The position numbers and the translations under genes are program-made. Positions 1 through 42,167 of a stretch of 42,167 nucleotides of DNA are shown piece by piece. The DNA lies in NCBI GenBank assembly GCA_026991225.1, contig JALXCB010000146.1, positions 1-42,167 on the forward strand, given 5' to 3'. Each line of letters starts with the position of its first letter. The stretch's first letter is position 1. The notes below the pieces were generated by a model. The model worked only from the letters and a program-made list of their open reading frames with translations. It searched no databases and was not told the origin of the DNA. This DNA is from Anaerolineae bacterium (lineage in GTDB: Bacteria > Chloroflexota > Anaerolineae > J102).

Positions 1-1326
1 TACGGCGACTGCGCCGATCCTCAGATCGTCATCAATCAGATTCAGAAGGTGGACGGCAAGCTGGAGTACGTGCCCGTTTGGGATATGAAGAAAGGCTGGC
101 TGACGGGCGAGAAGGCGGGCGAGGGCGCCATGGAAGGCGGCGAGATGGAAGTCCCCGTCGTCGAATCCCCGCCCGATGATCCGCTGGGCGTGGTCAAGAT
201 TGGCCCCGATGACCCCATCCGCATCGGCTACGCCCTGGTGGTGAGTGGCCCCAACGAATCGTTGGGCGTGGACTCCCGCCGCGGCATCGAGATCGCCATC
301 GACGATCGTGGCGGCGAACTGCTGGGCCATCCCATCGAGCTCATCGGCGAGGACTCCCAGTGCTCGGCCGAGGGCGGCCAGACCGCGGCCACCAAGCTGG
401 CGTCGGACAGCACGCTGCTTGGGGTCATCGGCACCAACTGCTCCAGTGCGGGCGAGCCCGCCGCGGCCATTCTCAGCGATGCGGGGATGGTGCTGATCTC
501 CCCGTCCAACACGGCCCCCAGCCTGACGGCTCCGGAGACGCATCAGCCTGGCTACCTGCGCACGGCGCACAACGACAAGGTGCAGGGCAAGGCCATGGCC
601 ACCTTCGCCTTCCAGGAGCTGGACAAGAAGAGCGCGGCCACCATTCATGACGGCAGCCCCTACGCCGAGCAGCTTCAGCAGGTGTTCGCCGACGTATTCT
701 CGGAGATGGGCGGTAGCATCGTGGCCCAGGAGGCGGTGAACGTGGGCGACACGGACATGCGCCCGGTGCTGACCAGCATCGCCACTAACAAGCCCGAATT
801 CCTGTACTATCCCATCTTCATCGCCGAGGGTGCGTTCATCACTCGCCAGGCGAAGGAGGTGAACGGCCTGGAGAATACGACGCTGGCCGGCTCCGACGGC
901 ATGATCTCCCCCGACTTCCTGGAAGCGGCGGGGGATGCGGCCGAGGGCATGTACATTTCGGGCCCCAACCTGAACTTCGAGAACGAGCTGGGCAAGCACT
1001 TCCTGGAGGTGCATCAGCAGAAGTATGGCGAGCCGCCCATCAGCGCCTTCCACGCCCATGCGTATGACGCCACCAACATGCTGCTGAACGCCATCGAGAA
1101 GGTAGCCAAGAAGGGTGCGGACGGCACGCTGGTCGTCGGTCGTCAGGCCCTGCGCGACGCCCTGTTCGCCACCAAGGGGATGAAGGGCATCACCGGCACC
1201 ATCACCTGCGACGAGTACGGCGACTGCGCCGATCCTCAGATCGTCATCAATCAGATTCAGAAGGTGGACGGCAAGCTGGAGTACGTGCCCGTCTGGTCTG
1301 AAGCTCAGGGATGGCTGAACAAGTAA
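1..1326 (+). CDS. Tandem-fused LivK-type ABC substrate-binding protein (5' partial)
   Basis: Extracellular ligand-binding component of a branched-chain amino acid (HAAT-type) ABC importer, Peripla_BP_6 fold. The frame is open from base 1, so the protein starts outside the window. Residues 1-29 of the visible part are the C-terminal tail of one binding domain (YGDCADPQIVINQIQKVDG, ending near KKGW). An acidic, Pro-rich linker follows, and from about residue 75 (DPIRIGYALVVSGPNESLG) a whole second binding domain runs to LNK-stop. The second domain ends with the same tail. At DNA level bases 1-77 equal 1216-1292 exactly, a period of 1215 bp (405 codons), so the duplication is recent or kept homogeneous. 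The GTG at 49 could be taken as a start, but it lies inside the first tail and has no ribosome site. The livHMGF genes follow directly. The ligand is unproven; amino acids, amides or urea are all possible for this family. Confidence 0.9.
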   Translation, partial: YGDCADPQIVINQIQKVDGKLEYVPVWDMKKGWLTGEKAGEGAMEGGEMEVPVVESPPDDPLGVVKIGPDDPIRIGYALVVSGPNESLGVDSRRGIEIAIDDRGGELLGHPIELIGEDSQCSAEGGQTAATKLASDSTLLGVIGTNCSSAGEPAAAILSDAGMVLISPSNTAPSLTAPETHQPGYLRTAHNDKVQGKAMATFAFQELDKKSAATIHDGSPYAEQLQQVFADVFSEMGGSIVAQEAVNVGDTDMRPVLTSIATNKPEFLYYPIFIAEGAFITRQAKEVNGLENTTLAGSDGMISPDFLEAAGDAAEGMYISGPNLNFENELGKHFLEVHQQKYGEPPISAFHAHAYDATNMLLNAIEKVAKKGADGTLVVGRQALRDALFATKGMKGITGTITCDEYGDCADPQIVINQIQKVDGKLEYVPVWSEAQGWLNK

Positions 1327-1338
1327 TGCCGAAAGTTC

Positions 1339-1372
1339 GACGTCCGGGGTGCATAGCCGCACTCCGGACGTC
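1339..1372 (+). terminator. Strong hairpin after the binding-protein gene
   Basis: Arms 1339-1352 and 1359-1372 form a 14-bp stem with one G-U pair and a 6-nt loop, 13 nt after the stop codon. No long T-run follows, only CCTCTTT a few bases on. It may be a leaky terminator or an mRNA-stabilising stem that lets the binding protein be made in excess over the permeases. Confidence 0.6.
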
Positions 1373-1406
1373 CGGCCCTCTTTGAGGGACTCCGATGTCG
1401 AAAAAA

Positions 1407-1436
1407 GGGATGGGTCGCGGGGTTTCGGCCCATCCC
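1407..1436 (+). terminator. Second hairpin in the livK-livH gap
   Basis: Arms 1407-1416 and 1427-1436 form a 10-bp stem with one wobble pair and a 10-nt loop, preceded by six A residues. It lies 25 nt before the livH start. With the hairpin at 1339-1372 it makes a double-stem spacer, a common arrangement for differential expression inside transporter operons. The 3' side is not a clear T-tract. Confidence 0.5.
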
Positions 1437-1461
1437 CTTCGCTTGTCATGGAGGACGCGCT

Positions 1462-2532
1462 ATGTTGCATAAATTTATGCGGAAGCATGACACCACGGAT
1501 ATCGTCATGTGGCTGATTGGGCTTGGGATTTTTGCAGCAGTGATTTATGGGTCTTATGTGACGCTTTTCGTGACGCAAAAGTATGAACCCAGCGTGTGGC
1601 TGGATTTCACCATCTTCGGGTTGGCGCAGGGGAGCGTTTATGCACTTATTGCTTTGGGGTACACCCTGGTTTACGGCATCTTGTTTATGATTAATTTCGC
1701 GCATGGCGAGGTGTTCACCGGGGGCGTTTTCACCGCCTATTTCCTGGCCATCGCCATGGCGGATTCCGGATTTATCGAACGCCACTGGATTCTGGCTTTG
1801 TTGATTCTGATGGCCGTGGCCATGACAGTTTCCGTGCTCGTAGCCGTTATTCTGGAGCGGATCGCCTATCGGCCTTTGCGGGGAGCGCCCCGCCTGGTGC
1901 CGCTGATCACCGCCATTGGCGCCTCTTTCTTCCTGCAATACACCTACCGCGGCATCTATGGCTCGGGCGTCAAGACTTATCCCGACTTTCCGGCTTTGGA
2001 TGGCAAGCTGAATTTGTTTGGGCGAGAATGGCCCATCCTCACCACGCAGGCGCTGGTCATTGTGGTCTCCGCCATCATGATGGTTTTCCTGTACTGGTAT
2101 GTGCAAAAAACCAAGGCGGGCAAAGCCATGCGGGCGGTGGCCGAAGATAAGGAGGCCGCGGCGCTCATGGGCATCGACGTGGACCGGGTGATCGTGAACA
2201 CGTTTGCTCTGGGCGGCGCCATGGCGGGCGTGGCGGGCATCCTTTACGCCCTGTTGTTCAAGCAGGTGAACGCCTTCATGGGCTTCATTCCCGGCATCAA
2301 GGCTTTCACCGCGGCGGTGCTGGGAGGCATTGGCAATGTGCCTGGGGCCATGCTGGGCGGTCTTTTCCTGGGTATCGTCGAATCGCTGGGGCCCAGTTTG
2401 ATTTTGGACGGGTTGGGCATTCCCGCCCCCTACCAGCTTAAAGACGCCATCGCCTTCACCCTGCTGGTGCTGGTGCTCATCTTCCGCCCCACCGGCATCC
2501 TGGGCGAGCGGCTCTCAGAGAAGAAGGCATAA
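1462..2532 (+). CDS. livH: Branched-chain amino acid ABC transporter permease LivH
   Basis: Inner-membrane permease of the HAAT importer, 356 residues. It shows the LivH signature from about residue 55 (GSVYALIALGYTLVYGILFMINFAHGE) and multiple hydrophobic helices. The cytoplasmic ATPase-coupling loop is seen at about 215-235 (AMRAVAEDKEAAALMGIDVD). It has a roughly 50-residue N-terminal extension with one extra hydrophobic helix, longer than the usual 290-310 residue LivH. The ATG is preceded by GGAGGA with good spacing. The stop lies 12 nt before livM, so the two permeases are surely co-transcribed. Substrate specificity cannot be read from the permease. Confidence 0.95.
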   Translation: MLHKFMRKHDTTDIVMWLIGLGIFAAVIYGSYVTLFVTQKYEPSVWLDFTIFGLAQGSVYALIALGYTLVYGILFMINFAHGEVFTGGVFTAYFLAIAMADSGFIERHWILALLILMAVAMTVSVLVAVILERIAYRPLRGAPRLVPLITAIGASFFLQYTYRGIYGSGVKTYPDFPALDGKLNLFGREWPILTTQALVIVVSAIMMVFLYWYVQKTKAGKAMRAVAEDKEAAALMGIDVDRVIVNTFALGGAMAGVAGILYALLFKQVNAFMGFIPGIKAFTAAVLGGIGNVPGAMLGGLFLGIVESLGPSLILDGLGIPAPYQLKDAIAFTLLVLVLIFRPTGILGERLSEKKA

Positions 2533-2544
2533 GGAGGCTATGGC

Positions 2545-4254
2545 ATGGATAAGGAATTGAAATTCACCTGGAAAGACATGCTGAAATATGGCGTCATTGC
2601 GGGCGTGGTCGCTATCTATGTCATTCTGGTAGGCATGGTGGAGGCGTTCAATGAACGTTACATCATTGCCGAGACCATCAATCTGGGGCAGATCGCCCTG
2701 TTCTCGCCCGTTTTCCTGCTGGCGTATTTCGCAGCCAACAACGCTCGCAAGATCAAATCCTCCTTGTTTGCCATTATCACCAGCATCGTGGTGGGGTTGA
2801 TCGGCGGCGCGTTCGTGGCCGGCCTGTTGGTGCTGGGAACCCATATGAATCTCCGGGCCGTCTTCCTGAATGTCTCGCCCGAATTGCTGGATATTCTTCA
2901 TCTCGGGCAGGAAGGCATGGCCGGGGCCATAGCCGCGAATCTCATCATCAGCGCGACCGTGGGCCTGTTGGGCGGGCTTTTTGCTCTGATGCCTCATAAA
3001 TGGAGCAACGCCCTGCTGGTGGGCCTGAGTCTGGTTCTGTTGATGGGCATCTTGCAGGAGCTAATGACCATCACCTTTGGCAACAAGGATTGGTACAAAC
3101 CCATCGGTGAATTTATCTACGCCAAGAAAGGGCTTTCCTGGGGCGGCACGGCGCTTTTCCTGGTTTTGGGCATCGTCCTGAACCTATGGCGTAGCTCCGA
3201 TAAACTTCGTCCCGGTAAAAAAGTGGCGAAATTGCCTCGCCAACAGCAGATGGCGGTGCAGATCGTGGCCATGCTGCTGGGATTGGCCATTCTGCTGGCC
3301 CTGCCCAAATTCCTGGGTTCCTATCCCAGCGAGATTTTGACCACCGTCGGCATCTACATCATCATGGGCCTGGGGCTGAATATTGTGGTCGGTTTTGCCG
3401 GCCTGCTCGACCTGGGTTACGTGGCCTTCTTCGCCATCGGCGCTTACACCGTGGGCATTCTCACCACTACGGGCAAGCTGGCCACGGTGGAATGGAATTT
3501 CTGGATGGCGTTGCCTGTGGCTATCTTCCTGGCCATGATGGCGGGCGTGCTTTTGGGCATCCCGGTGCTGAAAATGCGCGGCGACTATCTGGCCATCGTC
3601 ACTCTGGGCTTTGGCGAGATCATTCGCGTCGTCGTGCTTTCGGATTGGTTGAAGCCTTACATCGGCGGCGCCCAGGGCATCTTGCAGATTCCCAAGCCCA
3701 AGATCGGGAATTTCGTGTTCAAGGGGCCACAACAGATCTACTTCCTCGTGCTGGCGGGCATCATCATCGTCGGCTATATCGCGTGGCGGCTGCGCGACGC
3801 CCGCGTGGGGCGGGCGTGGAAAGCCATGCGCGAGGATGAGGACGTGGCCGAGGCCATGGGCATCCACCTGGTGAGCACGAAGCTGCTGGCTTTCGCCACG
3901 GGCGCGGCCTTCGCAGGGCTGGCCGGCGCCATCTTCGCCGCCAAACTGGGCTCCATCTTCCCCCACAGCTTTAATCTCATCGTCTCCATCAACGTGCTCT
4001 CGTTGATCATCGTGGGCGGCATCGGCAGCCTGCCCGGCGTGATCGTCGGCGCTTTGATTCTGGTGGGATTGCCGGAGTTGCTGCGCGAGTTCGCCGACTT
4101 CCGCATGTTGTTCTATGGCGCTTTGCTGGTGGCGATGATGTTGGTGAAACCGGAAGGCTTCGTGCCCGAAAAGACCCACGCCCGGGAGTTGAGCGAAAAG
4201 GAGCCATTCTCATCTGAAATCGAGCCGGAAGCGCCCGCACGGGAGACTATCTAA
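2545..4254 (+). CDS. livM: Branched-chain amino acid ABC transporter permease LivM (long form)
   Basis: Second permease of the importer, 569 residues. The LivM core starts near residue 260 (GIYIIMGLGLNIVVGFAGLLDLGYVAFFAIGAYT). It contains the coupling loop near 420-440 (RAWKAMREDEDVAEAMGIH) and ends in a polar acidic tail. The first roughly 240 residues are an additional membrane region of about six hydrophobic segments that is not part of a standard 320-420 residue LivM. AAGGAGG at 2531-2537 gives 7-nt spacing to this ATG; the ATG at 2540 is in another frame. It overlaps nothing and is followed 9 nt later by livG. Confidence 0.93.
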   Translation: MDKELKFTWKDMLKYGVIAGVVAIYVILVGMVEAFNERYIIAETINLGQIALFSPVFLLAYFAANNARKIKSSLFAIITSIVVGLIGGAFVAGLLVLGTHMNLRAVFLNVSPELLDILHLGQEGMAGAIAANLIISATVGLLGGLFALMPHKWSNALLVGLSLVLLMGILQELMTITFGNKDWYKPIGEFIYAKKGLSWGGTALFLVLGIVLNLWRSSDKLRPGKKVAKLPRQQQMAVQIVAMLLGLAILLALPKFLGSYPSEILTTVGIYIIMGLGLNIVVGFAGLLDLGYVAFFAIGAYTVGILTTTGKLATVEWNFWMALPVAIFLAMMAGVLLGIPVLKMRGDYLAIVTLGFGEIIRVVVLSDWLKPYIGGAQGILQIPKPKIGNFVFKGPQQIYFLVLAGIIIVGYIAWRLRDARVGRAWKAMREDEDVAEAMGIHLVSTKLLAFATGAAFAGLAGAIFAAKLGSIFPHSFNLIVSINVLSLIIVGGIGSLPGVIVGALILVGLPELLREFADFRMLFYGALLVAMMLVKPEGFVPEKTHARELSEKEPFSSEIEPEAPARETI

Positions 4255-4263
4255 GGAGGCATC

Positions 4264-5076
4264 ATGACGACAGCGAGCCAATCGGAATTCATCCTGGAAA
4301 CCATCCACGTCACCAAACAATTCGGCGGCCTGACCGCGGTCAAGGACCTGAGCATCCAGGTGCCGCGGAAATCGATTTACAGCGTCATCGGCCCCAACGG
4401 CGCGGGCAAGACCACCTTCTTCAACTGCATCACCGGCTTCTACAAAGTGACCGAGGGCGATATCCTCCTGGACGGCGAGTCCATCGTGGGGCTGCGGCCC
4501 GACATCATCGTTAAGAAAGGCATTTCCCGCACCTACCAGAATATCCGCCTGTTCCAGAACCTGACCGCGTTGGAAAATGTCATGGTTGGGCATCATCCCC
4601 GCATGAAGGCGGGCTGGTTCGGCGCGGTGTTCAACACGCCCGGCACTCGCCGCGAGGAAGCGGAAGCCCGCAAGCTGGCCATGGAGTTGCTGGAGTTCGT
4701 GGGGCTGAAAGGGTACGAGTATGAACTGGCCACGAATCTTCCCTACGGCCAGCAGCGCAGGCTCGAAATCGCCCGCGCCCTGGCCAGCGAGCCCAAATTG
4801 CTCCTGCTGGACGAGCCCACCGCGGGCATGAATCCCAGCGAGACCGAGGAGATGACCAATTTCATCGACAACCTGCGCAAGGATTTGGGCATTACCGTCC
4901 TCCTCATCGAGCATGACATGCGGGTGGTGATGACCATCTCCGATATCATCACCGTGCTGGATTACGGCCAGAAGATCGCCGAAGGCAAGCCCGAAGAGGT
5001 CCGCGCCAATCCCAGGGTCATCGAAGCCTATCTTGGTCGCGGCGCCGTCACCGAGCAAGAAACGCAGGCAGCGTAA
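4264..5076 (+). CDS. livG: Branched-chain amino acid ABC transporter ATPase LivG
   Basis: One of the two cytoplasmic ATPases that power the importer, 270 residues. Visible motifs are Walker A GPNGAGKTT near residue 45, a Q-loop region (TYQNIRLFQNLTALENVMVG), the LivG-type signature LPYGQQRRLEIARAL, Walker B LLLLDEPTAGMNPSE and the H-loop LIEHDM. The PYGQQRRLE variant of the ABC signature separates LivG from LivF. An AAGGAGG ribosome site precedes the ATG. The gap to livF is 12 nt. Confidence 0.96.
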   Translation: MTTASQSEFILETIHVTKQFGGLTAVKDLSIQVPRKSIYSVIGPNGAGKTTFFNCITGFYKVTEGDILLDGESIVGLRPDIIVKKGISRTYQNIRLFQNLTALENVMVGHHPRMKAGWFGAVFNTPGTRREEAEARKLAMELLEFVGLKGYEYELATNLPYGQQRRLEIARALASEPKLLLLDEPTAGMNPSETEEMTNFIDNLRKDLGITVLLIEHDMRVVMTISDIITVLDYGQKIAEGKPEEVRANPRVIEAYLGRGAVTEQETQAA

Positions 5077-5088
5077 GGGGGTAACAGG

Positions 5089-5802
5089 ATGACACTGCTT
5101 ACACTGGACAATGTTCATACTTACTACGGCAATATCCACGCCCTCAAAGGCATTTCCATCACCGTGGACGAGGGCGAGATCGTCACCCTCATCGGAGCCA
5201 ATGGCGCGGGGAAGTCCACCACGCTGAAGACCATCAGCGGCCTGCTCTATCCGCGGCAGGGCAAGGTCTATCTGGAAGACAAGGACCTGACCAAATTCAA
5301 GGCTCATGAGATCGTGGCGATGGGCGTGGTGCATGTGCCCGAAGGCCGCCGCGTGTTCTCCCGCCTGACGGTGATGGAAAATCTGGAGATGGGCGCGTTC
5401 ACCCGCAAGGACAAGGATGGCATCCAGAGGGACCTGGAGCGGGTGTTCGAGCTCTTTCCCCGCCTGGAAGAGCGCCGCAATCAGGTGGCGGGCACCCTTT
5501 CCGGCGGCGAGCAGCAGATGCTGGCCATGGGCCGGGCGCTGATGAGCAATCCCCGCATCCTGCTGCTGGATGAACCCTCCATGGGGCTGGCGCCCGTGCT
5601 CGTCGATTTGATTTTCGACACCATCCGCGAGCTCAACCAGCAGGGCATGACCATCCTGCTGGTGGAGCAGAACGCACTTCTGGCCCTGGACGTGGCCAAT
5701 CGCGGCTACGTACTGGAGACCGGGCGCATCGTGCTGGAAGGCGACGCCAAAAAACTGAAGGAAGACCCCCAGGTCAAGGAGGCTTACCTGGGCGGCGCTT
5801 GA
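5089..5802 (+). CDS. livF: Branched-chain amino acid ABC transporter ATPase LivF
   Basis: Second ATPase of the importer, 237 residues, the usual LivF length. It has Walker A GANGAGKST near residue 38, signature LSGGEQQMLAMGRAL, Walker B LLLDEPSMGLAP and H-loop LLVEQNA. The last gene of the five-gene importer operon; a GGGGG-type ribosome site precedes the ATG. A hexamer array starts 2 nt after its stop codon and a strong intrinsic terminator follows at 5991-6040. Confidence 0.96.
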   Translation: MTLLTLDNVHTYYGNIHALKGISITVDEGEIVTLIGANGAGKSTTLKTISGLLYPRQGKVYLEDKDLTKFKAHEIVAMGVVHVPEGRRVFSRLTVMENLEMGAFTRKDKDGIQRDLERVFELFPRLEERRNQVAGTLSGGEQQMLAMGRALMSNPRILLLDEPSMGLAPVLVDLIFDTIRELNQQGMTILLVEQNALLALDVANRGYVLETGRIVLEGDAKKLKEDPQVKEAYLGGA

Positions 5803-5803
5803 T

Positions 5804-5822
5804 GGGATCAGGATTCGGATTC
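5804..5822 (+). repeat. GGATTN hexamer array, copy 1
   Basis: A short run of GGAT(T/C)N-type units begins 2 nt after the livF stop codon. Similar degenerate arrays are at 16891-16918 (opposite strand), 27188-27211 and 35936-35956. Confidence 0.55.
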
Positions 5823-5845
5823 AATCCATCCTCATCCTAACAAGG

Positions 5846-5924
5846 AACACAGAGTTGCACAGAGAAATCACAGAGTTACACAGAGGAAAAACGATCAATA
5901 AATCTCTGTGAGCTCTGTGTAACT
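5846..5924. repeat. ACAGAG-type palindromic repeat
   Basis: Repeated ACAGAG units form an inverted repeat. The best stem is 12 bp perfect, 5874-5885 with 5913-5924, followed by TTT. Similar ACAGAG/CTGAG-rich tracts occur at 16846-16880 and 41898-41936, each just after a stop codon. It could add to termination of the liv operon. Confidence 0.6.
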
Positions 5925-5990
5925 TTTAGCTCCCTGGGCTAAGATGTGACTGAGAAGGCGCTAATCCTTAGCTCCAATTTCCACCCCTAC

Positions 5991-6040
5991 GCGGCGCGTG
6001 CTACAATGAACGTCTTGTAGCATCCGCCGCGTTTTTGTTT
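5991..6040 (+). terminator. Intrinsic terminator of the liv operon
   Basis: Arms 5991-6006 and 6015-6030 pair over 16 nt with two mismatches around an 8-nt loop. GTTTTTGTTT at 6031-6040 follows directly. This is a typical Rho-independent terminator for + strand transcription and closes the importer operon, about 190 nt after livF. Confidence 0.75.
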
Positions 6041-6078
6041 GCGTAGAACGCCGGCGTTCAAAACCAAAACATGCCAAT

Positions 6079-6262
6079 CGAGCGATGGCTCGCCGATATG
6101 GATGAAAACGCCTCGCGGCCAGAGCGGCGCGGGAAGCCAAGCACGTAATGCGTAATGCGTGATGCGTAATGACCTCACGGATTACGCATTACGCATCACG
6201 CTCGTGGCAGACTCGCCCAACGGGGGCTTTGAGGCGCTCTTTCAGACGAACGCAACGCTATT
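6079..6262 (-). repeat. Composite palindromic repeat, copy A
   Basis: Reverse-strand copy of a modular repeat also found at 27215-27356 and 33102-33260, with a related partial copy at 16027-16145. Its order, read on the - strand, is: a GTTGGGCGAGTCTGC block, a palindromic core of GTGATGCGTAATGCG-like words, a CTTCCCGCGC/GGCCGCGAGGCG block, TATCGGCGAGCC, and a terminal CGAGC-GATG-GCTCG hairpin (6079-6092). It fills the space before the M32 gene and produces meaningless open frames on both strands. Confidence 0.75.
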
Positions 6263-6285
6263 TCCGGAACAGAGGTTTTCATATC

Positions 6286-7800
6286 ATGACTCCAGAACAA
6301 GCCTATCAACAACTCCTGCAACGCGCAAAAGAAATCGCCTATCTCGGCACGGCCCAGGGCGTGCTGGGCTGGGACCAGGAAGTGAACATGCCCCGCAACG
6401 GCGCGCAGTGGCGGGCGGAGATGCAATCCTATCTCTCCGGGCAGCTTCATCGCAAGGCCACAGACCCCGAGATCAACGATCTCCTGGCCGCGGTGGAAGA
6501 AAGCGATCTCGTCGCAAATCCCCTGAGCGATGAGGCCGTCAATGTGCGCGAGTGGCGCCGGGAATACGATCGGGCCACGAAACTGCCCACCGAATTCGTG
6601 GAACGCTTCACCCGCGTGGTCGTCCTCTCGCAACAGGTGTGGGCCGAAGCCCGGGCCAAGGCCGATTTCAGCATCTTCGCCCCCAACCTGGGCGAGATCA
6701 TCGAGCTCACCAAACAGAAGGCCGAGTACCTGGGCTACGAGGACAAGCCCTACGACGCGCTCCTCGACGGCTTCGAGCCGGGCGAAAAGACCGAAAACGT
6801 AAAACGGGTCTTCACCGCCCTGCGTGAGGAGCTCGCGCCCTTCCTCCAGGAGATCATGGCCTCCTCCACCCAGCCAGACCCCTCCATCGTCGAGGATCGG
6901 GATTATCCGGTGGAGCGCCAGCGCATCTTGGGCGAGGTGGCGTCCGCGGGATTCGGCCTCAACTACGAATCCTCCCGCCTGGATGTGAGCACCCACCCCT
7001 TCAGCACGAATCTCGGGCCCGGCGACCAGCGCATCACCACCCGTTTCAATCCTCGCAATTTCAACGACTCCTTCTTCAGCATTCTGCATGAGACGGGCCA
7101 CGCTCTCTATGAGCAGAACCTGCCCGCCGAACATTTCGGCACGCCTCGCGGGGAAGCGGCCTCCCTGGGCATCCACGAATCCCAGTCCCGCACGTGGGAG
7201 AATCTGGTGGGGCGCAGTCGGGCGTTCTGGGCATACTTCTTCCCCATCACCCGTCAGTTCTTCCCCAAAACCCTGGCCGACGTCAGCATGGAGGACTTCT
7301 ATTTCGCGGTGAACGCGGTCAAGCCCGGCTTCATCCGCGTCGACGCGGACGAGGTGACCTATAACCTGCACATCATGCTGCGCTTTGAGATCGAACAGGC
7401 CATCATCAACGAAGGTCTGCCCGTGGAAGAGATCCCGGCCATGTGGAATACGCTGTTCAAGGAATATCTGGGCCTGGATGTGCCCGATGACAGCAAGGGC
7501 GTGCTTCAGGATGTGCACTGGTCCCACGGCATGATCGGCTACTTCCCCACCTATGCGCTGGGCAACCTCTACGGCGCGCAATTCTTCGCCCAGGCCAAAG
7601 CCGACATCCCTGGCCTGGAGGAGGCATTCGCCCGCGGCGAGTTCCTGCCCCTGCTCGACTGGCTGCGCCAGCACATTCATCAGCACGGAATGCGTTACCG
7701 CGCTTACGATCTGGTCGAAGTCGTCACCGGCGAACCCCTGAGCCACGAGCCGCTGATGGCCCACCTGCGGGCCAAATACGGCGAGCTGTATCGGTTGTAG
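6286..7800 (+). CDS. Carboxypeptidase Taq-type metallopeptidase (M32)
   Basis: Zinc carboxypeptidase that removes C-terminal residues from peptides in the cytoplasm, 504 residues, the family's normal length. It has the HExxH zinc site within ILHETGHALYEQ near residues 268-272 and the M32 hallmark IHESQSRTWEN about 30 residues later. The N-terminal WDQEVNMP block is also typical. The ATG at 6286 starts the conserved MTPEQAYQQL segment and has CAGAGG 11 nt upstream. The same frame stays open further upstream, but that part is only translated repeat sequence. It ends 8 nt before the sulfotransferase gene. Confidence 0.94.
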   Translation: MTPEQAYQQLLQRAKEIAYLGTAQGVLGWDQEVNMPRNGAQWRAEMQSYLSGQLHRKATDPEINDLLAAVEESDLVANPLSDEAVNVREWRREYDRATKLPTEFVERFTRVVVLSQQVWAEARAKADFSIFAPNLGEIIELTKQKAEYLGYEDKPYDALLDGFEPGEKTENVKRVFTALREELAPFLQEIMASSTQPDPSIVEDRDYPVERQRILGEVASAGFGLNYESSRLDVSTHPFSTNLGPGDQRITTRFNPRNFNDSFFSILHETGHALYEQNLPAEHFGTPRGEAASLGIHESQSRTWENLVGRSRAFWAYFFPITRQFFPKTLADVSMEDFYFAVNAVKPGFIRVDADEVTYNLHIMLRFEIEQAIINEGLPVEEIPAMWNTLFKEYLGLDVPDDSKGVLQDVHWSHGMIGYFPTYALGNLYGAQFFAQAKADIPGLEEAFARGEFLPLLDWLRQHIHQHGMRYRAYDLVEVVTGEPLSHEPLMAHLRAKYGELYRL

Positions 7801-7808
7801 TCAGTCCG

Positions 7809-8765
7809 ATGGCCACCCTCCATCGTCCAGGGTCTCAAGCGCCCATGGTCGTCCTCAGCTTCGGGCGATCCGGCTCCACCTGGGTGTCGGATATCATCTC
7901 CAAAAACCTGGGCGGACTGCTGCTCTTCGAGCCCCTGCACCCGGAGACCTGCCCCTTCCCTGAGGAGGCGTGTTACAGCGACGGTTATGCATTGAGTGAC
8001 CGCCTGGCTCGCTTCCTCCGCGCCATCCTGCATGGCGAAGACCGCAACCGATGGTTGCTTCGCAACCATCTCTTCAGCCCGCTGGAATCGGTCAGCCAGA
8101 CCTATGTGGACATGGTGTGGGAGGAGAGCCGGGTGCTGGGGTTCAAGGAGATCCGGGCCAATTTCATGATCGATTGGCTCATCGACCATCTGAACGCCCG
8201 CATCGTCTATCTCGTGCGCCATCCCGCCGCGGTCATCGCCTCGCTGCGCCGCCGGGTGAACTTCTGGAACGAGTTCGGCTTCGAGACCCACTGGCGGCTC
8301 TTCCTCGCCCATGTGGCGGACAACCCGCGCCATGCCGAGACGCTGGCCCCTTATCGCCCGCTGATCGAAAACGCCCGCACCCAAATCCAGCGGGAAACGG
8401 TCATGTGGGCCGTCAGCCACAAGCTGGCGACGGAGGCGTTGGCCCGCCGCGGTCTCCCGACCTTCTACTACGAGGATTTCTATGAGTTCCCCTTCCCCAC
8501 CACGCGGCGACTTATCCAGTATGTGGGCGGCGATCCCGACGCCATCCACCCGGCCCACATCTTCGTCCCCTCCATGACCACCATCCGCACCGTCCACGGC
8601 CTCACCTCCTCCGAATCGGACTTCGCGGCCAAGGGCTGGGCCATCTTCTGGGAGGATATCCTCGCAGAGGAAGAGTTGGATGAGATCATGGCTATCGTCC
8701 GGGCCTTTGAGCTGGATGATTACCGTGAGTTGTTTCGAGAGAGAGACGCCCGTCGGATTCCATGA
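7809..8765 (+). CDS. Sulfotransferase-like protein
   Basis: 318-residue protein of the P-loop sulfotransferase superfamily, which moves a sulfonyl group from PAPS to an acceptor. The 5'-phosphosulfate loop is SFGRSGSTWVS near residues 16-26, and a 3'-phosphate-type segment is seen at IVYLVRHPAAVIASLRRR near 135-150. The acceptor cannot be told: such proteins act on glycans, lipids or small molecules. Neither possible ATG (7809 or 7845) has a good ribosome site. The short gap to the M32 gene suggests co-transcription. No sulfate-activation gene is in the window. Confidence 0.8.
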   Translation: MATLHRPGSQAPMVVLSFGRSGSTWVSDIISKNLGGLLLFEPLHPETCPFPEEACYSDGYALSDRLARFLRAILHGEDRNRWLLRNHLFSPLESVSQTYVDMVWEESRVLGFKEIRANFMIDWLIDHLNARIVYLVRHPAAVIASLRRRVNFWNEFGFETHWRLFLAHVADNPRHAETLAPYRPLIENARTQIQRETVMWAVSHKLATEALARRGLPTFYYEDFYEFPFPTTRRLIQYVGGDPDAIHPAHIFVPSMTTIRTVHGLTSSESDFAAKGWAIFWEDILAEEELDEIMAIVRAFELDDYRELFRERDARRIP

Positions 8766-8779
8766 AAACACGCGACACA

Positions 8780-8918
8780 AGCAATGGCTCGCCGATACGG
8801 ATGAAAATGAGAACGCTGATAACGCGGACGCGACGCTGATTTTCGCAGATGATTTCCACAGATTTTTATCTGTGTTCATCCATTTCAATCTGCGTCATCT
8901 GCGTTCCCTAAATCTATT
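8780..8918. repeat. CTGCGT-type imperfect inverted repeat
   Basis: The gap between the sulfotransferase and plsY starts with a fragment of the composite repeat (GGCTCGCCGATACGG, 8786-8800). It continues with words like GCTGAT, GCAGATGA, ATCTGCGTCATCTGCG arranged as two imperfect inverted arms around 8870. The same words recur at 34660-34695 and 37378-37485. It leaves only about 20 nt before the plsY start. Confidence 0.65.
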
Positions 8919-8938
8919 TTCAACGCAGGAGGTTACCT

Positions 8939-9577
8939 TTGAATATCCTGTACGTGATCCTCGCCATCATCCTCGGCTATCTCATTGGCAGCATCCCCAA
9001 CGGCTATATCATCGCCAAACTGAAAGGGGTGGATATCACCCGCGTGGAAAGCGGACGCACGGGCGGGACAAATGTGTCGCGGGCGCTGGGATGGAAGTAT
9101 GGGTTGCTGGTGGGCGCGCTGGATATCCTCAAGGGCGTGGTGGCGGTTGTGCTGGTCCGGGCCATCTTCGGCAGCTCGCCCGACATTGATGCGGCCCTGG
9201 CGGGCGGCTTCGCGGTCATCGGGCATAACTGGTCGGTGTTCCTGGGCTTTCGCGGGGGCGCGGGCGGCGCCACGGCCGCAGGCGCGCTGCTGGGGCTCAA
9301 TCCCCTGGCCGGGGCCATCATGGTTCCCCTGTTCATCCTCATCCTGGTGGTGGTGCGCTACGCGTCGGTGGCGACCATGTCCATCGGCCTGGGCAGTTTC
9401 GTGATCCTGGCGCTTTTCTATGCTCTGAACATTGGCGAGACGCCGCCCGAGCAGATGGTCTTCGGGGTGATTGCCTCGGCCGCGATCCTGTGGGCGCTGC
9501 GGCCCAATATCAAGCGCCTGCGGGAGGGCACGGAGCGGAGGATTACGTTTCGGAAGAAGCGAGACGCGGGGGGATGA
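8939..9577 (+). CDS. plsY: PlsY-like glycerol-3-phosphate acyltransferase
   Basis: Polytopic inner-membrane enzyme of the PlsY family, which acylates glycerol-3-phosphate from acyl-phosphate in phospholipid synthesis; 212 residues. Seen are the GSIP motif near residue 19, an SGRTGGTNVSRALG motif near 40-53, GHNWSVFLGFRGGAGGAT near 95-112 and RPNIKRLREGTER near the C-terminus. The usual GSGN is replaced by SGRTGG, and the usual GGKGVAT reads GGAGGAT, so the conserved Lys is Ala. A TTG start is chosen because AGGAGG lies 6 nt upstream (8927-8932) and the protein then begins MNILYVILAIILGYLIGSIP. It may be a diverged paralogue rather than the main enzyme. Confidence 0.85.
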   Translation: MNILYVILAIILGYLIGSIPNGYIIAKLKGVDITRVESGRTGGTNVSRALGWKYGLLVGALDILKGVVAVVLVRAIFGSSPDIDAALAGGFAVIGHNWSVFLGFRGGAGGATAAGALLGLNPLAGAIMVPLFILILVVVRYASVATMSIGLGSFVILALFYALNIGETPPEQMVFGVIASAAILWALRPNIKRLREGTERRITFRKKRDAGG

Positions 9578-9609
9578 TAGCGATGATGGCATTGTCGCGA
9601 AAAGCCGAC

Positions 9610-9670
9610 TGCGTGAAACGTGAAGGCGTGATGCGTGATGGGCTCACGTTTCACGCATCACGTATCATGA
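9610..9670. repeat. Palindromic GTGATGCGTGA repeat, core only (copy B)
   Basis: A core copy of the palindromic part of the composite repeat: GTGAAACGTGAAGGCGTGATGCGTGATG on the left faces TCACGTTTCACGCATCACG on the right. The outer blocks seen in the longer copies are missing. It sits between plsY and the panE-like gene. Confidence 0.65.
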
Positions 9671-9728
9671 GGATGATCTTTTCGCTTGGTTTTGGCCCAG
9701 CGAGATGGATGCCATTTCCGAGGCGGCC

Positions 9729-10802
9729 ATGCAACGGGTTCTGATCGTCGGCGGGGGGGCGATTGGCGGGTTTCTGGCCGCGCGGCTGGCCCGATCGGGC
9801 GTGTGGGCGGCGCTGGCGGGGCGGCCGAGGACCGCGGACGTGGCGCGGGCGCAGGGGGGCGTGCGGCTGGTGGAGACGGATGGCCGGGATGAGGTGGTTC
9901 CGCTGCCTGTGTATCCCTCCATCGGCGAGGCGCTGGCGCGGGCCCAACCCTTCGACCTGATCATCCTGGCGGTGAAGGCGTATCACACCGACGCGGCGGC
10001 GCGGGAGATGCGCGAGGCGGGCGGGGATGGCGTCTCTGTGCTGTCGATGCAGAACGGCGTGGGGAATGAGGAGACGCTGGCTGGCATCCTGACCGCGTCC
10101 CCCATCCTGGCCGGCGCGATCACCACGCCCGTGGAATCGCCAGGCCCGGCCTGGGTCAAGGTGGCCCGACCATCTTACCATGTGGGCCTGGCGCCGGGCC
10201 CTCGTGCTGAAGAAGCGGCCCACGCGCTGTCCCTCTTCGCCCGCGCGGGGTTTAAGGTGACGGGCTATCACGACTACCGGGCGCTGAAGTGGTCCAAACT
10301 GCTGATGAATATCCTGGCCAATGCGCAATCGGCCATCCTGGGCTACACGCCCGCGCAAATTTTCGCCGACCCGCGGCTGGGGAATCTGGAATTGTGGGCG
10401 TGGCGGGAGGCGCTGGTCGTGATGCGGGCGCTGGGCGTGCGTCCGGCGCCGGTGGGAGGGTATCCCCTGCCTCTGGCCGGGAAAGCGGTGCAAGCTCTGC
10501 CCCTGGGCCTGATGCGGCCCATCTTCGCCCGGTTCATCGTGGGCGGGCGGGGCGAGAAGATGCCTTCGCTCTACTACGACCTGCATCCTCAACCCCGCGC
10601 GCCTTCGGAGATCGACTGGCTGAACGGCGCGGTGGCCCGAGAAGGGGCGCGGCTGGGCGTTCCCACGCCTGTCAATGCGGCGTTCACCCGCATCATGCGG
10701 GCGCTGCTACGAGGGGAGGAGGCGGTGGCGGATTGGCAGGATAGGCCGGAGAAGCTGCTGGCGGCCGTCAACGAAACGCGTTTCGAGGAGGAAAGGCCAT
10801 GA
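9729..10802 (+). CDS. panE: Ketopantoate reductase-like oxidoreductase (PanE/ApbA family)
   Basis: NADPH-dependent 2-dehydropantoate 2-reductase family, which makes pantoate for coenzyme A. The Rossmann loop VLIVGGGAIGGFLAARLA opens the protein, followed by LIILAVKAYHT and SMQNGVGNEE, the family's diagnostic motifs. The C-terminal domain has YRALKWSKLLMNILANA (catalytic-type Lys, then Asn) and a late PTPVNAAF segment. About 357 residues from the ATG at 9729, a little longer than typical 300-residue PanE, so a paralogue acting on another 2-keto acid is possible. A start at 9705 is an alternative; GAGGCGG lies just before 9729. Its stop overlaps the CDF start in ATGA. Confidence 0.85.
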   Translation: MQRVLIVGGGAIGGFLAARLARSGVWAALAGRPRTADVARAQGGVRLVETDGRDEVVPLPVYPSIGEALARAQPFDLIILAVKAYHTDAAAREMREAGGDGVSVLSMQNGVGNEETLAGILTASPILAGAITTPVESPGPAWVKVARPSYHVGLAPGPRAEEAAHALSLFARAGFKVTGYHDYRALKWSKLLMNILANAQSAILGYTPAQIFADPRLGNLELWAWREALVVMRALGVRPAPVGGYPLPLAGKAVQALPLGLMRPIFARFIVGGRGEKMPSLYYDLHPQPRAPSEIDWLNGAVAREGARLGVPTPVNAAFTRIMRALLRGEEAVADWQDRPEKLLAAVNETRFEEERP

Positions 10803-11887
10803 GTGCAAACACCATCCAGATCAATGACCGCGACCTGCGACTTCGCCGCAAGGCCGCCACCATCTCCATCGCCGTGGGCGTCATCCTGCTGATCATCAAG
10901 TTCGCGGCTTACTGGCTCACCGGTTCGGCCGCGGTGCTCTCCGACGCGCTGGAGAGCATCATCAATGTGGTTGCCAGCGGGTTCGCCTTCCTCAGCATCC
11001 TCATCAGCGCCCGCCCGCCCGATGAAACCCATCCTTACGGCCACGGCAAGATCGAATTCTTCTCCGCGGGCTTCGAGGGCGCGCTCATCGTCATCGCGGC
11101 CATCGCCATCATCTGGGCGGCCGTCCCTGCGTTCTTCCATCCCAAGGAGCTGCCGGGCCTGGATATCGCCCTGGTTCTGCTGGTCATCGGCGGGGTCGTG
11201 AACTGGCTGTTGGGGAGCTACCTCATCCGGTCGGGCAGGAAGGCCAATTCCGCCACGCTGGTCGCGGATGGCAAGCATGTGCAAACGGACGCGTTCACCA
11301 GTGCAGGCGTGATCATCGGTTTGGCCCTGGTTTGGGGCACCGGCTGGACCTGGCTCGACCCCCTGGTGGCGGTGCTGGTGGCGCTGAATATCCTGCGGTC
11401 GGGCTATCATTTGCTGGATGAAGCCGTGGGCGGGCTCATGGACAAGGCGGAGCCCGCGTTCCTGACGCAGGTGGCTGAAACCCTCCAGCGTCTGCGCCAT
11501 CCCGAATGGATCGCACCCCACCACCTGCGATCATGGCGCAGCGGCGCGGTGCGGTTCATCGATTTTCACCTGGTCGTCCCCTGCTATTGGAAAATCTATC
11601 AGGCCCACGCCATCCAGAAGGAGATCGAAGCGGCCTTGCTGGAGGCGCTGGACACGCCGGGCCAGGTGGTCATCCATTTCGACCCCTGCTCGCCCGATTA
11701 TTGCCCCATTTGCGCGGTGAAAGACTGCCCCATCCGCAGCGCGCCCTTCAGCCAGCGCGTGATGTGGACGGGCGACGTTCTGACTGCCGGGCCGCCCTAC
11801 CCTTCCCGGACGATGGAGGAGCTGGCGGCCTGGCAGGGAGACGCCGCGGGGTGCGCGGGCGAAGCGGCTATGGATAGCGGCGGATGA
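10799..11887 (+). CDS. Cation diffusion facilitator (CDF) family transporter
   Basis: Proton-coupled metal efflux protein of the inner membrane, 362 residues. It has about six hydrophobic segments in the first 210 residues. The TM2 metal-site region reads SDALESIINV, followed by HPYGHGKIEFFSAG and the TM5 site DGKHVQTDAFTS. The cytoplasmic domain runs on to a cysteine cluster (PCSPDYCPICAVKDCPIR, residues about 299-316), a likely extra metal site, and a non-conserved tail. The start overlaps the preceding stop (ATGA), so translation is coupled to the panE-like gene. The last 20 bp overlap the 3' end of lexA on the other strand. The metal (Zn, Fe, Mn or Cd) cannot be decided. Confidence 0.92.
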   Translation: MSANTIQINDRDLRLRRKAATISIAVGVILLIIKFAAYWLTGSAAVLSDALESIINVVASGFAFLSILISARPPDETHPYGHGKIEFFSAGFEGALIVIAAIAIIWAAVPAFFHPKELPGLDIALVLLVIGGVVNWLLGSYLIRSGRKANSATLVADGKHVQTDAFTSAGVIIGLALVWGTGWTWLDPLVAVLVALNILRSGYHLLDEAVGGLMDKAEPAFLTQVAETLQRLRHPEWIAPHHLRSWRSGAVRFIDFHLVVPCYWKIYQAHAIQKEIEAALLEALDTPGQVVIHFDPCSPDYCPICAVKDCPIRSAPFSQRVMWTGDVLTAGPPYPSRTMEELAAWQGDAAGCAGEAAMDSGG

Positions 11888-12524
11888 CGGCGATGACCTT
11901 GCCGTGCACCCGCACTTGCGCCGGAGCGACGATGATGGGCTGGTAGGCGGGGTCGGGGTTGGCCGGGCGCAGTTCGATACGGTCGCCGAGATGATAGAAG
12001 TATTTGAGGGTGGCCCCGGCCTCTTCGGGCGGCTCCAATATCTCCACCACGGCCATCTCCCGGGTTTCCACCAGGTGTTGGCTGCGCACCAGGATGATGT
12101 CCCCGTCGTCGACCAGCGCATCGATCATGGACTGGCCCCGGACGCGCAGGGCGAAGACCTCGCCGCTGGGGGGCAGCATGTCGAAGGGCACGGCCACGTA
12201 TTCCATGACCGCGGCCGGGTCTTCGGGCACGGGGATGGGGCTGCCTGCGGCGATCTCGCCATAGAAAGGCACATTTTGCGTGCGCTTGGTGAAGGAGGAA
12301 TCCACCAGGCGCAGCCCCCGGGACACCTCGCGGTTGCGCACGATGTACCCCTTCTGCTCCAATTGATTGAGGTTGTAGTTCACCACCGAGGTGGAGGAGA
12401 TGCCCACGGCCGTTCCGATCTCGCGGATGGTGGGGGGGTAGTCGTGCTCATCGATGAATTTGCGGATGAATTCGAGGATCGCCTTTTGGCGGGGACGAAG
12501 TTCTTTGGACGCGCGTCGGGGCAT
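11868..12524 (-). CDS. lexA: SOS-response repressor LexA
   Basis: Transcriptional repressor of DNA-damage genes that self-cleaves when RecA filaments form; 218 residues. The N-terminal winged helix is seen in DYPPTIREIGTAVGISSTSVVNYNLNQLEQKG. The cleavage site is Ala-Gly in GEIAAGSPIP. The catalytic Ser is in RVRGQSMIDALVDDGD and the Lys in ATLKYFYHLGD. CAGGAG lies upstream of the ATG. Promoter and operator are visible at 12566-12595, showing autoregulation. It converges on the CDF gene with a 20-bp overlap. Confidence 0.96.
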   Translation of the reverse strand: MPRRASKELRPRQKAILEFIRKFIDEHDYPPTIREIGTAVGISSTSVVNYNLNQLEQKGYIVRNREVSRGLRLVDSSFTKRTQNVPFYGEIAAGSPIPVPEDPAAVMEYVAVPFDMLPPSGEVFALRVRGQSMIDALVDDGDIILVRSQHLVETREMAVVEILEPPEEAGATLKYFYHLGDRIELRPANPDPAYQPIIVAPAQVRVHGKVIAVIRRYP

Positions 12525-12565
12525 GATGCTAACTCCTGAGAGGACAGAACATTTTTTCTGGTCTC

Positions 12566-12595
12566 AGTATAACCCAAACGCATGTTCGCTGTCAA
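12566..12595 (-). promoter_or_regulatory. lexA promoter with LexA box between -35 and -10
   Basis: On the - strand TTGACA (12590-12595) and TATACT (12566-12571) are separated by 18 nt. The spacer holds CGAACATGCGTTTG (12575-12588), one mismatch from the Gram-positive SOS box CGAAC-N4-GTTCG. A LexA dimer there would block RNA polymerase directly. A second weak palindrome, CAGAA-N6-TTCTG at 12545-12560, lies downstream. Confidence 0.85.
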
Positions 12596-12613
12596 GTCCC
12601 TTTTACGTTTTAT

Positions 12614-12688
12614 CTCACGCAAAGACGCAAAAGCCGCCAAGGATTTGTTGACTTTTTCCTCCTTGGCGGCTTGGCGACTTCGCGTGAG
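12614..12688. repeat. CTCACGCAAAGACGC inverted repeat between ackA and lexA
   Basis: Long imperfect inverted repeat with arms about 12614-12643 and 12658-12688, including AAGCCGCCAAGGA paired to TCCTTGGCGGCTT. It lies just past the ackA stop codon, so its transcript would form a long stem that may end or protect the mRNA. A related half-copy is at 27375-27408. Confidence 0.7.
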
Positions 12689-12696
12689 TTTGATTT

Positions 12697-13899
12697 TCAA
12701 GGCAACAAAGCGCGTGTTTGCTGCGCGATCTCCAGCTCCTCGTTGGTGGGGATGACGAGGATGCTGACAGGGCTGTCTTCGGCGTGGATGGGCGTGACGC
12801 CCTCGGCCCGAGCGTCGTTCTTCGCCTCATCCAGCACGATGCCCAGGCGCTCCAGGCCCGCGCAGCTCATCTTCCGCACCAGGGGGCTGTTCTCGCCCAC
12901 CCCCGCGGTGAACACCAGCGCGTCCACCCGGCCCAGGGCGGCCATGTACGCGCCGATGTACTTGCGGATGCGGTATGCGTACATTTCCAGGGCCAGACGG
13001 GCGTTGTCATCCCCAGCCTCCAGCTGGTCGATGACGTCCCGCACATCGCTGGCTCCGGCTACGCCCAACAACCCCGACTGCTTGTTCAGCATCCGGTCGA
13101 TTTCCTCCAGCGAGAGGCCCAGCCGGTTGGCCAGGTAGAAGATGACCGCGGGGTCCAGGTCGCCGCAGCGGGTGCCCATCATCAGGCCGGGCAGGGGCGT
13201 AAAGCCCATGGTCGTGTCCACCGAGCGCCCGTTCTGCACCGCGGCCATGCTGGCCCCGTTGCCCAGATGCGCCGTGATGAGATTGACCTCCGCCAGGGGC
13301 TTGCCCAGCCACTCGGCCGCGCGTTTGCTCACGTAAAGGTGCGACGTGCCGTGGAAGCCGTAGACCCGCACGCCGTGCTTTTCATAAAATCGGTTGGGGA
13401 TGGCGTAGCGGTAGGCGTGGGGAGGCAGGGTCTGATGGAAGGCGGTGTCGAAGACCGCGACCTGCACCGCGTCGGGGAAGATCTGCCGGGCCACAAGGAT
13501 ACCCTCCAGATTGGCGGGGTTGTGCAGGGGCGCGTAGGGGATGAGGCGGCGGATGGTTTCGATCACGTCGTCGTCGATGATGACCGTGTCGCTGAAGCGC
13601 TCGCCGCCATGCACCACCCGATGCCCGATGGCTGCGATCTCGCCGGGATGCTCGATGACTGCGATGTCGGATTCGGTCAGCAGCCCGGCCACCCTCTTTA
13701 GCCCGACCTCATGATCGGGAACGGGCGTCGCCCGCACGATGGTGCGTTCGCCCTCCCCGTCGTAGATAGTGTGCCGCACGCGGCTGCCCTCCAGCCCGAT
13801 GCGCTCCACCAGGCCCGCACACACCATCCGATGCGTCTCGGTGTCGAAAAGTTTATACTTGATGGATGAACTTCCGGAGTTGATGACGAGGATTTTCAT
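12697..13899 (-). CDS. ackA: Acetate kinase
   Basis: Interconverts acetyl phosphate plus ADP and acetate plus ATP, the ATP-yielding step of acetate fermentation; 400 residues as usual. Motifs seen: MKILVINSGSSSIKYKLF at the N-terminus, HRVVHGGERFS, DTAFHQTLP, FHGTSHLYVSKRA, AHLGNGASMAAVQNG with GRSVDTTMGFTPLPGLMMGT, and FTAGVGENSPLVR. The ATG at 13899 begins the conserved start and lies 1 nt after the stop of the upstream reductase gene, so the two are one operon. No phosphotransacetylase gene is nearby. Confidence 0.97.
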   Translation of the reverse strand: MKILVINSGSSSIKYKLFDTETHRMVCAGLVERIGLEGSRVRHTIYDGEGERTIVRATPVPDHEVGLKRVAGLLTESDIAVIEHPGEIAAIGHRVVHGGERFSDTVIIDDDVIETIRRLIPYAPLHNPANLEGILVARQIFPDAVQVAVFDTAFHQTLPPHAYRYAIPNRFYEKHGVRVYGFHGTSHLYVSKRAAEWLGKPLAEVNLITAHLGNGASMAAVQNGRSVDTTMGFTPLPGLMMGTRCGDLDPAVIFYLANRLGLSLEEIDRMLNKQSGLLGVAGASDVRDVIDQLEAGDDNARLALEMYAYRIRKYIGAYMAALGRVDALVFTAGVGENSPLVRKMSCAGLERLGIVLDEAKNDARAEGVTPIHAEDSPVSILVIPTNEELEIAQQTRALLP

Positions 13900-13900
13900 A

Positions 13901-15235
13901 TTACTTGCTGGCGACATTCGCGGCCACAAGGATGGGGTCCCAGACGGGCGCGAAGGGAGGCGCGTAACTCAGGTCGAGATTTTTCAGGTCGTAGACGGTC
14001 CAGCCGTCGTAGAGGGCGGCAGCGATGACGTCGATGCGCTTGGCCACGCCTTCCTCGCCCACCATCTGCGCGCCCAGCAGCTTCTTCGTCCCTTTCTCGA
14101 AGACCAGCTTGACGTGGATGGGGGGATGGGTGGGCATGTAGTGCGCCCGGGCCGGGGCCTTGATGGTGACGCTGGCCGCGTCGAAGCCTGCATCCTTCGC
14201 CTCGCGCTCGCTCAGACCCGTGCGGGCCACCTCCAGGTCGAAGACCTTGACCACCGCGGTGCCCACGATGCCGGCGAAGGCTTCGTCGCCGCCCGCGATA
14301 TTCGTGCCCGCAATGCGGCCCTGCTTGTTGGCCGTGGTGCCCAGGGGAATGTAGGCGGGCTTGTTCAGCACCCGATGCCAGGCTTCGGCCACGTCACCCG
14401 CGGCCCAGATGTGCGGCACATTGGTGCGCTGATGGTCGTCCACCGCGATGGCGCCCGTCTCGCCGATAGCCACGCCCGCTTTCTCGGCCAGCGGAATGTT
14501 GGCCCGCGCGCCCACGCTGAAGAGGACGATATCCGCGTTCAGGATTTTGTCCCCCGCTACGACCTCCTTCACCCGGCCATCGCCCTTGAAGGCCCGCACC
14601 TGGCTGTTCAGATGCAGGGTGACGCCATTTCGGGCCAGCTCTTCATGCACCAGTTCGGCCATATCGGCATCGATGTAGGGCAGCGCCTGCGGCAGCATCT
14701 CCACCACGTCCACGTACATGCCGTTGGCGGCCAGCGCCTCGGCCATCTCCAGGCCGATGTACCCCGCACCCACGACCACCGCCTGCCAGGGATGCTGCTT
14801 CGCGATCCATTCCTTGATGGCGATGCCGTCCTCCACCGTGCGCAGGGTGAAGATGCCGGGCAGGTCCAGGCCCGGAATGGGGGGCTTCACCGCCACCGCG
14901 CCCGTGGTGATCAGCAGCTCATCCCATCGATCCTGGAAGACCTCGCCCGTTTCCAGGTTCTTCACCGTGACCGTGTGTGCGTGGGCGTCCACGTCCATCA
15001 CTTCGTGATGCACCAGGGCCTTGATGCCCTGTTTGGCGAATTGTTCGGGCGTGCGCACCACCAGCTTTTCCGCTTTGGGGATATCGCCCTTGATGAAATA
15101 GGGCAGGCCGCACGCGCCATAGCTCACATAACCCGATTTCTCGTAGACGGTGATCTGCAAATCCTTGTTGCGACGCTTGGCCCGGGCCGCGGCGCTCATG
15201 CCCGCGGCCACGCCGCCGATGACGATAAGTTTCAT
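13901..15235 (-). CDS. CoA-disulfide reductase / NADH oxidase-like flavoprotein
   Basis: FAD-dependent pyridine nucleotide-disulfide oxidoreductase of the CoA-disulfide reductase/NADH oxidase (Nox) group; 444 residues. The FAD loop is MKLIVIGGVAAGMSAAARAK. The single redox Cys42 sits in YVSYGACGLPYF, typical of this group rather than of CXXXXC enzymes. The second nucleotide loop is AVVVGAGYIGLEMAEAL, and the FAD motif is VPHIWAAGDVAE. The C-terminal dimerisation domain is complete. The start at 15235 has GGAGG 6 nt before it. It may reduce CoA disulfide or use O2 or NAD(P)H; sequence alone does not decide. ackA follows with a 1-nt gap. Confidence 0.9.
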   Translation of the reverse strand: MKLIVIGGVAAGMSAAARAKRRNKDLQITVYEKSGYVSYGACGLPYFIKGDIPKAEKLVVRTPEQFAKQGIKALVHHEVMDVDAHAHTVTVKNLETGEVFQDRWDELLITTGAVAVKPPIPGLDLPGIFTLRTVEDGIAIKEWIAKQHPWQAVVVGAGYIGLEMAEALAANGMYVDVVEMLPQALPYIDADMAELVHEELARNGVTLHLNSQVRAFKGDGRVKEVVAGDKILNADIVLFSVGARANIPLAEKAGVAIGETGAIAVDDHQRTNVPHIWAAGDVAEAWHRVLNKPAYIPLGTTANKQGRIAGTNIAGGDEAFAGIVGTAVVKVFDLEVARTGLSEREAKDAGFDAASVTIKAPARAHYMPTHPPIHVKLVFEKGTKKLLGAQMVGEEGVAKRIDVIAAALYDGWTVYDLKNLDLSYAPPFAPVWDPILVAANVASK

Positions 15236-15275
15236 GATACCTCCAGATAAATGCTTGGTTTGTGCAAAAGTTGCC

Positions 15276-15435
15276 GTAACTGCTAAGGTCGCTGGCCCCA
15301 ATATCCCTTTTTGCCACGAAGACACAAAGGAAACGAAGGCACGAAGTATTTTTCTTTATTTTCCCTTCGTGTCTTCGAAAAACTTCGAGTCTTCGTGGCT
15401 CATTGAGGCTTACAATCGAGCACGTTAGCGGTTAC
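15276..15435 (+). mobile_element. MITE-like element, family GTAACTGCTAA, copy 1
   Basis: A 160-bp non-coding element starts GTAACTGCTAA and ends TTAGCGGTTAC (inverted ends with one mismatch). It is flanked by the perfect 8-bp direct repeat AAGTTGCC (15268-15275 and 15436-15443). The inside is a large palindrome of GCCACGAAGACAC and CCTTCGTGTCTTCG words. A second copy, in the other orientation and with its own 8-bp duplication, lies at 35965-36118. No transposase is encoded. It ends about 40 bp upstream of the CoA-disulfide reductase start, so any operon promoter must lie inside it or within that gap. Confidence 0.85.
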
Positions 15436-15493
15436 AAGTTGCCGGGGAAATGCTGGTCGGACCTGCATCTGGCGTCAAACGTCAAGCGCTGGT

Positions 15494-15582
15494 TGACTGA
15501 CAAAAGTCGGTGGTCTTTTCCTTCGGTCGCATGGCCCCCCTCCAACCTCCCCCCGAGCTGCGCTCAGGGGGAGGCCATCCGG
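15494..15582 (+). repeat. 89-nt dispersed repeat, copy 1
   Basis: Matches the reverse complement of 24360-24448 at 83 of 89 positions with no gaps. It contains facing C-rich and G-rich blocks (CCTCCCCCCGAGC and GCTCAGGGGGAGG) that form a hairpin. It lies in the gene-free stretch between the CoA-disulfide reductase and trpF. Confidence 0.8.
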
Positions 15583-15615
15583 TTCTGCAAAACTCTCTCC
15601 AAGAGACCATGTGCT

Positions 15616-15655
15616 CCCTCCCCTGAAAACGAGCGGAGCGAGTTTCGGGGGAGGG
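15616..15655. repeat. C-rich/G-rich hairpin
   Basis: CCCTCCCC (15616-15623) faces GGGGGAGGG, and GAAAAC...GAGCGGAGCGAG...TTTC fills the centre. This gives a long hairpin similar in plan, but not in sequence, to the one in the neighbouring 89-nt repeat. Confidence 0.5.
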
Positions 15656-15761
15656 CTGCAGGGGTGGGGGCAGCGTTGGCGGATCGCCGCCTCCGCCGGT
15701 TTGTTTTGTAGCCTGCTCGGGATTTGCCAACAGTATCGTGAACCTGCGGGCTAAAAACGAC

Positions 15762-15896
15762 GCCCCATGAATGGGGCTACGGCGCATGTCGCGGGTCGGG
15801 GGAAGCCGGGTTCACCCGGCGTCGTTTCGTAGCCCGGAGCTTCAGCTCCGGGTGGCCGAGGCCGAAAACGCCTGATTTCAAAATGCGTTTAGTTTA
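15762..15896 (+). repeat. 126-nt hairpin-array repeat, copy 1
   Basis: Bases 15771-15896 match the reverse complement of 42042-42167 at 120 of 126 positions. Three perfect hairpins are seen. GCCCCA-TGAA-TGGGGC is at 15762-15777, GCCGGG-TTCA-CCCGGC at 15805-15820, and CCCGGAGC-TTCA-GCTCCGGG at 15833-15852. The loops are TTCA or its complement TGAA while the stems differ. Between 15897 and 16026 no gene is seen. Confidence 0.8.
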
Positions 15897-16026
15897 GGCT
15901 GTCGATTCAGTTTGGATTGTATTATCCCCCAAAACTCGCCGATTAGCGAAATGTTTTCCTGAGGGTGTCGCCTTCCTGTCAATTCCCCTGAGAGAACCTC
16001 CATCTGCTACAATAGCGGCTGATTTG

Positions 16027-16145
16027 AAAATAGCATTGCGTTCGTTTGCAAAAGCAGCTCGACGCCTGCGTTGGGCGGGTCTGCAACGGACGTAAAACGT
16101 CAAAACGTGAAACGTCATGTCCTCACGCATCACGTATCGCTCGTC
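16027..16145 (+). repeat. Composite palindromic repeat, partial copy C
   Basis: It shares ATAGCATTGCGTTCGTTTGC and GTTGGGCGGGTCTGCAACGG with copy A (read on the other strand), then AAACGTGAAACG and CTCACGCATCACG core words. The right-hand GGCCGCGAGGCG block is missing. It runs to within about 15 nt of the trpF start, so the trpF 5' region is repeat sequence. Confidence 0.6.
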
Positions 16146-16161
16146 ACGTCATCGCCTCCCC

Positions 16162-16851
16162 ATGCCCCCCCGCCATCGCATCCCCAAAGTCAAAATCTGC
16201 GGCCTGACCCGCTTCGAGGACGCGGCCGCGGCCATCGAAGCAGGCGCAGACCTGCTCGGATTCATCTTCTACGAGAAATCCCCGCGCTATCTTGATCCCG
16301 AACAGGCCCGCGATCTCATCCACGAACTCCACCGCGCCTATCCGGTGGACCCGGAGAAACCCCGCTACCGCACGGTGGGCGTGTTCGTGAACCGGCCCGC
16401 GCCCTATATCGCGGCCATCATGGCCCTGGCCGGGCTGGATTGGGCGCAGCTCAGCGGGGATGAGCCCGTAGGCGTGCTGGAAGCGCTCCACAAACGGGCC
16501 TACAAGGCCATCCGCCCCCGCACCTACGAGGAGGCGGACGCGGAAGCCAGCTTCTACGCGGCCCTCTCGCCCCGCTTCGGCCCGCGGCTGCTCATCGACG
16601 CCTATCGGCCGGGCGAGTACGGGGGCACGGGCCAGCGGGCCGATTGGGTCATCGCGGCGAAGCTGGCCCAACTGCGCAGCATCCTCCTGGCGGGCGGTCT
16701 CAATCCCGACAACGTGGCCGAGGCCGTGCGCGCGGTGCGGCCCTGGGGCGTGGACGTGAGCTCGGGCGTGGAGCAAGCGCCCGGGATCAAGGATCATGAC
16801 GCCATTCGGGCGTTTGTGAATCGCGCGAAAGCCGCTTCAGAGGAACACTGA
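16162..16851 (+). CDS. trpF: Phosphoribosylanthranilate isomerase
   Basis: Third-step enzyme of tryptophan synthesis from anthranilate (isomerises N-(5-phosphoribosyl)anthranilate), a TIM-barrel of 229 residues. Seen are KVKICGLTRFEDA with the catalytic Cys at the N-terminus, GFIFYEKSPRYL, LSGDEP, LLAGGLNPDNVAEAV and GVDVSSGVEQAPGIKD with the catalytic Asp and phosphate-binding strand. The ATG at 16162 is chosen because conserved sequence starts soon after it and the open frame upstream is repeat. No ribosome site is visible. No other trp gene is in the window, so it is separated from the rest of the pathway. Confidence 0.95.
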   Translation: MPPRHRIPKVKICGLTRFEDAAAAIEAGADLLGFIFYEKSPRYLDPEQARDLIHELHRAYPVDPEKPRYRTVGVFVNRPAPYIAAIMALAGLDWAQLSGDEPVGVLEALHKRAYKAIRPRTYEEADAEASFYAALSPRFGPRLLIDAYRPGEYGGTGQRADWVIAAKLAQLRSILLAGGLNPDNVAEAVRAVRPWGVDVSSGVEQAPGIKDHDAIRAFVNRAKAASEEH

Positions 16852-16890
16852 GCACTCTGAGATTTCACAGAGGGCGCTGAGGAAAATTCA

Positions 16891-16918
16891 AATCCCAACC
16901 CCAATTCCAATTCATTCC
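16891..16918 (-). repeat. GGATTN hexamer array, copy 2
   Basis: On the - strand this reads as GGAATGAATTGGAATTGGGG-like units. An ACAGAG/CTGAG tract at 16846-16880 precedes it. Together they fill the 78-nt trpF-asd gap. Confidence 0.45.
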
Positions 16919-16929
16919 AGTATTCGCTC

Positions 16930-17985
16930 ATGGACAAAAAAATCCCCGTCGGCATCATTGGCGCCACCGGCGCTGTGGGCCAGCGTTTCATCTCCCTGCT
17001 GGCCGACCATCCCTGGTTCGAGATCACCGACCTGCTGGCTTCGGAGCGGTCCGCGGGCCAGCGCTACGGCGACGTGGTCAACTGGATCCTGCCTGATCCT
17101 CTGCCCGCGCGCGTCGCCGATCTGACAGTGCGGCAGGCGGACGAAGGCCGGGCCGACGCCCGCGTCCTCTTCTCCGCCCTGCCCGCGTCCCAGGCCCGGG
17201 CGCTGGAGCCCCTCTTCGCCTCCCGCGGCCACTACATTTTCTCCAACGCCTCCGCCTTCCGCATGGCCGAGGACGTCCCCCTGGTCATCACCGAGGTCAA
17301 TCCCGACCATCTGGACATGATCCCGGAGCAACAGGCCCGCCGCGGGTGGGATGGCTTCATCGTGTGCAACGCCAACTGCACCACCACCCACCTGGTGGGC
17401 GCGCTCCATCCCCTGCATCTGGCCTTTGGGGTGACGAAGGCGTTCGTGGCCACCCTGCAGGCCGCGTCGGGCGCAGGCTATCCCGGCATCCCCGCCATGG
17501 ACCTCATCGACAACGTGGTGCCCCACAGCTATGGCGAGGAGCAGAAGGTGGAGACGGAGCCCCGCAAGATCATGGGGGATTTTGTAGATGGTCGGTTCCA
17601 GTTTGCGGACATGACCCTGACCGCGCACTGCCATCGCGTGCCCGTGCTGGACGGCCACACCGAGGCGGTCTCGGTGGCGTTGGGGCGGGAGGCAACGCGC
17701 GAGGATATTCTCGACGCGTTTCGAAGCTATCGCCGCCTGCCGCAGGAGCTTGGGCTGCCCAGCGCGCCCGACCCGGCCGTGGTCGTGGTCGAGGGGATGC
17801 ACCGGCCTCAACCCCGGCTGGATCGCATGGCCGGGCGGGGCATGGCCACGGTGGTGGGGCGTATCCGCCCGTGCAATCTGCTGGACTGGCGCTTTTCGCT
17901 GCTCGGGCATAACACCATTCGCGGGGCCGCGGGCGGCTCCATCCTTAATGCCGAACTCATGGGCTATTGGGGACGGTTGGGTTGA
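16930..17985 (+). CDS. asd: Aspartate-semialdehyde dehydrogenase, archaeal/fungal type
   Basis: Reductive dephosphorylation of aspartyl phosphate to aspartate semialdehyde, the branch point to lysine, threonine and methionine; 351 residues. The NADP loop is VGIIGATGAVGQRF. The catalytic Cys is in VCNANCTTTH. Archaeal/fungal-type signatures are SNASAFRMAEDVPLVITEVNP, QAASGAGYPG, KVETEPRKIMGDF and CHRVPVLDGHTEAVSV with the catalytic His. ArgC was considered, but the NANCTTTH and DGHTE blocks fit Asd. No ribosome site; a TATTCG hexamer lies immediately upstream of the ATG. The helicase follows after 6 nt. Confidence 0.93.
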   Translation: MDKKIPVGIIGATGAVGQRFISLLADHPWFEITDLLASERSAGQRYGDVVNWILPDPLPARVADLTVRQADEGRADARVLFSALPASQARALEPLFASRGHYIFSNASAFRMAEDVPLVITEVNPDHLDMIPEQQARRGWDGFIVCNANCTTTHLVGALHPLHLAFGVTKAFVATLQAASGAGYPGIPAMDLIDNVVPHSYGEEQKVETEPRKIMGDFVDGRFQFADMTLTAHCHRVPVLDGHTEAVSVALGREATREDILDAFRSYRRLPQELGLPSAPDPAVVVVEGMHRPQPRLDRMAGRGMATVVGRIRPCNLLDWRFSLLGHNTIRGAAGGSILNAELMGYWGRLG

Positions 17986-17991
17986 AAACAA

Positions 17992-20553
17992 ATGCCCCTC
18001 GCCCGCATCCTCGCCCGCTTCCAGACCGACCCCAGCCTGCGCACCCGCATCACCGCGTGGGAGCGCATTCCCGCGCGGGAAGCGGAGATTGCAGCCTGGC
18101 CCGAGACCCTGGACCCGCGGCTGCCCCTGGCCCTGGCCGCACGCGGCATCCGCCAGCCCTACAGCCATCAGGCCCGGGCCGCGGAGCTCGCGCTCGCGGG
18201 CCAGCACGTCCTGGTCGTCACCCCCACCGCGTCGGGCAAGACCCTGGCCTACAACCTGCCCGTCCTCCACTGGCTGCTCAACGATCCCGACGCCCGCGCC
18301 CTCTACCTCTTCCCCACCAAAGCCCTGGCCCAGGACCAGCTCCAGACCCTCCAGGAGCTCATCGACGCGCTTCACGCCGACATTTCCGTCGCGGTCTACG
18401 ACGGCGACACGCCCAAAGCCCACCGCAAACGCATCCGCGAGCAGGCCCGCATCGTCCTCACCAATCCCGACATGCTGCACACGGGCATCCTGCCTCACCA
18501 CACCGCGTGGATGGCGTTCTTCCGCGGACTGCGGGCCGTGGTCATCGATGAAATCCACACCTACCGCGGCGTCTTCGGGTCCCACGTGGCCAACGTGCTG
18601 CGCCGTCTGAAGCGCGTCGCCAGTTTCTATCAGGACGCGACGCCTGCGCAAGCGCCCGTGCAATATCTTCTCGCCTCCGCCACCATCGCCAACCCGGCGG
18701 CGCACGCGGAGCGGCTCATCGAAGCGCCCGTGGCCCTGGTGGCCCGCAATGGTGCGCCTTCGGGCGAGAAGCATTTCATCTTTCTCAACCCGCCCCTGGT
18801 GGACCGAGACCTGGGCCTGCGGCGCAGCAACCTGCTGGAAGCCCAGCAGTTGGGCGTGACCCTCCTGCGCGAAGGCGTCCAGACCATCTTCTTCGCCCGC
18901 GCCCGCATGACCGCGGAGCTGCTGCTCACCTACCTGCGGGAGGGGCTGGAGCGCCAGGGCGTGCGGGGCGTCGTGGTGCAAGGGTATCGCGGGGGCTATC
19001 TCCCCCGGCAGCGCCGGGCCATCGAGCGGGGCCTGCGGGAGGGCGACATCCACGGCGTGGTGGCCACGAACGCGCTGGAACTGGGGGTGGACATCGGCCA
19101 GCTTCAGGCCGCGGTGCTCACGGGCTTTCCGGGCACCATTGCCAGCGCCTGGCAGCAGGCGGGCCGCGCGGGCCGTCGGGGCGAGGTCTCGTTGGCCGCG
19201 CTCATCGCCGGCGGCGGCGCTCTGGACCAGTACATCATCCAGCACCCCGACTACTTCTTCGGACGCTCGCCCGAACACGCGCTCATCAACCCCGACAACC
19301 TGGTCATCCTGGTGGAACACCTGCGCTGCGCCGCGTTCGAGCTGCCCTTTCGCACGGGCGAGGCCTTCGGGCGCTTCCAGTTCACCGAAGAGGCGCTGGC
19401 CATGCTCCAGGAGGAGGGGGAGGTGATGCAGGCCGGGGATCGCTGGTTCTGGACGTCGGAAAGCTATCCCGCGGGCGAGGTGAGCCTGCGCACCGCCTCG
19501 CCCGACCGCATCCTCATCCTGGAGGAAGACGAAACCATCGGCGAGATGGACCGGGAGACCGCGCCGGCCCTGCTGCATGAAGGGGCCATCTATCTGCACG
19601 AGGGCCGCGCCTATCTGGTGGAGAAACTGGATTGGGACGAGGGCCACGCGTGGGTGACGCCCGCCCAGGTGGATTATTACACCCGCGCCATCAGCGTCTC
19701 CCAGGCCGACGTACTGGCCGTGGAGGCGCAGGAGGCGGGTCGGGCGCTGCGCGGGTGGGGCGAGGTCGCCATCCATTCCCGGGTCACCGGCTATCGCCGG
19801 GTGAAGCGCTGGACCCACGAGGTGCTGGGCTATGGCGACGTCGATCTGCCCGAGACCGTGCTGGAGACCACGGGCTACTGGCTGGCCGTGGCCGATGAGG
19901 TGGTGGATGCGCTGCGGGAGATGCGGTTGTGGGCCAGCGATCCCAACGACTACGGCCCCAACTGGCCCGAACAGCGGGCCAAAGCCCGGGCCCGGGACGG
20001 CTATCGCTGCGTGCTGTGCGGCGCGGCCGAGCCGCCGGGCCAGCCCCACGACGTGCATCACATTCGCCCCTTCCGCACCTATGGCTACATCCCCGGCGTC
20101 AACGAGAATTACAAGCTGGCCAACCGGCTGGAGAACCTGCGCACCCTGTGCCGCTCATGCCACCAGAAGGTGGAGCGGGGCCAGCGGCTGCGTTCGGGCC
20201 TGAGCGGGCTGGCCTATCTGTTGCACAACCTCGCGCCCCTGCACCTCATGTGCGACCCCAGCGATTTGGGCTATCTCATCGAGCCCCTGGCCGCGCACAC
20301 GCAACGCCCCACCATCCTCCTCTACGACCAGGCTCCAGGCGGCATCGGCCTCTCCGAGCGCCTGTATGACCTCCAGCCGCAGTTGCTGGACGCCGCGCGG
20401 GAGGTGGTGGCCACGTGCGGGTGCAGTCATGGCTGCCCCGCCTGCGTGGGCCCGGTCACCGAAGGGGCCGAAGCCCTGGATTGGGACGCGAAGGCATTGA
20501 CATTGGCCCTGCTGGAGGCGCTCAGCGACGATGAAGCTGAAACGGACGAGTGA
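17992..20553 (+). CDS. MrfA/YprA-like DEAD/DEAH helicase with internal HNH nuclease domain
   Basis: Superfamily 2 helicase of 853 residues. Motif I is TPTASGKT (residues 77-84), motif II DEIH near 186, motif III SATI, and motif VI QQAGRAGRRG. A DUF1998/MZB-type C-terminal region is recognised by VTGYRRVKRWTHEVLGYGD, IYD-like LLYDQAPGGIGLSERL and the zinc cluster CGCSHGCPAC near 808-817. This is the layout of MrfA/YprA, a 3'-5' helicase linked to mitomycin-type damage repair in Bacillus. Unusually, residues about 660-727 form a full HNH domain: RDGYRCVLCG, DVHHIRPF, NRLENLRTLCRSCHQK. It lies between the ETTGYWL helix and GLSGLAYLLHNLAPL. Start: ATG 6 nt after asd; no ribosome site. Nuclease activity is inferred. 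Confidence 0.9.
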   Translation: MPLARILARFQTDPSLRTRITAWERIPAREAEIAAWPETLDPRLPLALAARGIRQPYSHQARAAELALAGQHVLVVTPTASGKTLAYNLPVLHWLLNDPDARALYLFPTKALAQDQLQTLQELIDALHADISVAVYDGDTPKAHRKRIREQARIVLTNPDMLHTGILPHHTAWMAFFRGLRAVVIDEIHTYRGVFGSHVANVLRRLKRVASFYQDATPAQAPVQYLLASATIANPAAHAERLIEAPVALVARNGAPSGEKHFIFLNPPLVDRDLGLRRSNLLEAQQLGVTLLREGVQTIFFARARMTAELLLTYLREGLERQGVRGVVVQGYRGGYLPRQRRAIERGLREGDIHGVVATNALELGVDIGQLQAAVLTGFPGTIASAWQQAGRAGRRGEVSLAALIAGGGALDQYIIQHPDYFFGRSPEHALINPDNLVILVEHLRCAAFELPFRTGEAFGRFQFTEEALAMLQEEGEVMQAGDRWFWTSESYPAGEVSLRTASPDRILILEEDETIGEMDRETAPALLHEGAIYLHEGRAYLVEKLDWDEGHAWVTPAQVDYYTRAISVSQADVLAVEAQEAGRALRGWGEVAIHSRVTGYRRVKRWTHEVLGYGDVDLPETVLETTGYWLAVADEVVDALREMRLWASDPNDYGPNWPEQRAKARARDGYRCVLCGAAEPPGQPHDVHHIRPFRTYGYIPGVNENYKLANRLENLRTLCRSCHQKVERGQRLRSGLSGLAYLLHNLAPLHLMCDPSDLGYLIEPLAAHTQRPTILLYDQAPGGIGLSERLYDLQPQLLDAAREVVATCGCSHGCPACVGPVTEGAEALDWDAKALTLALLEALSDDEAETDE

Positions 20554-20591
20554 GCGCGGGAAGCCAGCCCATGATGCGTGATCCATGAACC

Positions 20592-21230
20592 ATGCCCCAC
20601 TACATTCTCTTCCACAAGCCCTACGGCGTGCTCACCCAGTTCACCGATGCGGAAGGTCGCCCGACCCTGGGCGATTATATCGATCTGCCAGGGGTGTATG
20701 CGGCCGGGCGGTTGGATAAGAACAGCGAAGGGCTGCTTCTGCTGACCGACGACGGCGACGTGCTGCATCGGGTGACGCATCCCCGCTGGAAACTGCCCAA
20801 GACCTATCTGGTGCAGGTGGAAGGGACGCCCGACGAAGCCGCATTGCAGAAGCTGCGGGAGGGCGTGATGGTGAAGGGGAAAAAGACGGCGCCCGCCGAG
20901 GTGCAATTGCTGAGCGAGCCGCCCGATCTGCCGCCCCGCGAGGTGCGGCAATATCATCCCACCCCCTGGCTGCGCATCACCATCCGCGAAGGGCGTAAGC
21001 GTCAGGTGCGGCGCATGACCGCGGCCGTGGGGCTCCCCACCCTGCGGTTGGTGCGGGTGGCCATCGGGCCGTTGACGCTGGGCGATCTGTCGCCGGGCGC
21101 ATGGCGGGAGCTGACCGACGAGGAGCGGGAAGTGCTCTTGCGGGCCATTGGACTCGATCCCCGGCGTCCTCCGACGCCCAAAACGCCCTTTCGCCCTCGC
21201 CGCCGGGGCAGGCGCAAGCCGCGAAGATAG
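20592..21230 (+). CDS. RsuA/RluE-family rRNA pseudouridine synthase
   Basis: Isomerises a specific uridine in rRNA to pseudouridine; 212 residues. It lacks an S4 domain and starts straight into ILFHKPYGVLTQFTD, as RluE does. The catalytic Asp is in AGRLDKNSEGLLLLTDDG, with later motifs LPKTYLVQVEG, REGRKRQVRRM and TLRLVRVAIGPLTLGDL. The last 25 residues are very basic (PRRPPTPKTPFRPRRRGRR) and likely bind RNA. The exact target cannot be read; RluE-like modification of 23S rRNA is the closest guess. The 38-nt gap before it holds a fragment of the GATGCGTGATCCATG palindromic repeat. Confidence 0.9.
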   Translation: MPHYILFHKPYGVLTQFTDAEGRPTLGDYIDLPGVYAAGRLDKNSEGLLLLTDDGDVLHRVTHPRWKLPKTYLVQVEGTPDEAALQKLREGVMVKGKKTAPAEVQLLSEPPDLPPREVRQYHPTPWLRITIREGRKRQVRRMTAAVGLPTLRLVRVAIGPLTLGDLSPGAWRELTDEEREVLLRAIGLDPRRPPTPKTPFRPRRRGRRKPRR

Positions 21231-21234
21231 GGCA

Positions 21235-21263
21235 TTGTCAGGTTGGCCGGGATTTGTTATAAT
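21235..21263 (+). promoter_or_regulatory. Sigma-70-type promoter of ftsK
   Basis: TTGTCA (21235-21240) and TATAAT (21258-21263) are separated by 17 nt. The expected start point near 21270 gives a leader of about 40 nt before the ftsK ATG. It begins right after the pseudouridine synthase stop codon. Confidence 0.8.
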
Positions 21264-21308
21264 GCGTCCAGCGAACACATGAGCTAACCATCCCCCCCCG
21301 ACGCGATC

Positions 21309-23813
21309 ATGGCCAAACGTGCATCCACCTCCCCCTCCCAAAAAGCCGCCGGCAAGAAAAGGACGTATGCGGCCGCGAAGAAGTCCGGCAGCCGCAGCCG
21401 TTCCAAATCCACGAAATCGAAAAGGAAACGCAGTTCCCGCAAGAAGAATTCGAGTTGGGACAAGTTCCTCCAGGCCGTGATCAGCGGACAGGCTCTGGGC
21501 GTGGTGATGGTCTTGGTAGGCGTTTTTACGTTGTTGGCCCTGCTCAGCAGCCAGCGGGGTGCGGTGACGGCCTGGTGGATCGACCTCATGAGCCTGATGT
21601 TCGGCGTGGGAGTGTATTGGCTACCCGTCGTGTTGCTGGTCTCGGGCATTTTCATCTTCCTGTATAGCCAGGGCTATCGGGGCTGGTTTACGCCCGTGCG
21701 TTTTGTGGGCTTCCTGCTCTTTTGGGCGACCTTGCAGGCCCTGATCCATCTCATCGGCGTCACCCGTCATGCCGAGCTGGCTTCCCCGCGGCCAGGCGAT
21801 TACGGCGGCGTCACCGGCTGGTGGCTCACCCAAACCCTGCTCTCGGCCCTGGGGCCCTTCCTGACCGGCGTCATCGTCCTGGCGATGATGGCGCTGGGGG
21901 TCATCCTCATGTTTGGGGTGAGCTGGCAGGCCCTGCAGAATACGCTTTTGGCGGGCGTTGCGGCCGTGGGGGCCGGCATGGCCGCGTTGGGCGCGCAGTT
22001 GCGCGGCCGCGGGCCCGGTCTGGCCGAAGGGTTGCGTTCGGGCTGGACGCGCTCTGTTCTGTGGATGAAGGGACTGCGCCGCCCCAAACCCCAAACGCCG
22101 CCCATCCCCCAACCTGCGCCCGAACTCAACGGCGCGGTCAGCACGCTGCCCTCTGATACGCATCCCCCAAGCGTGATCCTCGAACCCTCCGAACCCTCGG
22201 TGCGCATTGTCGGAAGCGAGAACACGGATTGGCGGCTGCCTCGCATCGATGACATTCTCGATCCGGGCTCCTCGGGCGAGATCACCGAGGAGGACCTGGC
22301 GGAGCGGGCCCGCATCATCGAAGATACCCTCAACGCGTTCGGCGTCCCCGTCACCGTGGTCGAGGTGAACAAAGGCCCGGTGGTGACGCAGTTCGGCGTG
22401 AAGCCGGGGTATGTCATCCGCAAGGTGCGGGGGGAGGAGAAGCGGATGAAGGTGCGGGTGAGCAAGATCCAGGCCCTCGCCAGCGACCTTTCCCTGGCCC
22501 TGGCCGCCTCGCCCATCCGCATCGAAGCGCCCGTGCCCGGTCGCGATATCGTGGGCATCGAGGTACCCAATCAGGCCATCAGCATGGTCACCCTGCGCAG
22601 CATCCTGGAATCGGAGGAGTTCGCGGCGTTGAAAGCGCCGTTGAAGATCGCCCTGGGGCAGGATGTATCGGGCCGAGCGGTTGCGGCCAGCCTCGCCCGC
22701 ATGCCGCATTTGCTCATCGCCGGGGCCACAGGCTCGGGCAAATCGGTCTGCGTCAACGCCATCATCTGCTCCTTCCTCTTCCAATACACCCCCGACGACC
22801 TGCGCTTCATCCTGGTCGATCCCAAACGGGTGGAGCTGACCGTGTACAATGGCATCCCCCATCTCATCGACAACGTCATCACCGACGTGGAGACGGTGGT
22901 GTCGGTGTTGGGGTGGGCCGTGCGGGAGATGGAGACGCGCTACAAGAAGCTGGAGAAGGCGGGCGCGCGCAATATCGAGGCCTACAACGCCCGCATGGTG
23001 GCCGAGGGCCGGCCCAAGATGCCCTACACCGTCATCGTCATCGACGAGTTGGCCGATATCATGATGATGTCGCCCGACGAGGTGGAGAAGCTGCTGGTGC
23101 GGCTGGCGCAGATGGCCCGGGCCGTGGGCATTCATCTCGTGCTGGCCACGCAGCGCCCTTCGGTGAACGTGGTCACCGGCCTGATCAAGGCCAATTTCCC
23201 CTCCCGCATCGCCTTCGCGGTCACCAGCCAGGTGGATTCCCGGGTGATTCTGGATACGCCGGGCGCGGAGAAGCTGCTGGGCCGGGGCGATATGCTGTTC
23301 ATGCGGCCCGATTCGGCCAAGTTGGCCCGCCTGCAGGGCGCGTTCGTCTCCGACGCGGAGGTGCATCGGCTGGCGCGCTACTGGCGGGGTCAGCGGGGCC
23401 TGACCGCGGAGCCCGCGTCCGAGCTCGCGGTGGAGCCAACCATCCAGCGGCCGCTCTGGCGCGAGACGCCATCGCAATCGGAAGCCTCGCGCCGCGATCC
23501 TCTGTACGATGAGGCCGTGGCCGTGGTGCAGGAAGCGGGTCGGGCCAGCGTCAGTCTGTTGCAACGGCGGTTGCAGATCGGCTACACCCGCGCGGCCCGG
23601 CTCATCGACATGATGGAGGCGGACGGCGTCGTCGGGCCGGACCAGGGGGGCAGCCGCGGGCGTGAGGTGCTGGCAGGGCGGGAGCCCGTCGTCGAGACCG
23701 CGCCCGAGCCCGAATACGAGCCGCCCTTCCCCGCGCCCGCGGACGCGCCCGAACCCCCGCCCTGGGAGGATGTCGATGATGGGGAGTGGGAGGACCCGTC
23801 GGAGCCGTTGTAG
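21309..23813 (+). CDS. ftsK: DNA translocase FtsK/SpoIIIE
   Basis: Septal DNA pump that clears and orients chromosomes at division; 834 residues. The N-terminus is a strongly basic Lys/Ser/Arg tail (1-50), followed by four to five membrane helices (about 58-225) and a short Pro-rich linker. The motor has the alpha/beta domain from about 300 and Walker A LIAGATGSGKSVC near 466-478. Walker B is TVIVIDELADIMM, followed by LVLATQRPSVNVVTG. A gamma winged-helix domain (DPLYDEAVAVVQEAGRASVSLLQRRLQIGY, about 733-795) would read KOPS-like sites. The C-terminus is acidic and Pro-rich. It has its own promoter. Confidence 0.96.
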   Translation: MAKRASTSPSQKAAGKKRTYAAAKKSGSRSRSKSTKSKRKRSSRKKNSSWDKFLQAVISGQALGVVMVLVGVFTLLALLSSQRGAVTAWWIDLMSLMFGVGVYWLPVVLLVSGIFIFLYSQGYRGWFTPVRFVGFLLFWATLQALIHLIGVTRHAELASPRPGDYGGVTGWWLTQTLLSALGPFLTGVIVLAMMALGVILMFGVSWQALQNTLLAGVAAVGAGMAALGAQLRGRGPGLAEGLRSGWTRSVLWMKGLRRPKPQTPPIPQPAPELNGAVSTLPSDTHPPSVILEPSEPSVRIVGSENTDWRLPRIDDILDPGSSGEITEEDLAERARIIEDTLNAFGVPVTVVEVNKGPVVTQFGVKPGYVIRKVRGEEKRMKVRVSKIQALASDLSLALAASPIRIEAPVPGRDIVGIEVPNQAISMVTLRSILESEEFAALKAPLKIALGQDVSGRAVAASLARMPHLLIAGATGSGKSVCVNAIICSFLFQYTPDDLRFILVDPKRVELTVYNGIPHLIDNVITDVETVVSVLGWAVREMETRYKKLEKAGARNIEAYNARMVAEGRPKMPYTVIVIDELADIMMMSPDEVEKLLVRLAQMARAVGIHLVLATQRPSVNVVTGLIKANFPSRIAFAVTSQVDSRVILDTPGAEKLLGRGDMLFMRPDSAKLARLQGAFVSDAEVHRLARYWRGQRGLTAEPASELAVEPTIQRPLWRETPSQSEASRRDPLYDEAVAVVQEAGRASVSLLQRRLQIGYTRAARLIDMMEADGVVGPDQGGSRGREVLAGREPVVETAPEPEYEPPFPAPADAPEPPPWEDVDDGEWEDPSEPL

Positions 23814-23842
23814 GGCGGGAAGGGCGAAGAGTCATTCCCGGC

Positions 23843-24056
23843 GGGTGCGTTTCAATTTGGGGGCAAAAAATCATCGTCGATTCGTCGCCAAGCACTGGCC
23901 GAGTAAACTCGGGCTTTTTGGGCGCTTCGCGCCAGTGGTCGACCTTCGTCGACCTGTTGCATACGGTGAAAATGGACGGCGGAGGCCGTCCACTGGCCGC
24001 AGGCCTGAAGCGCCCGACTTGAGTCGGCTAGTGCGCCCCATTTTTGAAACGCACCC
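23843..24056. mobile_element. 214-bp hairpin-array MITE-like element
   Basis: Starts GGGTGCGTTTCAA (23843-23855) and ends with its exact complement (24044-24056). It is flanked by the perfect 9-bp direct repeat ATTCCCGGC (23834-23842 and 24057-24065). The inside is a row of small hairpins: CCGAG-TAAA-CTCGG, GGCGC-TTC-GCGCC, GGTCGAC-CTTC-GTCGACC, TGGACGG-N6-CCGTCCA, GGCC-GCA-GGCC and CCGAC-TTGA-GTCGG. It codes for no plausible protein. It lies between ftsK and the vapB-like gene. Confidence 0.85.
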
Positions 24057-24138
24057 ATTCCCGGCAAGACGCTTGTGCAGACATGGATCAGGTGGTATGA
24101 TTCATTGTAGCAACTTGATTTCCTTTGAGATGATGATT

Positions 24139-24378
24139 ATGGAACGCACGCTAACGTTAGATCTTCCCGAAGAAATATATGAACCGCTGGCTGAGGCGGC
24201 CAGAAAACGCGGCTCTACGCCTGAGGACCTGGCAAAAGAGTGGCTCGCGTCCGCTCTGCATCATGCCATGAATGATCCCATCGAGAAATTTATCGGCGCT
24301 TTCAACAGCCGTGGCGTAGATTGGGCTGATCAGCATGATAGCTACCTTGGTCAGGCTGTCCGGCTGGCCTCCCCCTGA
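24139..24378 (+). CDS. VapB-like antitoxin, C-terminus altered by a repeat
   Basis: About 79 residues starting MERTLTLDLPEEIYEPLAEAARKRGSTPEDLAKEWL, a ribbon-helix-helix-like N-terminus typical of antitoxins paired with PIN toxins. A conserved-looking end (DPIEKFIGAFNSRGVDWADQHDSYLGQAVR) follows. From about base 24360 the frame runs into the 89-nt repeat, and a stop comes a few codons later. ATGs at 24130 and 24133 are alternative starts. The partner toxin is broken just downstream, so the pair is probably a decayed remnant, though this half could still be made. Confidence 0.65.
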   Translation: MERTLTLDLPEEIYEPLAEAARKRGSTPEDLAKEWLASALHHAMNDPIEKFIGAFNSRGVDWADQHDSYLGQAVRLASP

Positions 24379-24448
24379 GCGTAGCTCGGGGGGAGGTTGG
24401 AGGGGGACCACGCGACCGAAGGAAAAAACCACAGACTTTTGTCAGTCA
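24360..24448 (-). repeat. 89-nt dispersed repeat, copy 2, within vapBC
   Basis: Reverse-strand copy of 15494-15582 (83 of 89 identical). It replaces the last codons of the antitoxin and the 5' half of the toxin gene. No flanking target duplication is visible, so a deletion must have accompanied or followed its arrival. Confidence 0.8.
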
Positions 24449-24712
24449 GTCAGGGATTCCCCTCTGCATATCCCTCGCTCCACGATAATCGCTTTTATCG
24501 AAGGATTGAGAAGTTCACCTTATGTGGACATTGTGCATATCGATGCACGTTTTGACGAGAAGGCCTGGCAACTGCTCAAGGCGCGAGAAGATAAAAGATG
24601 GAGTTTGGTTGACTGTGCGAGTTTCGTGGTGGTGGAGGAGCTTGGAATCACCGAAGCGTTGACGTCCGATCATCACTTCGAGCAAGCTGGTTTCATTCGG
24701 TTATTGAGGTGA
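24449..24712 (+). pseudogene. VapC-like PIN toxin, 3' fragment
   Basis: From about base 24478 the frame encodes RSTIIAFIEGLRSSPYVDIV, then IDARFDEKAWQLLKAREDKR, WSLVDCASFVVVEELGITEA and LTSDHHFEQAGFIRLLR. This fits the C-terminal half of a PIN-domain ribonuclease, including the WSLVD acidic residue and the SDHHF end. The N-terminal half with the first catalytic Asp is missing, its place being taken by the 89-nt repeat. The longer open frame that starts at 24335 is antitoxin and repeat sequence read out of frame, not a real N-terminus. Confidence 0.7.
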
Positions 24713-24728
24713 GGGAGTTCAAGAGGCG

Positions 24729-27134
24729 TTAGGGGTCGTTTTTCTGGCCTACAAAATACGCAATCGTCACCCCATCGCCCCCTTCGCCCTCCTCGCCCGG
24801 GCGGTAGCGGGAGACCACGGGATGGTTGCGCAGGTAGTCGCGCACGACCTTGCGCAGTGCGCCCGTGCCTTTGCCGTGGATGATGCGCACCCAGGGCAGC
24901 TCGGCCAGATAGGCCCGGTCGATGTAGTCATCCAGCGCGTCCAGCGCCTCATCCACCCGCATGCCCCGCAGGTCCAGCTCCATGCCCGGGCTCTCGGCCG
25001 GGCGGATGAAGGTACGCCCGGATGAGGTCTCCGGCTGGGGTTGGGGACGCTCCCGGATCTCGAACTGGTCGAAGGGCAGGGTGACCCGGAAGGAGCCGAC
25101 CCGCACCACAGCTTCGCGGTCCTCCTCCCACACATCCTCCACCTCGCCCGAACTGTATAGGCTCTCCACCCACACGATGTCACCGGGCCGGGGCGGGCCG
25201 GGAATGCCCTCCGGCTCGGGTTCGACGGACTCGGGCAGGGCTTTTTCCGCCTCCTGCCGGGCCTTGATGGCCTTTTCCGCCTCCTGCAAAAAGCGTTCGT
25301 GCTGGCTGACGCCGCCCTTGCCCAGCCGGGATCGCACTTTACGGATTTCCTCCCGCAGCGCGGCCAGTTCCGCCTGGGCCTCCTCCCGGGCTTCATTCAA
25401 CACCGCGCGGCGGGCCTCTTCGATGTGCGCGAGCTGCTCTTTCAGCTCCGCCTCCTTCGCCTCCAGGATGCGCTCCCGGGCTTCCAGGCGTTTGAGGGTG
25501 CGTTTGGCCGCATCCCGGGCTTCCCGAATCTCGGCCAGCAGCGCGTCCGCGGTGAGGCTTTCCGGGCTGATGTAGCTTTCGGCCCGGTCGACGATGGACG
25601 CGGGCAGGCCCAGCCGCCGGGCGATGAGCAGGGCGTTGGAGCGTCCGGGCAGGCCGATGGTGAGCTCGTAGGTGGGGCTCAGGGTCTCCAGGTCGAATTC
25701 CACGGACGCGTTGGTGATGCCCGCAGTGGCGTGGGCGAAGAGTTTGACCTCGGAGTAGTGGGTGGTGGCCGCGGTCGGGATGCCGTGGTCGCGCAGGTGC
25801 TGGAGCAAGGCCCGGGCCAGGGCGCTCCCCTCCTCCGGGTCGGTGCCCGCACCCAGCTCATCCAGCAGGACGAGGCTGTGGGGCGTGGCCGCGTCCAGGA
25901 TGCGGACGATGTTGGTCATGTGGCTGGAGAAGGTGCTCAGGTTCTGTTCGATGCTCTGCTCGTCGCCGATGTCCGCGTAGACGCCCTCGAACAGGGTGAG
26001 GCGGGAGCCGGGCGCGGCGGGGATGGGGATGCCGGCCTGAGCCATGAGCGCGAGGAGGCCCGCGGTCTTGAGGCCGACGGTCTTGCCGCCGGTGTTGGGG
26101 CCGGTGATGACGATGATGAAGTAGTCGCGGCCGAAGTGGAAGTCGATGGGCACGACCGTGGCCGGGTCCAGCAGGGGATGGCGGGCCTGGCGCAGGTCGA
26201 GGATGACGCCGGGGTGTTGTTCGGGCTGGAAGTCGGGCGTGCGGTGGAAGCCCAGGAGTTCGGGCGCGTTGGCGTGGATGGCGTCCGCGTACTTCGCCCG
26301 GGCCAGAATCAGGTCGAGCCCGGCCAGCGCGTCCTGGGTGACGTGCAGGTAGAGGGCTTCGTCGGCCACCAGCTCGGTGAGTTCCCGCAGGATGCGGGTG
26401 ACCTCGGCCTCTTCCTCGGCCTGACGCTGGCTGAGCGCGTTGTTCAATTCCACCACGCTGAAGGGTTCGATGAACAGGGTGGCCCCGCTGCCCGACTGGT
26501 CATGGACGATGCCCGGGATTTTGCCTTTGAACTCGGCCCGCACGGGCAGCACATAGCGCCCGCGACGCTGGGTGACGATGGCTTCCTGCAGATAGGGGGC
26601 GTTGTCGGGGTTGCGGGCGATGCGCTGGATGCGGTCCTGCACCCGGTCCTGCAAGGTGCGGATCTCGGCCCGCAGGGTGGCGAGCCGGGGACTGGCGCTG
26701 TCCAACACCTCGCCCCGTTCGCTGATGGCCCGACCGATGGCCGCGGCCACATGCTCCAGGTCTTGCAATTGCTCGCCCCACGCGGCCAGCGCGGGCGCGG
26801 TCTTGGCGTTGGCCAGCAGGATCTGCCGCAGTTTGCGCGCCCGCAGCACGGTGGATTTGACTTGCAGCAGCTCCGCGGGCGCGAGGACGCCGCCCCGCTC
26901 CGCCTGGGCGAGGTGAGACGTCAGGTCATAGACGCCGCCCAGGTGCAGGTCGGGCTGCTGGGAAAGGAGGGCGCGGGCCTCTTCGGTCTCCTGCATCCAC
27001 AGCCGGGCCTCGCCCAGGTCGTCGGTGGGCCGCCAGGCCAGGATACGGGCCTTGCCCGGCTCGAAGCTGGCGTAGCGGGCGACGCGGGCGAGGATTTTGT
27101 CGAATTCGAGGACGCGAAGCGTGTGGTCGTTCAT
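24729..27134 (-). CDS. mutS2: Endonuclease MutS2
   Basis: MutS-family ATPase and nuclease of 801 residues that suppresses recombination and, in some bacteria, rescues collided ribosomes. Seen are a MutS2 N-terminal core (VLEFDKILARVARYASFEPGK), clamp helices, Walker A ITGPNTGGKT and Walker B LVLLDELGAGTDPEEG. The SSHMTNIVRIL switch region and a long charged coiled coil (about 510-640) follow. The C-terminal Smr domain has LDLRGMRVDEALDAL and HGKGTGALR. No MutL is near, as expected for MutS2. A weak promoter just before the ATG suggests a nearly leaderless mRNA. Confidence 0.96.
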   Translation of the reverse strand: MNDHTLRVLEFDKILARVARYASFEPGKARILAWRPTDDLGEARLWMQETEEARALLSQQPDLHLGGVYDLTSHLAQAERGGVLAPAELLQVKSTVLRARKLRQILLANAKTAPALAAWGEQLQDLEHVAAAIGRAISERGEVLDSASPRLATLRAEIRTLQDRVQDRIQRIARNPDNAPYLQEAIVTQRRGRYVLPVRAEFKGKIPGIVHDQSGSGATLFIEPFSVVELNNALSQRQAEEEAEVTRILRELTELVADEALYLHVTQDALAGLDLILARAKYADAIHANAPELLGFHRTPDFQPEQHPGVILDLRQARHPLLDPATVVPIDFHFGRDYFIIVITGPNTGGKTVGLKTAGLLALMAQAGIPIPAAPGSRLTLFEGVYADIGDEQSIEQNLSTFSSHMTNIVRILDAATPHSLVLLDELGAGTDPEEGSALARALLQHLRDHGIPTAATTHYSEVKLFAHATAGITNASVEFDLETLSPTYELTIGLPGRSNALLIARRLGLPASIVDRAESYISPESLTADALLAEIREARDAAKRTLKRLEARERILEAKEAELKEQLAHIEEARRAVLNEAREEAQAELAALREEIRKVRSRLGKGGVSQHERFLQEAEKAIKARQEAEKALPESVEPEPEGIPGPPRPGDIVWVESLYSSGEVEDVWEEDREAVVRVGSFRVTLPFDQFEIRERPQPQPETSSGRTFIRPAESPGMELDLRGMRVDEALDALDDYIDRAYLAELPWVRIIHGKGTGALRKVVRDYLRNHPVVSRYRPGEEGEGGDGVTIAYFVGQKNDP

Positions 27135-27141
27135 TCTCGCA

Positions 27142-27171
27142 AGGATAGCACGCCCGCACGGTGGTTTCCAA
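27142..27171 (-). promoter_or_regulatory. Possible mutS2 promoter
   Basis: On the - strand TTGGAA (27166-27171) and TATCCT (27142-27147) are 18 nt apart, each matching four of six consensus bases. The expected start point falls at or within a few bases of the mutS2 ATG (27134), and no ribosome site is seen. Confidence 0.35.
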
Positions 27172-27187
27172 GTTTGCTATGAAAATA

Positions 27188-27211
27188 GGATTCGGATCAG
27201 GATTAGGATTA
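27188..27211 (+). repeat. GGATTN hexamer array, copy 3
   Basis: Reads GGATTC GGATCA GGATTA GGATTA, four hexamer units in register, 54 bp upstream of the mutS2 ATG and directly against copy E of the composite repeat. Confidence 0.6.
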
Positions 27212-27214
27212 AGA

Positions 27215-27356
27215 TCGCCAGGCTGACGTTGGGCGAGGCAGCAACGGGCGTGATGCGTGAAAACGTGAAACGCGAGAACGTTACGCATCACGCATTACGT
27301 TTCACGGCCCGCCAGCCTGGCCGTGAGGCGTTTTCATCGGTATCGGCGCGCCGCCG
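27215..27356 (+). repeat. Composite palindromic repeat, copy E
   Basis: It has the same order of blocks as 33102-33260: ATCGCCAGGC, GTTGGGCGAGGC, GGGCGTGATGCGTGAAAACG, GTTACGCATCACGCATTACG, GCCTGGCCGTGAGGCGTTTT, and TATCGGCGCGCC. It sits between the divergent mutS2 and DUF1294 genes. A half-copy of the CGCAAAGACGC repeat follows at 27375-27408. Confidence 0.75.
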
Positions 27357-27383
27357 CGCGTGGCGCCTGCATGACTTTTTCCT

Positions 27384-27412
27384 TTGCGTCTTGGGCGGCT
27401 TTGCGTGATAAT
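27384..27412 (+). promoter_or_regulatory. Possible promoter of the DUF1294 gene
   Basis: TTGCGT (27384-27389) and GATAAT (27407-27412) are 17 nt apart. The expected start point is at about 27419-27420, exactly the ATG of MPKRRPK, so the mRNA would be leaderless. The -35 part lies within a repeat. Confidence 0.4.
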
Positions 27413-27419
27413 GTTTCCC

Positions 27420-27773
27420 ATGCCCAAGCGTCGCCCTAAAACCACCTTTTCCCTCATCGCCCTGGCTCTGGGCGTTGTCGTCCTCCTGGCCATCCTCTAC
27501 TTCCTCAAACTCGATATCTTCATCGCCTGGCTGCTGGCACGGGGCGTGGTCGCGTTCGGGCTCTACGGCTACGACAAGGCCCAATCGAAGATCGGCGGCG
27601 GCCGCGTGCCCGAGATCGTGTTGCACATGATCACCCTGGCCGGGGGCGTGCTGGGCGCGTGGGCCGGGCGCTTCGCCTTTCGTCACAAAACGCGCAAGCC
27701 CGCGTTTCTGGCCGTGCTGGTCGTCAGCACGCTGCTATGGGCGGGGTTGGGATATCTGCACTATTGGCGATAG
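27420..27773 (+). CDS. DUF1294 small membrane protein
   Basis: 117-residue protein with a basic N-terminus, three to four hydrophobic segments, and the DUF1294 core: FGLYGYDKAQSKIGGGRVPE, LHMITLAGGVLGAWAGRFAF, RHKTRKPAFL. Function of the family is unknown; some members are fused to cold-shock domains, but this one is not. The ATG at 27411 in the same frame is an alternative. 27420 is preferred because it begins MPKRR and coincides with the start point of the likely promoter. Confidence 0.85.
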   Translation: MPKRRPKTTFSLIALALGVVVLLAILYFLKLDIFIAWLLARGVVAFGLYGYDKAQSKIGGGRVPEIVLHMITLAGGVLGAWAGRFAFRHKTRKPAFLAVLVVSTLLWAGLGYLHYWR

Positions 27774-27856
27774 CCGCCCTGCGTGTTATGTGGGCGTCAT
27801 GGCTTGTGGGCGTTTTGTCATTCATATCAATGTAGGATTGGGGCCGCGCAGATCGA

Positions 27857-30800
27857 TTATCGCATCAGCTGAATGGTCGGATGATAGATGCGATAAGGTA
27901 AGGCGGACAGATAATTGAGATTGATAATGCCTGCATTGTCCGCAGCCAGGGTGATGAAGCTGCCCTGAATGGCAAATTCCATGATGTCGCTTTCTGCCGT
28001 GTAAAGCCCGCCTAGAATGGGATGCGCAGGTTCCTTCATGTCGACGACCCATAATTGCCGACCGATGGCAGCATAGGCGCGGTTGTCCACGATTTTGAGG
28101 GCATGGGCGGGGCCGTGGGCGTGGGGGAATGTGTAGGCCCCTATCTTTTGGGGATGTTCGGGATCGCTTATGTTTAACAAAGTGAGGTCATGATCGGAGA
28201 GAACATACAGGGTGTCTCCCGCGCTGGCGATATCGAGAGACTGACTGGCCGGCCAGACGAAGTGGCTAAGGGGCGCCAGAGGGCTTCGGGCATGGGCAAT
28301 CAAAACATCATGAAGATAAGGGGCTTTCCATTCGACCAATGCTACGATGGGATCATCTTCATCTCCGTTTAGCGTCGTCAACCGGGTCAAAAAGTGCTCG
28401 TAAGCGATTATCGAGCTCAATTTCTGAGGTTGGTCGACATCCCGAACATCGATCAACTGGATAAATTTATTCGAAGTATAGAAGTGATCGTAGGCGGAGG
28501 AAAGCAATATGCCCCGCGATGCGTCGATAGGCTGTTCGATAAGTTCATTTTCTGTGCTGGTAACAGGGATACATGACGCCTGTAGACCTTGCTTCATGTC
28601 GGCTGCGCAAATGTCGAATAAAATGCCTGCATATTCATGGGGGGAGATATAAGCGGCGTACATCCGGGCGTCATCGAAGATCGCCTGCATCGTTTGGGCT
28701 TGATAGCCGTCCATAAGTTGAGGTTGTGTCAGAGTGGCGTTGTCGAGGAGAAAGACATGATCTCGGCCTGAAACAAACAACGTTGCATCGATCCCCCCGA
28801 TGCGCTGCGGCGTGGGCAGCCCCAAATAGGCGTCTTCGTACGGACGCAAGGGCAAGCGAACAAATGGATCGACGCTATAAACCATCAGATCGTCTTCGTA
28901 AGTCGCCACCACACGAGTGTCTGTGACAGCGATAGCCTCGGGCATGTCGAAGACCTTATTTTCCAATCGGGTGGCAAAAGAGGAAGCCGCCATTCGTGTT
29001 GGAGCATCTGGGCGAATATCCCATTTCAAGAATGAAAAATAAGGCGTCGAAGGCGGGCCTTCATAGCTCTGATGGTAACGGCCCACATAGATATACGGAA
29101 AGTTCAACACCATGCCCGCATAGGCTTCTGACGCCCAACATGCGTAAAGATACTCGTAGTTGTACCGTGTCATGTGGGTGGGATCAGAGATATCGAAAAC
29201 ATAGAGCTCGCCTACTCCGCAAGGATCGCCCGAACCGCCGTGATCGGCCCCCAATGCGGCCAGATAAGAGCCATCCACCGCGATGTCACTGAAATGTAGC
29301 CATTCGGGAGCATTGAAGTGGGAGCGTAACGCCAGGTGGCCGGGGTTACTGAAATCATAAACACTCAGTTCGTGACCTTGTAAAAGACTCACTTCCATAT
29401 CCTGAAATGCCACATCCGCGATGTCGCCCGGGGGCATAACGCGCCCGATCTCGACCGGATGTGTGGGGTCGCTGATGTCGAAGACTCGCCAGATATGAGG
29501 TTGAAGCGCGTAGACGCGTTTCCCAGCCACGTATACATTACCCCCAACGCCCGGCAGAAAGGCCAGGAAGCGGGCATGGGCCGGATCATGGACATCCATA
29601 AGATAGAGCCCGCCCGCCTGCATGGCCAGGATGCCATTGTGTACGCTCATAGAGGCGATATCGTCGGGCAGATCGGCGTAAACGCGTAATAAATGCAGTT
29701 GGCGAGGGTCCATTGTGTCGGTGACGACCAGGGCGTTACCGTGCGCGGTGAACAGGTAGTCGTTTTCGGCCACCGCCAGGGTCGTTCGACCTTGCCAGGG
29801 ATGGCCGCCATAACGTCCAAGCACCTGAAAGTTGAAATCGGACGGCGGTGTGATACGAAAAGCTGCGTCGGATGGTGAAACGGCCGCGTTCATGGTACGT
29901 TGCTTTTCCCTCTGCAAAGGGGCGCTCTCCTTTTGCGGAATAGAAAATATCTGAAGGCCATTCCCACCAATTCCATAGACGACGTTATCCTCCACAGCCA
30001 GAGCGCCCCAAGGATGGAATGGATATTCTCTATGCCATCGATAGGCGACCTGCTTGGGCCAATACAGGGGAGATGCGCTTTGAGCCAGCAACCGGGGTGA
30101 ATCAGGTTGCGAGATATCAACGATGCGCAAGAAGTCTCCAGCATAAAATGCCTTGTCCCCTGCCACCTTCACCGCGCCCGCAGCCGGCTGCACGATTTCA
30201 TCGATCTCGGGTTGGGCAGGATTGGTGATGTCATAAAGATGCCCTGTAGAAAGGAAGAGCCGGTCGGCCTGGATATCTAAATCGATCACGGCCCACCAAG
30301 TTCGCGGCTCGCACGAATCCAAAATGCACTGTTCTGTCAGTAAAGTGGGATGGGCCTCATCGGTGATGTCGACCACGCGGAAACCGCTTCGGGGCGAAAA
30401 TGTAGCATACAACAAGCGTCTGTTGTTTCTCGTCACTACCTGGATAAGCGCGCCTTGCACGCCCTCTAACGCATGAATATCTCCCTCCCCTGTGGCTGAA
30501 AGCGAAGCCACTGTTTCTCCACCAAGGTAGATGCGATCCCCCTCACCATCGATATCCTGGATATCCCAATCGTTTTCCATGGTTTTGATGAGGATTGGAT
30601 TGCTTTGTTCGGAAATATCAAAGATATGAAGCAAGCGCCCTTCACTGACGTAAGCGAAGTGATCCATCACAAACACGCGACGCGATCCATCTTCTGTGAG
30701 CAAGAACTGTTCGATGGGCGCGGGATGGGCGGGATCGCGAACGTCGATAACGCGAAAAGCGCTGTCATCCACAATGTAAACGAAACCATTTTGGGCAGCG

Positions 30801-31870
30801 ATATCTTGGGGTTCCGCCAACAAGGCCGGAGTCTGGACCAAAAGCTGGGGTTGAGCGGGATCGGATGCATCCCAAATCATCCACCCACGATCTCCCAGCG
30901 CTCCCAGCAGATGATGGCCGGTAAAGGCGTAGTCGAGCGATTTGGCGACCGACATCTTCCCCAAATTGACAGGTTGATCGGGGTTGCTGACATCTACGAC
31001 GGTGATTTCCCAATTGCCATTGGCGATATAAATGCGGTCTTTTTCTGCCCCGACGATCTGACCCCCGTCTGTGTACACATGACCGCGTGAGACCAGCCCT
31101 TTCCCCTCACGCCACTGAAAAATTTTCAGCTGCCCATTATTCGTTCCGTAAAGAAAGATCCCCTGTGCCCAGAGTGAGTCACCCCAATAGCCGATATCAG
31201 CGGACGCCTCGATAACTTCTGGCTTGGCCGGATTATTGATATCCAACACAACCAGGGAGCCTGGCAAGAATCCTCGCGCATCATCTATGAGCATGTAAAC
31301 CCGTCTTTCTACTGCCTCCAAGGCATATGTTCGCATGGACGCGTCACCGCGCCAGCGCCCCATTCGCGAAAATCCCTGCTCGGGATGGGAGACATCCCAG
31401 AATTGCAGTTCTCGACCTTCATCGAGCGTGATATAGAGCACGCTATCGCGGACCAGCCGAGGCGAACCGGGGAGCAAGGTTTCTCCGATGAGCATGGGCA
31501 CTGCCCGCGACCAATCGAAAACCAGGATCGCATCAGGATTGGAAGAAAGGCCGTAGAGGCGGTCGCCATCCAGAAGCAAATCCTCAATGGTGACATCGAA
31601 TGGTAGCGACTGCCCCAATACCGCGGGATGGCGTGGGTCGGTGATATCGTACACGATAAGCTTCAATCCTTGCGCCACCACGACTCGATGTCCCTGCGCC
31701 GCCACAGCATAGACCTGACCGCCCAACTGTCCTATAGGAGCAAGTTCACGAAAATTCCCTTCCGTTTGTGCTGTGAGCGACGTGCTGCTTTCTGCTATGC
31801 TTCCCAACTGAAAGAAATTCAGGCCCAGGGTTGCCATTACAAAAATGAAAAATAATTTGCATCGGTACAT
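27857..31870 (-). CDS. Large secreted LVIVD beta-propeller repeat protein
   Basis: About 1337 residues with a signal peptide (MYRCKLFFIFVMATLGLNFF, then a polar, probably cleaved region). It has at least 14 LVIVD-type repeats, each with the form hydrophobic-D-(I/V)-x-(D/N/Q)-P-x-(H/Q)-P: YDITDPRHP, VDVSNPDQP, WDASDPAQP, IDVRDPAHP, FDISEQSNP, VDITDEAHP, YDITNPAQP, VDISQPDSP, FDISDPTHP, IDVRDVDQP, LNISDPEHP, VDMKEPAHP. Such repeats build beta-propellers on secreted proteins, likely two or more propellers here. No membrane anchor or enzyme domain is seen. G+C is near 50%, clearly below flanking genes, with more A/T-ending codons, suggesting transfer or recent origin. The ATG at 31882 is an alternative start. 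Binding role unknown. Confidence 0.85.
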   Translation of the reverse strand: MYRCKLFFIFVMATLGLNFFQLGSIAESSTSLTAQTEGNFRELAPIGQLGGQVYAVAAQGHRVVVAQGLKLIVYDITDPRHPAVLGQSLPFDVTIEDLLLDGDRLYGLSSNPDAILVFDWSRAVPMLIGETLLPGSPRLVRDSVLYITLDEGRELQFWDVSHPEQGFSRMGRWRGDASMRTYALEAVERRVYMLIDDARGFLPGSLVVLDINNPAKPEVIEASADIGYWGDSLWAQGIFLYGTNNGQLKIFQWREGKGLVSRGHVYTDGGQIVGAEKDRIYIANGNWEITVVDVSNPDQPVNLGKMSVAKSLDYAFTGHHLLGALGDRGWMIWDASDPAQPQLLVQTPALLAEPQDIAAQNGFVYIVDDSAFRVIDVRDPAHPAPIEQFLLTEDGSRRVFVMDHFAYVSEGRLLHIFDISEQSNPILIKTMENDWDIQDIDGEGDRIYLGGETVASLSATGEGDIHALEGVQGALIQVVTRNNRRLLYATFSPRSGFRVVDITDEAHPTLLTEQCILDSCEPRTWWAVIDLDIQADRLFLSTGHLYDITNPAQPEIDEIVQPAAGAVKVAGDKAFYAGDFLRIVDISQPDSPRLLAQSASPLYWPKQVAYRWHREYPFHPWGALAVEDNVVYGIGGNGLQIFSIPQKESAPLQREKQRTMNAAVSPSDAAFRITPPSDFNFQVLGRYGGHPWQGRTTLAVAENDYLFTAHGNALVVTDTMDPRQLHLLRVYADLPDDIASMSVHNGILAMQAGGLYLMDVHDPAHARFLAFLPGVGGNVYVAGKRVYALQPHIWRVFDISDPTHPVEIGRVMPPGDIADVAFQDMEVSLLQGHELSVYDFSNPGHLALRSHFNAPEWLHFSDIAVDGSYLAALGADHGGSGDPCGVGELYVFDISDPTHMTRYNYEYLYACWASEAYAGMVLNFPYIYVGRYHQSYEGPPSTPYFSFLKWDIRPDAPTRMAASSFATRLENKVFDMPEAIAVTDTRVVATYEDDLMVYSVDPFVRLPLRPYEDAYLGLPTPQRIGGIDATLFVSGRDHVFLLDNATLTQPQLMDGYQAQTMQAIFDDARMYAAYISPHEYAGILFDICAADMKQGLQASCIPVTSTENELIEQPIDASRGILLSSAYDHFYTSNKFIQLIDVRDVDQPQKLSSIIAYEHFLTRLTTLNGDEDDPIVALVEWKAPYLHDVLIAHARSPLAPLSHFVWPASQSLDIASAGDTLYVLSDHDLTLLNISDPEHPQKIGAYTFPHAHGPAHALKIVDNRAYAAIGRQLWVVDMKEPAHPILGGLYTAESDIMEFAIQGSFITLAADNAGIINLNYLSALPYRIYHPTIQLMR

Positions 31871-31897
31871 GGGAACCCCCATAAAGATAATGCGATG

Positions 31898-31913
31898 TCA
31901 ATTTCGAAATTGA
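31898..31913. promoter_or_regulatory. 16-bp perfect palindrome in the LVIVD gene leader
   Basis: TCAATTTCGAAATTGA is its own complement. It lies 18 bp downstream of a TATAAT hexamer on the - strand (31931-31936) and 28 bp before the start codon, a position fit for a repressor operator. No good -35 hexamer was found. Confidence 0.5.
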
Positions 31914-32068
31914 ATTACATCCTCATCTCCATTATAGAAAAGGCGTCTGAATACTGCATGAAAACCGCAAGTGACGGGAATGAAAAAATGTTCATTCACG
32001 CCCGCCTTCGCTAACCCCGGCTCTAATCGACAGGCCATCCGACCGGCCGATTGATCGTCCAACAAATC

Positions 32069-33061
32069 CTACCGATAGGTCGGCCCGGTCTCCCGCTTTT
32101 CGAACCCCACCGCCTCGTCCACAATGTAGAGTGGGCGGTTCTTGACCTCGTCGTAGATGCGGCCCAGGTATTCACCGATGATGCCCAACGAAATGAGCTG
32201 GATGCCGCCCAGGAAGAGCACCATGACCAGGGTCGTGGCCTGGCCGTAGAAGGCTTTGCTGCCCGAAAGGCGCAGGATGATGGTGAGGATGATGCCCAGG
32301 ATGCTGAGTCCGGCGATGGTGAAACCCATGTAGGTGGCCAGTTGCAGGGGCAGATACGAGAAGGAAGTGATGCCGTCCATGGCGAACTTGAGCATCTTGC
32401 GCAGGGGATACTTCGTCTCCCCGGCGAAACGCTCCTCCCGCACATAGGTCACGCCCGTCTGCCGAAAGCCAATCCACACCGACAGTCCCCGCATGAAGCG
32501 ATGATGCTCGCGGATCTGGCGCAACGCGTCCACGGCCTTGCGGTCCAACAGCCGGAAATCGCCCGTGTCCAGGGGGATGTTCACGCCCGTGATCTTGTTG
32601 ATGATGCGGTAGAACATCTTGGCCGTCCACAGCTTGAACCACGTCTCCCCCTTGCGCTCCCGGCGGATGGCGTAGACGACCTCATAGCCCTCCCGCCACT
32701 TGGCCGCCAGGTCGAGGATGACCTCGGGCGGGTCTTGCAGGTCGGCATCGATGATGACTACGGCCTGCCCCTGGGCGTAATCCATGCCCGCGGTGATGGC
32801 GATCTGGTGCCCGAAATTGCGCGAGAAGTTGACGATATGCACGCGCGGGTCCTGTTCGTGCAGCTCCAGCATGATCTCATAGGAGCGGTCCCAACTGCCG
32901 TCGTTGACCAACACCAGCTCCCACGGCTCACCGAACTGCGCATCCATTACCTGGGAGACGCGGCGGTAGAGCTCGTGCAGGATGGCTTCTTCGTTGTAGA
33001 CCGGGGCGACGATGGAGAGGATCGGGCGGGGTGGCGGGGAAGAAGGGGCGTTTTCGGGCAT
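32069..33061 (-). CDS. GT2 glycosyltransferase, DPM1/GtrB-like, membrane-anchored
   Basis: 330 residues. The N-terminal GT-A domain has [49 protein letters not shown] and the metal site [11 protein letters not shown]. Two C-terminal membrane helices (about 235-300) follow. This is the layout of GtrB/YfdH/ArnC-like enzymes that move a sugar from a nucleotide donor to undecaprenyl phosphate, or of dolichol-phosphate mannose synthases. The ATG at 33061 starts a Pro-rich leader before the conserved domain; open sequence further upstream is repeat. No flippase gene is adjacent. Between its stop and the LVIVD gene (31990-32068) nothing is seen. Confidence 0.92.
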
Positions 33062-33101
33062 GGCGCTGTTCCGAGAATAGGAATGATCGTCGGTTGTGGA
33101 A

Positions 33102-33260
33102 GGATCGCCAGGCCAACGTGGGGCGAGTCTGCAGCGGGCGTGATGCGTGAAAACGTGAAACGTGAGATCGTTACGCATCACGCATTACGCATTACGTGCC
33201 TGGCTTCCCGCGCGGCCCTGGCCGCGAGGCGTTTTTATCGGTATCGGCGAGCCTTTGCTC
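33102..33260 (+). repeat. Composite palindromic repeat, copy F
   Basis: The best full copy: ATCGCCAGGCCAACG, GGGGCGAGTCTGC, a palindromic core GGGCGTGATGCGTGAAAACG facing GTTACGCATCACGCATTACG, then TGGCTTCCCGCGC, GGCCGCGAGGCGTTTTTATC, GGTATCGG and the terminal hairpin CGAGC-CTTT-GCTCG. It lies between the GT2 and S41 genes. Confidence 0.8.
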
Positions 33261-33304
33261 GGGCTGACTGCTTTCGAATTCTACCACAAAGGATGGCAAC
33301 CGAC

Positions 33305-34606
33305 TTACTTTTGAGAAGCGGCCTCGCTCAACCAGGCCCGCGCCGCATCCAGATCGGGATCGCGCCCTGCTCGGATATCATCCAGCGTCCAGACGATGGT
33401 TTCATGGGGGACAACGCCCTGGCCGTTCAAGCGCCTGCCATCCAGCAGATGGAAGTCGCCCGTGCTGTAATAGACGGTGGCGTCGGGCAGGTAGAAGGGG
33501 ACGGGGTTGCCCGTATTGCCCGCAGTGACGCGGCCGAAGCAGCGGGCCCGGTCTGTGGTGCACAAGGCCGCGGCCATCCATTCCGCAGAACTGTGCACGT
33601 TGGTGTTCAGCAACACGGCCACGGGCCTGGAATAAGGCTCGCCGCGCGGCTGCACTTCCAGTGTATGGCAGCCCTTCGCCCAGCGATGGTAGGGATGTCG
33701 AGCGCGAAAGCATTCTTTCCCGTAGGGAAGGGCGTGGGTGATCAAACGCCCGACCATGCGATCTCCCCACATGGAATTGCCTCCGCCGTTGGAGCGCAGG
33801 TCGAGGATGAGGCCAGGCGCATTCATCATGCCATCCAGAATTGCATCGAAGGTTTTGACCAGGCCCGAATCGCCTTGCAACGTGCGCACCGCGATGTAGC
33901 CCCAACCATCTTCCAGACGCCGCCCCTCCACCGGCTTCCAGTCTGTGGAAAATCGCCCGCCACGCGGCAATTGGACATGACGACGCCGTCCCGCTGCATC
34001 TTCGATGGTCAGGGTCACCTGGCTGCCCGGCTCGCCCATGAGCAGATTGGCGTATCGCTTGTAGGTGCGGGTGTGGGGCGCGGCAAAGGCGGTGGCCCAG
34101 GCTGGGACGCGCTGCAAAGCGTCCTCCACCGGGAGACCGTCCACCGCCACGATGATGTCGCCCGGCGTCAGGCCCGTCCTCTCCGCTTCGGACTCGGGCG
34201 CGACCCAGACGATGGTTGCCCGGCCTTCGATCTCGCGCACGGCGACGGACGGAAAGGCATGGGGTGGTAGGGGTAGAACGTGGGTGTGGCCATCCTGCAA
34301 CTCGGCCAGCATCGCGGTCAGGGCCAGGCGATAAGGCTCGCACGGGCCGGACTGGCCGCGACAGGCCGCGTCCGCGTCTACAATCTTGGGATCGTAACGA
34401 GCTTTCAAGTCTTCAGCCGTGACGGGGGCCATGTCCCAATAAGCATAATAGCGGTCTAGCGCCCGCCACAATCGCTGATACGCGCCCATCCGGCTGCCTC
34501 GGGCGAAGGGCAGCAACCCCATTCCAAACAGATAGAATGCGAATGCCGCCAGCAAAAACGCCAGCAGCAGACCACTTCCTATCAGGATGCGGTGCGTCCG
34601 GGGCAT
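33305..34606 (-). CDS. Membrane-anchored S41-family peptidase with PDZ domain
   Basis: 433 residues. One N-terminal helix (about 8-34) anchors it outside the membrane. A helical region follows, then a PDZ domain near 115-205 (GLTPGDIIVAVDGLPVED). The S41 core is seen as WGYIAVRTL, GLILDLRSNGGGNS, and the nucleophile Ser in NTNVHSSAEWMAAAL near 341. The end (DGRRLNGQGVVPHETI) is also typical. The Lys that completes the Ser-Lys dyad in CtpA-type enzymes (FGKG block) is absent, the matching stretch reading TAGNTGNP. It may therefore work like tricorn-type enzymes or be inactive. The substrate is unknown. Confidence 0.88.
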   Translation of the reverse strand: MPRTHRILIGSGLLLAFLLAAFAFYLFGMGLLPFARGSRMGAYQRLWRALDRYYAYWDMAPVTAEDLKARYDPKIVDADAACRGQSGPCEPYRLALTAMLAELQDGHTHVLPLPPHAFPSVAVREIEGRATIVWVAPESEAERTGLTPGDIIVAVDGLPVEDALQRVPAWATAFAAPHTRTYKRYANLLMGEPGSQVTLTIEDAAGRRRHVQLPRGGRFSTDWKPVEGRRLEDGWGYIAVRTLQGDSGLVKTFDAILDGMMNAPGLILDLRSNGGGNSMWGDRMVGRLITHALPYGKECFRARHPYHRWAKGCHTLEVQPRGEPYSRPVAVLLNTNVHSSAEWMAAALCTTDRARCFGRVTAGNTGNPVPFYLPDATVYYSTGDFHLLDGRRLNGQGVVPHETIVWTLDDIRAGRDPDLDAARAWLSEAASQK

Positions 34607-34624
34607 GGTTGTTCCGTAAATTAG

Positions 34625-34695
34625 AGTAATCAGTTATCAGTAACCAGTAATCAGTGGGAATCTGCGTTGCATCTGCGCAAATCAGCGTCCTATTT
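34625..34695. repeat. CAGTAAT heptamer array plus CTGCG words
   Basis: 34625-34658 is a run of 7-nt units (CAGTTAT, CAGTAAC, CAGTAAT, CAGTGGG). ATCTGCGTTGCATCTGCGCAAATCAGCG words follow to 34695. The remainder to 34778 has a CTTCCCGCGCCAGCC fragment of the composite repeat and no gene. Confidence 0.6.
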
Positions 34696-34778
34696 CCATC
34701 GTATGGGGTGATCTCGACTGCACTCGCTTCCCGCGCCAGCCTGATAACAGGCCGATTCTCGCGATCTCAAACCGCTAT

Positions 34779-35927
34779 CTACAAAATCAACATGGCATCG
34801 CCGAAGGAGAAGAAGCGGTAGCCCTCGCGGATGGCTTCCTCATACGCCCGCAGGATGGTCTCCCGCCCGGCGAAGGCCGACACCAGCATGAGCAGGGTGG
34901 ATTTGGGCAGGTGGAAGTTGGTGAGCATGACGTCCACCGCCCGGAAATGATGACCAGGGTAGATGAACAGATCGGTCTCGCCCGTCCACGCGGCCACGGT
35001 CTTCCAGCCGCAAACCAGGTTGGGGGGCGCGGGGTCGCTGGGCTCCAGCCCCAGCGCGATTTTGGCCGCGGTCTCCAGCACCCGTACGCTGGTGGTGCCC
35101 ACGGCCACAATGCGCCCGCCCGCCAGACGGGTGTCGTTGATGAGCCGGGCCGTGTGAGAATTGAGCTCCATCCATTCGCTGTGCATCTTGTGCTCCAGCG
35201 CGTTCGCCTCCTTCACCGGCTGGAAGGTGCCCAGACCCACGTGCAGGGTCACGTAGGCGAATTGGACGCCCCGGGCCCGCAGGTCCATGAGCAGGTCGGG
35301 GGTAAAGTGCAGACCCGCGGTGGGCGCGGCCACCGCGCCCTCGCGGCGTCCGTAGATGGTTTGATAGCGCTCGGGGTCTTGCAAGGGCGCGTGGATGTAG
35401 GGCGGCAGGGGGATTTCGCCCAGGTCGTCGAGCAGATGGGTGATATCCCGGTCGAAGCGGACGATGCGCCTGGGACCCTCCAGCTCCTCCTCGATGACTG
35501 CGGTCACGCTGGGACCTTCCTCGCTGGCGATGATGACTTTCTTGCCCGCGGTCAGGCTTTTGCCCTTGACCAGGGCCTCCCAGCGGCCCGCTTCCAACTC
35601 CTTTAGCAGGAACACTTCAGCCCGACCGCCCGTCTCCTTCCTCCCCAGCAGGCGGGCGGGGATGACGCGCGTGTCGTTGAGCACCAGCAGATCGCCCGGT
35701 TGCAGATAGTCGGCGATGTCATAGACATGCCGATGCTCGATCTCGCCCGTGTCCCGATGCAACACCATCATGCGGGCGTGGTCTCGGGGCTCGATGGGCG
35801 TTTGGGCGATGCGCTCGGGCGGGAGTTGGTAATCGAAATCAGAAGTGGGAATGTAGGCGGGCTGGGCGACGACCTGCGGCTCGTCGGTGGCGCAGGAATC
35901 CGTGGCGGAGATGAATTTGATGGACAT
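34779..35927 (-). CDS. queA: S-adenosylmethionine:tRNA ribosyltransferase-isomerase
   Basis: Builds epoxyqueuosine on tRNA from preQ1-tRNA and SAM; 382 residues. Diagnostic stretches are FDYQLPPERIAQTPIEPRDHARMMV, GDLLVLNDTRVIPARLLGRK, GAVAAPTAGLHFT, VTLHVGLGTFQPV, MHSEWMEL, VAVGTTSVRVLE and TNFHLPKSTLLMLVSAFAG. The first about 30 residues (MSIKFISATDSCATDEPQVV...) precede the normal QueA start and have no ribosome site, so the true start may be downstream. No other queuosine gene is near. A MITE-like element lies about 30 bp upstream. Confidence 0.95.
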   Translation of the reverse strand: MSIKFISATDSCATDEPQVVAQPAYIPTSDFDYQLPPERIAQTPIEPRDHARMMVLHRDTGEIEHRHVYDIADYLQPGDLLVLNDTRVIPARLLGRKETGGRAEVFLLKELEAGRWEALVKGKSLTAGKKVIIASEEGPSVTAVIEEELEGPRRIVRFDRDITHLLDDLGEIPLPPYIHAPLQDPERYQTIYGRREGAVAAPTAGLHFTPDLLMDLRARGVQFAYVTLHVGLGTFQPVKEANALEHKMHSEWMELNSHTARLINDTRLAGGRIVAVGTTSVRVLETAAKIALGLEPSDPAPPNLVCGWKTVAAWTGETDLFIYPGHHFRAVDVMLTNFHLPKSTLLMLVSAFAGRETILRAYEEAIREGYRFFSFGDAMLIL

Positions 35928-35935
35928 GGGAAATA

Positions 35936-35956
35936 GGATTGGGATTAGGATTCGGA
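35936..35956 (+). repeat. GGATTN hexamer array, copy 4
   Basis: GGATTG GGATTA GGATTC GGAT units, starting 9 bp upstream of the queA ATG and extending into the 8-bp target duplication of the neighbouring MITE-like element. Confidence 0.6.
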
Positions 35957-35964
35957 TGAGGATA

Positions 35965-36118
35965 GTAACTGCTAACGTACTTGACTTTAGGCCGCCAAAA
36001 GCCACGAAGGCTCGAAGTTTTTCGAAGACACGAAGGAAAAATCAAGAAAAATACGTCGTGCCTTGGCTTTTCTTCGTGTCTTCGTGGCAAAAAGTGGTGG
36101 CGATACCTTAGCAGTTAC
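35965..36118 (-). mobile_element. MITE-like element, family GTAACTGCTAA, copy 2
   Basis: A 154-bp element with perfect 11-bp inverted ends GTAACTGCTAA and TTAGCAGTTAC. It is flanked by the perfect 8-bp direct repeat TGAGGATA (35957-35964 and 36119-36126). Its reverse complement aligns along its length with copy 1 at 15276-15435, sharing CTTTTTGCCACGAAGACAC and TTCGTGTCTTCGAAAAACTT blocks. No coding capacity. The right flank also holds a 10-bp inverted repeat, GGATAAGAAG (36122-36131) with CTTCTTATCC (36155-36164). The rest up to 36224 is without a gene. Confidence 0.88.
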
Positions 36119-36224
36119 TGAGGATAAGAAGATTTGATCAGTTTATCCGTGTTTCTTCTTATCCGTGTTTTTGAAGTGCGGCTTTGACGCCATACTGCAT
36201 TGCGGAACACGGGATATTTTCCAA

Positions 36225-37343
36225 TCATACTCTACGATACGCGTCCAGCGTAAGTTCCGCGGTGCGTTGCCAGGTGAATTGTGCGGCCCGAGCCAGGCCC
36301 GCGTCCCGCAGCCTCGCCCGCAGGCCTGCATCCCCCATCAATTGCAGGATGACCTGGGTCATCTCCGGGATGCTGGCGGGGTCGAACGTGATCGCGGCCT
36401 CCCCGACGACTTCGCTCAGGCCGGGCGCCCGACTGGCTCCCACCGCCGTCCCGCTGGCCATGGCTTCCAGGGCGGGCAGCCCGAAACCTTCATACTGGCT
36501 GGGGAAAATGAACGCTCGGGCCGCGGCGTAGAGCAGGGGCAAGTCATCGCCCGAGACCGGGCCCAGAAACCGCACGCTGTCCTCTATCCCGAGCGATCGC
36601 GCCAGCTCTTTCGCCTGGGGATAGCGTTCGTCCCAATGCCCGGTGATGACCAGACGGGCCTCTGCATCCAGGCCCGCGTCCATGGCCGCGCGCCAGGCCC
36701 GCACCAGCCGGGGCAGGTTCTTGTGGGGTTTGTTGGAGCCCAGGTAGAGCAGGTAGGCGTCGGGCAGGCCCAGGCGCTGGCGGAACGCGGCCAGGACTTC
36801 GGGCGGCCGGGGCCGGAAGACCGGGTCGGGCGCCAGGGGCGTGACCGTGATGCGCTCGGGCGAGATGCCGTAGAGTTCGGTAAAATCGGCGGCTGTGGCG
36901 TGGGAGATGGCCAGGAAACCGCGGGAGCTGCGGATGGCCAGCCGCTGGATGGCCTCGATCTTGAAGCGGGTGAGGCGGGGGTAGTATTGGGGAAATCGAC
37001 GGGGGATGACGTCGTAGAGGGTGAGCAGGGATGGGGCGGGGACGCGCAGGGGCCGCACGTTGTAGAGGAAATGGATGAGATCGGGCCGCAGGTCGCGCAT
37101 GAGGCCCGGCAACGCGGTCTGGCTGTGAGGATGGAAGATGGGGATGTCGGTGGGGATGCGCGTGAGGTTGGGGTGACGGGCCAGGCGGGCCAGGTCATAG
37201 CGGGTGTTGCGGGCGTGTCGCGCGGTCAGCACCAGCAGATCGCCCGGCAGCAGGGGAGCCAGCGCGTCGATGAGATTGAACGCGTAGCGTCCAATGCCGG
37301 GGAAGTGATCCTGGATGACGCGGGCGTCGATGAGGAGGCGCAT
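36225..37343 (-). CDS. GT4-family glycosyltransferase
   Basis: 372 residues with the GT-B fold. The N-terminal domain starts MRLLIDARVIQDHFPGIGRYAFNL and has DLIHFLYNVRPL and LTLYDVIPRRFP. The C-terminal nucleotide-sugar domain has LLYLGSNKPHKNLPRLVRAW, VRFLGPVSGDDLPLLYAAAR and the EX7E motif in EGFGLPALEAMASG. It is close to mannosyl/rhamnosyl transferases of surface-polysaccharide synthesis, but donor and acceptor are unknown. The ATG at 37343 begins the conserved start; 15 codons of open frame before it are repeat-like. Confidence 0.92.
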   Translation of the reverse strand: MRLLIDARVIQDHFPGIGRYAFNLIDALAPLLPGDLLVLTARHARNTRYDLARLARHPNLTRIPTDIPIFHPHSQTALPGLMRDLRPDLIHFLYNVRPLRVPAPSLLTLYDVIPRRFPQYYPRLTRFKIEAIQRLAIRSSRGFLAISHATAADFTELYGISPERITVTPLAPDPVFRPRPPEVLAAFRQRLGLPDAYLLYLGSNKPHKNLPRLVRAWRAAMDAGLDAEARLVITGHWDERYPQAKELARSLGIEDSVRFLGPVSGDDLPLLYAAARAFIFPSQYEGFGLPALEAMASGTAVGASRAPGLSEVVGEAAITFDPASIPEMTQVILQLMGDAGLRARLRDAGLARAAQFTWQRTAELTLDAYRRV

Positions 37344-37377
37344 GAAGAGTCGTGTTCCCTGCTTTGAAAATAGAGGA

Positions 37378-37485
37378 CGCAGATTCACGCGGATAGAAGC
37401 AGATTCACGCAGATAAAATCAAAATAAAAAATCATCTGCGTAAATCAGCGTCGCGAAGCATCTGCGTCAATCTGCGTTCCCATTT
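37378..37485. repeat. CTGCGT-type imperfect inverted repeat
   Basis: GACGCAGATTCACGC and AGCAGATTCACGCAGAT on the left face ATCTGCGTAAATCAGCGTC and GCATCTGCGTCAATCTGCG on the right around an A-rich centre. It is the same word family as 8795-8918 and 34660-34695, followed by a TTTTCGTCCGTCTCGG fragment of the composite repeat. Confidence 0.65.
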
Positions 37486-37517
37486 TCGTCCGTCTCGGCG
37501 CGGATGCGCCCGCCGCC

Positions 37518-37550
37518 GGACTGATCACTGATTACTGATCACTGCTCACT
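37518..37550 (-). repeat. CAGTGAT heptamer array overlapping the lysS 3' end
   Basis: On the - strand GAGTGAGCAGTGATCAGTAA, then TCAGTGATCAG: 7-nt units of the same type as 34625-34658 and 39064-39103. It provides the last codons and the stop of lysS. Confidence 0.65.
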
Positions 37551-39056
37551 CTTCCCATCCTCCCGCTTCTCCGGCCGCAAATGCGGGAAGAGGATGACTT
37601 CGCGGATGTTGTCCTGATCGGTGAGAATCATGGCGAAGCGGTCGATGCCCATGCCAAACCCGCCCGCGGGCGGCATGCCATAGCTGAGCGCGTTGATGTA
37701 GTCCATATCGACGGGCGTGGCCTCTTTGTCACCCGCTTCCAGCGCCCGGCCCTGGGCCAGAAAACGCTCCAGTTGATCCAGAGGATCATTCAATTCACTG
37801 AACGCATTGCAAAGCTCCATGCCCGCCACGAAGCCCTCGAACCGCTCCACGATATCCTTCGTGCCCGGCTTGCGCTTGGCCAGGGGTGAGACGTCCAGGG
37901 GGTAATCGATGAGGAAGGTGGGTTGGATGAGGTAAGGCTCGACGAAGTGGCTGAGGAGCTTGTCGATAAGCTTGCCGCGGCTGGCCTCGGCCGGCGCGTC
38001 GATGCCCTGCTCCCGCATGACCGCGCGCAGGCTGTCCGCATCGGGATAGAGGTCGTAATCGATGCCCGAGGCGTCGAGGATGGCCTGGCGCAGGGGGATG
38101 CGGGGCCAGGGCGGGGTGAAGTCGATCTCATGCCCCTGCCAGGTGATGACGAGCCCGCCCGTCACTTCCTTCACCACATAGGCGATCATCTCCTCGGTGC
38201 GGGCCATGACGCCGTTGTAATCGGTGTAGGCTTCGTAGAATTCGAGCTGGGTGAATTCGGGGTTGTGCTTGCGGCTGATGCCCTCGTTGCGAAAATCCCG
38301 CCCGATCTCGTACACCTTGTCGTAACCGCCCACCAGCAGGCGCTTGAGATAGAGTTCGAAGCTGATGCGCAGGTAGAGCTGCTGGTGCAGATAGTTGTGA
38401 TAGGTGACGAAGGGCTCCGCGGCCGCGCCGCCATAGACAGGCTGAAGGATGGGCGTTTCCACCTCCAGAAAACCCTCGCTGTCCAGATAATCCCGGATGG
38501 CCCGGATCATCTTCGCCCGCACCTTGAACCGCTCCCGCACATCGTGATTCACCAGCAGGTCGAGATAGCGCTGACGCTGGCGCAGTTCGGGGTCGTTCAG
38601 GCCGTGCCATTTGTCGGGCATGGGCTTGAGGGCCTTGGCCAGCAGGGTGACATCCCGCACCTGACAGGTGACCTCCCCCGTCCGGGTCACGGTCATCACG
38701 CCCTTGACGCCGATGAAATCCCCCAGGTCCAGGTCTTTCTTGAAGAACCGATTGTATTTCTCCGCGCCCAGCTCATCCCGGCGCACCATGATCTGCACCT
38801 TGCCTGTGCCATCTTCGATGTGGGCGAAGGAGAGCTTGCCCATGACGCGGCGGGAGATCATGCGCCCGGTCAGAGCCACGATGTCGTTTTCGCCCAGCTC
38901 GCCCTGTTCATAAAGGGCGCGGGCCTGGGCGATGCTGTGGGTGCGCTCCACGCGCGGGGGATAAGGATCGATGCCGGCTTCGCGCAAACGGGTCAGCTTC
39001 TCCCGGCGCACGCGTTCCTGGTCGAGGAGTTCTTGTTCGGAAAGGGGATCGGGCAT
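37539..39056 (-). CDS. lysS: Lysyl-tRNA synthetase, class II
   Basis: Charges tRNA-Lys with lysine; 505 residues. The N-terminal REKLTRLREAGIDPYPPR leads into an OB-fold anticodon domain (about 60-165). Class II motif 2 is GRDFRNEGISRKHNPEFTQLEFYEAY and motif 3 GGFGMGIDRFAMIL, with the lysine-pocket stretch GMELCNAFSELNDP. The protein ends GKSEQ-stop, where the last codons and the TGA are part of a heptamer repeat. It lies 50 nt downstream of greA on the same strand, a common greA-lysS arrangement, and is probably co-transcribed. Confidence 0.97.
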   Translation of the reverse strand: MPDPLSEQELLDQERVRREKLTRLREAGIDPYPPRVERTHSIAQARALYEQGELGENDIVALTGRMISRRVMGKLSFAHIEDGTGKVQIMVRRDELGAEKYNRFFKKDLDLGDFIGVKGVMTVTRTGEVTCQVRDVTLLAKALKPMPDKWHGLNDPELRQRQRYLDLLVNHDVRERFKVRAKMIRAIRDYLDSEGFLEVETPILQPVYGGAAAEPFVTYHNYLHQQLYLRISFELYLKRLLVGGYDKVYEIGRDFRNEGISRKHNPEFTQLEFYEAYTDYNGVMARTEEMIAYVVKEVTGGLVITWQGHEIDFTPPWPRIPLRQAILDASGIDYDLYPDADSLRAVMREQGIDAPAEASRGKLIDKLLSHFVEPYLIQPTFLIDYPLDVSPLAKRKPGTKDIVERFEGFVAGMELCNAFSELNDPLDQLERFLAQGRALEAGDKEATPVDMDYINALSYGMPPAGGFGMGIDRFAMILTDQDNIREVILFPHLRPEKREDGKSEQ

Positions 39057-39063
39057 GGGAATG

Positions 39064-39103
39064 GGAACCAGTGAGCAGTGAGCAGTGAGCAGTAATCAGT
39101 GGG
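39064..39103 (+). repeat. CAGTGAG heptamer array between greA and lysS
   Basis: CCAGTGA GCAGTGA GCAGTGA GCAGTAA TCAGTGG, five 7-nt units in register, fill nearly all of the 50-nt gap between the greA stop and the lysS start. Confidence 0.7.
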
Positions 39104-39106
39104 ATG

Positions 39107-39589
39107 TCATTCGATGGCGATGATCTCGAAGGTGACTTCGCCGCCGGGGGTTTTCACGGTGACGACGTCACCGATTTTCTTCCCGACCAGGGCTTTGCCG
39201 ATGGGCGATTCGTTGGAAATCTTGCCATCGCCCGGCGAGGCTTCGGCGGAGCCGACGATGGTGTATTGCTCCTCATCGCCGAATTCCTTGTCCACAATGG
39301 TCACGGTGCGGCCGAGCTGGACGCTATCCGCGGGCCCGTCATCGGGATCGATGATCACGGCGTATTTCAATTTTTGCTGCAATTCCATGATGCGGCCTTC
39401 GTTCATGCCGGCCTGATATTTGGCCTCGTCATAGCCTGCATTCTCGGAAAGATCGCCCTCCTTGCGGGCGGCCTCGATCTGTTTGGCGATCTCCGGGCGG
39501 CGCACGTTGATGCGCCAATCCAGCTCTTCCTTGATCTTCTTCAACCCCTCGGGGGTGAGATAGACGACTTTTTCGTTGTCTGTGGACAT
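39107..39589 (-). CDS. greA: Transcription elongation factor GreA
   Basis: Enters the RNA polymerase secondary channel and triggers cleavage of backtracked RNA; 160 residues. Seen are the N-terminal coiled coil (YLTPEGLKKIKEELDWRI) and the tip motif ARKEGDLSENAGYDEAK, with the acidic D and E residues that act in catalysis. The C-terminal FKBP-like domain has TIVGSAEASPGDGKISNESPIGKALVGKKIGD. GGAGCACC lies upstream of the ATG. The 5' leader is about 150 nt long with a promoter and an intrinsic terminator, implying attenuation. lysS follows. Confidence 0.97.
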   Translation of the reverse strand: MSTDNEKVVYLTPEGLKKIKEELDWRINVRRPEIAKQIEAARKEGDLSENAGYDEAKYQAGMNEGRIMELQQKLKYAVIIDPDDGPADSVQLGRTVTIVDKEFGDEEQYTIVGSAEASPGDGKISNESPIGKALVGKKIGDVVTVKTPGGEVTFEIIAIE

Positions 39590-39691
39590 GGCAGGTGCTC
39601 CGATTTCGAAAATGGTCGCGGCAAACTGCTCGATATCACGGGCGTTTGTATTCCCATGTGCATGGTCGCCCCGGATTGCCGCGGATTCCAC

Positions 39692-39722
39692 AAAAAAAGA
39701 ACTGAGGCGCTGCCCAGTTCTT
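39692..39722 (-). terminator. Intrinsic terminator within the greA leader
   Basis: On the - strand AAGAACTG (39715-39722), a 10-nt loop and CAGTTCTT (39697-39704) form a perfect 8-bp stem. Inner GGC/GCC bases can extend it. Seven Ts follow (39692-39698, overlapping the stem end). It lies about 20-45 nt after the expected start point and about 100 nt before the greA ATG, so it would end most transcripts as RNAs of roughly 45 nt unless overridden. Confidence 0.8.
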
Positions 39723-39745
39723 GGCATCGGTGGAAGTGAGCATTC

Positions 39746-39774
39746 ATTATACAAAAACTCAGGCGAGGAAGCAA
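39746..39774 (-). promoter_or_regulatory. greA promoter
   Basis: On the - strand TTGCTT (39769-39774) and TATAAT (39746-39751) with a 17-nt spacer. The expected start point is near 39739. It is divergent from the subtilase gene. Confidence 0.7.
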
Positions 39775-39832
39775 AAATGGCGAATTGGGATGACCTCCGT
39801 CAGGCATGGGCGTTTTTGTGGTAAAATAGGGC

Positions 39833-41893
39833 ATGATGAAGTATCTTTTGACTGCAATTGCGCTCCTGGCGATGATCTTGTGGCTGACGGTTGGGGTGCA
39901 GGGATCGCCAGAATTGCCGCCCGAAGCGCCCAAACCGGACGCCTCGCCTCTGGCGGCCAGTCTGCGCGGCCTGGCCCATGCAGGGGGCCTTTCGCCCGGG
40001 CAGGAGGCCGCGGCCCGGGCCCTGGGCGTGTGGGCGGGCCCTGACCATCTGCGCGTGATCCTGGAGGCCGAGGGGCCCGTGCGCCTGCCTCCGGGCGTGG
40101 AGCTGGAACTGCGTCGGGGTGACCGATGGCAGGTGCGGGCGCTGCGTTCGGCCCTGCCAAAACTGGCCGCGCTGCCGGGCGTGCGACGCATACGTCCACC
40201 TCTGCCCCATGCGCCGGCGCTGGTCATCGGCGAAGGGCTGGCTCCGGGCGGGTTCTATCCCTGGATCAACTCGGGCTGGAATGGCGCGGGCGTGCACATC
40301 GCGGTCGTCGATCTGGGATTTGCCGGATGGCAGGGCCTCAGCCAGGCGGGCGAGCTGCCCGCGTTCGTGGGCACGCGCAACTTCCGCGCGGATGGCCAAT
40401 TCGAGACCACTCAGCATGGCTCTGCCGTGGCCGAGATCGTCTATGACGCCGCGCCCGGAGCCACCATCTCCCTCTTCGCCGTGAACACCGAATTGGAGCT
40501 GGATCAGGCCGTGGATGAAGCCATCCGCCAGGGCGTGGACGTCATCGTCCATGCCATCAGTTGGTTCAACACCGGCCCGGGCGATGGTTCGGGCGCGCTG
40601 GGCGATATCGTGCGCAAGGCCGATGCTGCGGATATCCTTTGGGTGGCGGCCGCGGGCAACCAGGCCCGGCGCTATTATGCGGGCTACTTCACCCCCTCGC
40701 CTTTGCACCCCTCCCGCCATGTCTTCGCCAACAGCGACGAAGGCAACGACGTCTATCTGCAACAGGGCCAGACCGTGTGCGGCATGTTGAGCTGGGATGA
40801 TTGGCCCACGACGGTGGATGACTACGATCTCTACCTCTATCGCGGCGAGCAGTGGGTGGCCCGTTCCGATGATGAACAGAACGGCGTACAGCCTCCCACC
40901 GAGGCCCTTTGCTACACCGCGGCCGAAACGGACGTCTACAGCTTCGTCATCGTCCACTATTCCCAGAATTATCCCCCTGTGCTGATGCGGCTTTTCGCAA
41001 CCGGGGCTGACCTTCAGTATACGACGCCCGCAGGCTCGCTCGTCCAGCCCGCGGACGCGGCCGAAGCCCTGACCATGGGGGCGATCTTCTGGCAAGACCC
41101 TTATCCGCTGGAGCCGTTCAGCAGCCTGGGCCCCACCACCGATGGTCGCACCAAGCCCGATCTGGCCGCCTACGATGGCGTCAGCACAGTCACCTATGGC
41201 CTCAGCAATGGCGCGGGGTTCGACGAAGGCGGGACGGGCTTTTTCGGCACCTCGGCCAGCGCGCCCCTGGCGGGCGGCGCGGCCGCGCTGGTGCGCCAGC
41301 GCTATCCCGGTTGGGATACGACGGCGGTGCGGGAATTTCTCATGAACTGGGCCATCGATATCGGCATTCCCGGCCCGGACAATGAAACCGGCAATGGACG
41401 ACTCCACTTGCCCGCATCACAACCCACCATCACCCCCACGGTCACGCAAACCACCACGGCCACGCCCACGTCGACCCCATCTCCGACGCCCACGCACACC
41501 CCCACGCCGACCCCGACGCCCACGGTCACGCCTACGCCAACCCCCTCCATCACCTTCACGCCCACGCCTTCCGTTCCCTGGCTCGATCTCCAGCCCGAAG
41601 GGCTGATCCCCGGCCTGCTGGCTCCCCAAACCGCGGTCATCTCCTGGGGAAATCACGACTTTGGCGACCTTTTACGGCTCAATCTGACCGGCCCCGTCCA
41701 CTTTTCCGGCGGCGAAACGTCTCAAACACGAGTCCTGCCCGACGAAAGCGGCTATCTTACCATTATGATTCTGACGGATGAACCGGTGCAGCCGGGCGCA
41801 TCTTTCACCCTCGACATGCGCAGCCCCCGCGCCCGACTCACTCGCGAAGGCGTCATCGCCCGCACCTGGTATCTGCCCGTGATTCGAAGATGA
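39833..41893 (+). CDS. Secreted subtilisin-like serine protease (S8) with Pro/Thr linker
   Basis: 686 residues with a signal peptide (MMKYLLTAIALLAMILWLTVGVQG). The S8 triad is Asp160 in IAVVDLGF, His195 in TTQHGSAVAEI and Ser474 in GTSASAPLAGGAAAL. The oxyanion Asn is likely in VAAAGNQARR. Between His and Ser sits an insert with a jelly-roll-like stretch (QTVCGMLSWDDWPTTVDDYDLYLYRGEQW), as in pre-peptidase C-terminal domains. After the protease come a Thr/Pro-rich linker (about 526-577) and an about 105-residue beta-rich C-terminal domain of unknown kind. It probably digests protein outside the cell, feeding importers such as the one at the window start. TAAAAT lies 6-11 nt before the ATG and no ribosome site is seen. 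Confidence 0.92.
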   Translation: MMKYLLTAIALLAMILWLTVGVQGSPELPPEAPKPDASPLAASLRGLAHAGGLSPGQEAAARALGVWAGPDHLRVILEAEGPVRLPPGVELELRRGDRWQVRALRSALPKLAALPGVRRIRPPLPHAPALVIGEGLAPGGFYPWINSGWNGAGVHIAVVDLGFAGWQGLSQAGELPAFVGTRNFRADGQFETTQHGSAVAEIVYDAAPGATISLFAVNTELELDQAVDEAIRQGVDVIVHAISWFNTGPGDGSGALGDIVRKADAADILWVAAAGNQARRYYAGYFTPSPLHPSRHVFANSDEGNDVYLQQGQTVCGMLSWDDWPTTVDDYDLYLYRGEQWVARSDDEQNGVQPPTEALCYTAAETDVYSFVIVHYSQNYPPVLMRLFATGADLQYTTPAGSLVQPADAAEALTMGAIFWQDPYPLEPFSSLGPTTDGRTKPDLAAYDGVSTVTYGLSNGAGFDEGGTGFFGTSASAPLAGGAAALVRQRYPGWDTTAVREFLMNWAIDIGIPGPDNETGNGRLHLPASQPTITPTVTQTTTATPTSTPSPTPTHTPTPTPTPTVTPTPTPSITFTPTPSVPWLDLQPEGLIPGLLAPQTAVISWGNHDFGDLLRLNLTGPVHFSGGETSQTRVLPDESGYLTIMILTDEPVQPGASFTLDMRSPRARLTREGVIARTWYLPVIRR

Positions 41894-41897
41894 GAGG

Positions 41898-41936
41898 AGC
41901 ACAGAGGACGCTGAGGTTTCACAGAGCACACAGAGA
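41898..41936. repeat. ACAGAG-type repeat after the subtilase gene
   Basis: GAGCACAGAGGACGCTGAGG and TTTCACAGAGCACACAGAG, the same words as at 5846-5924 and 16846-16880, starting a few bases after the stop codon. From 41937 to 42041 no gene is seen, only A-rich sequence and GCGGAGAACGCGGAGGACGC words. Confidence 0.55.
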
Positions 41937-42041
41937 AAAGACCAAAGATTAAAGACCAAAGATCTTCACAAAAACCTGACTGAACACTGGCTTCACTGCA
42001 AAAAAGGTTACTTACCGCGGAGAACGCGGAGGACGCAGAGT

Positions 42042-42167
42042 TAAACTAAACGCATTTTGAAATCAGGTGTTTTCGGCCTCGGCCACCCGGAGCTGAAGCT
42101 CCGGGCTACGAAACGACGCCGGGTGAACCCGGCTTCCTGCGGCGCGCGACATGCACCGTAGCCCCAT
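42042..42167 (-). repeat. 126-nt hairpin-array repeat, copy 2 (cut by window end)
   Basis: Reverse-strand copy of 15771-15896 with 120 of 126 identical bases, including the CCCGGAGC/GCTCCGGG and GCCGGG/CCCGGC hairpins. The window ends inside it. Confidence 0.85.

What the first reader, a model, noticed from the sequence alone, without database searches (positions are those of the whole stretch)
39590..39774. Intrinsic terminator in the greA leader: likely attenuation and a small RNA
A promoter at 39746-39774 is followed within about 45 nt by a perfect stem and a T7 run, about 100 nt before the greA ATG. In E. coli, greA leader termination yields short GraL RNAs and links greA level to transcript cleavage. 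A similar layout in this distant lineage would point to a conserved or convergent self-control of GreA.
Basis: partly seen in the sequence, partly recalled or inferred. Interest (0 to 1): 0.55.

Follow-up and report, generated by a model that had tools for sequence, protein, structure and literature searches.

The report
Conserved stop hairpin before greA
Just after the start of the message for GreA, a protein that frees stalled RNA polymerase, this bacterium has a small RNA hairpin built to stop transcription, and its sequence is kept in front of greA in many relatives across the phylum, which points to a long-kept brake on GreA production.

Summary
greA (39589-39107, minus strand, followed by lysS) has a promoter-like TTGCTT-17-TATAAT, then about 25 nt later a hairpin (39722-39697) with a T run, predicting a ~48-nt RNA ending ~100 nt before the ATG. 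The layout is not chance: 2 of 203 leaders sampled in this genome have it, and one of those is greA.

All 18 greA leaders found in the family keep the hairpin, with arms 91-97% identical while flanks are 27-37% identical. A covariance model finds it in 400 Chloroflexota genomes at 52 places, 48 of them just upstream of greA (placements). Terminators after tmRNA in 7 of these relatives mostly do not share arms.

The best reading is a promoter-proximal attenuator of greA(-lysS), working like E. coli GraL but with unrelated sequence. greA leader attenuators were already reported in Proteobacteria, bacilli and Clostridia (PMC2965389). What I did not find in print is a phylum-wide, sequence-conserved version here. 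Termination, the short RNA, and control by GreA itself are untested inferences.

The parts
39769..39774 (-). -35 element TTGCTT (family form TTGCCA/TTGNNN)
   Evidence: read; TTG kept in 18 of 18 family leaders with spacer 17-18; below the consensus threshold
39746..39751 (-). -10 element TATAAT
   Evidence: TATAAT or TATACT in 18 of 18 family leaders
39739..39739 (-). predicted transcription start (7th base after the -10; not mapped)
   Evidence: inference from -10 position
39723..39739 (-). short unpaired 5' leader, not conserved
   Evidence: 32.6% identity across the family in the 14 nt before the arm; antiterminator complementarity above shuffles in 0 of 18
39697..39722 (-). conserved terminator hairpin; arms AAGAACTGGG / CTCAGTTCTT, variable loop
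   Evidence: alignments A1/A3; models R1/R2
39692..39698 (-). T7 tract, predicted 3' end of the ~48-nt RNA
39590..39691 (-). rest of the greA 5' UTR, reached only by read-through
   Evidence: no second promoter listed on the minus strand
39107..39589 (-). greA, transcription elongation (transcript cleavage) factor GreA
   Evidence: TIGR01462 184 bits (cut-off 139), NF001263 187.5 bits; only copy in the genome
37539..39056 (-). lysS, lysine--tRNA ligase, next gene of the same strand
   Evidence: TIGR00499 609 bits; greA-lysS order kept in most relatives

Best explanation
A housekeeping promoter starts RNA at about 39739. After about 18 nt the nascent RNA forms the GAACTGRG/CTCAGTTC hairpin, and at the T run polymerase either releases a ~48-nt RNA or reads on into greA (and lysS). 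The hairpin is therefore a promoter-proximal attenuator that sets the share of polymerases reaching greA. Because the sequence of the arms is kept, not just their pairing, something probably reads the hairpin: polymerase itself or a bound factor. The likeliest purpose is feedback on GreA level, as reported for E. coli GraL, where more GreA means more termination. SHOWN here: the elements, their layout, and their conservation at greA across the phylum. INFERRED: termination in the cell, the short RNA, recognition of the arms, and feedback by GreA. I put about 0.85 on 'terminator-type attenuator of greA' and about 0.4-0.45 on GreA feedback.
For: Family: 18 of 18 greA leaders keep promoter, hairpin and T run, with predicted RNAs of 47-54 nt. 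Chance: arrangement in 15 of 18 family, 20 of 46 other-class and 13 of 66 phylum greA leaders by one fixed rule, against 0.4, 0.9 and 0.8% of shuffles and 2 of 203 ORF leaders of this genome, one being greA. Location: model R1, 22 of 22 distinct places with E below 0.006 in 199 class genomes lie upstream of greA, 18 of them training sequences. Model R2, 48 of 52 places in 400 phylum genomes; among the 24 places not used in training, 20 of 24. Structure: 91.1% of cells paired over 60 sequences, 30 cells changed on both sides against 10.9 in shuffles. RNA rather than DNA: arm-to-arm span varies from 18 to 27 nt and 27 of 60 rows carry one-sided G-U pairs. Arms 91.0 and 97.3% identical, flanks 26.9-36.7%; tmRNA terminators of 7 family members mostly have unrelated arms. 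E. coli precedent: switching the GraL terminator arms while keeping the pairing abolished GreA repression in log phase (PMC6829880 section 2.5).
Against: No RNA data of any kind. 12 of 60 aligned motif leaders have only 4-6 Ts in the ten bases after the hairpin, so some may terminate poorly. Most phylum genomes lack a detectable copy (348 of 400 without a match at E 0.01), although some of the leaders read have other hairpins. By the strict rule 53 of 66 phylum leaders and 26 of 46 other-class leaders do not show the arrangement. No antiterminator was found (0 of 18), so how read-through would be regulated is unknown. GreA feedback in E. coli was seen in vivo but not in vitro (PMC6829880). The shuffle control also leaves the counts 'pairs with a change on both sides' and 'further pair types' unremarkable (335 and 88 of 500 shuffles as high).
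Confidence: 0.62

Rival explanations
1. A fixed-strength attenuator: the hairpin simply lowers greA output from a strong promoter by a constant factor, with no sensing and no feedback.
For: No antiterminator partner in 0 of 18 leaders; leader before the hairpin only 12-21 nt; where the motif is absent some greA leaders still have a different promoter-proximal hairpin (11 of 36 other-class leaders without the motif pass the strict rule).
Against: A fixed brake needs pairing and a U run, not particular letters, yet the arms are kept across the phylum while tmRNA terminators mostly are not.
Confidence: 0.3
2. A recognised RNA element for some other factor or signal: polymerase, a Nus-type factor or an unknown RNA-binding protein binds the hairpin and controls the greA-lysS operon for reasons other than GreA level.
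For: Conserved letters in the paired arms; hairpin better kept than the U run in some lineages.
Against: No candidate binder identified; the element is tied to greA and not seen as a multi-gene regulon: of the three other pattern matches in the genome two lie inside called ORFs and the third shows no terminator.
Confidence: 0.3
3. The leader senses lysine or tRNA-Lys for lysS, the second gene (a T-box-like attenuator).
For: greA-lysS order is kept in most relatives.
Against: Leader before the terminator only ~18 nt, no room for T-box domains; no Rfam family at gathering score in 12 loci nor up to E 5 in the window leader apart from one sub-threshold hit inside greA on the other strand. L024, L127, L141, L148 and L149 carry the hairpin before greA with no lysS in the stretch held; none of 11 non-greA model hits has lysS.
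Confidence: 0.05
4. Primarily a trans-acting small RNA gene whose leaky terminator feeds greA.
For: E. coli GraL is reported to act in trans as well as in cis (PMC6829880).
Against: The unpaired 5' part and the loop, where a seed would sit, are not conserved even in the family (32.6% identity in the 14 nt before the arm; alignment).
Confidence: 0.1
5. A DNA operator palindrome for a repressor of greA.
For: ACTGAGAG-N-CTCTCAGT is a dyad; some places scored on both strands.
Against: Span between half-sites varies 18-27 and 27 of 60 rows carry one-sided G-U changes that keep RNA pairing but break DNA symmetry; in the window the T run is on one side only.
Confidence: 0.05
6. Terminator of an upstream transcript rather than of the greA leader.
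For: It is a one-directional intrinsic terminator.
Against: The upstream neighbour is divergent (subtilase-like ORF 39833-41893 +); a promoter-like pair of boxes sits just before the hairpin in 18 of 18 family leaders.
Confidence: 0.04

Closest known systems
GraL, the greA leader RNA of Escherichia coli (PMC6829880; Potrykus 2010 known only through that paper and PMC2965389)
   Same: Promoter, ~20 nt, hairpin, T7, roughly 90 nt, greA ATG (E. coli leader read); reported short RNAs of 37-59 nt against 47-54 nt predicted here; sequence of the terminator arms matters in E. coli and is conserved here.
   Different: No sequence resemblance of the hairpins by eye (GACCTGGG.../CCCGGGTC against AGAACTGRG/CTCAGTTCT); two overlapping promoters in E. 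coli, one seen here; greA is followed by lysS here; GreA feedback and trans action untested here.
greA- and rnk-leaders of Naville and Gautheret 2010 (PMC2965389)
   Same: Intrinsic terminator in the greA 5' region, recurring across many species.
   Different: They report Proteobacteria, bacilli and Clostridia and an antiterminator in each case; the main text has no occurrence of 'Chloroflex'. Here no antiterminator was found and one hairpin sequence spans many families of the phylum.
T-box and riboswitch leaders
   Same: Terminator in a 5' leader, here of an operon with a tRNA synthetase gene.
   Different: No aptamer or specifier domain fits in ~18 nt; no Rfam match at gathering score.

Membership tests
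greA-leader attenuators (kind described in PMC2965389) | intrinsic terminator in the same direction as greA and within 300 nt of its first codon | tested here: met
   102 nt from T run to ATG; criterion from section 19 of the paper
greA-leader attenuators (kind described in PMC2965389) | recurs upstream of greA in many species | tested here: met
   18 of 18 family leaders; 48 of 52 model places in 400 genomes
greA-leader attenuators (kind described in PMC2965389) | antiterminator structure, reported there for each cluster | tested here: not met
   5' leader no more complementary to the arm than shuffles in 18 of 18; downstream partners not tested systematically
GraL of Escherichia coli | promoter with terminator within ~60 nt in the greA leader | tested here: met
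   E. coli layout
GraL of Escherichia coli | sequence homology to GraL | tested here: not met
   compared by eye only, no alignment run
GraL of Escherichia coli | short RNAs made in the cell | not testable with these tools
   no RNA data
GraL of Escherichia coli | GreA raises termination at the leader | not testable with these tools
   needs a GreA-level experiment
T-box leader | T-box domains before the terminator | tested here: not met
   no Rfam match at gathering score; only ~18 nt before the hairpin
any Rfam 15 family | gathering-score match over the leader | tested here: not met
   window leader, up to E 5; 12 loci

The most novel reading that the evidence does not exclude
The ACTGAGAG/CTCTCAGT hairpin is a specifically recognised RNA element, an undescribed cis-regulatory family of Chloroflexota, through which elongating polymerase (or a factor on it) measures GreA activity a few dozen bases after initiation; E. 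coli GraL would be an independent or very ancient version of the same circuit, with sequence dependence in both.
Probability: 0.35. Interest if true: 0.75.

Novelty: new variant of a known kind. Interest (0 to 1): 0.52.

Why it matters
GreA rescues stalled polymerase and proofreads transcription, and how its level is set is poorly understood even in E. coli, where feedback through GraL is seen in cells but not in a purified system (PMC6829880). A second, sequence-conserved version in a distant phylum would show that putting greA behind a promoter-proximal terminator is a recurring solution. It would also supply dozens of natural variants showing which letters matter, making the recognition question directly testable. 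Ordinary terminators change freely; one whose arms stay put across a phylum probably has a reader to be found.

Tried and rejected
Regulon idea: the pattern ACTGRGN{3,14}CTCAGT occurs 4 times in the genome; the copies at C130 and C190 lie inside called ORFs, the C31 copy has no terminator features in the bases printed, and the greA copy is the only one seen in a leader. Rejected as a regulon.

Antiterminator: 5' leader against 5' arm compared with shuffles, 0 of 18 at rank below 0.05. Not found.

Outer helix UUCCAC/GUGGAA around the window hairpin: single-sequence prediction, not checked in relatives, not used.

DNA operator, T-box and upstream-gene terminator: see rivals.

Specificity outside the phylum: R2 in 6 genomes of other phyla gave places in 3, none with greA in the loci checked; in 101 genomes of the phylum of the Priestia genome, 4 genomes had a place at E 0.001 and no greA was found at them. 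So a model hit alone is not proof of the element in low-GC genomes; several hits printed there look like ordinary terminators. The element was not searched for in other phyla beyond these.

Class-level weak hits: L115-L118 and L122 have no greA; the nine class places of R1 with E up to 0.05 for which no locus was kept were mostly not checked. Six phylum hits of R1 likewise lack greA (L128, L130, L131, L135, L136, L140).

tmRNA control: 7 loci of the 21 genomes searched were used (the family members whose tmRNA passed the cut-off); two of the three genus members (L279, L282) do share related arms, the other five differ.

Rows left out of counts: leaders L029 (14 nt upstream) and L086 (greA not found) from the class set, so 46 of 48; phylum leaders are 66, one place per genome with near-duplicates skipped and four already counted dropped, out of more than 150 greA places listed. 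L068 was added to A1 by hand after the regular expression missed it. A3 left out L134 (identical to L133). ORFs in the control were called by a simple longest-ORF rule, not a gene finder.

No paper found on a greA leader in Chloroflexota; (Chloroflexi + greA + terminator, whole words) returned none. Read: PMC6829880 outline with abstract, introduction, section 2.5 and discussion; PMC2965389 outline with abstract, five passages and section 19; PMC2864571, PMC8060035, PMC8632094 and PMC7815308 by term look-up only. Potrykus 2010 (PMC2836576) is not held, so what I say of it comes from the two papers citing it. Supplementary tables were not readable, so Chloroflexota could be in the species list of PMC2965389.

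Full report
WHAT WAS CLAIMED. A promoter at 39746-39774, a stem with a T7 run about 45 nt later, about 100 nt before greA, read as a GraL-like attenuator.

CHECK. All parts are there: TTGCTT 39774-39769, TATAAT 39751-39746, stem-loop 39722-39697, Ts to 39692, greA ATG 39589. The gene is greA (TIGR01462, 184 bits against a cut-off of 139) and the next is lysS; greA is single in the genome. The ~48-nt predicted RNA folds at -13.6 kcal/mol, z -2.70. The bare terminator is not unusual for the region (3 found, 2.3 expected) and the -35 is too weak for that scan. The conjunction is unusual: a fixed rule (-10 with at most one mismatch, terminator 8-50 nt later) is met by 2 of 203 ORF leaders in 283 kb of this genome, one of them greA.

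RELATIVES. Of 20 genomes of the family, 18 have greA, and all 18 leaders carry promoter, hairpin and T run. In every one the -35 begins TTG, the spacer is 17-18, the -10 is TATAAT or TATACT, and the predicted RNA is 47-54 nt. The 8-nt arms are 100% identical in the genus and 91.0/97.3% in the family, while the 14 nt before the arm are 32.6%, the 14 after the T run 36.7%, and the next 14 are 26.9% identical in the family. So the hairpin is conserved as letters, in a leader that is otherwise nearly random.

BEYOND THE FAMILY. Ten of 46 other-class leaders carry the same core, ACTGAG...CTCAGT. Model R1 (28 sequences) searched in 199 class genomes gave 22 distinct places with E below 0.006, all 22 upstream of greA; 18 of these were training sequences and 4 were not. 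In 301 phylum genomes it found further greA leaders in other families, notably f65, and six places without greA among those checked. Model R2 (60 sequences) in 400 phylum genomes gave 52 places at E 0.01 or better: 48 upstream of greA, 4 not (G335, G453, G317, G530) (placement). Of the 24 places not in its training set, 20 are at greA; two of these are copies of training sequences or nearly so (G441, G468). The 48 fall in 18 families. 348 of 400 genomes had no match.

LAYOUT WITHOUT THE LETTERS. By the fixed rule the promoter-terminator arrangement is present in 15 of 18 family, 20 of 46 other-class and 13 of 66 phylum greA leaders, against 0.4, 0.9 and 0.8% of dinucleotide shuffles. Some lineages without the motif have their own hairpin after the promoter (f27, f61, f67). 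So the arrangement is commoner at greA than chance even where the sequence differs, but it is far from universal.

RNA OR DNA. Over 60 sequences 91.1% of pair cells are standard, with 30 doubly changed cells against 10.9 in shuffles; two of the five measures do not exceed shuffles. The ACTG-to-CAGT span ranges from 18 to 27 nt, and 27 of 60 rows have a one-sided G-U pair in the core. Both favour an RNA hairpin over a DNA operator.

IS IT JUST A TERMINATOR? Terminators after tmRNA in 7 family members mostly have unrelated arms, though two genus members resemble each other. Twelve of 60 motif leaders have only 4-6 Ts in the ten bases after the hairpin. So the arms seem held by something more than termination; recognition by polymerase or a factor is an inference. 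No antiterminator is seen (0 of 18).

OPERON. lysS follows greA in most relatives with enough DNA. In L024, L127, L141, L148 and L149 the hairpin precedes greA with no lysS in the stretch held, and none of 11 non-greA hits has lysS, so the element goes with greA.

KNOWN KIND. In E. coli about a third of transcripts pass the GraL terminator, the short RNAs are 37-59 nt, catalytically active GreA is needed for repression, and both the 5' sequence and the arm letters matter (PMC6829880). The K-12 leader has the same order of parts and no visible sequence kinship. Naville and Gautheret already listed greA/rnk among the gene families most often attenuated, in Proteobacteria, bacilli and Clostridia, with an antiterminator in each case (PMC2965389). 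The kind is therefore known; the phylum-wide sequence-conserved Chloroflexota form was not found in print nor in Rfam 15.

VERDICT. Observation confirmed; attenuator reading well supported by comparison; GreA self-control and small-RNA function untested. New variant of a known kind, interest 0.52.

Noticed in passing
L152, L156-L158, L162-L164, L167, L173 (family f27 greA leaders): A different recurring hairpin, about TTGCATCTC...GAGATGCAAA in most of them, lies about 45 nt after the -10, just before greA; seen by eye.
   Followed up: no
L159, L168, L174, L177 (family f61) and L186, L198, L205 (family f67): Other promoter-proximal terminator-like hairpins before greA: GCTTCAGG...CCTGGAGC with T6, and GCCCCG...CGGGGC with a T-rich tail (by eye).
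   Followed up: no
L009, L011, L012, L017 greA leaders: A second terminator-like hairpin (GGCGC...GCGCC type with a T run) follows the conserved one before greA (by eye).
   Followed up: no
L119 (genome G146): A divergent greA paralogue (34% identity) also has the conserved hairpin in its leader.
   Followed up: partly
window 39069-39101, 37520-37550, 34625-34655: Period-7 tandem arrays (CAGTGAG, ACTGATC, AGTAATC) near gene ends; similar ACTGAACACTGA runs stand upstream of greA in L004 and L017.
   Followed up: no
L050 and L052 (Elusimicrobia): A tRNA-like sequence sits just upstream of greA (by eye; no tRNA scan run).
   Followed up: no
window 39833-41893 +: Divergent subtilase-like ORF (weak mycosin match) with a Thr-Pro-rich repeat at 41431-41544.
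   Followed up: no
window 39686-39735: UUCCAC and GUGGAA could form an outer helix round the terminator; not checked in relatives.
   Followed up: no
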